Shown one piece after another: positions 1 to 64,000 of a stretch of 64,000 bases of DNA. The notes beneath the pieces are model-generated. The model was given only the letters and a program-made list of their open reading frames with translations. It was not told the DNA's origin and did no database searches. This DNA is from Leptospiraceae bacterium (lineage in GTDB: Bacteria; Spirochaetota; Leptospiria; Turneriellales; Turneriellaceae). Within the stretch, counting starts at the first letter, position 1, and every line of letters begins with the position of its first letter. The position numbers were made by a program, and so were the translations under genes. The DNA is taken from assembly GCA_025055765.1 (NCBI GenBank), contig JANWWS010000012.1, positions 1 to 64,000 of the forward strand. Reading direction: 5' to 3'.

Positions 1-179
1 TTGTCTAGGTGAACGACTTTTTTACGAGCTAGTTTAAAGGCACAAAAGCGCACAATGGCTGACATACTTGTGTTAGATTTAGCTGCTGCCTCGCGCAATT
101 TTGCCATAAGAGCAGGATTTAGACGCAGATCCCACAGACCCATTGAGTTTTTGTGACCTTTTCCTTTCTTCACAATCAT
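1..179 (-). CDS. Partial small ribbon-helix-helix-like protein (3' end outside window)
   Basis: Reading the minus strand from an ATG at 179 gives an open frame to the window edge, about 59 codons. It begins MIVKKGKGHK and continues with a segment of the form LRLNPALMAKLREAA followed by SMSAIVRFCAFKLARKK. A short basic N-terminus, a strand-like LRLNP and two predicted helices match the general plan of ribbon-helix-helix DNA-binding proteins (CopG/Arc type). A GAGGG ribosome binding site lies about 8 bases before the ATG. It could be an antitoxin or a small repressor; no partner is visible because the gene is cut by the edge. The fold assignment is inference from pattern only. Confidence 0.5.
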   Translation of the reverse strand, partial: MIVKKGKGHKNSMGLWDLRLNPALMAKLREAAAKSNTSMSAIVRFCAFKLARKKVVHLD

Positions 180-860
180 ACATCCCTCTGCCTATATAAA
201 ACCCGAATTTTGCCATAAATTTGCAGAATCTTGAAAAAATTTTGGAAAATCGCGCGTTTTTTTCTCGAAAAAATCTGCCTAATAGACCTGGCTGGGAAAG
301 TTTCCTCAACAGTGTTCAAGGATTTCCATAACAAGAATAAAAACCGAGCCATGAATTATTTCGAAGTCCCCACTGAGTGCCTAGACCATCTTGCGACCCC
401 GCAGGCCCGGGTCCCTAAAAGGGTACACGCTGAGGCGAATAGCCACCTTATGCCTCATTGGTATTAGCTACTGTGCTGGCGAATTTTTCTTTGATTATGG
501 AAATCCGGCTATCACTCTTCTGCTGTGTTCCCATGTCCTCTAAAATTTGTTGCCTAAGAACCCATAAGCCCGCCGAAGACAATATGAGCCCATAAAGCCT
601 GTCCCTAGGGTAACCCCCAAAGGAATAGTTCATGAATTATGTCACATATTGTACTCTGTCCTCAGTGACAGCAAAAGTTGCATGGGAAGGAGTTGAAAAT
701 GTTAGCCACGAAACAGGCAAACGATTTTTTATCACCGAAGCAAAGACGTGGTACAAATTGCCCTACAATTTAGAATCGTTCTAGCTCCTAAAGAAGAAAA
801 TTTACCATCGCTTTTTTGGAAAACTGTAAGATAACCTAACACAACTGTTATGTCCGAAAA
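180..860. other. Gene-poor stretch, no convincing gene
   Basis: About 680 bases separate the edge gene from the IS66 relic. Only short open frames occur (for example a 61-codon minus frame at 448-633) and none resembles a known family or has a good ribosome binding site. Part of 370-450 is GC-rich with several short inverted repeats. I looked for tmRNA, RNase P RNA and rRNA signatures there and did not find them. The stretch probably belongs to the same decaying mobile-element region as the neighbouring IS66 relic. Confidence 0.4.
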
Positions 861-869
861 TAGAGCAGG

Positions 870-1530
870 CAGAACCGAAAATGGAGAAAACGATCACAGT
901 TGTCGCGCACCAACGCCGGGCTGGTGGTCGTCAGAGTTGGTCGGATAACATTAGTTTATCTCGAAAGTCTCATCCGCAAGAAATATGTTTGCCGGCACGG
1001 CAAAAGCCAGGTCATGAACGAGGAGATACGGGCAAACACCACAAGACCTTATGTTGGGAGGCTGGTGGGTAAGGACTTGCCTTTTACGCAGAGCTTTATC
1101 ACCTTGAGAATGAGGCACGGGAAGCGAATTTAAATAGAGATGTTTAGGCCAAATTTCGCCAAGAGAACTGCAAAGCGGTGAACGAGGCATTCCGTGAATA
1201 GCTTAATGAGGTCGTGCTAAGTCTTACGGTGCGCACAGCAGGCTGGATAAAGCGGTGAACTAGGCGCTCAACCAGTGGCCAAAGTTGGTTTTATTTTTGG
1301 GCGACCCACGATCCCTTTGGACAACAACGCAGCAGAGAAGGCAATCCGTCCTATTGTCGTGGGTCGCAAAAACTGGCTGATCTGCGGCAGTCCGCTTGGT
1401 GCTAAGGCAAGTCTTATGTTTTATCCCCTTGTGGCCACTGTGCGATTCTGTGGCCACGAACCATAGAAATACTTGCACCCCTATGTGACCCCCTACCCTA
1501 TGCACGCTCTCGGCAAGGAACCCGTAAACT
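870..1530 (+). pseudogene. IS66-family transposase relic, frameshifted
   Basis: Three fragments of an IS66 TnpC-type transposase can be read in order. At about 895-930 the frame VVAHQRRAGGRQ matches the motif before the zinc-finger region. At about 920-1120 another frame gives RITLVYLESLIRKKYVCR, like the IS66 zinc-binding domain, but only one cysteine of the zinc motif survives. At 1262-1466 the C-terminal catalytic region appears: LNQWPKLVLFLGDPR in one frame, then IPLDNNAAEKAIRP and GRKNWLICGSP after a +1/-1 shift near 1311-1314. Stops interrupt the tail. Large internal parts are missing and no terminal inverted repeats were recognised, so this is a dead element. Confidence 0.75.
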
Positions 1531-1758
1531 AATGCCCTTCCAATTACCAAAATAGCACTTTTGCTCTAGATTTTTTACCGAACACAGAGTGAACCAAAAT
1601 TTTGGCCGCTGACATTCAAATTTTGGCGTCTAACAGGGTTTTTTAACCTTTGGTTGGGTGGTTACCCCTACGGTCAAAATGAAAAATTGTTGACACCAAA
1701 GATGCAAACTCAACAGTTTCCTGCAAGTTCCGGCAAGTGCAAATTGGGAGAGAGTGCT

Positions 1759-2400
1759 GTGCAGCAAAAGAAAAGAAGGACCCTCAAAGAGGCCATGGCC
1801 CAAAGTGAGTCCATTCGCATGTTTAAGTCGGATTTTTTGGAAAGACTGTCTCATGTCCATCCGGCCACCCCGTTTGTTATCTATATTCCGGTAATTTTAC
1901 TGTCTTTATACTATGGCCATACAGAATTAAAATTGCAGATGCAAAGTATTTCGATATCTTTCTTCACTGGTATGGTACTGTGGACCTTAGCTGAGTATCT
2001 CATCCACCGTTTCATTTTTCACATACCCCCGAAAAATCGCTTTTTCAAGTCTGTTTATTTTTATACCCACGGCATACATCATGAGGCACCCAACGATGCC
2101 ACGAGGCTAGTTATGCCGCCTGGCGCAAGTATACCATTAGCTGTTTTGTTTTTCTACTTGTTCCGAAATGTCGCAGGCAATTATGGAGTGCCTTTATTTG
2201 CAGGATTCGTAACAGCCTATCTCATTTATGACTTTATTCATTTCTCTACCCACTTTTTTAATTGGCCCTACAGCTGGTTTCGCTACCTAAAAAAAAATCA
2301 CATGCGCCATCATTATGTAAGTAGCGAAACCAATTTTGGCTTAAGTTCACCCTTGTGGGATTTTGTCTTTGGTACTTACTACAATCCCAAGAAAAAATAA
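1759..2400 (+). CDS. Fatty acid hydroxylase / sterol desaturase family membrane protein
   Basis: An integral membrane di-iron oxygenase of the fatty acid hydroxylase superfamily (FA2H/Scs7-like), expected to hydroxylate or otherwise modify acyl chains. The histidine clusters are visible: HRFIFH, HGIHHEAP, HFSTHF and HMRHHY, in the order and spacing of the family, between hydrophobic segments. The length, about 213 residues, fits the catalytic domain without the cytochrome b5 part of eukaryotic FA2H. I prefer the GTG at 1759 because GGGAGAG sits 6-7 bases upstream; an ATG at 1795 is the alternative, and the longer reading from 1654 runs into non-conserved sequence. It sits next to the IS66 relic and starts the well-packed gene region. 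Confidence 0.8.
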   Translation: MQQKKRRTLKEAMAQSESIRMFKSDFLERLSHVHPATPFVIYIPVILLSLYYGHTELKLQMQSISISFFTGMVLWTLAEYLIHRFIFHIPPKNRFFKSVYFYTHGIHHEAPNDATRLVMPPGASIPLAVLFFYLFRNVAGNYGVPLFAGFVTAYLIYDFIHFSTHFFNWPYSWFRYLKKNHMRHHYVSSETNFGLSSPLWDFVFGTYYNPKKK

Positions 2401-2453
2401 CTCACAGGGAATTGGCAGCAAGAAGTTCGTAACTTCGAGCGGTTCCTTGGTTC

Positions 2454-3239
2454 ATGCATGTTGCTGCTTTACAAATTTCTAGCCAAGGGGACATTGAGGA
2501 AAATTTAAGTCGGCTGGCCGTGCTTTTGCAGGAAGCCAGGAAAAAAGAGGTGGAATTAGCCCTTTTGCCAGAGAATTTTGCGTTTTTTGGTCCCGAAGAA
2601 GAGAAAATCCGGCGAGCGCAGCAGATCTCCCAACGGGCAAACATCTTTCTGAGAGAAATGGCCAACGCCTTAGGCATGACAGTGGTGGGTGGTGGATTTC
2701 CATACCCTGCTCGGGATGGCAAAGTTTTTAACCGGATGTTAGCCTTTTCTCCCCTAGGGGAACAACTTTACTGTTATGATAAAACCCATCTCTTCGATGT
2801 GGAAGTGGAGGGTCTGGTATACCGCGAATCTGCGGTGACCGAGCCTGGGATTTCCCTACCTACCCCATTTTCTGTGGCCGAACTTTCCTTTCTGGGAGCC
2901 ATTTGCTATGATCTTCGTTTTCCCGAAATATTCCGACAGCCTGGGGTGGATGTCATTTTGCTTTCTGCTGCCTTTACCCAGACCACAGGCGAGGCTCATT
3001 GGGAAGTCCTCTTACGGGCACGAGCGATTGAGAACCAATGCTATGTTGTGGCTTCTGCCCAGTGGGGGCAGCATTTTGGAGGGCGCAAAACTTTTGGGCA
3101 TTCCATGATCATCGATCCTTGGGGAGTAGTTATGGAAATACTCACCGAGGGGGATGGGCTGGTCATAGCCGAGCTCTCTCAGGAACGATTGCGGGAAGTT
3201 CGTACAAAGCTCCCCGCTTTGCGCCACCGGCGTTTCTAG
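2454..3239 (+). CDS. Carbon-nitrogen hydrolase (nitrilase superfamily, Nit1/Nit2-like amidase)
   Basis: A 261-residue single-domain member of the nitrilase superfamily. The Glu-Lys-Cys catalytic triad is recognisable: Glu in LLPENFAFFG (about residue 40), Lys in YDKTHLFDVE (about 112) and Cys in GAICYDLRFPE (about 150). The CYDLRFPE signature and YDKTHLFDV are typical of the Nit branch, whose characterised members are omega-amidases or deaminated glutathione amidases. Substrate cannot be decided from sequence. It lies 48 bases ahead of the glycosyltransferase on the same strand and may be co-transcribed. The ATG at 2454 has no obvious Shine-Dalgarno sequence but matches the usual N-terminus of the family. 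Confidence 0.88.
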   Translation: MHVAALQISSQGDIEENLSRLAVLLQEARKKEVELALLPENFAFFGPEEEKIRRAQQISQRANIFLREMANALGMTVVGGGFPYPARDGKVFNRMLAFSPLGEQLYCYDKTHLFDVEVEGLVYRESAVTEPGISLPTPFSVAELSFLGAICYDLRFPEIFRQPGVDVILLSAAFTQTTGEAHWEVLLRARAIENQCYVVASAQWGQHFGGRKTFGHSMIIDPWGVVMEILTEGDGLVIAELSQERLREVRTKLPALRHRRF

Positions 3240-3287
3240 CGTTGAGGAAAATCTCGACATCCTGGCTGAACTACTATTTTTGGAAGT

Positions 3288-4412
3288 ATGTTAGACAAGC
3301 TTCCTTGGCGCCTAATTGCAGAGCGATCTTTCTTGTTTATTCCTGCTCTCTTGGCGCGCCTGGAGAGCTTACTTAGAAAAAGGAGGGGCTCTCGTCTTCT
3401 TCAATGTGGGGAAACACTGCTTATCTTTCCTCGGGATCGCAGTTTAGCTTATCTGGCTCGCATCATTTTGGATTGGTGGCTTGAGGTTTATCGTGTACCT
3501 GTACATGCGGTATACTTACCTGAGGCAAGTAAGCAACACCCAGCGCTGAAGAGTCAAGTTGTGTGGGCAAAAAATCCCTTTTTGATTTGGATATTTCTTC
3601 TGAGGGGACGCTATCGCACCGTTGTTTTTCTTGAGCCACAGCGGTATCGGCTGTTATCTTTTTTGGCATGGCTTGCTTTAATTCCTAATCGATGTGGGTT
3701 TACTTTGCAAGACGAAAATCCTTTTTTAAACTTCCGCTTTGCCTTTAATGAAAGTTCTACCCATTATATTCATCAACTGCGTGCTTTTTTTGAGGAACTT
3801 TCGGGTCAAAAAAGGGATCTCTTGCCTTTACTCGAGAAAAAACCGCCGGAGCCAGTTTTGCCTAAAGCTCTTAACATTATTATGGAATTAGGTCTAGGCA
3901 AATTTGTGGCTATCTGTCCTGCAGAGAATCCCTGGCCATCATGGCCTAAGGAGTATTACGGTGAGCTCATTTCTTTCATTTCTTTTCCTGTCTTACTCTT
4001 ATCATTAGATGAGCATGGGTACCGCAAGAATGAGCAAATCTTAAAAACTGCCAAGGAAATTTTTTCTGTTAAGACAGAAATTTATCTTATGCCTGTGGAG
4101 GAAGAACTCCTTTTGGCGACTCTCTCTTCCCGAGCTGAAGTTTTACTTACGGAAGATAATCTATTTGCCCATTATGCTGCCCATTATGGGGCACGGGTAA
4201 TTACCTTATTTGGACCTCGCAATGAAAAGGTACTAGCTCCTTTTTCGAATAAGGCTCAGTCGCTGACGGCTATGGTTCCCTGCCGGCCATGCTGGCAAAT
4301 TGCCTCTGAGTTTCGCTGCCACTATAGCAGAGCCTATGCTTGTGTTTATGATATTTCGGTTGAATCTGTTGTGGAAAAATTAAAGACGATTCTAGCCAAA
4401 GACAAGAAGTAA
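3288..4412 (+). CDS. Glycosyltransferase family 9 (heptosyltransferase-like)
   Basis: A 374-residue protein with the two-domain layout of GT9 ADP-heptose:LPS heptosyltransferases. The C-terminal half shows the family signature around LLTEDNLFAHYAAHYGA followed by VITLFGPRNEKVLAPF, and a cysteine-containing CRPCWQ near the end. It would add a heptose (or related sugar) to the lipopolysaccharide inner core on the cytoplasmic face of the inner membrane. This fits the GmhB/HldE-C fusion at 33461-34495, which makes ADP-heptose. The N-terminal half is divergent, so acceptor specificity is unknown. Its TAA stop directly abuts the stop of the convergent trigger factor gene. Confidence 0.78.
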   Translation: MLDKLPWRLIAERSFLFIPALLARLESLLRKRRGSRLLQCGETLLIFPRDRSLAYLARIILDWWLEVYRVPVHAVYLPEASKQHPALKSQVVWAKNPFLIWIFLLRGRYRTVVFLEPQRYRLLSFLAWLALIPNRCGFTLQDENPFLNFRFAFNESSTHYIHQLRAFFEELSGQKRDLLPLLEKKPPEPVLPKALNIIMELGLGKFVAICPAENPWPSWPKEYYGELISFISFPVLLLSLDEHGYRKNEQILKTAKEIFSVKTEIYLMPVEEELLLATLSSRAEVLLTEDNLFAHYAAHYGARVITLFGPRNEKVLAPFSNKAQSLTAMVPCRPCWQIASEFRCHYSRAYACVYDISVESVVEKLKTILAKDKK

Positions 4413-5753
4413 TTATTCTTGTTTCTTCACCTTTGCAAGCATTTGGGAGAGAGTAAGCTTTTCTCCTTTCTTTGTGTAGCCTTCCTCATACAAAAGCTCG
4501 TAGATTAACTCCCAAACAGCGCTGCGCATTCGATCAGGGAGTTGAAAGAAAAAGCGGGGTATGCGTTCGAAATCCCCCCTAAGATAAGCGGCCAACAAAG
4601 CTTGGTAGTCTTTTTGCAGATTTTCTGGGAGATCTCCCCTTTTTTCGAGGATCTTAGAAAAATGTGTGCTGACATCGTGCTTTTTGGTATCTAAGCTAAG
4701 CAAAAGTTGGCGTAAAACCAGATTCTGTTCAATCTGCTCCGTTAGGGATTTCTTGATTTTTGTTTGGTTCTCGGCATCTAAATCTTCCCATTTTATTTTT
4801 TTCGTTTGTATATCTAAGAGCTCTTCTATTTCATCTTCCAAAACAACTTGGGGGATGTAAAGTTCTGATTCGCTCTTTAAGCGAAGAAGTGCTTGTTGTG
4901 CTTCATATTGGCGGGAGATTTCATCAAAAATTTTCTTTTGACTTTTTTGCAAATTTTCCTTTAATTGGTCTAAAGTGCCAATTTCTGGTAGATAGGTTTT
5001 GACAAAATCTTCGTTTAATTCTGGTAGCTCTTCTTTTTCTGCCTCTAAAATGGTGAAGATAACACTTATGGGTTCACTTCCTTGTTGATTAGTCAATTCT
5101 ATAAGAACTTCGTTTCCTTTATAATGCTCTTTCGATAATATGGTTTTCCTTAATTCCTCTAGAAAAGGGGGGAGATTTTTTTCGCTTAGGCTAAATCTTT
5201 GCTTTTCCACAGAGGAGATAGGCACTCCATTCACCAAGGTCTCGTATTCAACAGTTAGGCGATCAGTGGAGCCAATGGGTTCGTTTTCACCCCTAGGTAC
5301 ATAACGGGCATAATCTCTACGTATACCTGTCAAAAGTCTTTCAAGTTCCTCTTGGCTAGGAAAGTATTCGTTTTGTCTCACATAGGCATGTTTTAGTTTT
5401 CCCAGTTTTACAAAAGGGAGGGTATCGTAAGTAAAGCTAAGTGTGTATTCATCCTCTTTGAGATCCACCTTTTCCAGCTGGCGGATCTTGTATATTTTTC
5501 TTTCTTGCTTGGCATTAATTTCGTGGAATACTTTGTCCAGAGCCAGATGGAGAAGTTCGTGGTGGATTTCATGGCCAAATCTTTGTTCCAGGAGATGGTT
5601 GGGCACCTTTCCTTTTCGGAAGCCTGGCAGCTCTACTACCTGGCGAATCCTATCTAAGGCATTTTGGCGTAGCTCTTGTGCCTCATCTTTGCGGATTTTC
5701 ACTTGGGCACGGTATAAGGTTTCGTTTACTTTACTTGTCGAAATGTCAGCCAT
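4413..5753 (-). CDS. tig: Trigger factor, ribosome-associated chaperone
   Basis: A 446-residue trigger factor. The N-terminal ribosome-binding domain carries the signature GFRKGK at residues 44-49, the loop that docks on L23. A divergent FKBP-like PPIase region follows (about 155-245), then the long helical C-terminal chaperone domain rich in Glu, Gln and Lys. The upstream in-frame extension to 5894 is hydrophobic, unlike any trigger factor, and overlaps the divergent DAHP synthase start, so I chose the ATG at 5753 (MADISTSKVN), where homology to the family begins. No clear Shine-Dalgarno sequence precedes it. No clpP or clpX is adjacent, unlike in many bacteria. Confidence 0.9.
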   Translation of the reverse strand: MADISTSKVNETLYRAQVKIRKDEAQELRQNALDRIRQVVELPGFRKGKVPNHLLEQRFGHEIHHELLHLALDKVFHEINAKQERKIYKIRQLEKVDLKEDEYTLSFTYDTLPFVKLGKLKHAYVRQNEYFPSQEELERLLTGIRRDYARYVPRGENEPIGSTDRLTVEYETLVNGVPISSVEKQRFSLSEKNLPPFLEELRKTILSKEHYKGNEVLIELTNQQGSEPISVIFTILEAEKEELPELNEDFVKTYLPEIGTLDQLKENLQKSQKKIFDEISRQYEAQQALLRLKSESELYIPQVVLEDEIEELLDIQTKKIKWEDLDAENQTKIKKSLTEQIEQNLVLRQLLLSLDTKKHDVSTHFSKILEKRGDLPENLQKDYQALLAAYLRGDFERIPRFFFQLPDRMRSAVWELIYELLYEEGYTKKGEKLTLSQMLAKVKKQE

Positions 5754-5772
5754 TAGTGAGCTTGCAGCTTTA

Positions 5773-5801
5773 TGGCCATTTTCACCCAGTCGATATATAA
5801 T
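5773..5801 (+). promoter_or_regulatory. Candidate sigma-70-type promoter for the DAHP synthase gene
   Basis: In the divergent gap between trigger factor and DAHP synthase, TGGCCA (5773-5778, 4/6 match to the -35 consensus) is followed after 17 bases by a perfect TATAAT at 5796-5801. Transcription would start near 5808, leaving a leader of about 44 bases before the GTG at 5852. This is seen in sequence only. Confidence 0.45.
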
Positions 5802-5851
5802 TTTAGGATAGACGGTCAATAGTAAACTGAAAAAAAGACCAAGGAGTTCCT

Positions 5852-6931
5852 GTGAGACAGGTAAGTCAGTTAAATATACGCAGTGTTGAGCCATTAGAGC
5901 CTCCTATTGTTTTGCATAATCTTTACCCTATAACGGAAATGCATGCTGAACTAGTTTATCAAAGCAGGGAGGAGATCAAGCGGGTCATAGCCCGTCAAGA
6001 CCGTCGTCTCTTACTCATTATTGGCCCTTGTTCCATACATGATCCCATAGCTGCTCTGGACTATGCAGAGAGGCTCGCTCGGCTCAGGAAAGAGGTGAGT
6101 GATCGGTTGTTGATAATTATGAGGGTCTACTTTGAAAAGCCCCGCACCACTATAGGTTGGAAGGGACTTATCACCGATCCCCAGATTGATGGCCTTGATG
6201 ATATACCGACGGGGCTTAGGGTCGCACGTAAATTACTTTTGGATATATTAGCTCTAGGTGTGCCCGCGGCCACAGAATTTCTAGACCCCATCGTACCGCA
6301 ATATATTGCCGATTTAGTTAGTTGGGCGGCCATTGGTGCACGTACCACCGAATCCCAGACGCATCGTCAGATGGCAAGTGGGCTCTCTATGCCCGTGGGA
6401 TATAAAAACAATACCGACGGAAACCTTCAAATTGCCATTGATGCGATGAAATCAGCCAGTTACCCACATAGTTTCCTTGGTATTGATGAAAATGGAAAAA
6501 CAGCGGTGGTACGTACCAAGGGCAACCCCTGGGGTCATATCATCTTAAGAGGGGGGAACAATTTACCCAATTATGAACCTGAAGCAATCCGCATAGCTGA
6601 GGATAAGCTTCGCCAGGCAGGTTTAAACCCCGCTATCATGGTGGACTGCAGCCATGCCAACTCAGGCAAAAAGCACGAGCGGCAAGAAGTAGTGTGGCAG
6701 AGCATATTAGAGCAACGCTATGCTGGCAATGATAACCTTATCGGCATGATGCTCGAAAGTAATATCCACGAGGGGAACCAGAAATTGCCCGAAGTTTTAC
6801 ACCCTGGGGTGGCTGCTCAATTAAAGTACGGGGTTTCCATAACCGATGCCTGTGTTAGCTGGCAAACAACGGAGCAACTGGTAGAACGTGCCTACCGCTA
6901 TATGGCGGATATCCTGGCAAAAACAGCCTGA
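5852..6931 (+). CDS. aroG: 3-deoxy-7-phosphoheptulonate (DAHP) synthase, class I
   Basis: The first enzyme of the shikimate pathway, joining phosphoenolpyruvate and erythrose 4-phosphate. At 359 residues it is the usual length for the AroF/G/H type. Visible signatures: IIGPCSIHDP, FEKPRTTIGWKG, GYKNNTDGN, a GHIILRGGN loop and MVDCSHANSGK near the metal site. The start is a GTG at 5852 with AAGGAG five bases upstream. It is divergent from tig and monocistronic or at the head of the following run (41 bases to the next gene). Feedback specificity (Phe, Tyr or Trp) cannot be read; trpB at 18055 is the only other aromatic amino acid gene here. Confidence 0.93.
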   Translation: MRQVSQLNIRSVEPLEPPIVLHNLYPITEMHAELVYQSREEIKRVIARQDRRLLLIIGPCSIHDPIAALDYAERLARLRKEVSDRLLIIMRVYFEKPRTTIGWKGLITDPQIDGLDDIPTGLRVARKLLLDILALGVPAATEFLDPIVPQYIADLVSWAAIGARTTESQTHRQMASGLSMPVGYKNNTDGNLQIAIDAMKSASYPHSFLGIDENGKTAVVRTKGNPWGHIILRGGNNLPNYEPEAIRIAEDKLRQAGLNPAIMVDCSHANSGKKHERQEVVWQSILEQRYAGNDNLIGMMLESNIHEGNQKLPEVLHPGVAAQLKYGVSITDACVSWQTTEQLVERAYRYMADILAKTA

Positions 6932-6971
6932 AATCGATTGACTCGCTAAAAGAGCCTCATTATATTGAAGT

Positions 6972-7829
6972 ATGCCCTCAGGCTACATGGCTTATATTTG
7001 CGAGGATGCCGGTGGAGAATTGGCTAAGGTACCGTGGGAGCTTCTGAGTTCTCGTACGCCTAAAATCCAACGCCAATTTGTCAGTATTCGTGAGGTAAAC
7101 AAAACTTTTTTAGAAGAAGCATGTAGTAAATACTATTTGGTTTTTCTCATAGCACGTGCTCAAAAGGAAAATGAAATTGCCGAGCTAAAAACCCTTGTAG
7201 CGGAGCTGCATAGGGAAAATCTTTTCTTCTTTTTGATTATCCCTGGTGTAAAACCTTCGCTTTCGGATGATAGAATACAACTTGTGGATGCAAACATACA
7301 AATAGATTTTTTGGTCTCTTATTTGGATCGTTGTATGACTTTAGCATATTATCAGCACAAATATAGGGAGACTGCGGCCGATGAGAACCAATGGTTGCGC
7401 CGTATTGAAAAAATCTTTGCCTTGACCAGAGAAGAGATCATCAACTCGGATCAAACGGCCAAGGCTTATGAAAACTTACTTTTGTATGAGGAGCAGCTTC
7501 TGCAGGAGCAGCGAAGGGTAAATCAAGCTCTCGAGAGTTTACAAGAATATCGGGATCGGCACAAGAAAGATTGGTTGCAAGAAAGGGAAGCAAGAGAAGC
7601 TCTCGAAAATCTCATGTCACGGGAACTTAAGGACCGAACCGAACTACTTAAAGCCCAAGAAATGCTGCTACAGTACACCGCTAAGGAAAGAGAGACTTTA
7701 TATGCTCTCATGAAGTTGCTAAAAGAAAAGGGGTCGCTTTCCCGAGAAGAAGTGGAGGAACTTTTAGAAAAGCAGAATGTCTTACTCAAGGATGTGGAGA
7801 GATTGATCCGCTTACGGGAAAGTAAGTAA
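6972..7829 (+). CDS. Protein with degenerate receiver-like N-terminus and long coiled coil
   Basis: A 285-residue protein of no named family that I recognise. Residues 1-125 alternate hydrophobic strands and helices (YYLVFLIARA, LFFFLIIPG, IDFLVSYLDR) in a way that resembles a response-regulator receiver without the phospho-acceptor signature. From about residue 140 to the end it is almost continuously charged heptad-like sequence (EEQLLQEQRRVNQALESLQ), a strong coiled coil. No signal peptide or membrane span, so cytoplasmic. Only 12 bases separate it from the PgpH-type phosphodiesterase gene, which suggests a linked role, perhaps a scaffold or regulator. The receiver comparison is inference. 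Confidence 0.6.
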   Translation: MPSGYMAYICEDAGGELAKVPWELLSSRTPKIQRQFVSIREVNKTFLEEACSKYYLVFLIARAQKENEIAELKTLVAELHRENLFFFLIIPGVKPSLSDDRIQLVDANIQIDFLVSYLDRCMTLAYYQHKYRETAADENQWLRRIEKIFALTREEIINSDQTAKAYENLLLYEEQLLQEQRRVNQALESLQEYRDRHKKDWLQEREAREALENLMSRELKDRTELLKAQEMLLQYTAKERETLYALMKLLKEKGSLSREEVEELLEKQNVLLKDVERLIRLRESK

Positions 7830-7841
7830 AAGAGGCCTGTT

Positions 7842-10226
7842 GTGGATCTACAACAAAAACTGGACCTTTTTCAGCAATATATTGCACAGAGCCGATCTCC
7901 GGCAGCTATCCGAAAGGTTATTTTGGTTCTCTTTATTTTTACGTTTCTTGCAGCTTTTATTACCTTAGGTCTACCCTTCCTGGAAATCGAAAGGGCATAT
8001 CAAATCGGGGACATAGCCCAAGAGGATGTACGTCTAAGCTATGAAATCCGCTATCTTGTTAGCGAGGAGACAAAGCGCAGGCAAGAGGAAGCCTACCGCC
8101 GGGAGAGAGTTGTCTTTGACCGCAATGAAGAACAGTATCAAAAACTTATGGCCTTGTTGGGTACCGAGTACGAACTTTTCCATAAAACAGCTAAAGAATC
8201 CCCAAAATTAGAGCTCTTTCTCACTAGGTTTCCTTTTCTTAAAAATAAAAAATTTTACTCCAGAACCCTTCTTTTAACTGCAGCAGAAGAAATTCGACAG
8301 AGCCCTACGAAAATATCCGTTGATCGCATAGCGGAATTTCTCTATCGCAACTATGTGGTTTTACCAGCTCTTCTCCCCCAAGAACTTATGCGTGAGATTG
8401 AGCTTAATGCGGCCACTTTACGCACAAAACATAGTCAAGAAAACAACGAAGATCTCGTAAGAGAGGCAAATCGTTTTCTCTTGATACCTACCTTAAATTC
8501 GGCAGCAATTGATCGGCTCATGACCCATATGTCGGAGTCTCGCCCCAAAAGTGCTCTCATTAGACTATGGCTTTTGCGCGCGATTGAACTTTTTGGTGAG
8601 TTGCAAGTTTTTTCGTATAACGAACTTCAAACTATCGCACGCAAAGAAGCTGCGCGAAAGAGTGTAAAGCCAGTTTGGGCCACCCTCCCCCGAGGACTTT
8701 ACATCTTACGTCAAGGGGATGTAGTTGACCGAGATGCTTACCACAAGCTAGAAATTATCAGGCAATATCAAAAAGGGGTAAGGCTTCGTGCTCTCATGGC
8801 CTACTTCTTAGTCTTGGCCACTGTTGCATTTGGCACGGCCTATTTTATGTACCGCCTTGCTGATTTTTTTCGACAAGACGTCGCGTCCCATTTAATTTTG
8901 CACAGCTTACTTTTTGCGCAGATTATCTTAGCTTACCTATTAAGACAGGTAGATTTTATTTCACAATGGAAAATTCCCCTTGGAGTGGCGACACCCATTG
9001 CCTTTTTTAGTATAATGACTTCCCTTTTGCTCAACCCCCGTATTACTCTAATAGCTGGTATTTTTCTGGCTACCTTTCTCTTTTTCTTTTCCCAGCAAGA
9101 AGCTGAAACCTTCCTTTTTGCTTTAACTGCCCTTTTTACCGGAAGCTATACCGCCGAGCGTATGCAACGGCGAACACAAGTATGGAAAGGAGCCTTTACT
9201 ATAGGTATGGTAAATACAATTCTCGTCATCGCAAGTCACTTATGGAAAAACCAGGATTTAGTGCACCTAAAGGTGCAAATCGCCACGGCTCTCTTAAATG
9301 CCATTGGCTGTGTGGTTCTGGTAATGCTTGCCCTGCCTTTATATGAAAATGTCCTTAACTTAGCAACTAAGTTCCGCCTCCTGGAATTAGCTGATGTCAA
9401 CAACCCATTGTTGCGCCAGCTTGCTGAAATCGCTCCCTCAACCTATTCTCATTCCCTGATGATGGCTAACTTAAGTGAAAAAGCAGTAGCTGCGCTGGGG
9501 GGAGATGTATTGCTTACCCGGGTAGGTTGCCTTTACCATGATATTGGGAAGATGAAAAATCCAGCTTTGTATGCAGAAAATAGACATCTATTGCCAACCA
9601 ATGAGAGTTACCGCAAGCTGGGGCCTGTAAAATCGGCTCAAATGATTATTAAGCATGTCACAGATGGGATACAGATGGCACGTCAACACCGACTACCCGA
9701 AAAGGTAATTGCCTTTATACCCGAACACCATGGCACGACCACAATCCAGTATTTTTATCACCAAGCCTTGGCTGCTCAAAATGCCCGTCCTCATGCACGT
9801 CCCGTCCTTAAGTCCCTCTTCCAATACCCAGGACCAAGACCCCGATCACGGGAGACAGCCGTGGTGATGATTGCTGATTCCGTAGAAGCTGCTTCGCGCT
9901 CACTTTCTGAAACAAGTCGTGAATCCTTTAATCGCCTTGTCGATGAAATTATCCAAAATAAACTCGCGGAGGACCAATTTGATGAATGCGGCTTAACCAT
10001 TGCCGATCTCAAGAAAATAAAAGAATCTTTTGTCGAAGTCTTGCTCAGTCACTACCACGACCGACCCTCATATCCCAAAATGCAAGAGACAAGAAACCTA
10101 GAATTAGAAAATGCCATACTTTTAGAAAAAAACCGGCAAAGAGAAAAAACTCTTTCCCAGCGCACAGAACTTTACACCTCTTCTCTATTAGGATCAAGTA
10201 GCGAAAAAAAGACAAATGATGCTTAG
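7842..10226 (+). CDS. pgpH: 7TM-HD domain cyclic-di-AMP phosphodiesterase (PgpH family)
   Basis: A 794-residue membrane phosphohydrolase. It has one N-terminal membrane segment (about residues 24-46), an extracytoplasmic 7TMR-HDED-like domain (about 47-310), a block of seven membrane spans (about 315-500) and a cytoplasmic HD domain. The HD metal motif is intact: HSLMMANLSEK near residue 534, then YHDIGKM near 565, followed by PEHHGTT. Characterised PgpH proteins hydrolyse c-di-AMP to pApA and control turgor and envelope homeostasis. The start is GTG at 7842 with AGAGG upstream. Its end overlaps the next gene by 11 bases. No c-di-AMP cyclase lies in the window. Confidence 0.9.
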   Translation: MDLQQKLDLFQQYIAQSRSPAAIRKVILVLFIFTFLAAFITLGLPFLEIERAYQIGDIAQEDVRLSYEIRYLVSEETKRRQEEAYRRERVVFDRNEEQYQKLMALLGTEYELFHKTAKESPKLELFLTRFPFLKNKKFYSRTLLLTAAEEIRQSPTKISVDRIAEFLYRNYVVLPALLPQELMREIELNAATLRTKHSQENNEDLVREANRFLLIPTLNSAAIDRLMTHMSESRPKSALIRLWLLRAIELFGELQVFSYNELQTIARKEAARKSVKPVWATLPRGLYILRQGDVVDRDAYHKLEIIRQYQKGVRLRALMAYFLVLATVAFGTAYFMYRLADFFRQDVASHLILHSLLFAQIILAYLLRQVDFISQWKIPLGVATPIAFFSIMTSLLLNPRITLIAGIFLATFLFFFSQQEAETFLFALTALFTGSYTAERMQRRTQVWKGAFTIGMVNTILVIASHLWKNQDLVHLKVQIATALLNAIGCVVLVMLALPLYENVLNLATKFRLLELADVNNPLLRQLAEIAPSTYSHSLMMANLSEKAVAALGGDVLLTRVGCLYHDIGKMKNPALYAENRHLLPTNESYRKLGPVKSAQMIIKHVTDGIQMARQHRLPEKVIAFIPEHHGTTTIQYFYHQALAAQNARPHARPVLKSLFQYPGPRPRSRETAVVMIADSVEAASRSLSETSRESFNRLVDEIIQNKLAEDQFDECGLTIADLKKIKESFVEVLLSHYHDRPSYPKMQETRNLELENAILLEKNRQREKTLSQRTELYTSSLLGSSSEKKTNDA

Positions 10227-11232
10227 ACTCTTGAGACATTTATTTTCCCATGTTACGCCAAAAAAATGGTTTTTGCATACGTCGCTCTTTGTCTTAACTT
10301 TTTTTTCTACTACAGTAACTTACATGCAACAAAACTACGATTATAGCTGGTCTTCCTTCCGCATGTCCCTGGGCTATAGTATACCTCTCATGATTATTCT
10401 CACCGGCCATGAAATGGGCCATTATGTCATGGCTAGGCTTTATGGAGTTTCTGTGAGTTTACCTTATTTTATTCCTTTACCTTTTATAAGTCCCTTTGGA
10501 ACCATGGGCGCTTTTATTCGCATGCACCAGATGCCACCTGATCGGCGATCTCTTTTTGACATAGGATTTTGGGGGCCTGCCATGTCCTTTCTCCTTTCAC
10601 TTCCCTTTCTTATTATTGGCATCTCTCTCTCTCATGTCCAACCTATTCCTCACTACTTTACAGGTCTTATTTACGGAGACAGTCTATTAATTAAACTTGT
10701 CAATTCCATCTTTCATGATATTCCTCCTGGGCACGATATAGTGGCACATCCTATGGCCTTGGCCGCATGGACAGGGCTATTTGTAACTGCTCTTAATTTA
10801 CTTCCTATTGGCCAACTAGATGGTGGCCACATTTCCTATGCATTATTAGGCCGTCGGCAAAAAGAGGTAAGTTATATGGCTCTTTTGATCCTCTTTTTGC
10901 TATCCCTCTATTTTTCGGGCTGGTTTTTTCTGGGACTTATCTTAATCTTTATGGGTTTGCGCCATCCTCCCTTGCCCGCTGAATTTTTTACAGGCATAAT
11001 CCCTCTTGATACACGACGACTTAAGCTTGCCTGGTTTAGTTTCTTAATGTTGGTACTGTGCTTCGTACCTGTACCGATCCAGCAATACCACCTAAACCTA
11101 CCGCAACTGGAACCATATCAAGAAAGTCCGCACTACGAACCTGAAGATGAGGCAGAGGATCCCTTACCTATGGAAGATGATGAGTATCATATCAAGAACT
11201 TTCCCAAACCTTGTGAACCATGTGGAGCATAA
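10216..11232 (+). CDS. Site-2 protease family membrane metalloprotease (M50)
   Basis: A 338-residue multi-spanning membrane protein with the zinc motif HEMGH at residues 65-69 inside a hydrophobic helix and the second family motif NLLPIGQLDGGH at about 194-205, whose Asp completes the metal site. These identify an intramembrane zinc protease of the S2P class, which cleaves membrane-bound regulators or remnant signal peptides. There is no PDZ domain, so it belongs to the short group rather than RseP. The C-terminal 45 residues are acidic and proline-rich and end with two Cys (PCEPCGA), an unusual tail. The ATG overlaps the pgpH stop by 11 bases, so coupled translation is likely. Confidence 0.85.
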   Translation: MMLRLLRHLFSHVTPKKWFLHTSLFVLTFFSTTVTYMQQNYDYSWSSFRMSLGYSIPLMIILTGHEMGHYVMARLYGVSVSLPYFIPLPFISPFGTMGAFIRMHQMPPDRRSLFDIGFWGPAMSFLLSLPFLIIGISLSHVQPIPHYFTGLIYGDSLLIKLVNSIFHDIPPGHDIVAHPMALAAWTGLFVTALNLLPIGQLDGGHISYALLGRRQKEVSYMALLILFLLSLYFSGWFFLGLILIFMGLRHPPLPAEFFTGIIPLDTRRLKLAWFSFLMLVLCFVPVPIQQYHLNLPQLEPYQESPHYEPEDEAEDPLPMEDDEYHIKNFPKPCEPCGA

Positions 11233-11237
11233 GATAA

Positions 11238-12248
11238 GTGGAAATTGTCTATATTACCGATGTCCACGATTATTTAAGGGGGCTCAAGAAAGTATTCCAA
11301 GTCGAAAGACCTGACTTGTTTTTAATTTCGGGTGATCTAATTTACAAGGCCTTTCTGACCCAAGAGAAGCTCTATCATTTTGCCGAAATACAAGACTATC
11401 TCTACCAATACACACGCCGGTATGAGCTGGCCACAAGTGTGCACGAGCTATGTGAGAAAATTACCCAAAAACCTGAGAATTATTCATTAAAACTACAGCA
11501 GTATGCTCGGGAGTATCTTAATCTGGAGCAACAAGCAGTAGAGAATATGAAGCGCCGCTACGCCCTTTTGCGCTCCCTTGCAGGCCGTTATGCTACTACC
11601 AATGTATTTTTTTTGCCTGGAAATTACGACATGGATCTACAATATACGGCTCTTGCTTCCCAAGATATGCATAAGAAAATGCGCAAGATTATGGGGATTT
11701 CCATAGCAGGCTATGGGGGTGCCCCGGTTTATACCCCAGGCATACCCGAACGAATTTCTGTGGTCTTTCATGAGTATCATGAAAATAACCTTCTCATGAG
11801 CGAACCACGGGAATTCTTTAGGCGCACCCAACCCGAAATCTTATTGATCCATAACCCTGCCTATGGAACGTTAGATCGGCTTGCAAGCTACGGGCACTGT
11901 GGTTCCTTGGGGATTCGAGAATTTATCGACGAGCACCCAGTTCGCCTTGTCTTATCAGGGCATGTTCATGAAGATTATGGTCTTCTTAAAATTGGCCAAA
12001 CCTTTTTTCTAAATCCCTCCAATTTTGGACCAGTTGATACCATCTATGGACCGCAAGAAGGTGGCTATTTTTGCCGCATACAACTGCAAAAAGATGAGAA
12101 AGTTTATGTGCGCAGAGTAAGCCTTATGCGCCTTTATGGGGAAGAAATATACCCTGTCTTACATATAAAAATTGACAGAAATCTGCGCTGTCAGGAGATT
12201 ATTGAAAACGAAGCTGAATTTCAAATTATTAAGCGCTTTCTGCGCTAA
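11238..12248 (+). CDS. Metallophosphoesterase (calcineurin-like)
   Basis: A 336-residue cytoplasmic protein with the calcineurin-like phosphoesterase motifs in order: YITDVHDYLRGL (metal-binding Asp and His, residues 5-7), LISGDL (about 33), FFLPGNYDMD (about 128), LLIHNPAYG and LVLSGHVHEDYG (about 240). A predicted helical insertion of about 70 residues sits between the second and third motifs. Substrate is not predictable. It starts with GTG at 11238, five bases after the protease gene, in a tight operon with pgpH. The context suggests signalling nucleotide or envelope control, but that is inference. Confidence 0.82.
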   Translation: MEIVYITDVHDYLRGLKKVFQVERPDLFLISGDLIYKAFLTQEKLYHFAEIQDYLYQYTRRYELATSVHELCEKITQKPENYSLKLQQYAREYLNLEQQAVENMKRRYALLRSLAGRYATTNVFFLPGNYDMDLQYTALASQDMHKKMRKIMGISIAGYGGAPVYTPGIPERISVVFHEYHENNLLMSEPREFFRRTQPEILLIHNPAYGTLDRLASYGHCGSLGIREFIDEHPVRLVLSGHVHEDYGLLKIGQTFFLNPSNFGPVDTIYGPQEGGYFCRIQLQKDEKVYVRRVSLMRLYGEEIYPVLHIKIDRNLRCQEIIENEAEFQIIKRFLR

Positions 12249-12277
12249 ATTTACGTTACTCTATATGGCACTTAGGC

Positions 12278-12955
12278 ATGAGAAATCCTTTTCCCGGCAA
12301 TCCTGTCTTTGAGCGCTTTTTAGGACTTAAAGATTATTTTAGGCGCTATACCACAAGGGAATCCGTAAGGCGTACAAAGGAAATTGCGAAATTAGCACGC
12401 CTTATTTCTCAAACAGGAGATATAATTAGCATGGATATATTAGGCAGTGTGAATTTTGGTATGGCCGATGATGAGTCGGACGTTGACATTGTCATGTATC
12501 TTGCCTGCAACCATGACGAGGAGATAACTCGCAAGAATACCCCTATGGCCGTTTTTTATGAAAGACTGCTTTTAACCACCATTCTCCATGAAATTACCGA
12601 TCGCCCATATCGTATTCAGGTAGTTGATTTTATTAATTTAACTCGCTTAGCAAAGGCCATAGAAAACCAAAACTACGATGATGATGTAATAGCCCGCTTT
12701 GTATTTTACCGAACCATCTGCCGGGGAGTTAACAAGAGGGTCATTCGACCTTATGAAAAAATGATTATGCAAAACCCAGAACTTTTTAAGAAAATTGAAA
12801 CAAAGCTGACGGAGGCTTTGCTCGAATTTACCCGCAGCTACACCCATCGACGTAGCTTTGAAAAATACCTGCAGCGTTTAGAGACCCTAGAAGTAAGCAT
12901 ACCTAAGTCGATTTTAGAAAAGGTAAGAGATTATCTTCAGGTTACTTGGTCATAA
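12278..12955 (+). CDS. Nucleotidyltransferase-fold protein (Pol beta-like)
   Basis: A 225-residue protein with a DNA polymerase beta-type nucleotidyltransferase core: ILGSVNFGMADDESDVDIVM contains the GS motif and the DxD pair (DVD), and a third acidic residue may lie in IQVVDFIN at about residue 112. The C-terminal half is helical. Such stand-alone domains modify proteins, antibiotics or nucleotides; the substrate is unknown. It is the last gene of the run that begins at 6972, 29 bases after the phosphoesterase. Its final 19 bases overlap the convergent lysA gene. Confidence 0.7.
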   Translation: MRNPFPGNPVFERFLGLKDYFRRYTTRESVRRTKEIAKLARLISQTGDIISMDILGSVNFGMADDESDVDIVMYLACNHDEEITRKNTPMAVFYERLLLTTILHEITDRPYRIQVVDFINLTRLAKAIENQNYDDDVIARFVFYRTICRGVNKRVIRPYEKMIMQNPELFKKIETKLTEALLEFTRSYTHRRSFEKYLQRLETLEVSIPKSILEKVRDYLQVTWS

Positions 12956-14223
12956 AGTTCCAAAGCTAACATATCTTCGTAGGTTTGCGGTCTTCGGATA
13001 ACTTCGAAATCCTCTCCCGTGTAGAGGATTTCCGGTAAGAGAGGTCTACTATTGTAATTTGAACCCATGACGCTGCCATAAGCCCCTGCATGGGCAATGA
13101 TTAAGAAGTCCCCTTCTTGCAGTGGGTTTAAGTTCACCTTGCGAGCAAAGGTATCAGCTGTTTCACATACAGGACCTACCACATCGTAGCGCATTTTTTT
13201 ATGGCTCCTCAAGGCCACGGGTAGAATGGGATGGCTCGCCGTATAGAGGGCAGGTCTAATGAGATCATTCATACCAGAATCAAGTACCGCAATTTGATAG
13301 TTCTTCTTCCCTTTTAAATATTCCACCTTGGTAACAAGAACTCCTGACAAGGCTGAGATAAACCGACCGGGCTCAAAGTTCACCTCGTAGGAAGGAGAAA
13401 GATGTTCGAGTGCCTTCCTGAGCTTAGCTAGAGGAAATTCGCGTTCTTTTGTTTTCTTTATGGCGTAGTCAACGGCAAAGCCCCCCCCTAGGGATAGGTA
13501 GGAGGTGCCAAGCCCAAAATTTTCCTGAGCTTTTTGGGCAAGCTCCAAGAGATAACGTAATGTCTTTATATAGGGACGCACAGACCACAGCTGGGAGCCA
13601 ATATGGGCATGAAATCCCATAAATCTTAATGATTCTTTTTTCTTGCACATAGAGAGAGCCTCATCTACTTCATGACGCGAAATTCCAAACTTATCTTGAT
13701 CTCTCCCTGTTGTAATATGGCGATGAGTTTTGGCCATAACATCAGGATTTACTCGTAGCGCAATGGGAGCCTGTTTTTTTTTCTTTGTAGCAAGACAAGC
13801 AATCCTCTCAAGCTCACTTAGCGATTCCACATGAAAGCAGTGGATGTTATTTTCAAGTGCAGCCTCTATCTCTGCACTGGATTTGCCCACGCCAGCAAAG
13901 ACTATTTGTTCTCCTCGAAAACCTGCCTTGAAAGCACGGTATAGTTCACCAAAAGAGACGACATCAGCACCAAAGCGTTCCACCTTCAATAAGAGCTTTA
14001 ACATATGGACATTGCTTAAGGATTTAACAGAATAATAAAAACGAGAGCTAGGCAGCTCTCGAGAGAGAATCTCAGCTCTTTTTTGAAATAAAGGCGCATG
14101 ATAAAGGTAGAAGGGCCCTTCGTAGTTAAATTGCTTCTTCAAAATATTTCTCATTTTATCTATGGCATGGACTACATTAAGCCCCTCATAGTACAGCTCT
14201 CTGTCTACGTATTCGAAGAGCAT
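12937..14223 (-). CDS. lysA: Diaminopimelate decarboxylase
   Basis: This PLP enzyme decarboxylates meso-diaminopimelate to lysine. It has the fold-III barrel with the PLP lysine in YYSVKSLSN, the HIGSQ motif, a glycine-rich SLGGGFAVDY and the C-terminal CETADTFA segment that forms the active site at the dimer interface. I chose ATG at 14223, which gives the family-typical beginning MLFEYVDRELYYEG; the frame stays open to a TTG at 14256. Length is 428 residues, usual for LysA. It is convergent with the nucleotidyltransferase gene and divergent from the truncated kinase. Confidence 0.9.
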   Translation of the reverse strand: MLFEYVDRELYYEGLNVVHAIDKMRNILKKQFNYEGPFYLYHAPLFQKRAEILSRELPSSRFYYSVKSLSNVHMLKLLLKVERFGADVVSFGELYRAFKAGFRGEQIVFAGVGKSSAEIEAALENNIHCFHVESLSELERIACLATKKKKQAPIALRVNPDVMAKTHRHITTGRDQDKFGISRHEVDEALSMCKKKESLRFMGFHAHIGSQLWSVRPYIKTLRYLLELAQKAQENFGLGTSYLSLGGGFAVDYAIKKTKEREFPLAKLRKALEHLSPSYEVNFEPGRFISALSGVLVTKVEYLKGKKNYQIAVLDSGMNDLIRPALYTASHPILPVALRSHKKMRYDVVGPVCETADTFARKVNLNPLQEGDFLIIAHAGAYGSVMGSNYNSRPLLPEILYTGEDFEVIRRPQTYEDMLALELYDQVT

Positions 14224-14334
14224 AGGCCGAAAGAGGCTCTTCCTCTGGCCTGGCAAGTGTTTCCGTTAAATTAGTTATCCGAGCTCTTTAAGGTAAAGGA
14301 TTGACACCCCCCCATAAACGCCAAAGCATGGTCT

Positions 14335-14823
14335 ATGCGTAAAGCTGAAATTGGTATAATACGGCTAAAGTTCCAATCTATTGATCCCAAAGAGCTTGTA
14401 AATATTTCCGTAAATCCATTTAAGACGCAAATTGAAGAAAAAGAAATTAACCTGGAAATCCACATACCGGAAGTTGAGCCAATAACAGCTGATGCTGAAA
14501 AAATATGCTGGGTGTTAACGAACTTCATTGGCAATGCTCTTCGCTACACACCACGCTGGGGCAAAATCAAGATACGCATCACCCAAAGACCTAAGGAAAC
14601 AGAATTTAGTGTCGAAGATTCGGGTTATGGCATTGACCCACAAACACAAAGTCGCATATTCGAGCCACTAACGGGTGATGGGGAAAGCACGGTCAAAGGA
14701 GGAGGTCTTGCCTTAGCCATTTCACGCGAAATTATTGAAGCCCATGGTGGTACTATTGGAGTAGAAAGTCAGGTTGGACGAGGTAGCCGTTTTTATTTTA
14801 TTTTACCTAACTCGGTAATTTAA
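14335..14823 (+). pseudogene. Truncated sensor histidine kinase (ATPase domain only)
   Basis: The 162-residue frame holds only the end of a dimerisation helix and a HATPase_c domain: N-box NFIGNALRYTP (about residue 61), G1 DSGYGI, F-box RIFEPL and G2 GGGLALAI. No sensor, HAMP or His-box is present; the frame is closed upstream by a TGA near 14302 and only 112 bases separate it from lysA. There is no ribosome binding site before the ATG, and a run of seven C lies just upstream (about 14306-14312). It is therefore probably the remnant of a larger kinase. The ATPase residues are still intact, so recent truncation or a reused fragment is possible. Its TAA stop shares four bases with manA. Confidence 0.65.
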
Positions 14824-15680
14824 GCTGATGCGGCACAAATAAGCCAACCAGGACTCTCAGCCCGAAAAGCAAAAGCCACATTGGCGTCCATGATTACTGT
14901 ATCTCCAAAATTAAGATTTATATCTTTATCTTCGACCGAAAGAATAGCATGCTCTCCGGTCCACGTAATAAGTTGTGGGAATTCCCGCCTTTGGGAGAAA
15001 GTTTTCTCGGGTTCTAATTTCACAGGCCAAAAGCGAAAGTAGCGACATGCAAAGTATTTCTGATCATGCAAAAATAAAGGTACATGGGGTCGGTAAACCT
15101 GCGCTGCTTCTTTTAAATTAAGGGATCGCTTACGACCGAAATCAAAAATACGAAAGGTATAATCGCAGTTTTGCTGGATCTCGTAGAAAAGAATCCTTCC
15201 CTGAGTTCCATGCACCATACCGGCAGGTAAGAAAAATATATCTCCGGGCCTCGGACTAAACGAATTAAAATAAGAAAGGGGATTATTTAGTTCTTCTAAT
15301 TTTTCAAAAATCCTCTGATCATACCCTTCCTTAAGTCCGAGGTAAATTTTCGCAGAACTCTCGGCGGCTAAAATAAACCAGCATTCTGTTTTACCACATC
15401 CTTCAAGTCCTAGTAGGGGGATATCTTCATCCGCAGGATGGTTTTGCAGAGAAAGTGGTTCTTGGGCAGACAAAAGCTTTACCATAAAGGGAAATTGGAT
15501 TTTGTACTCTTTGGCTTTATAAGTTTTTCCTTCCTCTTCAATAATAACGGGATACTGAGGCAGTTGGGAATAGACTACGAGCTCCCCCACACGGGTATGT
15601 GGATCCAGAGCAAAATGATCAAGATGACCTCCTCCCCAAGGCTTGGGTACCACCACAGGTTGAAGCTTTCCTAATGACAT
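14820..15680 (-). CDS. manA: Mannose-6-phosphate isomerase, class I
   Basis: A zinc enzyme interconverting fructose 6-phosphate and mannose 6-phosphate, feeding GDP-mannose and envelope sugars. Zinc ligands are visible in SLQNHPAD (Gln, His), KTECWF (Glu) and PAGMVHGTQG (His), the standard type I arrangement. The start at ATG 15680 is set by GAGGAG seven bases before it; an in-frame TTG five codons earlier falls on that same ribosome binding site. The length of 286 residues is short for the class, like many bacterial ManA proteins. It follows the repeat-containing secreted protein gene by one base, so the two are probably co-translated. Confidence 0.9.
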   Translation of the reverse strand: MSLGKLQPVVVPKPWGGGHLDHFALDPHTRVGELVVYSQLPQYPVIIEEEGKTYKAKEYKIQFPFMVKLLSAQEPLSLQNHPADEDIPLLGLEGCGKTECWFILAAESSAKIYLGLKEGYDQRIFEKLEELNNPLSYFNSFSPRPGDIFFLPAGMVHGTQGRILFYEIQQNCDYTFRIFDFGRKRSLNLKEAAQVYRPHVPLFLHDQKYFACRYFRFWPVKLEPEKTFSQRREFPQLITWTGEHAILSVEDKDINLNFGDTVIMDANVAFAFRAESPGWLICAASA

Positions 15681-15681
15681 A

Positions 15682-17244
15682 TTAATACTCCTCAAGAGTT
15701 AAATAATATGGTCGGGCATATAAATTGGCGTAGCTATAGCTGCAGCTTATGATAATATAAGACAAGACCTCAAGATCAGCCGTAAGAGAGAGCCCCTCCC
15801 CTTCCTGTTTACTTTCGCGAGTATAGTAAACTGAGCCTGTTTTATCAGCAACACGCAAAAGCATACGGCAACCTTTAATTCCCTCTAGTAATATCTTCAC
15901 AGGCCTACGCTCCGCTAGCTTTAAGCGAAAGGTGTCCTGATCGGCATTGGGATTGAGGTAGCCCATAAGACGCGCTCCTATGGAAATAGCGTTTGCTTCT
16001 TGTATACGGTTATTTGGCTCTCTTTCCCTGTCTTCGCTCCATCTCCTCGTATACCAATTTAAGGTATAACTAGCAGGAAAAAGAGCCTGGCTAGGTAGCA
16101 CAGCGACTTTGATAAACACTTTATCGGCTGCGCTTATAATATAATTCGAGATGCCTTCGCTTTCTCCACCAGAAGAGTCATTAAAGGTATAGAGTTTTGT
16201 ATTTTGGCTCGACCAGATTTCTAATAAAAAGTTTAGTTGAGTTTCGGTATTTAGGCTTAATTCAAGTTCCACTGGCCATTGTGTGGGGTTTTCCACATAA
16301 TAAAAGTCCACATCGCCTTTATCTGCAATAAGGCCATAAGCTGGGCTTTGCTCTAACCTGGTAGCCTTAAACGTAGAATCGTTAGGTTCAAACTCACGCT
16401 CCCTGGTATGTTCTTCTAATTTTACCTTTAGCTCATAATATTCCGAGAAATTCATCATGCGGTTTTTTGCTTGAATGCTGATATAAATTTCCGTAGGGCC
16501 TTCAAGACCATAACCAAGCAAAAGCTCTCCCTGGTTTAAAGCCCGATCGTCTAAAATTAAAATTTGTTGTTTCTTTTCATTGAAAAGTCGCACTAGAGGA
16601 TCAATTTCAGAAACTGCCGTAAGCTCCAAAGATAGGAGGTACCGTTTAGGCTCTGGTAAGCTCAAGCGAAAAAAGTCTTTTTCCGAAAATTCTTCTCCAA
16701 AACCATGCCGAGCCAAAACAGCTTGATTGTAATAGCCAAGTATGCTTTCTCCCTCAAGTTGATTGGCTTCCTCAAAGGTATCATTGGGCTCCTTTTCTAC
16801 CCCCAGGGGCGGTTGAAAAAGATTTGAGGAAAACTCATAGAGAAATTTTGCGCTTTGCGCTCCTTCGCTTATGGTTTTAGCTCCCACGCACACCACAGCG
16901 GCAGGCGGGAATACAAGTATGGGACCCATACTTTCCCCCAAGGAGCTTAGGTTGTCATCGACCACCTTGACGGGCTTTGTTGCATCGTTATTGTAAACAT
17001 AGATAACTACATCCAATCCTTTAACACCAGTAATTTTAGACCGCAGCATTTTAGGTTCCTTCATCTCATAGCGGTAGCAATCCTGATCGTTGGGCAGAAT
17101 AAAATTACCACGGATGGTTTGCTGGGAGCTAATGGTAGGCGCACTTTCGGGGTGGTTATTTTGCGGCTCTTTTTCTTCCAAATATGAGGGACGGCAAAAA
17201 GACAAAAACAAAGCTACCGCTAGAGCATGGCTAGCTATTCTCAT
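15682..17244 (-). CDS. Secreted protein with repeated pre-peptidase C-terminal-like domains
   Basis: A 520-residue exported protein. The N-terminus MRIASHALAVALFLSFC looks like a signal peptide, possibly a non-canonical lipobox ending at Cys17. The mature part has about four beta-rich modules. Three of them start with a common signature, EKEPNDTFEEAN (about 150), EFEPNDSTFKAT (about 285) and EREPNNRIQEAN (about 410), each followed by a line such as ADQDTFRLKL. This EPND..A and D.D.F.. pattern is that of PPC domains, small beta-sandwiches often found in secreted proteases and adhesins. There is no protease domain, so a binding or structural surface role is likely (inference). It is the first gene of a two-gene unit with manA. 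Confidence 0.7.
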   Translation of the reverse strand: MRIASHALAVALFLSFCRPSYLEEKEPQNNHPESAPTISSQQTIRGNFILPNDQDCYRYEMKEPKMLRSKITGVKGLDVVIYVYNNDATKPVKVVDDNLSSLGESMGPILVFPPAAVVCVGAKTISEGAQSAKFLYEFSSNLFQPPLGVEKEPNDTFEEANQLEGESILGYYNQAVLARHGFGEEFSEKDFFRLSLPEPKRYLLSLELTAVSEIDPLVRLFNEKKQQILILDDRALNQGELLLGYGLEGPTEIYISIQAKNRMMNFSEYYELKVKLEEHTREREFEPNDSTFKATRLEQSPAYGLIADKGDVDFYYVENPTQWPVELELSLNTETQLNFLLEIWSSQNTKLYTFNDSSGGESEGISNYIISAADKVFIKVAVLPSQALFPASYTLNWYTRRWSEDREREPNNRIQEANAISIGARLMGYLNPNADQDTFRLKLAERRPVKILLEGIKGCRMLLRVADKTGSVYYTRESKQEGEGLSLTADLEVLSYIIISCSYSYANLYARPYYLTLEEY

Positions 17245-17328
17245 AAAACAAACGAAATTTGTAATGTCCTCACCACTGCAATTTTTTTCCCTGGCCGAAA
17301 AAGGGATTTCACGATAACTTAGTCTATC

Positions 17329-18009
17329 ATGCCAGAGACTAAAAAGCAGAAACTATATTTTGTACTAAGTGGCTTTTTTATCTTAAACGCTCTTCTGGGG
17401 GAGCTCACCGGAGGAAAAATCTTTCAAATTGGAAAGCACGACATCCCCTTTCTTCCCAAGGACGTGTTGCTCTCTGTTGGTGTTATCATGTGGCCTGTAG
17501 TTTTTATCTTTACTGACATTATCAACGAATACTTTGGCAGGGAGGGGGTAAGAAAAGTCACTTTTCTAGCCATCTTTCTTATTCTCTTTGCCTTTGTCTT
17601 CCTCTGGCTTGCCATCCGTATACCTGCAGCTAAGGCATCTCCAGTTGACCAAGAGTCCTTTGCGCGAGTTTTTGGGCAATCACTTGCCATTATCATTGGC
17701 TCCATTACAGCTTTTGCTATCAGCCAGCTGGTCGATGTCATTATTTTTACCGCCTTTAAAAAGGCGACCCATGGGGCACAACTCTGGCTACGAGCTACAG
17801 GTAGCACGGCAGTAAGTCAGCTTGTCGATACCTTTGTGGTGGGCTTTATTGCTTTCGTTATACCTGGCTCGATGGCTATGGCAGATTACCTTCGCCTCTC
17901 TTTTGGCAACTATGTATATAAATTACTTATTGCCATTGCCGTTACCCCAATTATCTATCTTTTGCATTTTGCGATTGATCTCTACTTACAAGAAAAGAGC
18001 AATCGTTGA
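17329..18009 (+). CDS. yhhQ: Queuosine precursor transporter (YhhQ/QPTR family)
   Basis: A 226-residue inner membrane protein with six or so membrane spans. Family signatures are clear: IFTDIINEYFGREGVRK and, later, ISQLVDVIIF with LWLRATGSTAVSQLVDT. Characterised YhhQ proteins take up preQ0 or preQ1 for queuosine in tRNA wobble positions. No queuosine biosynthetic gene occurs in the window, so the organism may salvage precursor. It is divergent from the PPC-repeat protein and 45 bases upstream of trpB. Confidence 0.9.
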   Translation: MPETKKQKLYFVLSGFFILNALLGELTGGKIFQIGKHDIPFLPKDVLLSVGVIMWPVVFIFTDIINEYFGREGVRKVTFLAIFLILFAFVFLWLAIRIPAAKASPVDQESFARVFGQSLAIIIGSITAFAISQLVDVIIFTAFKKATHGAQLWLRATGSTAVSQLVDTFVVGFIAFVIPGSMAMADYLRLSFGNYVYKLLIAIAVTPIIYLLHFAIDLYLQEKSNR

Positions 18010-18054
18010 TTATTATTTACAGCTGGCCTTTTATCGAGTGCCAGGATTATAGGG

Positions 18055-19236
18055 ATGCCTAAGGGATACTTTGGAAATTTTGGTGGTCAATTTGTATCAG
18101 AGCTTTTGATGCCAGCTTTAGAGGAGCTTGAAAAAGCCTTTGCCCACTTTCGCCGTGACTTGAACTTCCAGCGTGAATTTCGGTATTTGCTTAAAACCTA
18201 CGCGGGCAGGCCTTCTCTCCTTTACAAAGCCGAGAACCTATCCAAGCTATGGCAGGCAAGGGTTTATCTCAAGCGCGAAGATCTTCTACACACTGGCTCT
18301 CATAAGATCAATAACTGCTTAGGACAAGTCCTTTTAGCGAAAAAAATGTCGAAAAAGCGCATCATTGCAGAAACAGGGGCAGGCCAACATGGGGTGGCTA
18401 CAGCCACAGCGGCGGCCCTAATGAAAATACCCTGCAAAATCTATATGGGTGAAGAGGACCTCCGGCGGCAGGCTTTAAATGGTTTTCGGATGCGCCTTTT
18501 AGGAGCCGAGGTAGAGGGAGTAGGTGGTGAAAAGGGAACTCTTAGGGATGCCGTCAACGAAGCTCTGCGGGATTGGTCGCGTACGGTAGGTGAAACCCAT
18601 TATGTTATTGGCTCTGTTATTGGACCCCACCCCTTTCCCTCTTTGGTGCGTTATTTCCAGAGTGTGATTGGCCGAGAGGCCAGAGTTCAAATATTAAGAG
18701 CAGAGAGGTCCCTACCCGATGCTATCTTTGCCTGTGTGGGAGGGGGATCTAATGCCATAGGCATATTCTCAGCCTTTCTAAAAGACAAGCAAGTTGAGCT
18801 CATTGGTGCAGAAGCTGGCGGCCTTTCTCCTCGCCCTGGAGAAAATGCAGCCAGTCTAACTCTAGGAAGACCTGGCATTTTGCAGGGAAGCCTGACCTAT
18901 CTCTTGCAAGATGAAGAAGGTATTGTACATGAGGTACATTCTGTCTCAGCAGGGCTTGATTACCCCGGAGTGGGACCTGAGCATGCTTATCTCTATGAAA
19001 AGAAAAGAGCACGCTATGTAGCCATAAGCGACCAGGAGGCCTTGTCTGCTTTTGCGCTCTTAAGCCGAGAAGAGGGTATTTTACCAGCTCTCGAGTCAAG
19101 CCATGCGGTCGCCGCCGCCCAGAAATGGCGAGAGAAGTGCAAAAAGAAAAACCCCCTAATGATCATCAATCTCTCTGGTCGAGGTGATAAGGACGTAGCC
19201 GAGGTACAGCGCCTTTTAGAGGAGAAGCAAAAGTGA
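18055..19236 (+). CDS. trpB: Tryptophan synthase beta chain
   Basis: A PLP enzyme condensing indole with serine. The PLP lysine motif [15 protein letters not shown] is present (about residues 74-88), as are AETGAGQHG, the phosphate-binding [12 protein letters not shown] and the C-terminal NLSGRGDKD. The length (393 residues) is standard for the TrpB1 type that partners TrpA. No trpA or other trp gene is adjacent, so the pathway is scattered. The GTG of the following membrane protein overlaps its stop by four bases (GTGA). Confidence 0.95.
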
Positions 19237-19577
19237 TTTTCGTAAAAACCCTTATCTCAGCTCTTATCATTGTGCTGGTAAGCGAGCTTGCCAAGTACAA
19301 CACAAAAGCTGGTGCCTTTATCTTAGCTCTACCTGTAACTTCCGTTATGACCTACCTCTGGCTCTATGCAGATAATAAAAGTGAGCTTGAAATTAGCCGC
19401 TTCGCCTTAGAAACTTTCTACTATGTCCTCCCCACATTGCCTTTTTTTGTGGTTTTTTCCAAGTTACTGCGTTTAGTTAGCTTTTGGCCAGCTCTCATCT
19501 TATCTCTTGGCTTTTTTGTTATATTATTTCTGCTTCTCGGTCTTATTTTGCGCAACTGGGGATTTCATTATTGGTGA
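19233..19577 (+). CDS. DUF3147-like small membrane protein
   Basis: A 114-residue protein with four predicted membrane helices. The first half ([20 protein letters not shown], with SELAKY before it) matches the pattern of the DUF3147 family of unknown function. The GTG start at 19233 sits inside the stop of trpB, a four-base overlap that suggests translational coupling. It is convergent with malQ with a one-base gap. The function is unknown; a transporter-like role is only a guess. Confidence 0.7.
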
Positions 19578-19578
19578 C

Positions 19579-21531
19579 TTATCTTTGACTAAGTTTTTGC
19601 ACTTTAAGAAGAAAATCCCCCTCTAAGCGCATAAGTTCTTCTAGAGTTAGGGGAAGGCGGTAAGTCCAATTTTTTTCACTTACAGTACCGGGCACGTTGA
19701 TGCGCTCCTCTTGCGGAGAAATCCCATAAAAAAGATCTGTCATTGCTAAGAGGTCCTGGAAAGGTATAATCATGAGTTTTGAGGCGGCCTTACTTAAATG
19801 CATTAAAATCTTATTTGCAAGTTCCGGGTTCATTTTAGAGGGAATTTCATCACTTTGCATACCTAGGTGCTCAAGGTATTTTCGTCTTTCCTCTTGAGAC
19901 AATTCACTTTCCCACCAGAGACGCAAGGGAGAAGAATCATGTACGGAGCTTGTCGCTACCGATAAAACAGGGTATTCTTCAACAGCAATATAGGGCTCTC
20001 CCTCTACTTTATAATGGCGGCACCAGCGCTCGACTTTTAAAGATAAAATGCCAAGTTCCGATAAGACCTCCGGGGTACAGGAGGGTAAATCCCCCAAATC
20101 CTCGGCACAAACGAGCATTTCATGGTTCTCTTTCATAAAAGATAAGAGTTTCAAAGCTTGTTCTCTCCAAATCTCCTCACTAAGTTTCCGGTGCTTTTCA
20201 ACAAGAGATTCCAACTTGTGCTTCTCCTCAGGAGATAGTGTGTGATATGAGAAAACATCCTTTCTTTGCCATGCAGGAAAAAAATGTTTGTTTGCCACCG
20301 GTATAAGGGCCTTCTGCCTCCACCAATAGAGCAGAAATTCCCGTACATCTTCATTTTTTTCCCTTTCAAAAATATCTCTTTCACCCTTAATTTCCAAAGC
20401 AAACTTGTAGAGGTCTTCTTCATTTACTTGAACCAAGTATTCTTTGACAATGCGTAACCAATCTTGCCCAAACCGCATGCGCATCTCCCCACCAGGAATA
20501 TGTGGTTCTGATAGCCATACGATACGTCCCTCATCAAAACCCAACTCTCTAAGTTCCTCATGAAGGATGTAGGAACCTGGCGAAAAAAATCCCAAAAGCC
20601 CCGAAAGTTCTCTATGCGGGATTTTCCAAATGCGAAAGAAGCCCAAAACATGGTCAATACGAAAAGCATGAAAGTATCGATTAGCTTGTGCAATGCGGCT
20701 TCTCCACCACGAGTAGTTATCTTTTTCCAAAGCATCCCATCGATACGCAGGGAAACCCCAATTTTGCCCTTGGGGCGAGAACATATCGGGTGGGGCGCCC
20801 ACCCGATAGTTTAAATCAAAAAATTCTCGCCAGGCCCAAACATCAGCGCTGTCTTCGTTCATGAGTATGGGGATGTCACCCTTGAGCATCACCCCTTGTT
20901 TGTCTAAAAACTGGGCTGCCTCTAAAAGTTGGAGATGGCAGTGATACTGTTGCCAGGCATAGAAAAGACAATCCTTTTCATTTTGCTCAAAAAATTTTCT
21001 AATCTCCTGAGCATGCGGATCTTGCAGAATGGGAAAGCTCTTCCATGACTGCAGCTCATGTCTTTCTTTTAATACCTTATAGCTGGCATAAACATCTAGC
21101 CAGCTATTTTCTTTTAGGAAAGCACGAAAATTCTCGTCAAAACAGAGAGCTTCATAGTTATCTTCGAAAATATGACGTAAGATTTTTTGTTTAAAAAGGT
21201 AGACTTGCTGGTAGGCAAGCCTTGTTTTCGCGTTGTATTCTTTCGTAAAGCCAAGGATTTCATTTACATATTTCTCATTACCTGGGATGGCTTGTAATCT
21301 TAAGTAAACTGGATTTAGGGCAAGCGAACTTTGTGCCGCATAGGGGGTTGGCTCAAGTCCCGTATCATGAATAGGAAGAATTTGAATAAGCTTGAGCCCA
21401 ACCTTTTGGCACCAAAGGCCCAACTCCTTTAAATCCGCATACTCCCCAATTCCACAAGAGTGCGTCGTACGCAAGGCAGAAAGCGGGATGGCAACTCCAG
21501 CAATTCTTTCGTTATGGTAAAGGTACTTCAA
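19579..21531 (-). CDS. malQ: 4-alpha-glucanotransferase (amylomaltase, GH77)
   Basis: A 650-residue GH77 enzyme that transfers glucan chains between maltodextrins. Typical motifs are GVAIPLSALR, LIQILPIHDTG, FRIDHVLGFFRIW (nucleophile Asp), CAEDLGDLP (acid/base Glu) and SSVHDSSPLRLWW. It carries an insertion of about 140 residues in the middle, as in plant DPE2 and related bacterial enzymes, but lacks their N-terminal starch-binding domains. The start is TTG at 21531 with AAGGAG eight bases before it, lying inside the end of pyrE. It is the last gene of a five-gene minus-strand unit. Confidence 0.9.
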   Translation of the reverse strand: MKYLYHNERIAGVAIPLSALRTTHSCGIGEYADLKELGLWCQKVGLKLIQILPIHDTGLEPTPYAAQSSLALNPVYLRLQAIPGNEKYVNEILGFTKEYNAKTRLAYQQVYLFKQKILRHIFEDNYEALCFDENFRAFLKENSWLDVYASYKVLKERHELQSWKSFPILQDPHAQEIRKFFEQNEKDCLFYAWQQYHCHLQLLEAAQFLDKQGVMLKGDIPILMNEDSADVWAWREFFDLNYRVGAPPDMFSPQGQNWGFPAYRWDALEKDNYSWWRSRIAQANRYFHAFRIDHVLGFFRIWKIPHRELSGLLGFFSPGSYILHEELRELGFDEGRIVWLSEPHIPGGEMRMRFGQDWLRIVKEYLVQVNEEDLYKFALEIKGERDIFEREKNEDVREFLLYWWRQKALIPVANKHFFPAWQRKDVFSYHTLSPEEKHKLESLVEKHRKLSEEIWREQALKLLSFMKENHEMLVCAEDLGDLPSCTPEVLSELGILSLKVERWCRHYKVEGEPYIAVEEYPVLSVATSSVHDSSPLRLWWESELSQEERRKYLEHLGMQSDEIPSKMNPELANKILMHLSKAASKLMIIPFQDLLAMTDLFYGISPQEERINVPGTVSEKNWTYRLPLTLEELMRLEGDFLLKVQKLSQR

Positions 21532-22096
21532 GGTCTCTCCTTATTTGTGACAAAGTAAATAGGGAATAAAGTTCAACGCCCTCTTCTTTGAGATTTTCTC
21601 TACCTCCCTCTTCTCGGTCAACCACACAGAAGCAATAGTGTACCTGAAGACCTACTTTTTTCAATTCACGGAGAGCTTTAAGCGAAGACATTCCCGTGGT
21701 TACCACATCGTCAAGGAGCAAAACCTCGGCATTTTCACCCATAAGAGGAAGGTAAGCCTCCACCATGCGCGTTGTGCCATGGGCCTTGCTTTCTTTTCTT
21801 ACTATCACGGGATAGAGAGTATGGTTCTTGGTTTGGGCATAAAGAGACAAAGCATAAGCTAATGGATCAGCCCCCATAGTTAACCCCCCTGCTCCCTTGA
21901 AAGTTTTGGGAAGACCCATCATTAACTCAAAAAAAAGAGCCGCCGTTTGCCAAAGATATGTTGGCTGCAGGAGGGTTTGTTTCAAATCAAGGTAATAGGG
22001 ACTTTTTTTTCCTGAGGCAAGCACGAAGGGCTCTTCGTGGTTTTCTCTATAGGAATAGCGCAGAATAGCCTCTCTCAGGCTTTGGCGCTCTGCCAT
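21512..22096 (-). CDS. pyrE: Orotate phosphoribosyltransferase
   Basis: Converts orotate and PRPP to OMP in pyrimidine synthesis. The PRPP-binding loop VLLLDDVVTTGMSS and the substrate segment FVLASGKKSPYYLDLK are diagnostic, and RKESKAHGTTR forms the flexible catalytic loop. I take the ATG at 22096 (MAERQSLREAIL), which gives 194 residues; an in-frame upstream extension overlaps mqnD. The gene lies 10 bases after mqnD and its end contains the malQ start. Confidence 0.92.
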   Translation of the reverse strand: MAERQSLREAILRYSYRENHEEPFVLASGKKSPYYLDLKQTLLQPTYLWQTAALFFELMMGLPKTFKGAGGLTMGADPLAYALSLYAQTKNHTLYPVIVRKESKAHGTTRMVEAYLPLMGENAEVLLLDDVVTTGMSSLKALRELKKVGLQVHYCFCVVDREEGGRENLKEEGVELYSLFTLSQIRRDLEVPLP

Positions 22097-22106
22097 AGGG
22101 CATAAT

Positions 22107-22949
22107 CTAAAAAGTAGGCTCTTGGGCAAGCAACTTGTAGCTATACTCCATGAAGAATTTTAAAGCCTCTTGCGCTTTGGCCGAGAGATAGACACTCTCC
22201 GCGTTAACATAGGTAGTTATGTGCTGTTCAATAACAACCTTTTCTTTTGTATCCGCATAGTGCTCTACAAAGGGAAATATTTTTTCCTTATAGTAAGAGC
22301 TCTCATCTTGAAAGGCCTTTAAAGCAGCCTTTATTGAATAGTGCAAGTTTTCTTGTACTTCCTTCTTCACGTTCTCCGGCAGCGCTTTTTTTATCATAAT
22401 TACCCCTAGGGGAACGGGGTAGCCTGTCTCTTTTTCCCAGTATTCCCCCAAATCTTGTTCTAGAATGAGTCCCCTTTGTTGGTACACAAACCTACCTTCA
22501 TGAATGACCACTCCATAGCCAAGCTCTCCCTTCTCTAGCAAGTTCAGGATATCCCGAAAATACATGAATTTTTTGGCGAGACCTTTACCAAAGCCAGTTT
22601 TCTTGCTGTAGAAGTCATAAAGCACATAGGCCGAAGTTTGGTTACCTGGAAAGGCTATGGTCAAAACAGACTCTCTTGTGCGTGGTGAGGAAAGAAGCAG
22701 GGGGCCCACCCCATATCCCAAGGCTGCACCACTTGGTAGGATATCGTAGGTATCAAGAAGAAAAGACGCTTGCGCCGCAGAGACTTTAATTAGATCATAA
22801 TTTTCTTTTTGCGAAAGCTCATTTAATTTTTGGATATCTTCATATACTACCTCTTTTATTTGGTAAGTTTTCGCTTTTTTTTCGAGAAACAAATAAAAAG
22901 AAAAAGTATCGTTGGGGCAGGGACTGAGAGCTAACCTTAGCTCCTGCAT
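22107..22949 (-). CDS. mqnD: 1,4-dihydroxy-6-naphthoate synthase (futalosine pathway)
   Basis: The periplasmic-binding-protein-fold enzyme that converts cyclic de-hypoxanthine futalosine to 1,4-dihydroxy-6-naphthoate in the alternative menaquinone pathway. The N-terminal SPCPNDTFSFY and the segment LPSGAALGYGVGPLLL are hallmarks of MqnD, as is the length of 280 residues. The organism thus probably makes menaquinone by the futalosine route, which fits leptospira-like spirochaetes among others. Other mqn genes are not in the window. It begins three bases after the FecR lipoprotein gene. Confidence 0.93.
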   Translation of the reverse strand: MQELRLALSPCPNDTFSFYLFLEKKAKTYQIKEVVYEDIQKLNELSQKENYDLIKVSAAQASFLLDTYDILPSGAALGYGVGPLLLSSPRTRESVLTIAFPGNQTSAYVLYDFYSKKTGFGKGLAKKFMYFRDILNLLEKGELGYGVVIHEGRFVYQQRGLILEQDLGEYWEKETGYPVPLGVIMIKKALPENVKKEVQENLHYSIKAALKAFQDESSYYKEKIFPFVEHYADTKEKVVIEQHITTYVNAESVYLSAKAQEALKFFMEYSYKLLAQEPTF

Positions 22950-22951
22950 TT

Positions 22952-23887
22952 TTAAAACATCTTTTTCTTTTTCAAATTTTCTAGCATTTCCTTTCCTTTT
23001 TCTGCTTCTTTGGGCAATTCCTTCGTCTCTGGAATTTTTTCTTCAAGCTCTTTTTGCTTTTGCTCAAGCTTTACACTATCCTGCAGTTCTTGCTTTTGTG
23101 CATCCAAACTTTCTTTTGATTCACGAAGGGACTTTATTTTTTCAAGACCAGGATCAGGGATTTTGGGCTTGAGAGTCTCTATCGCCTCTTGCTTTCCCTC
23201 TAGTGGAGAAAATTTCTCAAATTCTCTGAGCTTTTGCTTGAGTCCTGCAAATTCTTCCGATGAGAAAAAGCGAGTTTGCGACAATAGTGATATTTCTCGA
23301 TATTCTTTATCTAAAATTTTACCTACCTCTAGGGGTTTGCCTTCGGCAACGTTGGCTTTTTCTCCTTGGCTAATTTCTTTTTTCTCTCCTTGAGAAGTGG
23401 TTATCTCGACCCTACCCTCGGTGACGGCAAGGCTTGAGCTCTTCTTACTTGATTTAAGATAAAAAGCCGTTCCCCTCACCGAGGCTACTAGGGTTGGTGT
23501 TCTCACCTGAAACTGTGATCCTTGGTTTAATTTTATTATCTTTACAAAGATGGCTCCTCGGGAGAGATACAGCTTATCTTGGGTCTCTCCCTGCATAAGC
23601 TCAGAGAGATCTTCAATAGAAATCTCACTTTCTTCTTTTAGACTTAGAGCAACTCCCTCTTGAAGTTGAATATCCATTCGGCTTTTTATGCCTGTCTTGA
23701 CACGGTCCTGATTTTTTACTAAAGTCCCTGCTTTAGCTATGAGCCTGTCAGGACCCCTCTCTACATAGTTTTCATTCCCACTAGTAAAAGTTACCACACC
23801 GAAGCGCTCCTCAAGTTTGGCGGCCTTTTCTTTTTTACAACCAACAATTAGCCATACTAGCAAACCAAGTTTTAGAAGATATAGCAT
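22952..23887 (-). CDS. FecR-domain lipoprotein with C-terminal coiled coil
   Basis: A 311-residue lipoprotein: MLYLLKLGLLVWLIVGC ends with a good lipobox (LIVGC, Cys17). Residues about 35-165 form a FecR-type beta domain with the characteristic FQVRTPTLVASVRGTAF and VTEGRVEITTSQG. The rest is charged and helical (ESKESLDAQKQELQDS...), probably coiled coil. It is not next to a sigma factor or TonB receptor, so it is unlikely to be a classical FecR signal transducer; similar FecR lipoproteins are common in spirochaetes, where they may bind peptidoglycan or other envelope components. The start has GGGGGG five bases upstream. Confidence 0.8.
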   Translation of the reverse strand: MLYLLKLGLLVWLIVGCKKEKAAKLEERFGVVTFTSGNENYVERGPDRLIAKAGTLVKNQDRVKTGIKSRMDIQLQEGVALSLKEESEISIEDLSELMQGETQDKLYLSRGAIFVKIIKLNQGSQFQVRTPTLVASVRGTAFYLKSSKKSSSLAVTEGRVEITTSQGEKKEISQGEKANVAEGKPLEVGKILDKEYREISLLSQTRFFSSEEFAGLKQKLREFEKFSPLEGKQEAIETLKPKIPDPGLEKIKSLRESKESLDAQKQELQDSVKLEQKQKELEEKIPETKELPKEAEKGKEMLENLKKKKMF

Positions 23888-23895
23888 ATTCCCCC

Positions 23896-24381
23896 CTATT
23901 CTAAGCGGGCTATCTTACTTTGCCCAATGAATTTTCTGAGAAGTATGTCTGACTTTGCTTCTAATGAAAATAAAAAACCAGTGTTGGTAAAAATGAGACC
24001 ACGGTAGCCTTCTTCTGTTTCGTAGTCAAAACGCAACTCCTTATCTCGCTCGAAACTAAAATTCCTAAGTTTTTGGCTTCGCTTTTCCTCTACCAAACTC
24101 TGCCACAGCTGAGCTGCTTTTTCTTTTTCGTTAAAATCCCAAGCCTCTAGAGAAAGCAGGGAGCCGTAGAGACCCAAAATATGCTCAGCTGCTCCAAAAT
24201 TTCTTTTTTCTTCATTACGCAAGAGCTCCACCCGCTCGCCCTCAAACTCACCTGGATATAGCTCTTCTAGGGACTTCACCTCCACTGTTACATCGGTAAA
24301 AATCCTCTGGCCGCCACATTGAAGGGTTAGCCCAAGATGCAAAAGCCCACTTAAATACAGGATATGTCTGGAGCTCGGCAT
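23896..24381 (-). CDS. Hypothetical lipoprotein
   Basis: A 161-residue protein of unknown family. The N-terminus has a signal-like hydrophobic stretch ending in LTLQC, a plausible lipobox at Cys22. The rest is a compact mix of charged helix and strand (VEVKSLEELYPGEFEGERVEL, then EEGYRGLIFTNTGFLFSLE). It is the first gene of the minus-strand unit that continues with the FecR lipoprotein 8 bases later, so the two may act together in the envelope. No motif suggests an enzyme. Confidence 0.6.
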   Translation of the reverse strand: MPSSRHILYLSGLLHLGLTLQCGGQRIFTDVTVEVKSLEELYPGEFEGERVELLRNEEKRNFGAAEHILGLYGSLLSLEAWDFNEKEKAAQLWQSLVEEKRSQKLRNFSFERDKELRFDYETEEGYRGLIFTNTGFLFSLEAKSDILLRKFIGQSKIARLE

Positions 24382-24484
24382 GGTGCATTTAAAGCCCTAA
24401 TCTTGCATTGTCAATCATATCGGGAAAAAACGGAAATTCGGCTTTTTTCTTTACTGCCCTTGCCTGCGCCCAAAGAAAGGATTG

Positions 24485-25729
24485 ATGTTGCATAAATATC
24501 ACCTCTTTGAGAGATTTCGCCTTGAGATAGAGCTCATGATTGTGGACCGGGAAACCTATGAGCCTTTACCCGTTGCCCATAATTTGCTAACCTCCTCCGA
24601 GGGCGAAGTCCTTACCGATCTACATCTCAGCGATGTTGCCTTCTCTAATGAAATGATCGAACATCATATTGAAATCCGCACGGGTGATGCAGTGGAGAGC
24701 TTTGCGGATTTACACAAAAGGCTACATCGAGGGCTGCAACGGTTTAATGACCTTCTCTCGGGACTACACGCAGCTCTTTTGCCCGGAGCTATGCATCCAT
24801 TCTTAGATCCAGCAGACAAAACCCAACTTTGGCAAGAAAAGGATGTCGAGGTATATGAAAAGTATGACGAACTTTTCAACGTACATCGCCATGGAGCAGG
24901 CAATATCCAATCATGCCGGCTGCTTGTGCCTTATTATGACGATAGAGAATTCGCCATTGCTCACAATCTAGGACGGATGATATTACCCCTAATCCCTGCC
25001 CTAGCAGCAGGCTCCCCCGTTTATGATGGCCAGGTGCATGAATGCGCAGACTGCCGTCTCCACTTCTACAATACCTTTCATGAAAATTATCCGGAAATTG
25101 CCGGAGGGGTTATTCCTGAAGTCACCCAAAGCACAGAAGAATACCGCCAAAAGGTGCTTGAACCCATACGCCAAGCCTTAGGCCAAGCTGACCCTCAGGG
25201 GATCATGCCTGCCGAGTGGTTAAATGCGAGGGGGATTGTACCACGTTTCGAGCGCCAATTCTTAGAAATTCGGCTTATAGATACTCAGGAGTCCATATTT
25301 TCATGTTGCGCTGTGTCTCTACTCATATTTGAGTCCTTGCGTTACTTGGCTAATTGTCGTCAGGACATCTACCAACAAATACTCCAGTTTCCCACTGACC
25401 AACTACGCCAACTATATGAAGACGCGGTAATACGCGGGGAAAATTGCGAGATAAAAAACAGTGAATATCTCCACATTTTTAATATCCATGCCGCCTCGCT
25501 AACCGGGAAGGAATTTTGGCTAGCTCTTTTAGAACGAACTCGACTTGCCCAACAATTTGCCGAATATGCGCCTTTCTATGAGCTTTATAGTCAAGAAGGC
25601 AGTTTTGCTTCACGACTACTTAAGCACTTTGATCTCGTAAGGGGCGAAAAAATCCAGCCAGGAAAACTTAAAAAGATTTGCCGAGAATTAATGCGCTGCC
25701 TTCAGCAAAACGAACCCCTCATTCCCTAA
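24485..25729 (+). CDS. Glutamate-cysteine ligase family 2 (GCS2/YbdK-like carboxylate-amine ligase)
   Basis: A 414-residue ATP-dependent ligase of the GCS2 superfamily. The N-terminal FRLEIELMIVDRET and the central EHHIEIRTGDA match the glutamate- and metal-binding strands; LEIRLIDTQES is the C-terminal strand of the active site. Members make gamma-glutamylcysteine or have unknown amide-forming activity. No glutathione synthetase is adjacent. I use ATG 24485, with AGAAAGGA just upstream, rather than the TTG one codon earlier. Its stop shares four bases (CTAA) with the convergent CYTH gene. Confidence 0.75.
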   Translation: MLHKYHLFERFRLEIELMIVDRETYEPLPVAHNLLTSSEGEVLTDLHLSDVAFSNEMIEHHIEIRTGDAVESFADLHKRLHRGLQRFNDLLSGLHAALLPGAMHPFLDPADKTQLWQEKDVEVYEKYDELFNVHRHGAGNIQSCRLLVPYYDDREFAIAHNLGRMILPLIPALAAGSPVYDGQVHECADCRLHFYNTFHENYPEIAGGVIPEVTQSTEEYRQKVLEPIRQALGQADPQGIMPAEWLNARGIVPRFERQFLEIRLIDTQESIFSCCAVSLLIFESLRYLANCRQDIYQQILQFPTDQLRQLYEDAVIRGENCEIKNSEYLHIFNIHAASLTGKEFWLALLERTRLAQQFAEYAPFYELYSQEGSFASRLLKHFDLVRGEKIQPGKLKKICRELMRCLQQNEPLIP

Positions 25730-26358
25730 GTATCTTGGCAGAGCAATTCAGCATAGCTTCTGCTTTCTCTTTCAAATACATCAAGCCGGTGTGCCTGCAG
25801 AAATTTAGCAAGCTTCCTAAAAGCATCTTTTTGATTCTGAGCCTCACTCATAAGTTCCACTTCAAGAAAGATCCCCAAATACTCAACCACATCCAAAGAA
25901 ATAGTATAATCGCCAGCTTTGCTTATCCACCGGTGCTTGTTTATTTCACATTTTGCAATAAAGCCAAGCTGATCAAGTATTTCAAATATCTCTTGGTTTG
26001 CGCGGGCCTCAATTTCAAAGCGAGATTTAGCATTATCTAGAACTTGTGATTTACCCTTATAGGTAAGGTATTCCTCGTGGTTTTGTAAAAGCCAAAGCTT
26101 TTTTTTGCGCACAAAAACTATGTTTTGCCTTTTACGCAAAACTAGGTCATTTTGCCTTAACTTAAAGGCAGGGTGATCAAAGTAGTCGTCTTTTTGTGCT
26201 ATAAAAATTTTAGGAGAATATTCTTCAAAAAACTTGGTGAGCACATCTGGTAAAAGCAGAGTTTCTAAAGACCCTGGATCACAAGTCTTGGAAATGGTTT
26301 TGTGTTCTCGGCTAATTACAAGTTTGATTTCTGTTTCAAACTTTGCTTGGCTCTTCAC
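25726..26358 (-). CDS. CYTH-domain protein (triphosphatase / class IV adenylate cyclase-like)
   Basis: A 210-residue CYTH fold protein. The N-terminal ExExK motif is intact as ETEIK at residues 8-12, and further conserved charged strands follow (KLRQNDLVLRKR, LTYKGKS, FEIEARAN, LDVVEYLGIFLEVEL). These form the tunnel that binds triphosphates and metal. Family members are thiamine triphosphatases, inorganic triphosphatases or CyaB cyclases; the sequence does not decide. It starts 23 bases inside the end of the aminotransferase gene, so coupling is likely. Confidence 0.8.
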   Translation of the reverse strand: MKSQAKFETEIKLVISREHKTISKTCDPGSLETLLLPDVLTKFFEEYSPKIFIAQKDDYFDHPAFKLRQNDLVLRKRQNIVFVRKKKLWLLQNHEEYLTYKGKSQVLDNAKSRFEIEARANQEIFEILDQLGFIAKCEINKHRWISKAGDYTISLDVVEYLGIFLEVELMSEAQNQKDAFRKLAKFLQAHRLDVFERESRSYAELLCQDT

Positions 26359-27541
26359 GCAATTGCCTCACAAGATCACAGAAAATTTGAAGTCCCTCCT
26401 CAAGTACGTCTTCTCTTTGCGCATAGCTAATTCTCACATGGTAACGATTTTGGCTAAAGATATAACCTGGTACCAGTAAGAGCCGCCTGTGAATAGCTTC
26501 TTCCACGAAAATAGAACTGTCAACGGGGATCTCTGGGTAGATGTAAAAGGCCCCATCAGGACTAGGAAACGAAGTACATTGCTTTAATAGCCTTTGGCAG
26601 AGGTCTCTGCGACGGCCCATACGTGCCACCCCTTCACTGACAGGCGTAGACAAAGCTACAATTGCTGCCCACTGAGAAGGTTGTGGGGCACAGACCACAG
26701 TATATTGTTGCAGGGTAGCCATTTTACGCACAATGGGAGCAAGATTTTCGGGAGCCCCAATATAGCCTATGCGCAAGCCAGTCATGGAGTGTGATTTAGA
26801 GAGCCCACTTAAAGTTAAAGTACCGGTGGGATATAATGAAGCTGTCGAGACAAATTTCTTATCATAATCAAACACTTCATATATCTCATCAGAAACAAGA
26901 AGCGCCCCTGTTTTATCTGCAAGTTTTATCAGGAGAGAAAGTTTTTCTTTTTCTAAAATTCTGCCTGTAGGGTTTGATGGAGTTGAAAATACAATGGCCT
27001 TTAATGGAATTTTTTGTTCTAGGAGTCTTTCTATGTCGTCACTATCAAAATCCTCGCGTAAAAAATGGAGCCTAGCTCCCCGATATTTGAGCAAAGCCGG
27101 GTAAATTAGAAAATATGGATCTATGAGTAAAACATGATCTTGGGGATTAATGATTGTCTCAAAAAGCAAAAAAAGTAGGGGTGCCACACCAGCTGAGACA
27201 AGTATATTTTCTGGTGAAACAGCAAAACCATTCTGGGTTTGCCACTTGTGAGCAATAGCCTCCCGAAGTGGTAATATGCCTGCTGTTGGGGTATAACCTG
27301 TTTTTCCATCACGAATTGCCTTTATAAGCTCTTCTTGAACAGGCAACGGCACGGGCAAATCACTTTGCCCTATTGAGAGATTTATGGGATTTTCCAATCT
27401 TTGGGCTAAATCAAATACGCGGCGGATCTCACTTGTATCAATTTTGTGGATATTGTCGCTCAAAAAAGAGCTACCTTCAAGCATAAAACCTCGTTTTCTC
27501 TCTTCTTCAGGGAAAACAGCATTTTTTGGTAGCTTTGTCAT
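26336..27541 (-). CDS. Class I/II aminotransferase (PLP-dependent)
   Basis: A 401-residue fold-type I aminotransferase. Typical elements: LSIGQSDLPVP, GYTPTAGILPLREAI, STPSNPTGRIL (Asn and Pro contacting PLP), LLVSDEIYEVF, the PLP lysine in SGLSKSHSMTGLRIGY, and a final VRISYAQ with the carboxylate-binding Arg. This is the AspC/AAT-like branch. Substrate is unknown. The first 19 residues (MTKLPKNAVFP...) may be an extension; an ATG at 27484 (MLEGSSFLSD) is a reasonable alternative. It is divergent from the MCE-linked ATPase gene by 42 bases. Confidence 0.85.
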   Translation of the reverse strand: MTKLPKNAVFPEEERKRGFMLEGSSFLSDNIHKIDTSEIRRVFDLAQRLENPINLSIGQSDLPVPLPVQEELIKAIRDGKTGYTPTAGILPLREAIAHKWQTQNGFAVSPENILVSAGVAPLLFLLFETIINPQDHVLLIDPYFLIYPALLKYRGARLHFLREDFDSDDIERLLEQKIPLKAIVFSTPSNPTGRILEKEKLSLLIKLADKTGALLVSDEIYEVFDYDKKFVSTASLYPTGTLTLSGLSKSHSMTGLRIGYIGAPENLAPIVRKMATLQQYTVVCAPQPSQWAAIVALSTPVSEGVARMGRRRDLCQRLLKQCTSFPSPDGAFYIYPEIPVDSSIFVEEAIHRRLLLVPGYIFSQNRYHVRISYAQREDVLEEGLQIFCDLVRQLREEPSKV

Positions 27542-27583
27542 CCCTGAGGCGAAAAAACTGCCAAATTTTCCGATATAAAGTTA

Positions 27584-28360
27584 ATGGCAGAGGAAAATCC
27601 AATTATCCGTTTTGAACATGTTACTTACTATAGCCGAGATGAAAAATATGGCGTCTACGACTTCTCCCTGACCATTTCCCCTGGCAGCCTAGTTATGGTT
27701 TTGGGACCAGAAGGGAGTGGCAAAAGCCTTCTTTTGTCTTTAATATTAGCTAAAGCTCTGCCTAAAAAAGGCAAACTTTATTTTCGAGGTCAGGATATAT
27801 CCCTTTTTAACGAACGCCAACTTGAAATCATGCGGTCACAGATTGGGGTTGTCTCTCACAATTATGGTCTTATAAATAACCTCTCCGTACTCGATAATAT
27901 CGCCCTACCCCTTCGATATCATGCTAGGACAGCTGAACATGAGTTAACGGAAAAAATCATGAGGTATTTAAGTAAATTTGCTATGGAAGAAAAGGCGCAG
28001 GTTCGCCCCCAGGTTCTAAGCGAAAGTGAGAAACTACGGGTTGCCTTTTTGCGTGCGCTTTTGCTTGAGCCTGCTATTATTTTAATGGAAGAGGCCCTTG
28101 AGGGGAAATGCCCTCTTGCCACAAGCAAATTCATGGAGCTTGCTCTCGAAGAATTAAACCGACATAGCATAACGCTCCTAGCTACGGGCTACCACCCGCT
28201 TCCCATGTTACCAGAAAATACGAAGTTTCTGCTCATGTACGAAGGCCGACCTGTGTTTTTAGGCAACAAGCACGAATTTTTCGAAAGTCCAAACCCCTAT
28301 GTTGTCCAATACTTAAAAAATCCTTTACATGGACCCATGAAATCCTTCTTTAAAACCTAG
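27584..28360 (+). CDS. ABC-type ATPase of MCE/Mla type with degenerate signature
   Basis: A 258-residue ABC ATPase next to an MCE protein, so probably the MlaF-like motor of a lipid transporter. The Walker A is good (GPEGSGKS, residues 41-48) and the Q-loop region is present (SQIGVVSHNYGLINNLSVLDNI). The signature LSGGQ is replaced by LSESE, Walker B reads ILMEEALEG instead of LLDEPTSG, the D-loop is lost, and the H-loop region reads LLATGYHPLPML. This suggests one compromised nucleotide site or altered catalysis. No MlaE permease follows. The mlaD-like gene begins four bases downstream. Confidence 0.75.
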   Translation: MAEENPIIRFEHVTYYSRDEKYGVYDFSLTISPGSLVMVLGPEGSGKSLLLSLILAKALPKKGKLYFRGQDISLFNERQLEIMRSQIGVVSHNYGLINNLSVLDNIALPLRYHARTAEHELTEKIMRYLSKFAMEEKAQVRPQVLSESEKLRVAFLRALLLEPAIILMEEALEGKCPLATSKFMELALEELNRHSITLLATGYHPLPMLPENTKFLLMYEGRPVFLGNKHEFFESPNPYVVQYLKNPLHGPMKSFFKT

Positions 28361-28363
28361 GCA

Positions 28364-29071
28364 ATGAAACTGGCACGCAATGATTTTTTTACTGGTTTGT
28401 TTGTCATTGGTGGGTTACTCTTGGGTATCACAACGGTAATGGTGATTGTTGCCTACAACACCTTAGCGGATCGGGTTGAGTATATCTTGCGAATGGACCG
28501 CCTTGGAGGTGTGAAGAAAGGGACCCCTATACGTATTAAAAACTACACCGTGGGAGAAGTTGCTGAGGTGATCCCCATCTATAGCCGTGATATTTACTTT
28601 AAGGCAAGAATTTATATCAATAAATCCCTAGTTCTTTATAGAGGAACACGAGCTAACATAACAAACCAAAATGTCCTGGGAGATCCCGTTATTGACCTAA
28701 TTCCCGCTTTTTCAGGCAGGTATGTCTTAAGAGAGAATGATACCATCATTGCTACCAATGTTACAAACTTAGATGAAATTATAAACCAACTTGCTAGAAC
28801 TATTGGAAGTATTGGCCAGCTCGCTGACATTTTTGGAGATCTTGCTGTGGAAAGCCGACAAGACCTACGTTCCCTTTTGGCAAATCTCAATAGTTCCCTG
28901 GCAAGAATTAACCGCCTTATAGACATTTCTCAAGAAGAACTTCTGGAAATCATGCGCAACGTACGGCGAACCTCAGCCACCTTGGACCAATTTGCCAAAG
29001 ACTTGGCAGATAATCCTTGGAAAGTTCTTGAGCGCCGGGGCCAGACCAAATCCAAATCAGCACTCCCTTAA
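28364..29071 (+). CDS. mlaD: MCE/MlaD-family substrate-binding protein
   Basis: A 235-residue inner-membrane-anchored periplasmic protein. One membrane helix (about residues 12-32) precedes a single MCE domain with the characteristic GVKKGTPIRIKNYTVGEV and FKARIYINKSLV, then NITNQNVLGDPVIDL. The C-terminal third is helical (LADIFGDLAVESRQDLRSLL...) and should form the coiled-coil or hexamer-associated part. MCE proteins carry lipids between inner and outer membranes. It is tightly linked to the degenerate ATPase upstream. Its stop shares four bases (TTAA) with the convergent SH3 gene. Confidence 0.85.
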   Translation: MKLARNDFFTGLFVIGGLLLGITTVMVIVAYNTLADRVEYILRMDRLGGVKKGTPIRIKNYTVGEVAEVIPIYSRDIYFKARIYINKSLVLYRGTRANITNQNVLGDPVIDLIPAFSGRYVLRENDTIIATNVTNLDEIINQLARTIGSIGQLADIFGDLAVESRQDLRSLLANLNSSLARINRLIDISQEELLEIMRNVRRTSATLDQFAKDLADNPWKVLERRGQTKSKSALP

Positions 29072-29841
29072 GACGAAAGATAAGCCCCATAGATCCATCC
29101 GGAATGCCCTGTTTCGGTAAAAACATAAAACCAAGAAGCGCGTAGAGTTCCTATGACTTCTTCAGGGCCTTTAAGGCGTCGCAGAAGGCGGGTACCTTTT
29201 TTTAAAATAGTGACCACCTCTGCCTCGCGAGAAGGTTTCTTACGTAGGTAAACCCCCTCCCCCTTCGTCTTATGCAATAGGTGAGGCAAGTTTTTTTCTA
29301 CAAATAAAAAAAACCGCTCATTATCCTCGCTCATCTTCCACTCTACATCTGTCTGCACATGTCTTTCTATGAGACTCATAGCTTCTTGCATCACAGATTG
29401 GCTAAAATAGGCAAGGAAATTTTCCACAAGCCTCGGGAATTGAGGTATTTTGGGCAGAAGGGTCAGTCTCTTTAAAAAGCTTTCTTTTAAGTAAATGCCG
29501 CTTGCATCCAAGCGAGCAAGTTCTTTTTCCAAGTCACCTAAACTCGGACTCTCTAAACCCTCTGCCGCCACTACCGCCAACATGAGATAACGCAAGCTAT
29601 GGCGATTTTTCTTCTCCGCTTCTTCAAGGGAGAGCTGCAGAGCCCTCTCATAATTTTGGCTTTGCAGGGACTCTTCAATAACCACAAGGGGGGATTTGTA
29701 GAATTTTCCAAAGATTAGGTATAGAGAGAAGAGCAAAAAGAAAAGAGGCATTGTTATCAAAAAAAGCTGTCTTATCTTTTGCCAAATAGTTTTGCGCCGA
29801 AAAACCGGCAGCTCAGGCCAGCGAAAGAAACTATCGGCCAT
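29068..29841 (-). CDS. Membrane-anchored protein with C-terminal SH3b domain
   Basis: A 257-residue protein. A single membrane helix (about residues 27-47) follows a basic cytoplasmic start. A helical region of about 140 residues lies outside, and the last 65 residues form a bacterial SH3 domain (EGVYLRKKPSREAEVVTILK, then SWFYVFTETGHSGWIYGAYL). SH3b domains generally bind peptidoglycan, so it probably sits in the inner membrane facing the periplasm. It follows the PhaR-type gene by six bases on the same strand. Confidence 0.75.
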   Translation of the reverse strand: MADSFFRWPELPVFRRKTIWQKIRQLFLITMPLFFLLFSLYLIFGKFYKSPLVVIEESLQSQNYERALQLSLEEAEKKNRHSLRYLMLAVVAAEGLESPSLGDLEKELARLDASGIYLKESFLKRLTLLPKIPQFPRLVENFLAYFSQSVMQEAMSLIERHVQTDVEWKMSEDNERFFLFVEKNLPHLLHKTKGEGVYLRKKPSREAEVVTILKKGTRLLRRLKGPEEVIGTLRASWFYVFTETGHSGWIYGAYLSS

Positions 29842-29847
29842 GCAAGG

Positions 29848-30504
29848 CTAATTAGGAGACGTTTTTCTTTCTTTTTTCTCTAGTGCTTTTGTCTTCTCAA
29901 ATTCCTGTTTATCACTCATCTTCTCTACCCTGGGAATAATGCTCTCGCGTATTGTTTCAAGAGTTCTTGCAAGCTCTTCGAACTGGCCCTTGCTGTCTAA
30001 AGATTCGATAACTTGCAACGCGTGAGCCTGAATGGCTTGCAAGGATTTCACCACTGCTTCCGCCAACTTATCCGTTTCTCGCTGGCCACGACTAGCCAGG
30101 TCGTTAAGCCAGCTTTCTTTTATTTCACCAGACGAATCGCGAGACCTATCCCATGATAAGAGCATCTTTAAAAGAGCATCTCTTTCGGAGCGCGGCATCC
30201 CCGCAAGGCCAATACCCGCTAGCAATAGCTTGCGTACAAGGGTAAAAAAGCCCCCTTGACTTTCACGAATAAGGGCTTTTAATAAATAATTTAGAAGATT
30301 TTGGCTTTCTTGGGGTATCGGTTCCTGGATCTTTAAAAAGGCCTGACCCAAAATCTTTGTCGTTATATCCTCGCCCGTGATATTATCAATTACTTTTATA
30401 TCCTCACCACGGCGTACAAACTGCGCTACTTCCTCTAGGGTTATCGTGCGCGAAGTTTCCGCATCGTAAAGCCGGCGATTTGCATATCGTTTGATAACCT
30501 TCAT
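29848..30504 (-). CDS. phaR: PhaR-type polyhydroxyalkanoate synthesis regulator
   Basis: A 218-residue protein whose N-terminus MKVIKRYANRRLYDAETS, with VAQFVRRGEDIKVIDN and GEDITTKIL, is the PHB/PHA accumulation regulator DNA-binding domain. The C-terminal half is helical and charged, as in phasin-like or PhaR proteins. In PHA producers PhaR senses the polymer and represses phasins. No PHA synthase or phasin lies nearby, so the target here is uncertain. It is divergent from the UMF1 transporter gene. Confidence 0.8.
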   Translation of the reverse strand: MKVIKRYANRRLYDAETSRTITLEEVAQFVRRGEDIKVIDNITGEDITTKILGQAFLKIQEPIPQESQNLLNYLLKALIRESQGGFFTLVRKLLLAGIGLAGMPRSERDALLKMLLSWDRSRDSSGEIKESWLNDLASRGQRETDKLAEAVVKSLQAIQAHALQVIESLDSKGQFEELARTLETIRESIIPRVEKMSDKQEFEKTKALEKKERKTSPN

Positions 30505-30681
30505 TTCGACTCAAGCGCCCTTGTGTGTTAGGTCATTTCCTGTGTCAATCCGGAAACGTGGTAAAAAGCACGCGCTACGGCTAAGATTGTCTACTACTGC
30601 CTATGTTGCAAAATCGAAAAGAATGTCTCTAAAAAGAGTTGCCACCTTAGCTCACCTACCTAAGATTATGCAGGAGGATTT

Positions 30682-32184
30682 ATGGCCAAAAAGTTTCCCC
30701 CTGGAGCCTTCAGTTGGATGATGTACGACTGGGCCAACTCAGCCTTCGCAACCACGGTTATGGCAGGTTTTTTTCCCATTTTTTTTGGTAACTACTACAG
30801 CAAAGGCACAAGTGGTGAAATAAGCACCTTCTGGCTTGGTCTAAGTGTGTCTATCGCTGGAATTATTGTAGCTTTAAGTGCCCCTGTTTTGGGAGCCATT
30901 GCTGATCGAGGCCATTACCGTAAGAAATTGTTGCTTTTTTTTGCAAGTATGGGCATTATCTCTACGGGCTGTCTTTATCTAGTACAGGTTGGCCAATGGC
31001 CTCTGGCTGCCTTGCTTTACATTTTAGGCACTATTGGCTTTCAGTCAGGGGACAGCCTATACAATTCGCTATTAAAGGATGTTTCTACAGAAGACACCGT
31101 AGATAAAATATCAGGACTTGGCTTTGCGCTGGGCTATCTCGGGGGGGGACTGCTGTTCACCATTAATGTACTCATGACGCTCAACCCCCAGTGGTTTGGT
31201 CTTGTGCCATCTGAAATTAGTGAGCTCTCTAAGCTTATCGAAGAGAACAAAATCGGTTTTGTAGAACTCAGCCAGCGAATCGCCGCATTGCCAGAAAACA
31301 ATAAGATTATTGTTGAAATAAAACAGGCGTTTGCAGAGAAAAAGTTAAGCGAAAATGAACTTCGAGAACTCGTGATCTCTGCGGTTAGCTCAGCTAAAGC
31401 ATTGGCTGTGAAAATCTCGTTCTTATCTGTCTCTTTGTGGTGGGCTCTCTTTTCTCTACCCCTCGCCTTTTTTGTACACGAACGAGGTGCAGCTACCCCC
31501 TTTGGTGTGAGGGAAGCCATAAAAAGAGGCTTTGTTCAATTAAGGGAAACCCTATCAAAAGTAAGCAGGCTACGCCAACTGGCTCTTTTTCTTTTTGCTT
31601 ACTGGTTCTACATCGATGGGGTAGATACCATTATCGTTATGGCCACCAAGATCGGCCAGAGCTTAGGCTTTGGAACAGCAGAGCTCATTACCGCCCTGCT
31701 TTTGGTACAGTTTGTGGGTTTTCCTTTTGCTTGGCTTTTTGGCTATTTAGGACAGCGCTTTACGCCAAAACCCTTTATTTTTCTGGCTATATTTGTCTAC
31801 ATGCTAGTAACTATCCTAGCCTACAAGATTAAACCTCCACAAGGGGAGGAAAAGGTGGTATGGAATGTTTTCGGCTTTGAGGTACATCCTTTTTTTGTAA
31901 TTGCCTTTCTCATTGGTTCGGTGCAGGGTGGCATACAAGCCCTGAGTCGTTCTTTTTATTCCCGCCTTATCCCTGAAGACAAATCGGGGGAGTTCTTTGG
32001 TTTCTACAATATGTTGGGCAAATTTGCCGCTATCTTGGGCCCCATCATGGTGGGCACCATTGGTCTTTGGACAGGCAGCGTGCAGAAAGGGCTTTTGAGC
32101 CTTTTGCTACTTTTTGGAGCGGGAGCGATCTTTCTTTCTCTTGTCAACGAACAAAAAGCACGCGAAGCGGCCCGCGAAATCTAA
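30682..32184 (+). CDS. UMF1/Atg22-like major facilitator transporter
   Basis: A 500-residue inner membrane transporter with about 12 spans. The start SWMMYDWANSAFATTVMAGF is the hallmark of the UMF1 family (related to yeast Atg22 vacuolar amino-acid effluxer). Other signatures are APVLGAIADRGHYRKK and VQGGIQALSRSFYSRLIPE. An extra hydrophilic stretch of about 70 residues (about 175-245) lies in an early loop. Substrate unknown, possibly amino acids or sugars. The ATG has a strong AGGAGG eight bases upstream. xseA follows after six bases. Confidence 0.85.
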   Translation: MAKKFPPGAFSWMMYDWANSAFATTVMAGFFPIFFGNYYSKGTSGEISTFWLGLSVSIAGIIVALSAPVLGAIADRGHYRKKLLLFFASMGIISTGCLYLVQVGQWPLAALLYILGTIGFQSGDSLYNSLLKDVSTEDTVDKISGLGFALGYLGGGLLFTINVLMTLNPQWFGLVPSEISELSKLIEENKIGFVELSQRIAALPENNKIIVEIKQAFAEKKLSENELRELVISAVSSAKALAVKISFLSVSLWWALFSLPLAFFVHERGAATPFGVREAIKRGFVQLRETLSKVSRLRQLALFLFAYWFYIDGVDTIIVMATKIGQSLGFGTAELITALLLVQFVGFPFAWLFGYLGQRFTPKPFIFLAIFVYMLVTILAYKIKPPQGEEKVVWNVFGFEVHPFFVIAFLIGSVQGGIQALSRSFYSRLIPEDKSGEFFGFYNMLGKFAAILGPIMVGTIGLWTGSVQKGLLSLLLLFGAGAIFLSLVNEQKAREAAREI

Positions 32185-32190
32185 AAAGTC

Positions 32191-33477
32191 GTGGAGAAGA
32201 AATCTTATTATACCGTTCAAGAGCTTTCCGAAAACCTAGAAAAGCTTATTAAATCCTCCCCTGAACTACAAGATGTCACGGTGGTGGGTGAGATTACTGA
32301 GCTTAAAAGACATGAGAGTAGCGGGCATGCCTATCTAACATTAAGAGACAAAAACTCAACTGTGCAGCCTAACCGCCGGGCCATCTTACAATGTATTATT
32401 TGGAAGGATGTTTTTAAAAAGCTGCCCTTTTCCCCCAAACCAGGAGATGAGGTAGAAGCTCGAGGTAGTGTGCGACTCTACCTCCCTCAAGGGAGTTACA
32501 ATTTTCTTATCAGCTCCTTGCGATACTTTGGGGAGGGACAACTTTTACTTCAAATTGAACAAATCCGCCGCAAACTTTATGCAGAAGGACTTATGGACTT
32601 TAGTCGCAAAAAGCCCCTTCCTGTTTTTCCCCAAAGAATTGGTATTGTTACAGGCCTCACCACCGCTGCTTTAAGGGATATATTGAAGCAGCTTAAGGAA
32701 GGACATCCTGGTCTTGAAGTAATTATTGCACCAGCCTACGTGCAGGGCGAGGGAGCTGTTCGCTCTTTAATTGCAGCTTTAAAAAAACTAAGCGAACCTA
32801 GCATGGGCGTCCAACTTATTATTTTAACACGGGGGGGAGGTAGCTTGCATGACCTCATGCCCTTTAATGACGAGGAATTATGCCGTGCTGTCGCGGCCTG
32901 CCCAATACCGGTTATCTCTGCTGTTGGTCACCAAATAGATCGTCCGGTTTGCGATGATGTAGCTGATTACGCAGCGGCGACGCCCACCGAGGCAGGTCGC
33001 AAACTAGCAGAAGAAGCCTTGCAACTTAAAGATGCCTTGGCCTACCTCTCTCACCGTTTAGAGCTCATTATGTCTCATCGTCTGGATAGCCTAAGAAATA
33101 AACTTTCCCATATAACACGACACCGCTTTTTTCAAGATAGAGCAGAACTTTTTCGCGAGCGCTATCTTTATCTCTCCGATCTCTACAGGCGTATGGATGA
33201 GGCTTATCGAGGAAAGCTCCGTCTCTTACAAATGTCACTGAGCAAAAGCGAGAAAATTCCCTTATACTTTGAAAGGAGTTTTGACAAATTAAAGGCTAAG
33301 GTTCAAATTGCTGGCGAAAGACTTCTCGCCTATTCACCACTGCGAACTTTAGAAAGGGGCTACAGCATCGTCAAGCAAGGAAAAAAAATTTTGCGCCGAA
33401 AAACAGACGTTGATTTTTCCACTAATCTTGAAATTGTTTTATCCGAGGGAGAACTTAAGGCTAAGCCTCTTTATTAG
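32191..33477 (+). CDS. xseA: Exodeoxyribonuclease VII large subunit
   Basis: A 428-residue single-strand-specific exonuclease subunit. The N-terminal OB-fold is visible (VTVVGEITELKRHESSGHAY), followed by the catalytic region with GIVTGLTTAALRDILKQL, LTRGGGSLHDLMPFNDE and ISAVGHQIDRPVCDDVADYAAATPTEA (read in separate parts), then a helical coiled region that binds small subunits. No xseB follows, so the small subunit must be encoded elsewhere. The start is GTG at 32191. Its last 17 bases overlap the convergent heptose-enzyme gene. Confidence 0.92.
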   Translation: MEKKSYYTVQELSENLEKLIKSSPELQDVTVVGEITELKRHESSGHAYLTLRDKNSTVQPNRRAILQCIIWKDVFKKLPFSPKPGDEVEARGSVRLYLPQGSYNFLISSLRYFGEGQLLLQIEQIRRKLYAEGLMDFSRKKPLPVFPQRIGIVTGLTTAALRDILKQLKEGHPGLEVIIAPAYVQGEGAVRSLIAALKKLSEPSMGVQLIILTRGGGSLHDLMPFNDEELCRAVAACPIPVISAVGHQIDRPVCDDVADYAAATPTEAGRKLAEEALQLKDALAYLSHRLELIMSHRLDSLRNKLSHITRHRFFQDRAELFRERYLYLSDLYRRMDEAYRGKLRLLQMSLSKSEKIPLYFERSFDKLKAKVQIAGERLLAYSPLRTLERGYSIVKQGKKILRRKTDVDFSTNLEIVLSEGELKAKPLY

Positions 33478-34495
33478 CCTTTATTTTTTCTACAAGGCGA
33501 GTGGTAGAATAACCCTGCCGAAAAGGCAAAATGACAACCCGTCCCCCAAAGCTCTCTACTATTTCTTTCTCAGGCAGATCCTGAGGTCTGTAATCGCCCC
33601 CCTTAACGTGTATATCAGGCTTTACCTTTCTTAAGAAATTCAAAGGCCGCTCCTCTGCAAACTGCACCACTGCCGAAATAAAGGGAAATCCAGCAAGTAA
33701 AAAAGCACGGTCAATAAAAGAATTTAAGGGCCTTTCATTGCCTTTTAATTGGCGCACGGAAGAGTCACTATTTAAACCCACTACCAAGACATCACCAAGT
33801 TGTGCAGCTAGGTAAAGGTATTGCATATGCCCTATATGCAGGATATCAAAGCAACCATTCGTTGAGACAATTCTTTTTTGGGAATTTTTTATTTCTCTTA
33901 GCCAGCTCTTAAATTCCTCTTCTTCATAACTAAAAAAAATTTTGTTCTTAAAATGCTCCTCAAAATCTCTTTTTAAAATAAAGGAAACCGCCTCGGAAAA
34001 TGTCATCGCCCTAAAAATGAGATTTTTTGCTACCTCCTTATCCTCTGTTTCACGGCTTTGTATTAAAATGCCTGCCATGGAAAATTTCTCTGCTGCAAGA
34101 ATATCTCGCACGCGGTCTCCTATGATATAGCAATTTTGCGCAAGCACTTGTTCTTTTTTGAGAATTTCTTCAATTAACCCACTTTTGGGCTTGCGGCAGT
34201 TGCAATTATCTTCATCTTTGTGGGGGCAAATATACCAGCCTCTAATATTTACATCAAAGCTCCTTAAGAGCTCCTCAATTCTTCGATTTACGGCCTCAAG
34301 CTCCTGGTAGGTAAAATACCCTCGGCTAATCCCAGATTGGTTGGTGGCTACCACAAATTCATAGCCAAAATTTTTCAAAAGAGATAAACCCTCCCCCACC
34401 CCTGGTAAAAGCTTTACTTGAGCTGGATCTTTTAAATAGCCAGGATCTTCGTTAATAGTATTGTCTCGATCTAAGATAATTAGCTTTCTAGACAT
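33461..34495 (-). CDS. Fusion: heptose-bisphosphate phosphatase (GmhB) with HldE-C/RfaE2 nucleotidyltransferase
   Basis: A 344-residue two-domain enzyme. Residues 1-175 are a HAD phosphatase like GmhB: DRDNTIN at 9-15, VVATNQSGISRGYF at 48-61, the zinc loop C90, H92, C98, C100 and IGDRVRDI. Residues about 205-340 are a cytidylyltransferase-type domain: STNGCFDILHIGH with the HxGH motif at 220-223, GLNSDSSVRQLKG and, at the end, GYSTTRLVEKI. Together they would perform the last bacterial steps from heptose 1,7-bisphosphate to ADP-heptose, while the HldE kinase half is not here. ATG 34495 overlaps the preceding gene by eight bases. Confidence 0.88.
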   Translation of the reverse strand: MSRKLIILDRDNTINEDPGYLKDPAQVKLLPGVGEGLSLLKNFGYEFVVATNQSGISRGYFTYQELEAVNRRIEELLRSFDVNIRGWYICPHKDEDNCNCRKPKSGLIEEILKKEQVLAQNCYIIGDRVRDILAAEKFSMAGILIQSRETEDKEVAKNLIFRAMTFSEAVSFILKRDFEEHFKNKIFFSYEEEEFKSWLREIKNSQKRIVSTNGCFDILHIGHMQYLYLAAQLGDVLVVGLNSDSSVRQLKGNERPLNSFIDRAFLLAGFPFISAVVQFAEERPLNFLRKVKPDIHVKGGDYRPQDLPEKEIVESFGGRVVILPFRQGYSTTRLVEKIKANKEA

Positions 34496-35312
34496 AACGC
34501 TTGGCAATCTCGCGAGCCTGTTGGTAGTAGGAACTGCCAAAGAGCTTAGCATGAACTAACAGCGGATATAGTTGGTATAGCTTGGCAAGAGAACGATATC
34601 TTTCACCTAGCGACATGATGGTACTATACGACGCATAAAAGTCGCGGCTAAAGCCCCCAAAGAGCTCCGTCATTGCTATATCCACGAGGTGGTCACCATA
34701 ATAGCAGGCTGGATCAATAAAAAGGGGACCTTCTTGGCTATGATAAAGATTGCCGCCCCAGAGATCTCCATGGAGGGCAGAGATTGTATAGTCCTCACCA
34801 ATAATTATCTCAAGTTTATCAAGAAGCCTTGCCCAAAGCGAAAAATCGTTGTGCTCCTTTCTCATAACGCCAATCATCTCCAGCATGGGTAAGATCCGAT
34901 GATTTCGGTAGAAAAGCGGCCACGAGGATTCATAGGTGTTCTTTTGGGGCAAACTACCAATGTAGTTGTCAAAATCAAGGCCACATTTTTGTGACGAATT
35001 TTGATGCAAAAGAGCCAACATCTCTCCCGCCAGCCCATAATTTTTCTCTCCAGGCGGGTAATAGCGCAACAATAAGTAACCTTCCCCATAGCCCACCACC
35101 TCAGGCACAGGGAGTTTTCGCTCTTTTAAGAAAAGCAGGTTCTTTGCTTCGCAAGGGAAAAAATCCTTGGGCATATGCTTATTTTTTTTTAAAACAAATT
35201 CTCCCCTCTCGCTTTTTAAATACTCTACTTCATTAATATCACCACCAGCTAAGGGATAAGATTTATAAATTTTCCCCGTCAGGTTCTCTATTTTCTCTTG
35301 CCAAAAACTCAT
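34488..35312 (-). CDS. Fructosamine kinase-family protein
   Basis: A 274-residue protein kinase-like fold phosphotransferase. The catalytic loop ALHGDLWGGNLYH and the metal segment FIDPACYYGDHLVDIAMTELFGGF are typical of the fructosamine/ketosamine-3-kinase family, which repairs glycated amines by phosphorylation. The N-terminal lobe has the glycine-rich LAGGDINEVEYL and a Lys in GEFVLKKN. It lies between a zinc-ribbon protein and the heptose enzyme, overlapping both by 4-8 bases, so the three genes form one unit. Confidence 0.82.
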   Translation of the reverse strand: MSFWQEKIENLTGKIYKSYPLAGGDINEVEYLKSERGEFVLKKNKHMPKDFFPCEAKNLLFLKERKLPVPEVVGYGEGYLLLRYYPPGEKNYGLAGEMLALLHQNSSQKCGLDFDNYIGSLPQKNTYESSWPLFYRNHRILPMLEMIGVMRKEHNDFSLWARLLDKLEIIIGEDYTISALHGDLWGGNLYHSQEGPLFIDPACYYGDHLVDIAMTELFGGFSRDFYASYSTIMSLGERYRSLAKLYQLYPLLVHAKLFGSSYYQQAREIAKRYV

Positions 35313-35605
35313 ATGCGGTTTCGAGTTTCATTAATTATCTTTCGCAGCTCTTTAAAGCTTTGGGTTAGACATTTTTCACAGATGCTTTTTTGAAAGGTCC
35401 GCTCGACAATCTCCCCACAGTGCACACAATGTTGAAATTCAAGCTGATGAGCCTCATCTTTTTTTTGGGACTTAACCTTTTTCCTGGAGCCTAAAAGTCC
35501 CCTTGCTCTCACTTTTGACTGGCTAGAAGACCAAAACAAACTGTCAAACGAATTGGCTGAAAAAACATAGACCCAGCATCTCAACACATTAGCATATTTA
35601 TACAA
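35309..35605 (-). CDS. Small zinc-ribbon protein
   Basis: Up to 98 residues. The C-terminal 50 residues contain two Cys pairs, CVHCGE and CEKC, 14 residues apart, a likely zinc ribbon, followed by a helical tail. The first 30 residues (MYKYANVLRCWVYVF...) look unlike a soluble small protein and may not be translated; an internal GTG (VRARGLL) is an alternative start. Its stop overlaps the start of the fructosamine kinase-like gene by four bases. The function is unknown; such ribbons bind nucleic acid or proteins. Confidence 0.5.
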   Translation of the reverse strand: MYKYANVLRCWVYVFSANSFDSLFWSSSQSKVRARGLLGSRKKVKSQKKDEAHQLEFQHCVHCGEIVERTFQKSICEKCLTQSFKELRKIINETRNRI

Positions 35606-35792
35606 TTTCCATGGGAAGGTAAGTTAGAAAAGACATAATACCCCAAATATCCCTTTTCAAACAACCTGCGCTTAAAAAATCACTTACTTTGCCATTTTGA
35701 TTTAAATTACACCACAGCTCTTTGGCCAATAGGCCTTCAAAGTATCAACCCACGAAATCCTTTTGCCAGACAAGCTTATCAGCAAAAGTACC

Positions 35793-36401
35793 TTACTTTC
35801 CCCCCCACATTTTGCGCAAGAAAGGCCCTCTTCCCGAGCCTTCCTTGTATATTTGGTAATGAAGGGGATTTTTTAAGTAATACTTCTGATGATATTCTTC
35901 CGCTTCGTAAAAGGCCGAGGCGGGAGTTATTTTGGTTACGATGGGCTTATTAAAGTAACCTAGGCTCTTTACTTTTTCCTTAACTTTCTCCGCTACTAAT
36001 TTTTGCGCCTCATTAAAATAAAAAATTTCTGTGCGGTATTGCGATCCTCTATCGGCAAATTGCCCGTTTTCCTGGGTTGGATCGATATTACGGAAAAATA
36101 CCTCCACAAGCTCTTCATAGGAAATAAGTTTGGGATCAAAAATCACAAGGATAGCCTCCGCATGCCCCGTAGTACCACGGCATACTTCCTCATACGTAGG
36201 ATTTTCCTTATGCCCACCAGTATAGCCCACCTTTGTCTCGATAACCCCCCTTAGGTTGTCAAAAGCAGGCTGCATACACCAAAAGCAACCTCCCGCAAAA
36301 AGAGCTTTTTCGTAATGGTTTTCCATAACAATCTCCCAAGCAAGGCTAATTTCCCTAGGAAATATAAAGCAAAATAGCACCAACTTAACAAAAAATCGCA
36401 T
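35793..36401 (-). CDS. msrA: Exported peptide methionine sulfoxide reductase A
   Basis: A 202-residue MsrA. The catalytic GGCFWCMQPAF is intact (Cys about residue 40), as are GYTGGHKENPTYEEVCRG, GHAEAI and the closing GSQYRTEIFY. It reduces methionine-S-sulfoxide in proteins. The N-terminus MRFFVKLVLFCFIFPREISLAWE looks like a signal peptide, so the enzyme probably acts in the periplasm. It begins only three bases after the tonB-like gene, placing it at the end of the putative B12-controlled operon. No MsrB is fused or adjacent. After its stop there is no obvious terminator before 35605. Confidence 0.9.
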   Translation of the reverse strand: MRFFVKLVLFCFIFPREISLAWEIVMENHYEKALFAGGCFWCMQPAFDNLRGVIETKVGYTGGHKENPTYEEVCRGTTGHAEAILVIFDPKLISYEELVEVFFRNIDPTQENGQFADRGSQYRTEIFYFNEAQKLVAEKVKEKVKSLGYFNKPIVTKITPASAFYEAEEYHQKYYLKNPLHYQIYKEGSGRGPFLRKMWGGK

Positions 36402-36404
36402 AAA

Positions 36405-36863
36405 TCACTCTTTTTCTAACTCAAAGCGAAAAGAAAGAGCTATCTCACTCCCCTCAGGAAAAGGAAAAGACCATTTCATAAGGGCCTCCTCGACTGCCTT
36501 ATTGAAATCATCGTACTGGGATTTCTCAAGAAAAATAAGTTTTTGCAGGCGTTTATCTTTCCCTACCACCACTAGCACGCGTAAGCTATCTTCCCAACCA
36601 AGAGCCTTTGCTCGTGGAGGGTAGCGCAAGCTGTTGTAGAGTTCTTTTTGCCAAGATTCTACAATGTCAGAAGACAGTTGTCGTGTATTTAGAGAGGTAC
36701 TCTCCCCTCTGGGTTGTAAAGGCTTGGCAGATTTTGGGAAAGCATCGTGACTCTCGACAGAGACTTTAAGCATAGCTACATCTTTTCGGTAGGTATTTTG
36801 AGTCCAATAGAGATAAAAAAGCGCCAGATGCAAACTTAAGGAGAGCACAAAAGCATATCTCAT
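36405..36863 (-). CDS. Short TonB-family energy transducer
   Basis: A 152-residue protein with one N-terminal membrane anchor (about residues 4-18), a short periplasmic linker without the usual Pro-Glu/Pro-Lys repeats, and a C-terminal TonB-like domain: SLRYPPRAKALGWEDSLRV, where YPPRA is the family motif, then VVVGKDKRLQKLIF and FPEGSEIALSFRFELE. It should transmit proton-motive force from an ExbB/ExbD complex to the receptor encoded just upstream. ExbB and ExbD are not in the window. Its start overlaps the beta-propeller gene stop by four bases. Confidence 0.78.
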   Translation of the reverse strand: MRYAFVLSLSLHLALFYLYWTQNTYRKDVAMLKVSVESHDAFPKSAKPLQPRGESTSLNTRQLSSDIVESWQKELYNSLRYPPRAKALGWEDSLRVLVVVGKDKRLQKLIFLEKSQYDDFNKAVEEALMKWSFPFPEGSEIALSFRFELEKE

Positions 36864-37945
36864 GGCAGGTATACTAAATCAAAGGGGGGCAACCCCTCAT
36901 ACATAGTAGGGATTTCCTGCAACTGGGGCAGCTGAAATACTCTTACTTGTGGCTTTTGGTAATTACGGTCAGCAAGATAAAGGTAATGGTTATGGATTTC
37001 CATATCAGAGAAAAAACCATTGTTGCTTTGCGATTGGGCCATTAACTTTAAAATTTGCTTTGTCTGAGGGTCAAAAGCATAGAGTTTTGTGATAAACGAT
37101 GCATCCTGGCTTATGAGAAAGCCCAGGCTATGGCTGTAAAGAAGGCAGTCCATGATCTCCTCTCCCACATCATTTTCAGAAATTAAGACAGATACGGTTT
37201 GCGCCCCCAAGGAAAACTCAAGAACCCCTCCATCAAGCTCATAGTTGGCCGCAAAGCGCCCCGGAGAGGCAAAAATAAGGCTGTTGCGAAAAGCATGGTA
37301 ACGCAGAGGTGAGAGAGGGTTTGTATAAGGCAGTAGAAAGCTCGCCACAATGTTTTTTGTAGGTGGATGTATTTTTAATAAATAGCTTTGCCCCACAGGG
37401 GGCCAAATACCTGGGCCATGGCGGTTTAGCCGTTGTACAGCGAGATAAAGATAACCACCGTGGTAGTACAAACCCGAGCTTTCCGGAAGGCCATCTGCAT
37501 CCGCATAAGGTGCTAAGGATATGGTGTCCAAAAATTTGCCACTTTGGTAGTCTATAATAGCAAGATAGTTCTTGTCGTAAAGAGAGACTACCGCCTGGGT
37601 GTCATCAAGAAAGGCTAAAAAGTGGGGATTGCTGCGCCGCTCTAAAAACAACTCATAGTCTCTTGCGTAGCCATAAGCGGGTTTAAGTCTCAATATGCTG
37701 TCATGTCCCAGGCGGTTTACGACAAAGACATCCCCTCCATGGGTAAAAAGAGTGGCATCGCTGTGTATATGAGTAATATCACGATAGAAAGTGCCACCAT
37801 CTCGGCTCATGGCTGAGAGAAAAGCAGTAGTGAAATCAGTTGCGGCCACAAGGATAAGATCCGAGAAAGGTATTTGCCGCTCCTCGGGAAGGGGCAGATC
37901 GCTACAACCCCACAAAAAGATAAAGATTTTCAAATACCTTCCCAT
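36860..37945 (-). CDS. Beta-propeller-like surface lipoprotein, possible BtuG analogue
   Basis: A 361-residue lipoprotein with signal MGRYLKIFIFLWGC (Cys14). The rest consists of repeated four-stranded units of the type GGYLYLAVQRLNRHGPG, QSYLLKIHPPTKNIVAS and NHYLYLADRNYQKPQVRVFQ, the YLY.ad..... pattern of seven-bladed propellers. In Bacteroides a propeller lipoprotein (BtuG) caps the BtuB receptor and captures B12. The position here, directly after a TonB receptor under a cobalamin riboswitch, suggests the same job, though I cannot show homology. Its start lies 16 bases inside the receptor gene. Confidence 0.68.
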   Translation of the reverse strand: MGRYLKIFIFLWGCSDLPLPEERQIPFSDLILVAATDFTTAFLSAMSRDGGTFYRDITHIHSDATLFTHGGDVFVVNRLGHDSILRLKPAYGYARDYELFLERRSNPHFLAFLDDTQAVVSLYDKNYLAIIDYQSGKFLDTISLAPYADADGLPESSGLYYHGGYLYLAVQRLNRHGPGIWPPVGQSYLLKIHPPTKNIVASFLLPYTNPLSPLRYHAFRNSLIFASPGRFAANYELDGGVLEFSLGAQTVSVLISENDVGEEIMDCLLYSHSLGFLISQDASFITKLYAFDPQTKQILKLMAQSQSNNGFFSDMEIHNHYLYLADRNYQKPQVRVFQLPQLQEIPTMYEGLPPFDLVYLP

Positions 37946-39882
37946 ATCTTTTGATAGCGTAGCTCGTGAACCCTACCAGGTAACGGGTAGCCTAAAACAT
38001 CACTTTGGGTTTCATTGGTTATATTGCGCATGGTGTAGCTTAGCGAGGTAGTTTCATGTCCTGAGGGGTACCAAACAAGTCCTGTAAAAAGTCGAAAGCG
38101 CTCTCTTAGAAAGAAATGGTATGAGTTATAGCGGTCGCGAAAATTTCGCCCTATAAAATCCATGCCGCCAAAAAGGCGAAAGAAGCGGCCCCCTCCTTCT
38201 AGAAATAAATACGCCTTATGGCGGGGTCGGTAAGGTAGGTATTTGCCGTAATAATAAGCTATTTTTCCGAAATCCCGGGCATCAAGGTATTGGTAACGAA
38301 GGGCGAGCTGAGCATAGTGAAAATAGCCAAATCTTGCCTCAGTTTCCACACCCTCAAGTTGGGCAAGCCCTGCATTTACCGCTACCATAGTTCTTTGGGA
38401 ATTTTGCACAAATAAAATAAGGTCCCTGCTGGCGGTCAGAAAGTAATTCATTCTCAACTCAATACGCAGGGGGGATTTGCCGTTTTTCAAGAAAAGCCCT
38501 AAGCTATTTGTAAGGGAGCGTTCCCTTTTCAAATGAGGCGCCGGTAGAAGCAGAGCATTGTCGCCGTAGTTTTCGGCTAACGTGGGAAACCGCCCGCTTT
38601 GCCAAAAAGCGGCATAAACTTCCAAAAAGGGGTTATCTATACCCCAGAAATCTAGTGGCAAAAATCCTAGGTGAAGCAAAAGCGTTTCTTGCACCCCACT
38701 TCGCCTAGCATAGTGACGTAGGCCATCTCTTTCCTGCCCTGGCTCATCTTGCAAAAAATGTCCCTTGGCAAAAAACAAAAGCCGCACATATTTTTCCCAC
38801 GGTAGGATATGAAAGGAATTCGCTAGTTCTGCTTCCCGGCGGCGAGCAAAATCTTTCTGATCTTGCCACATTCGGCTTTCCCTTAGGTGGAGCTCCACCT
38901 TATTTTGAAGCTCGATTTGAAAATATTCTAGCGAAGAGCTGGCTGCTAAGCTCAGGTTTTGCCTTTCGCTGTGGCTAAAACCCGTGGCTAGTTCATAGAG
39001 AGGATCCTTGAGACGCTGGTTCTGGTAGTTAGCAAAAACCTGGCTTTGCCAGAGAAAGCTTTCCCCTACAGGAACTTCGTGGCGCAGGGCAAATATGCCT
39101 CTCTGGTTTTGCAGTCGTACCTGCTCTGTGGGCACACCAATGGGTCCTGGTAGCCCTCTTTCTTTAACAAAAACATCTCCTAAGAAAGAGAAGGTGTGCT
39201 CTCTCCATGGTTTCTTGTAAAAACCAGTATATCCTCCTTGCAAAAAATCTTCATTTTTACGCAGGGCAAATCTGTCCTCTCTATGTCTTGCAAAAAGGCT
39301 TGCATCTTCTTGATAAAGATAGCGGTTTTCACTGCCCGCAATTTCAGCATAGTGGATTTGTCGATCAAGCATGACACCACTGCCCAGGGCTCCCCCACCT
39401 AAACTGTGTAGTTGCGAGTTAACCCATACTCTTCTTTCCTTTGCTTTTTTTAAGCGAAAGTCTAATGCTCCGGCAGGAAAACTACCGGCAAGATGCGTTG
39501 CAGTGGAGTTAGGGTAGAGATCCACCGACTCAAAAAGGAAAAGAGGTAGATTTTCTAAATTAAAACTACCTCCATAGGGGTCATTGAGAGGTATCCCTTC
39601 AAAGTAGACACCGCTATTTTCTGGGCTTTGGCCACGCAAAAACATGACACTATGGGTTCCGGGGGGCCCATAGCGGTTCACATAGATGCTGCTTTGGCGC
39701 GCGAGAGCTTCTGCTATGTTCGAAGCACCATAACTTTCTTCTACTAAGTTTATTTTCTGCGAGAGGATTTCCCTACCACTTTGTTCTTTCTTATCACGAA
39801 CCACAATGGGCACATCGGCAAAGATAGGAGCAAGAAAGATAAGGGAAAGGAAAAAACCTCCTTTTTTACTCGTTTTCCACAT
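37930..39882 (-). CDS. btuB: TonB-dependent outer membrane receptor, probable B12 transporter
   Basis: A 650-residue receptor. The signal peptide MWKTSKKGGFFLSLIFLAPIFA sets the start at ATG 39882; upstream in-frame residues overlap the preceding gene. A TonB-box-like VPIVVRDKK lies at the mature N-terminus. The plug domain follows (about residues 45-150) with SNIAEALARQSSIYVNRYG and FLRGQSPENSGVYFEGIPLNDPYGG (two parts), and the remainder is a beta-barrel ending in an aromatic-rich strand with final Ile. The substrate call rests on the cobalamin riboswitch upstream; other TonB receptors for iron or nickel look similar. It overlaps both neighbours by about 16 bases. Confidence 0.82.
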   Translation of the reverse strand: MWKTSKKGGFFLSLIFLAPIFADVPIVVRDKKEQSGREILSQKINLVEESYGASNIAEALARQSSIYVNRYGPPGTHSVMFLRGQSPENSGVYFEGIPLNDPYGGSFNLENLPLFLFESVDLYPNSTATHLAGSFPAGALDFRLKKAKERRVWVNSQLHSLGGGALGSGVMLDRQIHYAEIAGSENRYLYQEDASLFARHREDRFALRKNEDFLQGGYTGFYKKPWREHTFSFLGDVFVKERGLPGPIGVPTEQVRLQNQRGIFALRHEVPVGESFLWQSQVFANYQNQRLKDPLYELATGFSHSERQNLSLAASSSLEYFQIELQNKVELHLRESRMWQDQKDFARRREAELANSFHILPWEKYVRLLFFAKGHFLQDEPGQERDGLRHYARRSGVQETLLLHLGFLPLDFWGIDNPFLEVYAAFWQSGRFPTLAENYGDNALLLPAPHLKRERSLTNSLGLFLKNGKSPLRIELRMNYFLTASRDLILFVQNSQRTMVAVNAGLAQLEGVETEARFGYFHYAQLALRYQYLDARDFGKIAYYYGKYLPYRPRHKAYLFLEGGGRFFRLFGGMDFIGRNFRDRYNSYHFFLRERFRLFTGLVWYPSGHETTSLSYTMRNITNETQSDVLGYPLPGRVHELRYQKIWEGI

Positions 39883-40756
39883 ATCGTGCCAGCACGCCGT
39901 CAATATCGGGGCCATTTGACATGGAATCCGTTACAAAAAAACTTCCTGTGTCAGGGTTTATACGGCGTGCTGCCGGTACCAGTCGTAGGTAGATAAAACC
40001 AGAAGTCTTTAATTCATCTCGTAAGGAAGCGGTGCAGCCAGTATCCCAATAGTTATTGTCAGAAAGCGCATCAAGGTCAAAGAGATCTCCCCCCCCAAGA
40101 TCACCTTCCCCATTATGGTCGTTATCTTGAAAAAGTTCGGCAATGGAATAGTTCCTTGTACTGTCCTCCTGGTTGTAGTTTACCGGGGTTTTGCCCGCAA
40201 AGCGCTGCCAATACTGGGGATCTCGGGAATAAATAGTCTCGGGCCTATGGGTATAATTGGGGTTAAAGCCACACCAGCGCGTTTTGTCATTAGATACCTC
40301 TACAATAAGAAGGTCCATGAATCGGTTTGTGGGATTTTCCCCAATGTAGAAACCATTTTCATAGACAATGAAATCAGGCCCTGAACCATTTATTATTTTC
40401 TTACCTGCCCAGCGCAAAATGAGATGGCTCGAGGCCCCACCACAGGCCCCACTTGAGGAACTGTTGTCTAGGGAAAAGACGTCCAGGCTACCATTAAGAA
40501 AGCCAGATCCTCTTATGCCATTGACCGCCTTGTTTTGGTCACAAAAAGCGGAACAATTATGGCCAGGTGCTTCTACAACCACATTAGCTAAGTAGAAGCT
40601 TACCCCATGGTTGAGTGAGCCCCGGCATTCGTTTTCCTCTCGAGTAGAGGTGTTTGTGTGAGGATGTTCCCGAAAAGCTTCCTCTTCAAGCCGGGCACAG
40701 GAAGAGAAAACGATGAGCCAGAAAAGCCCATAGGGGCGCAAGAAATTTTGCTTCAT
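39866..40756 (-). CDS. Surface lipoprotein of the B12 uptake operon
   Basis: A 296-residue lipoprotein: MKQNFLRPYGLFWLIVFSSC gives a lipobox FSSC. The mature part contains LILRWAGKKIINGSGPDFIVYENGF and IVEVSNDKTRWCGFN (two segments), a beta-sandwich pattern I associate with the "cell surface protein" lipoproteins beside BtuB receptors in Bacteroidetes. Acidic Asp/Asn/Gly stretches (DNDHNGEGDLGGGD) suggest calcium binding. Start ATG 40756 has AAAGGAGG five bases upstream. As first gene after the riboswitch it is probably a B12-binding or receptor-accessory protein; this is inference. Confidence 0.7.
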   Translation of the reverse strand: MKQNFLRPYGLFWLIVFSSCARLEEEAFREHPHTNTSTREENECRGSLNHGVSFYLANVVVEAPGHNCSAFCDQNKAVNGIRGSGFLNGSLDVFSLDNSSSSGACGGASSHLILRWAGKKIINGSGPDFIVYENGFYIGENPTNRFMDLLIVEVSNDKTRWCGFNPNYTHRPETIYSRDPQYWQRFAGKTPVNYNQEDSTRNYSIAELFQDNDHNGEGDLGGGDLFDLDALSDNNYWDTGCTASLRDELKTSGFIYLRLVPAARRINPDTGSFFVTDSMSNGPDIDGVLARYVENE

Positions 40757-40778
40757 GTGGCCTCCTTTTTGGCCCGCA

Positions 40779-40837
40779 GGCAATCCGTTTTCCAGAATTG
40801 CCTTTTGGCAGAAGACCGTGTCCGCGGGTCTTTCTGC
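40779..40837 (-). promoter_or_regulatory. Riboswitch expression platform (two hairpins before the ribosome binding site)
   Basis: Between the aptamer and the start codon are two hairpins. One pairs 40808-40817 with 40827-40837 (GCAGAAAGACC with GGTCTTCTGC). The other pairs GGCAAT with ATTGCC (40779-40784, 40797-40802). Neither is followed by a T run, so a translational switch is more likely than termination. The nearby GGCC copies around the AAAGGAGG ribosome binding site (40761-40774) could pair and hide it. Pairing is read by eye and not energy-calculated. Confidence 0.5.
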
Positions 40838-40930
40838 ACGAGAGTTCCCGGCTTAACTGGCTTTAGCCAGCATACGGTTGCGGGTCAGCGGTGGACTCTC
40901 ACCACACTTCCTCTCACCCTCAGCTTTGGA
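40836..40930 (-). ncRNA. Cobalamin riboswitch aptamer
   Basis: On the minus strand the conserved cobalamin core is clear. GGTGAGAGTCCACCGCTGAC is followed by CCGCAACCGTATGC (together about 40904-40871), then a CTGGC..GCCAG hairpin and AAGCCGGGAA (B12 box, about 40854-40845). A closing stem GAGAG/CTCTC pairs 40911-40915 with 40840-40844. These match the consensus G-GTG-AA-TCC-C-GCTG-CCCGCAACTGT ... AAGCCAGGA. It lies 80 bases ahead of the lipoprotein-receptor operon and should repress it when adenosylcobalamin or a related form is abundant. Confidence 0.9.
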
Positions 40931-41021
40931 GGGCAGCTCCATAAAAAGCCCATGAAACATCCTGGCAAACTTTTTTTGCCTAGAAATCTTGACCCCATGT
41001 ATGGCTAGCTCTGGCTGGTTT

Positions 41022-41978
41022 ATGGACAAAATTCCCACCGCCATTACCGAAATGCTGCGCATTGATCTGCCAATCATGGCAGCACCCATGTTCCTTGTAT
41101 CCTACCCTGATTTAGTGGTGGCCGTCTCGGAGGCTGGCGGGATAGGTTGCTTTCCCTCGCTAAACTATCGCACTTTAGAAGCTTTGCGGGAAGGACTTAG
41201 GGAAATCCGGGAGCGCACGCAAAAACCCATAGGGGTAAATCTCATATTACACAAGGAGCATAACCCGAACTGGGCCAAGCAATTTGAAATTTTACTCGAA
41301 TTTAAAGTAGAACTCATTATCACAAGCCTTGGCACACCGAAATCTATTGTAGGGGAAGCAAAGTCGGTAGGAGCTAAGGTTTTTTGTGATGTGACCACTT
41401 TAAAGCATGCGCGGATTGTAGCCAAGGCCGGCGCTGATGCTCTTGTAGCTGTGGCCCAAGGAGCAGGTGGCCATGCCGGAGCTATAAGTCCCTTTAATCT
41501 CATACCCTACTTAAAAGAAGAAACGAACTTACCTGTGGTAGCCGCTGGCGGTATCACAAATGGCAGGCAAATGGCAGCGGCCTTTGCCCTAGGTGCTGAC
41601 GCCGTGTATGTGGGCACCCGTTTTATTGCTACTCATGAAGCCAAAGCTTCTGAGGAATACAAGAGACTACTTATAGAATCTCAACCAGAAGATATTGTCT
41701 ATACTCCTGAAATCTCAGGCATACCGGCCAACTGGCTTAGAGTTAGTTACGAAAAATGGAAAAATGCGAAATCACATAGCCAGGCGCATAGCCTTGAAGA
41801 GGAATACAAGCGCTGGCGCGACATATACTCAGCGGGCCACGGCGTGGCCCAAATTAAAGAAATCCTACCTGCTGTGGAGGTAATACGGCGCATGGTAGCC
41901 GAGTATGAAGAGGCTATTTCCACCTTGCCCCAGCCTCAGAAAACCGCACAATACGCAACAAAGCCAGCAAGCGAATAA
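41022..41978 (+). CDS. Nitronate monooxygenase / enoyl-reductase-like flavoprotein
   Basis: A 318-residue TIM-barrel FMN protein of the nitronate monooxygenase (2-nitropropane dioxygenase) family, related to FabK. Visible are LPIMAAPMFLVS, a GGIGCFPSLN loop, VAQGAGGHAGA with the active-site His, PVVAAGGITNGRQ and ALGADAVYVGTRF for FMN phosphate. It oxidises nitronates or acts on unknown substrates. I start at ATG 41022 (MDKIPTAITEML), in line with the family; the frame is open to 40989. Its last 65 bases overlap the convergent desaturase gene. Confidence 0.85.
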   Translation: MDKIPTAITEMLRIDLPIMAAPMFLVSYPDLVVAVSEAGGIGCFPSLNYRTLEALREGLREIRERTQKPIGVNLILHKEHNPNWAKQFEILLEFKVELIITSLGTPKSIVGEAKSVGAKVFCDVTTLKHARIVAKAGADALVAVAQGAGGHAGAISPFNLIPYLKEETNLPVVAAGGITNGRQMAAAFALGADAVYVGTRFIATHEAKASEEYKRLLIESQPEDIVYTPEISGIPANWLRVSYEKWKNAKSHSQAHSLEEEYKRWRDIYSAGHGVAQIKEILPAVEVIRRMVAEYEEAISTLPQPQKTAQYATKPASE

Positions 41979-42669
41979 TCTCGTAGGTAGCATCCCATTC
42001 AAACTTTTTTCGCGCAAAATTGCAAAGGTTGGCACGGGCGTGGTGGTTATTTTGATAAAGCTCACCCACAATCAGGAGATCAACGGGCACGGTATTGCGG
42101 GAATTGTCTCGGGTATTTTGGTAATTGCGGTAGCCGACCTTGTGGCCCAGGTAGTTGACAATACCACCCTGAATAGGCCCCAAAAACCAGTGAAGGGGTA
42201 GGAATAGGTACCAGTGGTACTCGCCTGGAGGTACAAGCCAAAGATAAAGGAAGACATATAGCGAGCCCGCAAGAATACGGTAAACCCATGAATAGCTGAG
42301 GTTTTCCATAAGTCGCCAGCGCACCAAATTTTTTGTAAACTTAGGCTTCACCTTAATGGTCCGCCGGGCTATGCCGTCATACATGGCTGCCGTGCGCATC
42401 ATCATGCGGAAAAAATTAGGGTAAACAACGGGGGAATGGGGATCCCGCTTTGTATCGGAAAAGGCATGATGCAGCCGATGCAATAGAGCATAAGTTCGTG
42501 CATTTAAAAAAGAAGGACCTTGGGCAAGCGCCGTTATGAGGTAGAAAAATTTCTCCCAAAAACGGCTCATGCGAAAATAACCATGGGCAGCATAACGGTG
42601 TAAGAAAAAAGACTGCATAAAAGCGGCAAAGAACCAATGGCCAACAAGCAAAATCGCTATGGGATTCAT
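41914..42669 (-). CDS. Membrane fatty acid desaturase (acyl-CoA delta-9 type)
   Basis: A 251-residue di-iron membrane desaturase. The three His boxes of stearoyl-CoA-type desaturases are present: HRYAAH (about residue 24), HRLHH (about 64) and ELYQNNHHARA (about 208), with the terminal FEWDATYEIIR. The N-terminal membrane pair is shorter than in typical desaturases. It would introduce a double bond into acyl chains and regulate membrane fluidity. The ATG has GGAGATC upstream. Its C-terminal end overlaps the oxygenase gene on the other strand. Confidence 0.88.
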   Translation of the reverse strand: MNPIAILLVGHWFFAAFMQSFFLHRYAAHGYFRMSRFWEKFFYLITALAQGPSFLNARTYALLHRLHHAFSDTKRDPHSPVVYPNFFRMMMRTAAMYDGIARRTIKVKPKFTKNLVRWRLMENLSYSWVYRILAGSLYVFLYLWLVPPGEYHWYLFLPLHWFLGPIQGGIVNYLGHKVGYRNYQNTRDNSRNTVPVDLLIVGELYQNNHHARANLCNFARKKFEWDATYEIIRLLALLRIVRFSEAGARWK

Positions 42670-42755
42670 GTGATCTCCTTGAAAAGCAAATGCTTTATTA
42701 TAGGAGCCGGGATCGATAGAAAAGTTGCAAAAAACTTCCTCTTCTTGAAGTGAGT

Positions 42756-43034
42756 TTACCTACACTGATAGGCGTCCGCTGTAGCGGTGTAGCGAAGGCC
42801 TAGTTTTTGATGTTGATGGGGTATTAGAGTTAATGTCATCTTGTTGGCGCCAAGTTTACGCGCTTCTGCCTTGGCTAGTTCTTCTGCCTGGGAGCGGTGA
42901 TAGGTCTGCACCGCATTGCCTACTCGAACCGTAGCGAGCTTCTGACAATTTTCTGGAATCTTGCCGCCCTCGATAACCTCAACAGCCGCAAGCAGGGAAA
43001 CAAAGGTAAAAAAGGAAAGAAAGAATTTCTTCAT
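42756..43034 (-). CDS. Small secreted DUF4156/RcsF-like protein, paralogue 1
   Basis: A 92-residue protein with a cleavable signal (MKKFFLSFFTFVSLLAAV). The mature domain has Cys30 in ENCQKLATVRVGN, a helix with AEARKLGANKMTLTL and a final Cys91 in ADAYQC. This pattern (Cys near the start, helix with A...GAN, closing AYxC) is that of the DUF4156/RcsF superfamily of small envelope proteins. It aligns without gaps to the 92-residue protein at 45555-45833. It follows the two-component genes downstream by 87 bases. Ribosome binding site AGGAGAC precedes the ATG. A sensor-accessory role is inference. Confidence 0.72.
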   Translation of the reverse strand: MKKFFLSFFTFVSLLAAVEVIEGGKIPENCQKLATVRVGNAVQTYHRSQAEELAKAEARKLGANKMTLTLIPHQHQKLGLRYTATADAYQCR

Positions 43035-43121
43035 AAAAGTCTCCTGTTGTGAATTTTATGTGTATTTCTTATTTACAGACAAGCGAGAGACTACGGGGAA
43101 AAATCCGTATAAATACGGAGA

Positions 43122-43793
43122 CTAATCATCCATTTCTTCTAGGGAAACAATGCCATGGCGCAAAGCAAAGGTAATCAGCTCTTGGATGTTTTTTAAGTCT
43201 AGTTTTTGCATGACATTGGCTCTGTGGGATTCTACTGTGCGCACACTTATCCCTAGTTCATCGGCAATTTCTCGATTGGTATGCCCAAGGGCAGCCAAGC
43301 GCAATATCTCTCTCTCCCTCCTTGTCAAAAGCTCTATGGCAAGCTCACTGCGCTCCTGCCCCTGGCCTAAAGCTAAGGCCTCTGTGATCTTGGAAGAATA
43401 TGACTTCCCCCCTTGCAAAACCGTATTTATGGTAAATTTAAGATGGTCGAAGATGTCTTCTTTAAGCACATAACCCTCCACACCCATTTGCACGGCCTTT
43501 TCAAAAATCTGCCTTTCTTTGTGGATCGTAAGAACAATGAACTTTGTATCTGGCAATGTCTTTTTTATTTCACGAATTGCATCTAGTCCATTCATTTTAG
43601 GCATGGATAGATCACACAAAATAAGATCAGGTTTAAGCCTCAAAGCCTCCTCCACAAGCTTTTTCCCGTCGTGGCATTCCGAGACCACTTCAAGTTTAGG
43701 GTCCTCACTTAAAAGGGCTCGCATACCCCTAAGTAAAATAGGGTGATCATCTGCTAAAATTACTTTATACTTGGAGTTTTTTGGGGATGACAA
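43122..43793 (-). CDS. NarL/LuxR-family response regulator
   Basis: A receiver plus LuxR-type helix-turn-helix regulator. The receiver has the acidic pair in VILADDHPILLRGM, the phosphorylatable Asp in LILCDLSMPKMNG, Thr in FIVLTIHKE and Lys in YVLKEDIF. The DNA-binding half has LTRREREILRLAALGHTNREIA and SVRTVESHRANVMQKL (separate segments). I favour a TTG start at 43793, with ACGGAGG six bases upstream; a GTG at 43811 is the other option. Either start overlaps the kinase gene, so the pair is translationally coupled. Confidence 0.88.
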   Translation of the reverse strand: MSSPKNSKYKVILADDHPILLRGMRALLSEDPKLEVVSECHDGKKLVEEALRLKPDLILCDLSMPKMNGLDAIREIKKTLPDTKFIVLTIHKERQIFEKAVQMGVEGYVLKEDIFDHLKFTINTVLQGGKSYSSKITEALALGQGQERSELAIELLTRREREILRLAALGHTNREIADELGISVRTVESHRANVMQKLDLKNIQELITFALRHGIVSLEEMDD

Positions 43794-45420
43794 GCCCAAC
43801 CTCCGTTCCACCCTGAGATCTTTTACGAATGTGAAATTTTGCTCCTATAAGGTTGGCTCTTTCTTGCATAATGAAAAAACCAAGTCCCTTCTCTTGGGCA
43901 AATTTTGCCTCAACCCCTTTGCCGTCGTCACGCACCATCACAACAACCGAGCGTGCTTTTTCTTTTAAGAGCACTTCTATATGGTTCGCCTCAGAATGCT
44001 TTACGGCATTTTGCAAGGCCTCTTGTACAATACGGTAAGCATGAAGCTTGCTCGCCTCATCCATAAGGATTTCGCTTTTAACCTCAGAGCGAAAGTGAAA
44101 AGTCATTTTTGTCTTTAAGTTCTGGTAGGACCCTACCAATTTTTCAAGAGCACCTGCAAGATCAAGATGGGATATCCCATAAGGGGAGAGAATTTGGCTA
44201 AACTTGCGAGCCATTTCAATGGTTTCATCAAATTGGCGCAAGACTTCTTGTTTCTCTTCTTTGCTTGGTCCTTTTTTGCGGACACGAGCTAGAAGCGACT
44301 GTACGGTGAGTTTAAGACTAACGAGATTGGAGGCGAGCACATCATGGATTTCTCGAGATATGACCTGCCTTTCCTGTTCTTGAATATCCAAAATTCGGCG
44401 GCTAAGTTCCATGATTTTTTGATGGGCATGCACGAGGCTCGTAAGGTCATAGAGACTTATGACAACATATTCCTTCCTGTGGGCAGTGCTCTTTTGCCCC
44501 ATTAACATTAGGGGGATGGTCTTGCCCCCTCTTCGTCTGCCCTGCACTTGCGCATGAAAGCTCCTTTGACCCTTATTTTTTCTTAAGAAGGCATAAAAAG
44601 AACGGTTTTGCTCATACTCGGGAGGGATAAGGAGGGCGATATTCTTGCCGAAAATTTCATTAAGCTTATAACCAAAAATTTTCTCCCCCGACGGGTTAAT
44701 AGTGCCAATTTTTTCTTGTTCATCCAAAATAAGTAGTACATCCTGGGCTGTCTGGACAATAAGCTGGCTTAGCTTTTGCTGCTCCTCAAGTTTAGCAAGT
44801 AATGGCTCTGTTAGTCTTATAACTAGGGTAGCTGCTCCCATTAAAATTACAATAGCTAGGGTTAGGGTCCAAAGCCCCCTAATGATGTAAGGCCGGCGAA
44901 TTACATCGAGCCTCATTTCAATTACAAGAGCAATATCGAGCAGACCAATATAATCATAGGCCGCTAGGACTTCCTGACCAGCGAGGTTATGGAAGATACC
45001 TGCCCCCCGTTTGCGCTCCAAGGCATATTTAATAGAGAGTGGGACATAACGGCTTTCTGGTTCTATGACAATAGAATTTCTCACTCCAGCTTCATAGCGC
45101 ATGAAGATTTCGGCGGCTTGGCCGTGGCGACGCGCAAATAAAATGGTGTGTTGGCTCTTTACTTCGCTTTCACCTAAGAAAGCATCCTCGATTTGCCTCA
45201 GGGTTGCATGGCTTGCTTTTTCCTTATCGCGGAAGGTATTGCGGTCAAAGCGAGCCACGGCTTCAATGAGAGACTTAGTACTATCCACGTGAAAGAGCAC
45301 AAGATTTAGTTTTTCATTTATGCTCGCGGTATATTGTTGATAAGTAGTTAACACCCCTATGGCAAGTGAAGTAAATATAAGGGTACCAACAAGATAAAAA
45401 AGCCTCTTTTTTTCGCTCAT
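43765..45420 (-). CDS. Membrane sensor histidine kinase with PAS domain (NarX type)
   Basis: A 551-residue kinase. Membrane helices at about 8-27 and 183-205 flank an extracytoplasmic domain of about 150 residues that is alpha/beta and unlike known sensor folds I recognise (possibly Cache-like). A PAS domain follows (about 225-340, LILDEQEKIGTINPSGEKIFGY), then a HisKA_3 dimerisation domain with phospho-His in ISREIHDVLASNL and a HATPase with ALQNAVKHSEAN and VRDDGKGV. Partner of the NarL-type regulator downstream. Two small secreted paralogues flank the pair and could be its signal inputs (inference). Confidence 0.88.
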   Translation of the reverse strand: MSEKKRLFYLVGTLIFTSLAIGVLTTYQQYTASINEKLNLVLFHVDSTKSLIEAVARFDRNTFRDKEKASHATLRQIEDAFLGESEVKSQHTILFARRHGQAAEIFMRYEAGVRNSIVIEPESRYVPLSIKYALERKRGAGIFHNLAGQEVLAAYDYIGLLDIALVIEMRLDVIRRPYIIRGLWTLTLAIVILMGAATLVIRLTEPLLAKLEEQQKLSQLIVQTAQDVLLILDEQEKIGTINPSGEKIFGYKLNEIFGKNIALLIPPEYEQNRSFYAFLRKNKGQRSFHAQVQGRRRGGKTIPLMLMGQKSTAHRKEYVVISLYDLTSLVHAHQKIMELSRRILDIQEQERQVISREIHDVLASNLVSLKLTVQSLLARVRKKGPSKEEKQEVLRQFDETIEMARKFSQILSPYGISHLDLAGALEKLVGSYQNLKTKMTFHFRSEVKSEILMDEASKLHAYRIVQEALQNAVKHSEANHIEVLLKEKARSVVVMVRDDGKGVEAKFAQEKGLGFFIMQERANLIGAKFHIRKRSQGGTEVGLVIPKKLQV

Positions 45421-45554
45421 TGAGGCAAAACTCCGTGTAAATACTTAAGAAAAACAGCGTTTTCCCTGATGACAAACGCAAAACTTGGGGCTATATATAA
45501 AAGCGTGCAAGCCACAAAAAGGCTTGCTTGAAAAATTCGCAAAGGAGGGAAAAT

Positions 45555-45833
45555 ATGAAAACAATTAAGCTTTTGGCGGCAACAATCACTCTCATGGGAC
45601 TTTCGGCAGCCGGTATAGCTGTGCCCAAAGATAGCGCGAACTGTGTCAAAATAGCCGACCTCCAAGTTGGGAACCGGCTCAACACAGCCGCTTTCGAAAT
45701 TGTGCGCTCCGAAATCCTGAAAGAGGCCCAGCAAATACCCGCCGACAAGGTTGTTGTCAAACTCATAAGGCATGAGCATGGCAAGTTGAAAACCCGCTAC
45801 TATGCCAAAGCCCATGCTCTCAAGTGCGAATAA
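45555..45833 (+). CDS. Small secreted DUF4156/RcsF-like protein, paralogue 2
   Basis: A 92-residue exported protein, signal MKTIKLLAATITLMGLSAAG. It shares with the protein at 42756-43034 the same length, Cys30 (SANCVKIADLQVGN), Cys91 (ALKC), the LI.H.H.KL..RY core and the helix before it. The start at ATG 45555 has a very strong AAAGGAGGG seven bases upstream, so high expression is likely. It is divergent from the sensor kinase gene, with 134 bases between, room for a regulated promoter. An intrinsic terminator follows directly. Confidence 0.75.
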   Translation: MKTIKLLAATITLMGLSAAGIAVPKDSANCVKIADLQVGNRLNTAAFEIVRSEILKEAQQIPADKVVVKLIRHEHGKLKTRYYAKAHALKCE

Positions 45834-45840
45834 AAGAGGC

Positions 45841-45870
45841 GAGGAGTGGGCATGAGGCCCACTTCTCTTT
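45841..45870 (+). terminator. Intrinsic terminator after the small secreted protein gene
   Basis: AGTGGGC (45845-45851) and GCCCACT (45857-45863) form a perfect 7-base stem with loop ATGAG. GAG/CTC extends it (45841-45843 with 45865-45867), and TTT follows. It lies eight bases after the plus-strand stop and touches the stop of the convergent porin gene, so it may serve both directions. Confidence 0.75.
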
Positions 45871-47038
45871 AATATACTCCAATAAAGGCGATGAGGCCAG
45901 AAATATTATCCTTTTTGGTCTCGGAGCCTACCCCGTAAAAATCCCGATCGGCTAAATCATATTTCACTTCCGGGCGTATTAGAAAGTGACCATCATACAA
46001 GGAAACCGTGGTGGTGAGCGTGTGTGCCTGTACTTTTACTGGGCCAAGCCCCCGCACACCTTTAAGGTCATCATAGTACTCGCCTCGGTAGCTAAAGGTA
46101 AGATTGTCGCTAGCCGCAAAGCTCAGATAAAAAGCCGCACCACCCCAGTTTTGGCGCTCGTTCGCGGAACGGGAATCCAGCTGACCTGCGACTAGATTTA
46201 ATCCCACCTTGAGAGCCGTCGTGATATCATACTGAAAGACGATGTCCCCAATATGCTGGATACCATTACCCTCATCACCCCCGGCGTAATTCAAGATTAA
46301 AGTGATTGGGCTTAGCACAGGGAAGGAAATTTGACCAATGGCCGTTTTTTCCCGATTATTGTCCACATAGCTATCCCAGCCATTGACAATTCCAGCCATG
46401 AGGCCAACTTTGCCACCAATATCATAATCAAGCTTTGCACCAGTATGATAAAAGGGTCCATAACCAAAAAGATAGCTTAGCATGTAGTTGGCGTTTTGGT
46501 AGGTCTCAACAACTTCGTAGCCAATATGAGTACCAAACTGGCCAACGGTGAGCCTTGCATTGGGCAGGACGTTTGCCGAAATATAGGCTTGCTTAATAAC
46601 CGTACTCGTGGTGGAAAACTTCTCTTCATAATCTAGATTACCATCATTGTTGAGGTCTACGGCCACCAACTTCACGTTATTAAAGTTGGTCTGCTCTGCA
46701 TTAGGGCCATGTACCAGGTCAGCAACGACCTGCCAGTCATTATTTCCTATCTGGAACTTAGTTTGGATAAGCCCCAGGTTGAATTGTTCGCTCCCACTTT
46801 CAAAAATACGCCCAGTCTTTGCCTCGCCGCCGGCCCATGCTGGCCTGAAATCCTTTTTGGCCGCCGTATGGTAGGCGTAGTAGGCATCGACATAGCCCCC
46901 CACCTGCAGATAGACATTATTGTCCGAAACAGGGACCTTGATTTGCTTTAAGAGCAAACCTTCTCTAACCTCTTCTTCCTCGGCATAGAGAAATGACGCG
47001 GCGGAAATAACCGCAAAAATCATGATTCTTCGCACCAT
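45869..47038 (-). CDS. Porin-like outer membrane beta-barrel protein
   Basis: A 389-residue exported protein with signal MVRRIMIFAVISAASFLYA. The mature part consists of alternating amphipathic strands and ends in Val-Tyr after an aromatic-rich strand (SGLIAFIGVY), typical of barrels recognised by BamA. Segments such as YLQVGGYVDAYYAY and ARLTVGQFGTHIGYEVVETY match the family of putative beta-barrel porins (BBP2-like) that take up small solutes. An acidic DLNNDGNLDYEE insertion may bind calcium. AGGAG precedes the ATG. The substrate is unknown. Confidence 0.75.
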   Translation of the reverse strand: MVRRIMIFAVISAASFLYAEEEEVREGLLLKQIKVPVSDNNVYLQVGGYVDAYYAYHTAAKKDFRPAWAGGEAKTGRIFESGSEQFNLGLIQTKFQIGNNDWQVVADLVHGPNAEQTNFNNVKLVAVDLNNDGNLDYEEKFSTTSTVIKQAYISANVLPNARLTVGQFGTHIGYEVVETYQNANYMLSYLFGYGPFYHTGAKLDYDIGGKVGLMAGIVNGWDSYVDNNREKTAIGQISFPVLSPITLILNYAGGDEGNGIQHIGDIVFQYDITTALKVGLNLVAGQLDSRSANERQNWGGAAFYLSFAASDNLTFSYRGEYYDDLKGVRGLGPVKVQAHTLTTTVSLYDGHFLIRPEVKYDLADRDFYGVGSETKKDNISGLIAFIGVY

Positions 47039-47262
47039 ACAATTCTCCTAGTTTTTATTTTGCGATCCCCAAAAGGATCTTTACCAATGAGCGGTGCAAA
47101 ATTCATGCCAAAAAAGCTCGTAGCGCGTGGCGATAAACCATCGCTTATTTGTGTAAAGAGTAAGCAAATGGAGTATTTTTCAAACTTACGGACTGCTCAC
47201 GGGGCAAAAAACTTGACGATACAAGGCCAGCTTTAGGCGCATCGCTTGCGAGGCTTGAGCCA

Positions 47263-48171
47263 ATGAACGAGGCGGAATATCTGCGGGCAGAAGTTTTATT
47301 GCAGGCACTTCCCTATATCCGACGTTTTAGTGGCAAAGCCGTTGTCATTAAGTACGGCGGGGCCGCCATGGATAAGGCCGATCTGAGAGACCAATTCGCC
47401 CAAGATGTCACTTTGTTGCAATATGTGGGCATTCATCCTGTCATTGTGCATGGTGGTGGTCCTATGATCAATTCGCTGTTAGAAAAATTAGGGGTTAAAT
47501 CGGAATTTATAGCTGGACATAGGGTTACAGATGAGGCATCAATGGAAGTAGTGGAAATGGTTCTCGCTGGGCAGGTCAATAAATCGCTCGTCTCATTAAT
47601 TAACTTTGCCGGTGGTCGTGCTGTTGGTCTCTCTGGCCGGGATGGCCGATTGGCCCGGGGTCAACCTCATTTTTTACAACGCACTACAGAAGCAGGCACG
47701 GTAGAGACAATTTCTCTAGGCAGGGTAGGTACCGTCTCCGCAGAAGATGTCGATGTCAGTATTCTGGAAAGCCTGCGCCGCGATGGGTTCATCCCAGTGA
47801 TTGCCCCAATAGCCTACGATGATTCAGGCAAGGCTTTAAACATTAATGCCGATACCATGGCAGGGGCTATAGCCTCAGCCCTGAAAGCGGAAAAACTGAT
47901 ATTGCTGACCGATACACCCGGTGTTCTCCATGAGGGCAGGACCCTCACAAACCTCACTCCCGCCAAGGTAAGAGAGCTCATTGTAGAGGGAATTATTTCG
48001 GGAGGGATGCTCCCCAAGGTGGAGTGCTGCCTTACGGCCCTAAACTATGGAGTTAAGCGAACCCACATTATTGATGGCAGGATCCCCCATGCTCTCTTGC
48101 TGGAAATTTTCACAGATAGGGGCGTAGGTACCTTGCTTTGCCAAGAAGAAGAGCTAGTCAAAACGCAATAA
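47263..48171 (+). CDS. argB: Acetylglutamate kinase
   Basis: Second step of arginine biosynthesis, phosphorylating N-acetylglutamate. The amino-acid kinase fold shows VVIKYGGAAM, PVIVHGGGPMINSLL, the substrate loop FIAGHRVTDEASMEVVEMV, VGLSGRDG, ALNINADTMAG and LILLTDTPGVLH. Length of 302 residues is the usual hexameric type; an N-terminal helix (NEAEYLRAEVLLQALPYI) suggests arginine feedback inhibition. No other arg gene is adjacent. It is divergent from the porin by 224 bases and overlaps the convergent membrane protein gene by 18. Confidence 0.95.
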   Translation: MNEAEYLRAEVLLQALPYIRRFSGKAVVIKYGGAAMDKADLRDQFAQDVTLLQYVGIHPVIVHGGGPMINSLLEKLGVKSEFIAGHRVTDEASMEVVEMVLAGQVNKSLVSLINFAGGRAVGLSGRDGRLARGQPHFLQRTTEAGTVETISLGRVGTVSAEDVDVSILESLRRDGFIPVIAPIAYDDSGKALNINADTMAGAIASALKAEKLILLTDTPGVLHEGRTLTNLTPAKVRELIVEGIISGGMLPKVECCLTALNYGVKRTHIIDGRIPHALLLEIFTDRGVGTLLCQEEELVKTQ

Positions 48172-48978
48172 CCCAGGGGCTCCCAGAGGATTTCCTGGTT
48201 TGCCTTCTTTTGTAAATAAATCAAAAAGGAGACGAATGCCAAGCTGCAACCACCAGGTGGTTCGCCCAATAGGCCGACGAGTGTCGTCCACCTCTTCTTG
48301 CCAACCATAGGTCAGGTCTAAATTAATATGGTCGCTGTATAAGTAGCGAAAACCGGTTTGATTCGCCAATGTAGGTCCAATAATTTCGTAGGGGTCCCCC
48401 GCAAAAATCTCCGCAATAAAACGCAGCTCACTCCAATAAACACCTAGATCTATCCCAAATCCCCAATAAACTTTTTCATAGGCGGGAGCAACTCCCTCTG
48501 TGGCTGTCACATAACCAAAATTGGTATGTAACAAAAGCCAATCCTTAAAAAGCCGGGTAGTGAGCATACCGTTAGCAAAGTAACCTGTGTTGCGTCGAAA
48601 AACCTCCCTCATCTTGAGAGGTATAACAGTACCTAGCGCCAGTGCAAAGCCAGGAAAGCCATTTTCCTTGGCTTCCCAGAAAAGTAACTTGGGCTGTATC
48701 ACCCAGTCGTGCATGTAGTAGTCGCCACCTTGAATTTCTTGATTAATACCGGAACCCGTAATGAGCTGCAGGAAATCGGTAAAGGACATCCCAAACATAA
48801 GATTGTAGCCTAGGGTATGCCCTGCAGAAGAATAGCCCCAATCAGGCCACATCTCTAACTCGAGCTGCCCATAGTCAGAGATACGAGCATCATCTGTCAC
48901 AAAAGGACGCACCGCTTCTAATTTTGTGGCAAAAAAAGAACCACCCCAGAAAAATAGCCAAATAATTTTTTTATACAC
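48154..48978 (-). CDS. Outer membrane channel-like protein
   Basis: A 274-residue exported protein. After a signal (MYKKIIWLFFWGGSFFATKLEA) comes RPFVTDDARISDYGQLELEM, a start often seen in outer membrane proteins annotated as MetA-pathway phenol degradation-like or transporter. The rest has alternating strands (VYWGFGIDLGVYWSELRFIAE, read in part) compatible with a barrel. No substrate can be named. It follows mgtE by 10 bases on the same strand, so it may be co-expressed with the magnesium transporter. Confidence 0.65.
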   Translation of the reverse strand: MYKKIIWLFFWGGSFFATKLEAVRPFVTDDARISDYGQLELEMWPDWGYSSAGHTLGYNLMFGMSFTDFLQLITGSGINQEIQGGDYYMHDWVIQPKLLFWEAKENGFPGFALALGTVIPLKMREVFRRNTGYFANGMLTTRLFKDWLLLHTNFGYVTATEGVAPAYEKVYWGFGIDLGVYWSELRFIAEIFAGDPYEIIGPTLANQTGFRYLYSDHINLDLTYGWQEEVDDTRRPIGRTTWWLQLGIRLLFDLFTKEGKPGNPLGAPGLLRFD

Positions 48979-48988
48979 AGAAAATCCT

Positions 48989-50368
48989 CTAAAGCCTCAA
49001 AAGAAGCACCGCTGTGCCAAAATAAATAAGCATGCCAGTGATGTCCACAATCGTGGTAATAGCAGGCGAGGCAGCTACAGCCGGGTCCCCACCTAGTTTT
49101 TTTACAATAAGTGGGAGACTTGCTCCTATAATCGTTGCACTAATGACTTGCAAACTAAGAGCAAGGGCAATGGCTGTAGCTATATTATAAAGGCTGTATT
49201 CCTGGGGTACCTCGGCCTCCCAGCTCAAAAAGACCACCTTGGCGAAACTCAAGACACCTAAGACCAGTGCTAAAAGAAAAGCAATCTTTGCTTCTTTGTA
49301 TATTACCTTCATCCATTGCTTCACACTTATCTGCCCTAAGGCAAGCGCCCTTACAACGACAGTAGCAGCTTGAGAGCCCGTATTTCCACCCGTATCGGCT
49401 ACCATGGGCATGTAGATAGCCAGTATGATGAGCTTTTCAAGTGCCCTCTCAAATCTGTGGATAATAAGCCCTGAGATAATACCTATGGCAGCGAGACTTG
49501 TCACCCACACAACCCTTTTTAAGAAATGCCTCCAAGAGGGTGTATTCAGATAATCAAATTCTTTATCTGCAGGGACAATACCCATGAACTTTTCTAGGTC
49601 TTCCGTATGTTCGGCACGAATAACATCCATAGCATCGTCATGGGTGATAATCCCCGCAATCTGCCCGCGGTGGTTTAGTACCGGAATGGCCAGGAGATTG
49701 TATTTTTCAATCTTGCGGGCCACCGACTCCCGATCTTCATCTACATTGGCATATACAAACTCTCTCTTGACGAGATCGGCGATTTTATCTTTGGGGTCAG
49801 CCAAAATCAGGTCTTTAATGGTCACAAAACCAATCATCTTCATGTCTTCGTCAACCACATAGACATAATAAATCATTTTGTTAGATGGATTGTCTTCCTT
49901 TATTTTTTTCAGAGCATCGCTTACTCGCATGTCTTCTTCTATGGTCGCAAAATCGGTAATCATGATACCGCCAGCACTTTCCGGCTCATAAGTGCTCAGA
50001 TGTACGATATCATCGCGGATTTTGCGGGAAAAAAAGGGCAAAAGCTCGAGTTGCTCCTCGCGACTTAAACTGCGGTAAAAATCTGCCCTAACATCACTCG
50101 AGGCATGAGAGAGAATCTGCGCAAAGCGCTTTTTATCCATGGCCTGGTAGATTTCGTAAAGCATCTCGGTCGAAAAATGCTCTGCTACCGCGCCTTGGGT
50201 CTTTACATCAAGTTCTCCAAAGACCTGGAGTCTGTGTTCTGGTTGTAAACTCTGCAAAATTTCGGCTATCTCTACACTTTGCAGTTTACGTAAAAGAGTA
50301 GCTAGGGCCTCCCACTCCTCTGTCTCTACTAAGTTTTGGATAGCGGCCAGACGGGCTTCACTTAGCAT
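48989..50368 (-). CDS. mgtE: Magnesium transporter MgtE
   Basis: A 459-residue Mg2+ channel. The cytoplasmic N-domain helices (residues about 1-135) include AEILQSLQPEHRLQVFGEL. Two CBS domains follow (about 140-260) with SAGGIMITDFATI and GIITHDDAMDVI, and five membrane helices carry the pore motif PMVADTGGNTGSQAATV. The N and CBS domains gate the pore by sensing cytosolic Mg2+. The ATG has GGAGGT eight bases before it. A hairpin-rich leader precedes the gene. Confidence 0.93.
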   Translation of the reverse strand: MLSEARLAAIQNLVETEEWEALATLLRKLQSVEIAEILQSLQPEHRLQVFGELDVKTQGAVAEHFSTEMLYEIYQAMDKKRFAQILSHASSDVRADFYRSLSREEQLELLPFFSRKIRDDIVHLSTYEPESAGGIMITDFATIEEDMRVSDALKKIKEDNPSNKMIYYVYVVDEDMKMIGFVTIKDLILADPKDKIADLVKREFVYANVDEDRESVARKIEKYNLLAIPVLNHRGQIAGIITHDDAMDVIRAEHTEDLEKFMGIVPADKEFDYLNTPSWRHFLKRVVWVTSLAAIGIISGLIIHRFERALEKLIILAIYMPMVADTGGNTGSQAATVVVRALALGQISVKQWMKVIYKEAKIAFLLALVLGVLSFAKVVFLSWEAEVPQEYSLYNIATAIALALSLQVISATIIGASLPLIVKKLGGDPAVAASPAITTIVDITGMLIYFGTAVLLLRL

Positions 50369-50520
50369 AGCTACCTCCGTTCATGAAATCGCCATAAGGG
50401 CCCTTCTCCAATGCTCCCCTTAGCTTAACGTCTCTGAGTCTACTCCAGCTAAAGATAACGTCGGTAAGGTTTGCCGCCCTAGCGAGGGCGTCTCCTGGTC
50501 ATTTTCTCTTTTTGAGACAA
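50369..50520 (-). other. Possible structured leader of mgtE
   Basis: The 150 bases upstream of mgtE, read on the minus strand, contain GCCCTCGCTAGGGC (a strong hairpin), a TTAGCT/AGCTAA long-range stem enclosing a GAGT/ACTC hairpin, and the direct repeat GACGTTA. This is more structure than expected by chance for this window, but it does not fit the M-box consensus or the yybP-ykoY motif as I know them. It may be an unrecognised control element or just sequence. Confidence 0.3.
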
Positions 50521-51395
50521 GCTGTCAACTAGGATGGTAAATGTTCACTCGGTAACTAACAATGAGTACAGGGACTAAAAAAATTATGCTTTTTGCCCCT
50601 GGGCAAAAGTGGCAGCACCCTCTATTGGCCGTCTCTAGCCCAAAGGCAAGCTAAGCTCCCCTTTGGCAAAAAGCCAAAAGAGATCACAGCCTGTGTGTGC
50701 CAAGAAATCACGCTCATTGCCTGGCTTGGGGACACTGCCGCAAAAAGCCAGAGCCACGCTTTTTTCCTATCGAGGTCCCGCTTGCGATGAGCTTTTTACC
50801 ATAAGCCAAGTCTTGCAAAAAGTCTATATGGAGCCTATTATGGAATAAAACGGGTCTTATTTGCAGGTAAAATGGGAGAGTCCCTTGGGGCGAAATTTCT
50901 CAGCTCTAGAAGAAAACTTGCCTCTAGCCATTACGCACGCAAATAGGGACTCGGCCCAGAGTTCCTATGTCAAGTGGGGTAATGTGAGAGAGCTTTGTGT
51001 GCAAGAGCTGCACCAAAAATGGGATCCGAAGCCAAAGGGGAGCTTGGCAAAGCCTCTTCTAGATCACCCAAAGCCCTGCCTAGGGTTGGGGAGAAGGCAG
51101 CACAGAGCTATCTTGCTCCTCATATGGTTTAAACATCCTGCCAAGGAGGTGATTTTGTGCAACGCCACCTGCACAACAGGAGCTTCATACAAAGCTAGCA
51201 AGGAGAATACCTATGTCTCGGACAAAAGTAAATATATTGACAAGGCGAGAACCAAGGTGCAAGAAAAAGACGCCACAGGACCTTTAGGATTGTAAAGAAA
51301 TCCCCTTGCGAAATCGCAAATGGCCTGAGACTTTGTGGCAAACGCTAAATTGAAAAATGCTTGACAAATAGTAGAAGTTTTGTAATTGAGACGTA
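50521..51395. other. About 0.9 kb without a convincing gene
   Basis: Plus-strand frames of 60-144 codons overlap here (50593-50790, 50663-50848, 50861-51295), but their translations match no family, lack proper ribosome binding sites and shift frame repeatedly, as in a decayed gene. The stretch has a TTTTGCC/GGCAAAA hairpin near 50589-50606, followed on the minus strand by a run of T, and CTTTGGC/GCCAAAAG near 50661-50680, with GCAAAAAGCC-like words repeated. Two tiny ORFs with strong ribosome binding sites lie at 51157-51198 and 51213-51287. Confidence 0.4.
51213..51287 (+). CDS. Tiny basic ORF with good ribosome binding site (tentative)
   Basis: An ATG at 51213 preceded by AAGGAG (51200-51205) opens 24 codons, MSRTKVNILTRREPR followed by CKKKTPQDL. 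It is immediately downstream of a 13-codon GTG frame (51157-51198) whose ribosome binding site AAGGAGGTGAT is complementary to the 16S 3' end over about 11 bases. The two look like a coupled pair of mini-genes or leader peptides. There is no homologue evidence; they may be chance remnants in a decaying region. Confidence 0.25.
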   Translation: MSRTKVNILTRREPRCKKKTPQDL

Positions 51396-51812
51396 ATGGC
51401 CGTAATGCGCAATAAAAAGGATCTCTCCTTTGGTACAAGCCCAGACAATCCCGACGGGCTCAAGCTAAACCTCTTCTACGATGAGGATACGAAAACAGCC
51501 TATGGGGAGGTTCGGCTAGGGGAAACCATGCAAGGGCATCGGCCTGACTGTGTACATCCCGGCATCATTGGGGTCATGCTGGACGAAGTGATGATGAAAA
51601 TCAACCAAGCTATGAACCTCGATGTAGTGACGGGGGAGCTTAACATTAGGTACCTCCAGCAGGCCAAAATTAATGAGCCCCTCTACCTGCGCGGTTATTT
51701 TGTGAAGCGCAATCGGCGCATCATTGAAAACCGAGCAGAGTTAGAAGACGATATTGGCAAAATCATTGCCAGGGCAAAGGGCAAGTACATAGAGGTAGAT
51801 CCGGTCAACTAA
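51396..51812 (+). CDS. PaaI/hotdog-fold thioesterase-like protein
   Basis: A 138-residue hotdog-fold protein. [19 protein letters not shown] corresponds to the central hotdog helix with the catalytic region seen as VHGGxxxxLxDE in PaaI thioesterases, and [20 protein letters not shown] is the following strand pair. It probably hydrolyses an acyl-CoA. The ATG at 51396 has only a weak GAG upstream; ATG 51405 ([10 protein letters not shown]) is possible. A TTGACA at 51361-51366 may be a -35 box but no good -10 box is at the right distance. The tRNA-Leu begins four bases after its stop. Confidence 0.72.
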
Positions 51813-51815
51813 TAC

Positions 51816-51899
51816 GCCGAAGTGGTGGAACTGGTAGACGCGCCGGACTCAAAATCCGGTGGGGGCAACCCCGTGTCGGTTCGATTCCGACCTTCGGTA
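51816..51899 (+). tRNA. tRNA-Leu (anticodon CAA)
   Basis: An 84-base class II tRNA. Acceptor GCCGAAG pairs with CTTCGGT, anticodon arm CGGA-CTCAAAA-TCCG has anticodon CAA at 51850-51852, the variable arm is GGGGGCAACCCC-like, and the T arm is GTCGG-TTCGATT-CCGAC. D loop contains GG in TGGTAGAC. CCA is not encoded. It reads UUG leucine codons. Confidence 0.95.
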
Positions 51900-51903
51900 C
51901 GTT

Positions 51904-53631
51904 TTAATCTATAGCTCGACGGAATAGCCGGAAGACATCTTCGCGCCCAAGAAAAACCATGGTGGGTCTGCCGTGAGGGCAACGGGCAGGGGTCTTGCAG
52001 GCAAATAAACGCCAGAGTAGCTCCTCCGCTTCCTGATGAGAGAGGCTCTCCCCCTTGCGTATCGCACTGCGACAAGCGAGATTCTTAGCTAGTTGTTCAA
52101 ACAAGCTTGTAGAACTAAGGGGTGCCTCTTTTTCGAGGATCCTCAAAGCCAACTGAAGCGCCTCTGCCTCCTCCCCCGGACCTACATAAATGGGAACGGC
52201 CCTTAGGCAATAACCAGCTACGCCCAGGAATTCCACAACAAATCCCAACGCCTCTAGGTCTTTTAGATTCTGCTCAAGTAAAAGGTTCTCGGCAGGGCTC
52301 AAGATGAGCTCAATAGGGGTTGCTAACTCTTGACTTGCGGGTTTGGGGGCAGCTAATTTTTCTAAGAAGTCCTCGTAAAAAATACGCTCCTGGGCGGTAT
52401 GCTGGTCTATAAGGAGAATCCCTTCCTCACCAGAACATAAAAGGAAAGTGTCAAAAAGCTGAGCATGGATTTTTTGGGGCACAATGAGCTTTTTTGTGAC
52501 AAGTGGCTTTTCATCGGGGGATTCCTCCTCGTTAAGCGGTGGTTCTTCTAGGGTAAACTGAGGCAAAAAATCAAAAGTTTGAGACGCACCTACGTAAAAG
52601 GAGAGATTTTCCTTAGGGGTTAGCTGTTTTAGCTCATAGGGACCTCTTTGCTCGACCACCTCTTTAAGCGCATCTGCTAGAAACTGCAGCATGGCCTCTT
52701 CGTTTCGAAAGCGCACTTCTTTTTTTTGGGGATGTACGTTAAAATCAACCTCTCCTTCCTCGGCAGAGAGAAAAAGTATGCAAAAAGGGAATCTCCCCGA
52801 CGGCAATAGTTCTCCGTATATTTGCCTGAGCAAAGGTAATAGCCGCCGGTAGCGAATGGGTCTTTTTTTCACAAAAAAACGAATATCTGCCGGGCTATTG
52901 CGGTAAAAATGGTACTGGGAAATATAGCCCTCCACCTCGTAGCCATCTTTTTTGTGGTAAACAGGCTGGATCTTTTCTTCGATACTCGCCCCATAAAGAG
53001 CTCTAAGCCTCTCGGTAAGGCTTGCAGCGGGAGGCAAAAAGAGGCTTTGCTCTTTATCCAGGTAAAGTTCGAAATGCACATTGGGGTGGGCTAAACTGAG
53101 GTTAATGACCGTATCTAAGATATCGCGTTTTAAAAAACGTTCTTTTTTTAAGAATTGGCGGCGAACAGGGAGTTTGGCAAAAAGACCCTCCACAACAACC
53201 CTTGTCCCACAGGGTAATGAGGATGGTTTTATAGATGATATTTCCTCTTGCTCGGCTTCAATAAACCATGCTCTGTTCTCCTCTCTATGGCGGCTCTCTA
53301 TAGTAATTTTGGCCACAGATCGTATCGCCGCAAGTGCCTCCCCACGAAAGCCAAACGAAGGCAGACATAGCATATCCGAAAAGCTCGTAAGCTTACTTGT
53401 AGCAAAACTCTCAAGGGCTAGAGGCAAATCCTCCTTTAAAATCCCTTCTCCATTATCCCGTACCTGAATTGACTTTAACCCAGCCTCATCGCAAAAAATC
53501 TCAATTTTGCTGGCCCCAGCGTCGAGACTATTTTCCACCAACTCTTTGACAACCTCCGCCGGACCTTCAATGACTTCTCCCGCGGCAATTTGGCTTATTA
53601 AAAGAGGGGAAAGTTTGTGGATTTTGCCCAC
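51904..53631 (-). CDS. mutL: DNA mismatch repair protein MutL
   Basis: A 575-residue MutL. The GHKL ATPase domain shows IAAGEVIEGPAEVVKELVEN, SLDAGASKI, VRDNGEGI and FGFRGEALAAI. The C-terminal domain keeps the nicking-endonuclease motif in the form DQHTAQERIFYE (consensus DQHA-x2-E-x4-E, with Thr for Ala), plus ACRSAIRKGESL and CPHGRP. It should therefore cut the strand during repair, as in most bacteria without MutH. No mutS is adjacent. It ends five bases from the tRNA-Leu on the other strand. Confidence 0.95.
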   Translation of the reverse strand: MGKIHKLSPLLISQIAAGEVIEGPAEVVKELVENSLDAGASKIEIFCDEAGLKSIQVRDNGEGILKEDLPLALESFATSKLTSFSDMLCLPSFGFRGEALAAIRSVAKITIESRHREENRAWFIEAEQEEISSIKPSSLPCGTRVVVEGLFAKLPVRRQFLKKERFLKRDILDTVINLSLAHPNVHFELYLDKEQSLFLPPAASLTERLRALYGASIEEKIQPVYHKKDGYEVEGYISQYHFYRNSPADIRFFVKKRPIRYRRLLPLLRQIYGELLPSGRFPFCILFLSAEEGEVDFNVHPQKKEVRFRNEEAMLQFLADALKEVVEQRGPYELKQLTPKENLSFYVGASQTFDFLPQFTLEEPPLNEEESPDEKPLVTKKLIVPQKIHAQLFDTFLLCSGEEGILLIDQHTAQERIFYEDFLEKLAAPKPASQELATPIELILSPAENLLLEQNLKDLEALGFVVEFLGVAGYCLRAVPIYVGPGEEAEALQLALRILEKEAPLSSTSLFEQLAKNLACRSAIRKGESLSHQEAEELLWRLFACKTPARCPHGRPTMVFLGREDVFRLFRRAID

Positions 53632-53668
53632 CGATGGCCAATTTTTTCTTTGGCCATCCTAGGCAACT

Positions 53669-54025
53669 TCATTTTTTTTGTTGGCGGGCTTTTTGTTGTT
53701 GAATCATGTTATATACTTTTTCAATAGACACACGCATAAAATTCTCTACATATTGGAAACCTTTCTTGTCCATGGGATAAAAATGATCGAGGTTTTTGGA
53801 GTCTTGGTAGCGCCGGTACGCATCATTGACCTGCTTCATAAAATCTTCCGGAGTCATGTTGATAGCTTGTATTTTGTCCTCCAGCTCACGGTAAAGTCTC
53901 TCAAATCCGAGCACATGTTCTACCGAAAAAACACGGAAAAAGGTGTTGAGATAGGCCTCCGAAACGGGACGTCCATTGTTAATTTTGAGAGGTGTTTTCG
54001 GATCTATATGGATTTCCTTCGCCAT
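53669..54025 (-). CDS. Conserved-looking hypothetical protein, helical
   Basis: A 118-residue soluble protein starting MAKEIHIDPKTPLK. It is mainly helical, with aromatic-rich helices (AYLNTFFRVFSVEHVLGFERL, FMRVSIEKVYNMIQQQ) and a basic Gln/Lys tail. No known domain is recognised. The frame continues upstream to a TTG at 54091, but those codons lack family-like character and overlap the divergent lipoprotein start; ATG 54025 or 54037 is more likely. It lies 37 bases upstream of mutL on the same strand and may be co-transcribed. Confidence 0.6.
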   Translation of the reverse strand: MAKEIHIDPKTPLKINNGRPVSEAYLNTFFRVFSVEHVLGFERLYRELEDKIQAINMTPEDFMKQVNDAYRRYQDSKNLDHFYPMDKKGFQYVENFMRVSIEKVYNMIQQQKARQQKK

Positions 54026-54412
54026 AGCTTTCTTCATATATTTCGACGAATACCTTATGGTCTTGCAATCATTTTTTTTCTTGCTTGCCAAAGTATCGAT
54101 CGCCGCGACCTAGTCAACCCATTACCCGAAAAGCGACGCAGCTACGAAGAAATTGAAATAAGTTACGATATCCCCCAAGAAAAGCATGTGCTCTTAAGTG
54201 AAGTAATCCTTTCCTACAATACAGGATACGAGCGGGAGAGGATTTTTCAAAAATTAAAGAAAATGGCAGCCGAAAGCGGGGCAGATGGTATTTATATTTT
54301 ACCTTTGCGCCAAAAAACACATGATATGCTGATTTACGGGGGTATGCCGAATTACCGTTTGCGAGAGGAGCGCTATGAATTAAAGGCCTTCTTTTACCGA
54401 CTCATTCCTTAA
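54008..54412 (+). CDS. Small lipoprotein, possibly RcsF/DUF4156-related
   Basis: A 134-residue protein beginning MDFLRHSFLHIFRR, then a hydrophobic stretch ending in FFLAC, a good lipobox (about Cys27). The mature part has EEIEISYDIPQEKHVLLSE, VILSYNTGYERER and a helix KKMAAESGADGIYILPL, similar to the AxxxGAxxI signature of the DUF4156/RcsF superfamily. The longer frame back to 53678 is antisense to the neighbouring gene and not credible. It overlaps the start of that divergent gene by 18 bases and shares TTAA stop bases with purM. Confidence 0.55.
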   Translation: MDFLRHSFLHIFRRIPYGLAIIFFLACQSIDRRDLVNPLPEKRRSYEEIEISYDIPQEKHVLLSEVILSYNTGYERERIFQKLKKMAAESGADGIYILPLRQKTHDMLIYGGMPNYRLREERYELKAFFYRLIP

Positions 54413-55452
54413 AAATCAATGCCCTTAATGAGCACTCGGCTTTCCCCAAGGGACTTATTTTCCTCTAAAATGCCAATGACATCTGCCCTTTGTTCGTAGC
54501 GCCTTACCAGAGACAAAATCTCAGGCGAACCCACGAGGATCATCCCCACCCCCATATTAAAAACAGAAAACATCTCTTTAGGTGATGATACATATTTTTC
54601 TATAAAATGAAATATATCTGTAGTAAAGAGGTAAGGCTCTGTTATGCGGGCCTCGAATCCTCTTGGTAAAATGCGGGGTATGTTTTCATAAAAGCCACCC
54701 CCGGTTATGTGGGCTATAGCCTTTACGGGGCAGTCTTGTAGAAGCTGGGGTATAAAATTATAAATGCGGGTGGGATATAAGAGTTTTTCAATAAATCCCT
54801 CATCCTGGCTCAGCTTTTGCCAAAGCTCGCTATTTGTACTTGCTATATGATTCAAAATTTTTCTCACAAGAGAGAAGCCATTGCTATGAAGCCCCGAAGA
54901 AGGAAGGCCAATTAAGACATCATGCGCTTTTATTTCCTCAAGTTTCGGCAACAAATGAGAGGACTCCACAAAGCCTACGCAAAAGCCGGCTAAATCATAC
55001 TCATCATCTTCCATAACTCCGGGATGCTCTGCCGTTTCACCGCCTAAAAGAGCCATCGGTACAAGCTCACAGGCCTTGGCAATACTCTTTAGTACGCTTT
55101 CGTACCAACATTGGGAAAGTTTTCCGCAAGCAATGTAGTCTAAAAAAAAAGCAGGGGTAGCCCCCGCGCAGTAGAGATCATTCACACACATCGCCACTAA
55201 GTCGAAGCCGACTGTAGAGTGCCTCTGAAAGCGACGAATAAGCTCAATTTTAGTACCCACACCATCGGTAGTGGCTACAATATGGGCGTTTCGCCATTTT
55301 TCCTTTGGCTCAAAGACACCAGAAAAGCCACCCAAAGAGCCAATTACTTTTCCGGCTGGGTTTTCACCGTGGGTTTTGCCTATACTTTCTCGTAGGTTTT
55401 GTAGGAGCCGGCGTGCCTTTTCGGTGTCCACACCGGCACTTTTGTAATCCAT
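54409..55452 (-). CDS. purM: Phosphoribosylformylglycinamidine cyclo-ligase (AIR synthetase)
   Basis: Fifth step of purine synthesis, ATP-dependent closure of FGAM to AIR. Motifs include YKSAGVDTEKARRLL, VATTDGVGTKIELI, DLVAMCVNDLYCAGATP, LLGGETAEHPGVM, GLPSSGLHSNGFSLVRKI and AHITGGGFYENIPRILP. Length of 347 residues is normal. It starts one base after the rlpA stop, so they are co-transcribed, an unusual pairing of purine and cell-wall genes. No other pur gene is nearby. Confidence 0.95.
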   Translation of the reverse strand: MDYKSAGVDTEKARRLLQNLRESIGKTHGENPAGKVIGSLGGFSGVFEPKEKWRNAHIVATTDGVGTKIELIRRFQRHSTVGFDLVAMCVNDLYCAGATPAFFLDYIACGKLSQCWYESVLKSIAKACELVPMALLGGETAEHPGVMEDDEYDLAGFCVGFVESSHLLPKLEEIKAHDVLIGLPSSGLHSNGFSLVRKILNHIASTNSELWQKLSQDEGFIEKLLYPTRIYNFIPQLLQDCPVKAIAHITGGGFYENIPRILPRGFEARITEPYLFTTDIFHFIEKYVSSPKEMFSVFNMGVGMILVGSPEILSLVRRYEQRADVIGILEENKSLGESRVLIKGIDF

Positions 55453-55453
55453 C

Positions 55454-56284
55454 TCAGGAGACTTTGCCCCGATACATCACATCTACGCCTTCTTGGCGTA
55501 GTTTTTGCAGGTACTCACGAGCCTTCTTACTGTCTTTAAAATCGCCAATAAAGACAAGATACCAGTTGTCTTTGTGGGCAAGGAAGCAGGGCTTTTGAAA
55601 CCGTGCTTTCATCTCTGCTCGATGTCTTTCGGCATTGGCACGCGTTTTGAAGGCTCCGATTTGAATGGTATACCCCTTTGGTCTAGCTCCATCCACAAAA
55701 ACAAAACGGGAATTCTTGCTTGAGGGTTTTTGGATCACCTCAGCTTCGTCGTAAAAATCCTCTTCATTAAAGAATTCTTCCTCCGTTTTTTCGGCACTAT
55801 ATTTCTCCACCTTACTTGCAGGCGGCAGAGCTTTCATAGCAAAGTTATCCTGCCCTTCTTGCACAAGCTCAATTTCCACGAGAGCCACTCCCTTTTCGAC
55901 AAAGCCCAATTCCTTGGCCGCTGCGTAGCTCACATCCACAATTCTGCCCTCTACATAGGGACCACGGTCGTTGATGGTCACGAGAACCCTTTTCCCGTTC
56001 TCTAGATTTTTTACGAGCACCAATGATCCCATAGGAAAATCCCGGTGGGCTGCCGTCATCTTGTACATATCAAATATCTCTCCGCTTGCCGTTGGCTTTC
56101 CGTGAAGTTCTTTCCCATACCACGAAGCATAGCCCCGCAAGGTTTTTTCTGTGGGGGGATTTGTTACTTCTTCTTGAGTTTTACTCTCTACCTTTTGCGT
56201 TTTGCGGTTTGCTGGCGTGGTACATCCGGCCAAAACCCATAGGGTTATAATACCAAGTAGCCTTTTTGCAAGTCCATTTTCCAT
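55454..56284 (-). CDS. rlpA: RlpA-like lytic transglycosylase lipoprotein with SPOR domain
   Basis: A 276-residue lipoprotein (lipobox VLAGC near residue 20). The double-psi beta-barrel domain shows GYASWYGKELHGKPTASGE, MTAAHRDFPMGSLVLV, NDRGPY and VDVSYAAAKELG, including the catalytic Asp. The C-terminal SPOR domain (YTIQIGAFKTRANAERHRAE) binds denuded glycan strands at the septum. It cleaves peptidoglycan during division. ATG 56284 is chosen because it opens the signal peptide; the frame extends to 56362. It is 94 bases from the divergent nhaA. Confidence 0.9.
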   Translation of the reverse strand: MENGLAKRLLGIITLWVLAGCTTPANRKTQKVESKTQEEVTNPPTEKTLRGYASWYGKELHGKPTASGEIFDMYKMTAAHRDFPMGSLVLVKNLENGKRVLVTINDRGPYVEGRIVDVSYAAAKELGFVEKGVALVEIELVQEGQDNFAMKALPPASKVEKYSAEKTEEEFFNEEDFYDEAEVIQKPSSKNSRFVFVDGARPKGYTIQIGAFKTRANAERHRAEMKARFQKPCFLAHKDNWYLVFIGDFKDSKKAREYLQKLRQEGVDVMYRGKVS

Positions 56285-56378
56285 AGCTTTATATTCGGCT
56301 AATTCTAAAATTTCATGAGCATAAAGAATTGACGGATTATTGGGGAAAAGCTGGCTCGCCAAGCAGTAGGAGGCTCAC

Positions 56379-57641
56379 TTGTTTGGATTAGCGAAAGGCA
56401 CAGCAGGGACCCAAAAGGGCAGACGCAGGATTAGGATTACCTTTACCACTTTGAGACAATTCTCGGCGTTTCTACTGGGGGGAACTGCTCTAGCTCTTCT
56501 TTGGTCTAACTTAAATCACGAGGCGTACCATCGTTTCGTGTACACGGTCCTAGAATCCATTCCCGGCATGGGGCATGGGGGTGGCCCTCTTGAAATAACC
56601 TTTCATTTTTTAGTAAATGACTTTTTCATGGCTCTCTTCTTCGGTATGGCCATGAAGGAAGTTTCGGAAAGTTTCTTGCCGGGGGGTGCTCTCTCGAGTT
56701 TTCGCAAGGCAGCTTTACCGGCTCTTGCCACGCTTGGGGGGGTTATTGGACCAGTAGTTTTGTTTTTTATCTTAAAAGCGATCTTCCCACCTATAATCGA
56801 TGGACAAGAGGTGGACATCACGAGGGCCTGGGCTGTCCCCACCGCTACCGATATCGCCTACTCCTGGCTATTTGCTTCCTTTGTATTTGGCGCAAAACAT
56901 CCCGCCGTGACTTTTCTCTTGGTGCTAGCAGTACTCGATGACCTTATTGGTATGGCCATTATTGCCTTTTTTTACAGCTCTAATGTCCATCCCGAATATC
57001 TGGGATTTGTTTTGCTTGCGATGCTTATCGCCGAGGGCATGCGGCGCAAAAGAGTTCGTAGTTTCTGGCCCTATGTAATTATAGCTGGACCCATTTCCTG
57101 GATAGGCTTACACTTTACTGGCGTACACGCTGCCCTAGCCCTCGTTCCCGTGGTCCCCTTTATGCCCCATGCCTCCCGTGACCTAGGTATGTTTGCTGAA
57201 ATGGAAGAAGGCCGCCATGATACCATGAATGAATTCGAACATTACTTTAAGCCTTTGGTGGATGTCGGCCTCTTAACTTTTGGTTTAGCAAACGCCGGAG
57301 TATACCTAAAACCCGAGGCCTTTCAAGCATCCCCAACTTGGATCATCTTTACCTCTCTTGTGGTCGGAAAGACCTTTGGGATTTATCTCTTTTCTCGATT
57401 AGGAATCTTTTTGGGATTAAGTTTACCTACACACATGAAATTATCGCAGCAGATTGTCCTAGGCTGTGTGGCAGGCATAGGCTTCACGGTTGCTCTCTTT
57501 GTAACGGATGTGGCTACTCGCGATATGCCCAACAAAGAAGTTGCCGACATGCTAAAACTCGGGGCCCTTATGTCGTTCTTGGCAGGGCCTATTGCGATTC
57601 ATCTTGGACGTCTCTTTAAAGTTGAGAAAATCCATAGCTAG
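56379..57641 (+). CDS. nhaA: Na+/H+ antiporter NhaA
   Basis: A 420-residue inner membrane antiporter with about 12 spans. Signatures: AVPTATDIAYSWLFASFV with the conserved Asp, VLAVLDDLIGMAIIAFFYSS with the Asp-Asp ion-binding pair, and ISWIGLHFTGVHAALALV. The N-terminal 20 residues are basic. The start is TTG at 56379 with AGGAGG five bases upstream. It exports sodium at alkaline pH. Its end overlaps the following lipoprotein frame by about 50 bases. Confidence 0.93.
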   Translation: MFGLAKGTAGTQKGRRRIRITFTTLRQFSAFLLGGTALALLWSNLNHEAYHRFVYTVLESIPGMGHGGGPLEITFHFLVNDFFMALFFGMAMKEVSESFLPGGALSSFRKAALPALATLGGVIGPVVLFFILKAIFPPIIDGQEVDITRAWAVPTATDIAYSWLFASFVFGAKHPAVTFLLVLAVLDDLIGMAIIAFFYSSNVHPEYLGFVLLAMLIAEGMRRKRVRSFWPYVIIAGPISWIGLHFTGVHAALALVPVVPFMPHASRDLGMFAEMEEGRHDTMNEFEHYFKPLVDVGLLTFGLANAGVYLKPEAFQASPTWIIFTSLVVGKTFGIYLFSRLGIFLGLSLPTHMKLSQQIVLGCVAGIGFTVALFVTDVATRDMPNKEVADMLKLGALMSFLAGPIAIHLGRLFKVEKIHS

Positions 57642-58107
57642 GGCTTGCGCCTTGGTTGTTTTTCTTGGCTGTGGTGTACCAAAACCACAGCCACTTTATC
57701 GGGCTAATCTTAGCAAATTAAGGCCAGAGCAACGCATACACGATGTCTACCCCGTGCGCATACAACGCTATGAAAGAGAACTCTACCAAGTGCAGCGTGA
57801 AGACGGCTTTTATGGGACACAGGCTGACTATAAGGGACAGCTGAGGCTTGAAATATACGAATTGCGGAAACCGGAGGGAATAGTTGAGTTTTGGCAAAAA
57901 CATCTTCCGGGCTATTTTAACGAGCATGTGGTGTATTTTCAAGAGGCAAAAAACGGGCATCTTCACCTCGAGGCTCGAGGGAAAAGAGGGGAAATCCTGC
58001 TTGCCTTTGGCCAATTTCCCTGGGTGCTTGTGGTTGAGGCCACCCAAGAACAACTTCTCGATGAACTCGTGAAAAATTTCCCTTATCTAAAAAAAGTCTC
58101 CCGATAA
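57592..58107 (+). CDS. Hypothetical lipoprotein, start uncertain
   Basis: A protein of up to 171 residues. A signal-like stretch ends in VVFLGC, a plausible lipobox, followed by GVPKPQPLYRANL. The mature part alternates strands and helices, for example VYPVRIQRYERELYQV, LRLEIYELRKPEGIVEFW and QFPWVLVVEATQEQLLDE; I do not recognise the family. All possible starts are TTG (57592, 57604, 57622), each inside the end of nhaA, so the exact N-terminus is open. It is 49 bases ahead of the OmpA-type gene. Confidence 0.6.
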   Translation: MRFILDVSLKLRKSIARACALVVFLGCGVPKPQPLYRANLSKLRPEQRIHDVYPVRIQRYERELYQVQREDGFYGTQADYKGQLRLEIYELRKPEGIVEFWQKHLPGYFNEHVVYFQEAKNGHLHLEARGKRGEILLAFGQFPWVLVVEATQEQLLDELVKNFPYLKKVSR

Positions 58108-58156
58108 CGGATCTTATTGACAGTATATGTCTTGTATCGAACGGGTATAAATTTTT

Positions 58157-60256
58157 ATGCCCAAATTATCACCATACCTATCAAAGCGTTTGTTATCTTT
58201 GTCTCTTATTTCTTGTCTTGTTTTCTCACTTACCGCCCAGCAATATGAGATGCCCCAGATCCCCGAGACTCCTGTGGAAAAGGCGCAAATAACCAATCTC
58301 GAAGCGATTAACACCGCTTATGTAGAGTACACCCCTTTTATTACACCCGATGAGCGCTTTTTATTTTTTGAGTCAAACCGGCCGGGAGGCGTGGGTCAAT
58401 CTGGTGATTTTGACATCTGGTATAGCTTAAACGAAGCGGCAGAGGGAGAGCCCCCTCGCTTTTTGCCACCCGTAAACCCGGGGGAGCCTCTCAACAGCGC
58501 CAGCTTTGATGGACTGCCCTCTCTTCGCCTCTTGCCCGACGGCACCTATGAGATCTACTTTACTTCTCTAGCAAGTGAAAAACGACCAGGACAGGCAGAA
58601 ACCAATATTTATTACTCTCGACAAAAAAAAGAGGGCGGATGGGAACCACCTCGAAGTGTAGATGAAATCAACACTGATTTTCATGATAGAATGCCCTCCA
58701 TTTCACCTGACGGGAATTATCTCTTTTTCTCCTCCAACCGTCCAGGAGGCTATGGTAAAGACGATATTTGGGTAAGCGAGTATGACCACGTGCAAAAAAA
58801 ATGGGGAAAACCCGTAAATTTAGGTCCTAATATCAACACCCCCGCCTCGGAAGTCTCTCCCTCTATCCATTCCGATGGGATTAGCTTTTATTTTTCGTCG
58901 GACCGTCAAGGGGGGGTAGGGGGCTATGATATTTATTTCTCCCAAGTCGTGCAAACCGCCTCAGGTAAAACCATGCGCCGCGCTCGCAATCTCGGCATAC
59001 CCTATAATTCCCCCTACGATGACGAATACCCTACCATTACCCGTCGCGGCCATGTCCTCTACTTTGCTTCCAACCGGGAAGGTGGGAAGGGGAATTTCGA
59101 TGTCTATCGGGCCATGGTACCAGATTTTGCGCGTCCTGAAGTGGTTATCACCTTAAAAGGCCGAGTTCATGAAATGGACACTCTCAAAGGAATAGAGGCC
59201 AATATTCGCGTCGACAGCATCGAGGGGCCACGAAACATTTCTACAGGACTTCCTGACGGTAACTATAGTCTTGATCTCATGAACCACCGCCAGTACAAGC
59301 TGACAATCTCTGCTCCTGGTTACGAAACCCTACAAACCGAAATCGACCTGCGGGACGAGCACATGCCCAAGACGATAGCTAGAAATTTTTCGTTAAAAAG
59401 AATCTTTATTATGCCTGATAGATTGACCTTAGCAATAAAATTCATAAATAGCAAGACTTTGCAGATTTTGCAACCTCAAGCAACCTACCGTATAGTACCC
59501 GATATGCTGCAAGAGGTCATTTTGCCCTTTTACGAAAATCTTGGTATTATCGAAATACCTCTTCAAGGTCGCTTTAAAGATGAGAGTGAACTGCAGAGCT
59601 ACTTATCTCGCAGCCGGCTCGAAGTAAAAAGCCGCTTAAATGGTTTTAAAGACCTCACAAAAGAATACACCTTCATTGACATTATCAACCCCGAAAAAAG
59701 ACCCTTTGAGAACCGCTACAACCTAGACATCCCGCTTGAGCCAATAGAAATAGCCAAAAAGGAAGAAGCCCCCCGTAAGGAGGGAAAAATCACTGTTGTG
59801 CTCGAAAAAAAGGGGGATATTGTGGGTACTGTTTACTTTGAACTCAACGTAGGTAACCGCCTTGAAGAAAAAGAAATGGCCAAATTTAAAAAGCTCGTCA
59901 ATGAGTTAAAACAAAGCCAGGTGCCCGGAATTATTCTTCATGGGCACACCGACAGCACTGGAACGCGCCGGCGTAATATCGTGCTCTCGCGCGAGCGCGC
60001 TATGTTTGTAAAAGAAAAATTAATTGAAGCAGGCTTCCCCAGAGAAAATATACAACCAAACTGGCATGCCAATGACAGGCCTGCTGTCGAGGAAAAAGAC
60101 GAGGCAAGCCGTGCCTTGAACCGCCGAGTTGAAATCCGCATCTCGCAAATACCTCTGACCAAACCTGTAACTGAGGCCACGGAGAAAAAAGAGGAGGGAC
60201 AGGAGACCACACAGAAAACAGAGGTCACAAACGAATCCCCATCCCCCACAAATTGA
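58157..60256 (+). CDS. PD40 repeat protein with C-terminal OmpA domain
   Basis: A 699-residue exported protein with signal ending near LTAQQ. Residues about 50-320 contain four or five WD40-like PD40 repeats with motifs such as FLFFESNRPGGVG, YLFFSSNRPGGYGKDDIW and FYFSSDRQGGVGGYDIY, expected to form a propeller like TolB. A carboxypeptidase-like beta domain follows (about 335-410). The C-terminus is OmpA-like: GIILHGHTDSTGTRRRN, LSRERAMFVK and NRRVEIRI, with Asp/Arg binding peptidoglycan. It anchors the envelope. The acyl-CoA thioesterase start overlaps its stop by one base (TGATG). Confidence 0.88.
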   Translation: MPKLSPYLSKRLLSLSLISCLVFSLTAQQYEMPQIPETPVEKAQITNLEAINTAYVEYTPFITPDERFLFFESNRPGGVGQSGDFDIWYSLNEAAEGEPPRFLPPVNPGEPLNSASFDGLPSLRLLPDGTYEIYFTSLASEKRPGQAETNIYYSRQKKEGGWEPPRSVDEINTDFHDRMPSISPDGNYLFFSSNRPGGYGKDDIWVSEYDHVQKKWGKPVNLGPNINTPASEVSPSIHSDGISFYFSSDRQGGVGGYDIYFSQVVQTASGKTMRRARNLGIPYNSPYDDEYPTITRRGHVLYFASNREGGKGNFDVYRAMVPDFARPEVVITLKGRVHEMDTLKGIEANIRVDSIEGPRNISTGLPDGNYSLDLMNHRQYKLTISAPGYETLQTEIDLRDEHMPKTIARNFSLKRIFIMPDRLTLAIKFINSKTLQILQPQATYRIVPDMLQEVILPFYENLGIIEIPLQGRFKDESELQSYLSRSRLEVKSRLNGFKDLTKEYTFIDIINPEKRPFENRYNLDIPLEPIEIAKKEEAPRKEGKITVVLEKKGDIVGTVYFELNVGNRLEEKEMAKFKKLVNELKQSQVPGIILHGHTDSTGTRRRNIVLSRERAMFVKEKLIEAGFPRENIQPNWHANDRPAVEEKDEASRALNRRVEIRISQIPLTKPVTEATEKKEEGQETTQKTEVTNESPSPTN

Positions 60257-60654
60257 TGTTTCCGGAAGAGCAGTACTCTCTTGTCTCCCAGCATATGGTC
60301 ATGCCGGAGCATCTCAACCCCAACCACCATATCTTTGGGGGGCAGCTTTTGGCCTGGCTGGATGTGGATGTGTATCTATACTGCAGTAATCGCCTTAGAC
60401 GTAAGAAAATGGTCACGGTTGCCATGAACCATGTTTATTTTAAAGCCCCTGCTTATTTAGGTGACATAATCCAAATCTATGCGAAAATTTTAGAATTAAG
60501 ACGCACCTCCGTACGAGCAGCAGGACAAGCTTTAGCCTACGATCCTGAAAAACAAACCCACCGAGAGATCATCACCTGTGAAATCACTTATGTAGCAGTA
60601 GACAAAGAAAACCGACCCGTACGTCTTGACTTCAATAAGAAAGCCGATAACTAA
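60256..60654 (+). CDS. Acyl-CoA thioesterase (YciA-like hotdog)
   Basis: A 132-residue hotdog thioesterase. QHMVMPEHLNPNHHIFGGQLLAWLD is the family start, in which NPNHHIFGGQLL carries the catalytic Asn/Asp region; VTVAMNHVYFKAPAYLGDI follows. It hydrolyses medium- or long-chain acyl-CoA. ATG 60256 overlaps the OmpA gene stop, indicating coupling. Its last 23 bases overlap the convergent TPR gene. Confidence 0.85.
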   Translation: MFPEEQYSLVSQHMVMPEHLNPNHHIFGGQLLAWLDVDVYLYCSNRLRRKKMVTVAMNHVYFKAPAYLGDIIQIYAKILELRRTSVRAAGQALAYDPEKQTHREIITCEITYVAVDKENRPVRLDFNKKADN

Positions 60655-61540
60655 GGGTGAAGGAAAGCTGGCGCAGTTTTTTCTCAAGTTTGTCTGCCTC
60701 TTGTTCACCCCATTCGCTTCGGATTTTTCCAGATTGGCTATAAGCAGAATAAAGAGAGCCTAGATAAAAACCTGTCGAAATAGTTGTAAAAATACCCGCC
60801 TGTACATAGCTTTGGGTGCGGAATCCATCGTAGGCAAGAAATCCCGTAGCCCCCACAATAAGAAAGACCACAAGGGCATTATCCCATTGCCCGAGATAAA
60901 GGTGACCTGCACCAGGAAACACAACGGCCCAAAACATGGCCCACAGACGGGAAGGTGGTGTTTTTTGCAAAAGCTCATTTACCGTACTTTCGGCATCAAC
61001 TAAAAAGTCCTTTTTTTCTTTTTGCTCACAGACCCTTTCTGTTCTTTGAAAAATCTCGCGGGCTTGAGTGAAATTTTTGCTGCGCAAGGCACTCATACCT
61101 GCATAGATCCCATAGTCGACCGCTTGCGAGGAACTTTCGCTTAGCCAAAGCTCCGAAAAAAGATCCCTGGCAGGAATGTAGTCACCATGGCCGTAGAAGC
61201 TAAATGCTAAATAGTGGCGCGCAAGGTAAGAAAGCTTTTCATCTTTACTTTCAGTAAGGGGTATCAGGTATTCCTTAGCTTGCGCATAGCGCTCCCCTAG
61301 ATAATAAGCACGCCCAATTTGCAATAAAACCCATTCTCGTTTAGGATAGTCGGGAAAAAAATAAAGAACTCTTTTGTATTCTCCTATTGCTCGATAGAAA
61401 TCTTTTTCTTGAGCCAAGTGATCCGCATATTCTAACAAGGGACGTGGATCTTTGCCGTAGGGATTTTGGCCTAGAAGTAGCTTAGTTGAGAATATCAGTA
61501 AAAAAAATAAACGAACCTCAGTATATTTGAGGAGGATCAT
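60632..61540 (-). CDS. Exported TPR protein with C-terminal DUF5683-like membrane region
   Basis: A 302-residue protein. A signal peptide (ILLKYTEVRLFFLLIFSTKLLLG) is followed by about four TPR-like helical repeats (FYRAIGEYKRVLYFFPDYP, GERYAQAKEYLIPL, GDYIPARDLFSELW). Near residue 220, WAVVFPGAGHLYLGQW starts a block of two or three membrane helices typical of the DUF5683/TM2-like class. I chose ATG 61540; ATG 61564 is possible. It overlaps the yidD stop, so the two are coupled. Likely envelope assembly or scaffolding role. Confidence 0.65.
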   Translation of the reverse strand: MILLKYTEVRLFFLLIFSTKLLLGQNPYGKDPRPLLEYADHLAQEKDFYRAIGEYKRVLYFFPDYPKREWVLLQIGRAYYLGERYAQAKEYLIPLTESKDEKLSYLARHYLAFSFYGHGDYIPARDLFSELWLSESSSQAVDYGIYAGMSALRSKNFTQAREIFQRTERVCEQKEKKDFLVDAESTVNELLQKTPPSRLWAMFWAVVFPGAGHLYLGQWDNALVVFLIVGATGFLAYDGFRTQSYVQAGIFTTISTGFYLGSLYSAYSQSGKIRSEWGEQEADKLEKKLRQLSFTLSYRLSY

Positions 61541-61895
61541 ACGGTCTTTCTTTTTGACCTTCATGGCAGCGCATTAGCCGATCTAGACTCATGAGAATCC
61601 CAAGCAAGGCACCATACTTTTTTATGGCCTCATAGGCATAGGTTGAGCAGGAAGGCTTATAATGGCAGCGGCTGGCATCCAGGGGGCTCAAATATTTCTG
61701 GTAAAACCTTAAAAAAATATATAAAACACTCTGTGCTTCTTGGCTTGCTCTTACTCCTACAAAAAGCTCATTTGTAAGTGGATCTTTTCTACTTATAGAC
61801 CAGGGCTCCTCTCCCCAAGAGAGGGGGGTAACCATAAGAAAAACAACCAATATTCGCGCCGAGCTACAAAAGCGGTATATCCACGGCAACAGCAC
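61518..61895 (-). CDS. yidD: YidD-family membrane insertion factor with N-terminal signal-like extension
   Basis: A 125-residue protein. Its second half is a complete YidD domain: FLRFYQKYLSPLDASRCHYK with PSCSTYAYEAIKKYG and MRCHEG, including the conserved Cys residues. YidD assists YidC insertion of membrane proteins. Normally it is about 70-90 residues, soluble and amphipathic; here about 55 extra N-terminal residues include RILVVFLMVTPLSWG, like a signal peptide. The start is GTG 61895, inside the end of the barrel gene. It lies away from the usual rpmH-rnpA-yidC locus. Confidence 0.82.
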   Translation of the reverse strand: MLLPWIYRFCSSARILVVFLMVTPLSWGEEPWSISRKDPLTNELFVGVRASQEAQSVLYIFLRFYQKYLSPLDASRCHYKPSCSTYAYEAIKKYGALLGILMSLDRLMRCHEGQKERPYDPPQIY

Positions 61896-62994
61896 CGTAA
61901 AACTCCCCTGAAGTTCGCATCACATTTTCATAGCCCTGCCGCGCGGTAAACACAGGGGAATAACGCAAAAGCCGCCGGGGGGATTTTGGGTTATGCCGCC
62001 AGAGGTGATACTCATAGCCAACGGAAACATATATATAGCTTATAACATAAATATCAATTCCGGTATCAAAGACGTGTTCTTCTTCGTTAAAGGTATGGTT
62101 TCTCAAAGAACGAGCAAGGTGGGAAACGAATGGATAGTAGTAATGGCTGCGCAACCTTACTCTCGGATGAAATTGAAAGTACTGGCGCAATACTAAGGCA
62201 AAAGTAGCGTTTGTATTATCATCTCGATTCTCCAGCATACGCTCGGGGTCGGAGTAATCAGAGTAATAGAAAGCCCGCATGGAAACCCCAAGCGATCCAT
62301 CGTACCACCGAAAGGAAGATCCGAAATTCAACAAGAAGTTTAAGGGTGTGAGATGGTAGTAATTGTTAAAATAAAACATACTTACTCTTGCCGCTCTGCC
62401 ACCATAGCGAATACGCATGCTCGTGGTAATCCCATCTTTGAGCCCAGCCCCATTATTTGCATTCGGGTCGTAGCTTATTATTTGAAAACCGTTTACTTCT
62501 TGGGTCGCCCCCAAATCCACAATATACGTTTGCGACCCCAAATTCGTCGATTGGTACTTATAGACAGTTGGTTGGCTTGAATCTTCTTCTTGCGCGAAGG
62601 TGCGAAAGCCAAATTCCATGTCCGTAAATAATCCCCGATTGGAACGATAGTAAATAAATCCTGTCTCTTTGTTGTTGTCATGAAAGCCTGTTTCATCACG
62701 CCCAATACGTACTGCCACCTCCCCTCCAATCATAAACCAGGGATAGGCGAGACTGTAGCGGCGCTCGTCCTGTGTGGCAGGGTTTCGTATTACGGTTTCA
62801 AAATTATAGAGACCATAGCTAAGCCGAATGGTAATGCTCCCTAAAGTGCGATCACCCGTGATCGCCATTTCCTCCTTTTTTGCTTCTTCTTCTTGCGCTA
62901 TAAGCGGGTGGCTGAAGAGCATCAGGAAGGCTGAGATATAAAATCTCCATTTGGCAAAGACAACTCCTGGTGGTGATCCGATATCTACTCTCAT
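61864..62994 (-). CDS. Outer membrane beta-barrel protein
   Basis: A 376-residue exported protein. Residues 17-34 (FYISAFLMLFSHPLIA) form a signal peptide with a long n-region. The mature part has alternating amphipathic strands rich in Tyr and Phe (YLAYPWFMIGGEVAVRIG-like, FYYSDYSDPERM, YIYVSVGYEYHLW) and ends AVAVDIPLL. Loops carry asparagine and acidic residues. No known porin family is recognised. ATGA overlap with the preceding lipoprotein suggests coupled translation. Confidence 0.65.
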   Translation of the reverse strand: MRVDIGSPPGVVFAKWRFYISAFLMLFSHPLIAQEEEAKKEEMAITGDRTLGSITIRLSYGLYNFETVIRNPATQDERRYSLAYPWFMIGGEVAVRIGRDETGFHDNNKETGFIYYRSNRGLFTDMEFGFRTFAQEEDSSQPTVYKYQSTNLGSQTYIVDLGATQEVNGFQIISYDPNANNGAGLKDGITTSMRIRYGGRAARVSMFYFNNYYHLTPLNFLLNFGSSFRWYDGSLGVSMRAFYYSDYSDPERMLENRDDNTNATFALVLRQYFQFHPRVRLRSHYYYPFVSHLARSLRNHTFNEEEHVFDTGIDIYVISYIYVSVGYEYHLWRHNPKSPRRLLRYSPVFTARQGYENVMRTSGEFYGAVAVDIPLL

Positions 62995-63470
62995 GGTTCA
63001 AACACCACCACATTTGAGTGCAGGATTCCACTCTTTTTCTCTGCAGGGTAATTATAATTTAGCGACAAAATATAACTCCTCGTACCAGGGCTAAGCACAC
63101 CTAAATCCCACTCGCCTGCATAAGAATTATTCTTTGCTGTTATAAAGGTCAAAATTTGCGTAAACCCAGGGGGTACTTGGTTTTGTCGAATCGCCTCAAT
63201 ATCTTGTATTGTCGGTTTTCCTAAGCGGCTACGTAAAGCGGAGGTGGGAGAAATGGCGAAGTCCGCCGATTTTAACTCCCCCTTCTTTTCATGAAAGACA
63301 TTACTCCAGCCTATTACATAGCGTCCATCGGATGTTGGCCTTGGCGGGGCCAACACAATGCGAAAATCCCCATCGTCGTAAAGGGTGTCGAGAGGATTCA
63401 CATGAGGCTCCTCAATATAGGCTGCACAGCCAACCAAGAATAACCCAATAAAAAACACATGGCCTTTCAT
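62991..63470 (-). CDS. Hypothetical lipoprotein
   Basis: A 159-residue lipoprotein (MKGHVFFIGLFLVGC, lipobox LVGC, Cys15). The rest is beta-rich: FRIVLAPPRPTSDGRYVIGW, LTFITAKNNSYAGEWDLGVL and TRSYILSLNYNYPAE. No known domain. It lies three bases after the edge gene and four bases overlap the barrel gene, so the three are one operon and may form an outer membrane complex. Confidence 0.65.
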   Translation of the reverse strand: MKGHVFFIGLFLVGCAAYIEEPHVNPLDTLYDDGDFRIVLAPPRPTSDGRYVIGWSNVFHEKKGELKSADFAISPTSALRSRLGKPTIQDIEAIRQNQVPPGFTQILTFITAKNNSYAGEWDLGVLSPGTRSYILSLNYNYPAEKKSGILHSNVVVFEP

Positions 63471-63473
63471 AAT

Positions 63474-64000
63474 TCACCATTCTGGGCGAGTATACTCCAT
63501 CATAAATTTCTGAAAAAAGCTATACTGCCTCTCAAAGGGGAAATTCTGGAAATAGCGTTTGTGCACAGCATCGAGCAATTTATCAGCTCGCTCTCGGTCT
63601 TCAAAGGCCTCCCATACAGAATATGCCCATGTGCTAAAGCCCAAAATATACATGGTATTTGCCACGTTGCGGTGCTCCCGCAGCATTTTATATCTTCTCT
63701 CTGCCTCCTCGGTGGTCATAGCATTTTCATAGGCTCGCCTCTCATCCGCAATTTTGGTTTGGCGTAAGTAACCATACCCCAGAGAGCCGTAAGTAGTTAA
63801 AAACATAGCAGATCCAGCAAAATAGCTGCGGTTAAAGAACTGACCCCAGCCTGAAAGGACTAGACTTCGAATACAGGCTGCCTCCGCTGTCTTCATTATT
63901 TCTTGGGCAAAAAAATCAAGGTCTAAAAAGCTCACAGTTATCTCGCAATCCACAATGGCTACATAATAGGGGCTAAAATCTATGCCGTGATCGTAGGTTA
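63474..64000 (-). CDS. Partial gene: DUF5683-like membrane protein (5' end outside window)
   Basis: The minus-strand frame is open to the right edge (at least 175 codons). The part before the GTG at 63953 reads TYDHGIDFSPYYVAIVDCEI and is coding-like, so the true start lies outside. Near the middle, RSLVLSGWGQFFNRSYFAG begins two membrane helices in the style of DUF5683, followed by a charged helical tail (EEAERRYKMLREHRN) and another hydrophobic stretch. It resembles the C-terminal part of the TPR protein at 60632. First visible gene of the envelope operon. Confidence 0.6.
   Translation of the reverse strand, partial: TYDHGIDFSPYYVAIVDCEITVSFLDLDFFAQEIMKTAEAACIRSLVLSGWGQFFNRSYFAGSAMFLTTYGSLGYGYLRQTKIADERRAYENAMTTEEAERRYKMLREHRNVANTMYILGFSTWAYSVWEAFEDRERADKLLDAVHKRYFQNFPFERQYSFFQKFMMEYTRPEW

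Follow-up and report, generated by a model that had tools for sequence, protein, structure and literature searches.

Predicted control of small secreted RcsF-fold proteins by a NarL-type two-component system in spirochaetes related to Leptospira

In the CpxRA-CpxP system a small periplasmic protein is encoded divergently from the two-component genes and is itself one of their targets (PMC6737893). The DUF1471 proteins (YhcN/BhsA/McbA) are small, secreted and stress-linked, share an RcsF-like fold and occur as several paralogues per genome, and the mutual likeness of the RcsF, YbjQ, DUF1471 and DUF74 folds has been described before (PMC4092069). Here we analyzed a locus in a 64,000-nucleotide contig stretch of a Leptospiraceae bacterium (the window; GCA_025055765.1, JANWWS010000012.1, positions 1 to 64,000), whose genome is 2.5 Mb and 99% complete. 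As with CpxRA-CpxP, a small periplasmic protein is encoded divergently from two-component genes and appears to be their target. CpxP is helical, whereas the proteins described here have a different fold, come as several paralogues and would belong to a near-private rather than a broad regulon, and the regulator is NarL-type and the sensor Cache-like. A literature search found no paper on this combination of kinase, regulator and small proteins.

The locus and its relatives

The two small proteins are called S1 and S2, and their homologues S proteins. The genes and domains of the locus are as follows.

42756–43034, minus strand: S1, a 92-residue secreted protein of predicted RcsF/DUF4156-type fold with Cys30 and Cys91 (open frame, predicted fold, BLASTP).
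43122–43811, minus strand: NarL-type response regulator, Response_reg and GerE (domain matches, phosphorylation residues).
43765–45420, minus strand: sensor kinase with Cache-like sensor, PAS, HisKA_3 and HATPase domains (domain matches).
44806–45420, minus strand: N-terminal part of the kinase, comprising the Cache-like sensor and two transmembrane helices (predicted structure).
45555–45833, plus strand: S2, the S1 paralogue, transcribed away from the kinase gene (open frame, homology to S1).
45869–47038, minus strand: BBP2 (OmpL-like) porin, a conserved neighbour lacking the operator described below (gene neighbourhood).

A first-pass annotation had described S1 and S2 as gap-free paralogues of equal length with the same cysteine positions and a shared core. 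Both frames indeed encode 92 residues, with Cys30 and Cys91 in register and the common core LI[RP]H.H.KL..RY. By the identical Cys-to-Cys spacing, residues 30-91 are gap-free as described, but alignment programs placed gaps in the signal peptide, and BLASTP also in the core. The proteins are homologous (35% identity, E 3e-13, pairwise BLASTP), and a search of the window's own genome with S2 recovered S1 at 2e-8. The S2 proteins of genomes G000 and G004 formed one fully supported group in a phylogenetic tree, by which S1 and S2 are old paralogues. Invariant columns of the S-family alignment were Cys30, K77 and Cys91. The gene layout was also as first described, with S1 in line with the kinase and regulator genes and S2 divergent behind a strong ribosome binding site (AAAGGAGG). 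A plasmid search with S1 as query gave no match.

The flanked genes had been called a NarX/NarL-type system. This holds for the NarQ/NarX-like HisKA_3 kinase core, with HATPase_c and a conserved phospho-acceptor histidine (H359), and for the NarL-type regulator, whose receiver and GerE domains were matched and whose phosphorylation residues D67 and K117 are conserved. It does not hold for the sensor, which was modelled as a long N-terminal helix and a PAS-like sheet between two membrane helices (pLDDT 88), with TlpB, DctB and Tlp3 among its structure matches. The sensor is thus predicted to be a single Cache-like domain, unlike that of NarX. The end of the kinase gene and the start of the regulator gene, a GTG, share 47 nt (window 43765-43811; 14-44 nt in relatives), which suggests that translation is coupled or that the true start lies further on.

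Distribution was examined in 13 genomes of one small family of Leptospira-related spirochaetes; some of the relatives are Leptospiraceae/Spirochaetota MAGs. An S profile search retrieved 18 genes from 9 of the 13, at one to three copies per genome. Phylum-wide (393 genomes) the profile had only one other clear match, a DUF4156-like lipoprotein in G104 that lies outside the family and whose gene has no operator. A full-length sensor kinase was present exactly once in eight of the nine S-containing genomes and absent from all four genomes without S (Fisher p = 0.002, G001 left out). In G001, which is 54% complete, the two-component system was not found, though S genes and operators were present. 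All eight kinase-containing genomes thus carried S, and in seven of them S adjoined the kinase-regulator pair, either after the regulator, in line before the kinase, or divergently. In G003 the three S genes are not next to the two-component system, in whose vicinity no operator was seen. The full four-gene order of the window recurred in one other genome (L031), with variant arrangements elsewhere. A lack of co-occurrence with the kinase in other genomes, named earlier as a refuting outcome, was not what we observed.

The porin gene adjoining S2 belongs to the conserved neighbourhood, although the first-pass annotation left it out of its four-gene module. G004 shares the five-gene order with the window (porin, S2, kinase, regulator, S1). 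The locus is bordered by a BBP2 porin in G000, G004, G005, G011 and G012, and such a gene was a neighbour at loci L031, L032, L037, L040 and L039, with a second BBP2-type gene after the regulator in L032 and L039. Leave-one-genome-out scoring found no operator at the tested porin promoters, and the porin was rejected as a member of the regulon. A transposase-like gene lies between porin and kinase in G005 (L037, 3614-4435) and splits the neighbourhood there.

Fold and family of the S proteins

AlphaFold modelled S as a beta-alpha-beta-beta core with pLDDT >90. The top Foldseek matches were YdgH (DUF1471; the best), YbjQ, RcsF and DUF74, with probabilities of 0.96-0.99; at E values of 0.02-0.15 these matches indicate resemblance of fold and are not proof of descent. 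RcsF structures 9biy_B and 2y1b matched with probabilities of 0.99 and 0.98, respectively (E 0.09-0.15, TM 0.58-0.64). On the basis of these models S would have an RcsF-like fold, and like RcsF it is secreted and has a conserved cysteine pair.

The likeness to RcsF stops at the fold. None of 17 S proteins matched the RcsF profile PF16358 at E≤1, whereas an RcsF sequence matched at 8.6e-52. A direct sequence link was rejected, as an hhalign comparison of the S profile with this RcsF sequence also gave a probability of just 2%. Where the signal peptide ends, the S alignment lacks the lipobox cysteine that marks an outer-membrane lipoprotein like RcsF, and it has two conserved cysteines where RcsF has a four-cysteine, two-disulfide network. 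S proteins are therefore not RcsF, and they look like targets rather than sensors.

Among Pfam and curated families the best match was DUF4156 (PF13698; best E 1.5e-4). Residues 17-91 of S1 aligned to positions 9-90 of the 90-position profile, reaching the C-terminal cysteine, but at 22.5 bits the match stays below the curated cut-off of 28.9 bits. Nine of 17 S members matched PF13698 at E≤1, all below the cut-off, and S1 was the top match when the whole genome of the window was searched for DUF4156. By sequence, DUF4156 is the nearest family of S, below its cut-off. The initial assignment to a "DUF4156/RcsF superfamily" can accordingly be kept for the fold (Foldseek 0.98-0.99), for which a structure unlike RcsF had been named as the refuting outcome, and for DUF4156 as best family; it fails for RcsF membership and for the DUF4156 threshold. 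S resembles DUF1471 in being small, secreted and RcsF-like in predicted fold with several paralogues. Unlike S, DUF1471 proteins lack the cysteines, and a search of the S profile against PDB sequences gave weak DUF1471-type matches only. A viral structure library yielded one match, to an unnamed protein (6e-4). Elsewhere in the window, a lipoprotein-like frame (53678-54412) had no Pfam match, and its C-terminal part (LSEV...AAESGADGIYIL) by eye resembles the RcsF/DUF4156 beta-alpha-beta pattern.

Operator and promoters of the S genes

Comparing intergenic regions by eye, we noticed a CTCCGTA-N4-TACGGAG-like repeat upstream of S genes. As CTCMGTA-N4-TACKGAG, this 18-bp inverted repeat was found 68-163 bp upstream of 17/17 testable S genes, both linked and unlinked to the kinase; the S promoter of G008 was left out because its contig ends there. 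This operator common to the S genes is new here. In the window the elements are:

43103–43120, no strand assigned: operator 1, CTCCGTATTTATACGGAT on the minus strand, just past the regulator stop codon and 68 bp ahead of S1.
45431–45448, no strand assigned: operator 2, CTCCGTGTAAATACTTAA, between the divergent genes, 10 bp ahead of the kinase start codon and 106 bp ahead of S2; weaker, 15.8 bits.
43053–43082, minus strand: predicted S1 core promoter, TTGTCT-18-TAAAAT (consensus match only).
45467–45497, plus strand: predicted S2 core promoter, TGATGACA-17-TATATA (operator-promoter spacing conserved in relatives).

The 17 S promoters could be aligned over 80 bp without gaps, in the order operator, 18 bp, GATGNC (a -35-like box), 17 bp and a GC-TATAAT-like -10 box. 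In most of them the operator is centred at about -65 from the predicted transcription start.

The motif was derived from S promoters, which, where related, also share ancestry; independent evidence therefore comes from the held-out and genome-wide tests alone. In leave-one-genome-out tests, linked S promoters and the site-holding intergenic regions before kinase genes gave p = 0.0025-0.015. A matrix trained on linked sites only placed a site no more than 200 bp from each of the nine held-out unlinked S genes (p = 0.0005-0.0075 against shuffles). A genome-wide scan of the 13 genomes, done by pattern rather than weight matrix and allowing ≤1 mismatch, hit nine places, of which eight were upstream of S. 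Two of these eight lay in promoters that had not been used for writing the pattern, and one of the two exposed a hitherto unrecognised S gene. The ninth, inside a groEL-like coding region (L125, G000:C37:55585-55602), is probably a chance occurrence. The raw number of sites was no higher than for a reversed control pattern, and the specificity lies in their position. No site with ≤1 mismatch was found in the four genomes that lack both S and the two-component system. Across 48 genomes of the class an extended operator-promoter pattern was hit seven times, each time before S, and its control pattern was not hit. Besides that of S2 in the window, weak sites (12-14 bits or less) were those of G003, G010 and one copy in G005.

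We also considered whether the repeat forms an RNA hairpin or terminator instead of a protein-binding site. In the window it directly follows the regulator stop codon, is succeeded by a T-run and appears on a terminator scan list. No covariation was detected, however (paired cells 73% vs 72% in shuffles), and the repeat sits upstream of a predicted promoter at fixed spacing, including before S genes where no gene ends. This reading is highly improbable and was rejected.

Which protein binds the operator is judged by association. We assign the motif to the adjacent regulator on the grounds of co-occurrence, adjacency and its inverted-repeat form, such repeats being usual sites of NarL-type regulators. 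In detail the site differs from the 7-2-7 arrangement of NarL, having half-sites with TAC at their inner edges and a 4-bp spacer. That some other regulator binds it, with the two-component system and S as mere neighbours, is quite unlikely: NarL-type paralogues exist in the family genomes and G001 has S and operators but no two-component system was found there, yet operator, S and two-component system are present together or absent together in the 12 informative genomes. In five genomes, moreover, a copy of the operator is found 10-52 bp ahead of the kinase gene, a position that suggests autoregulation.

The predicted circuit and its sensor

Gene content, co-occurrence, the predicted fold and the operator-promoter module are computed; binding by the adjacent regulator, and activation as its effect, we infer. 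Activation is proposed over repression because the operator is centred at -65. The membrane kinase would sense through its own single Cache-like extracytoplasmic domain and phosphorylate the NarL-type regulator, which would bind CTCMGTA-N4-TACKGAG, centred some 65 bp ahead of the predicted start of transcription, and activate the genes of the small periplasmic RcsF/DUF1471/DUF4156-fold S proteins. A higher periplasmic level of S would be the main output, since the operator is almost confined to S genes in the examined genomes, and in several genomes regulator bound before the kinase gene would add autoregulation. We regard such a self-contained circuit as probable. By analogy with the logic of CpxP in CpxRA, S may protect the envelope and/or feed back on the sensor. 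The fuller version, a closed circuit whose regulon is in essence a single periplasmic RcsF-fold family of one to three copies per genome that tunes or feeds the Cache-like sensor, is possible but doubtful.

It had been left open whether the small proteins were signal inputs or outputs. As inputs, S proteins would touch the kinase sensor in an RcsF-like manner, perhaps together with the BBP2 porin, and report envelope damage, with the shared promoter as positive feedback. The predicted fold and the conserved adjacency of the porin gene would fit, RcsF is known to signal jointly with outer-membrane proteins (PMC9907809), and genomes lacking the kinase lack S. Yet S has neither the lipobox nor the four-cysteine network of RcsF, the porin lacks the operator, and the kinase has a Cache-like sensor of its own that is widespread without S, so that inputs gain no positive support. 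We consider this role unlikely. Outputs are favoured, by the shared operator and promoter before every testable S gene, and the near-private regulon makes a dedicated output of the predicted system well supported at the level of sequence.

If this is correct, a single short promoter fused to a reporter would show what the signal is, and that in turn would hint at the role of such RcsF-fold proteins. The analysis also ties a DUF4156/RcsF-fold family to a dedicated regulator. For a two-component system of little-studied spirochaetes, it supplies a specific, testable operator and predicts a nearly complete regulon.

The sensor itself extends far beyond the family. It had no match to a Pfam sensor domain. 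A search of genome contigs with the kinase alone as query found nothing, but a search with the sensor alignment retrieved relatives (L070-L116) in kinases, a diguanylate cyclase and hybrid receptors. No S gene was present in their retrieved flanks. The Cache-like domain, found in receptors across many phyla, among them those of Desulfobacterota, Gammaproteobacteria, Chloroflexi and Nitrospinia, is a candidate new sensor family.
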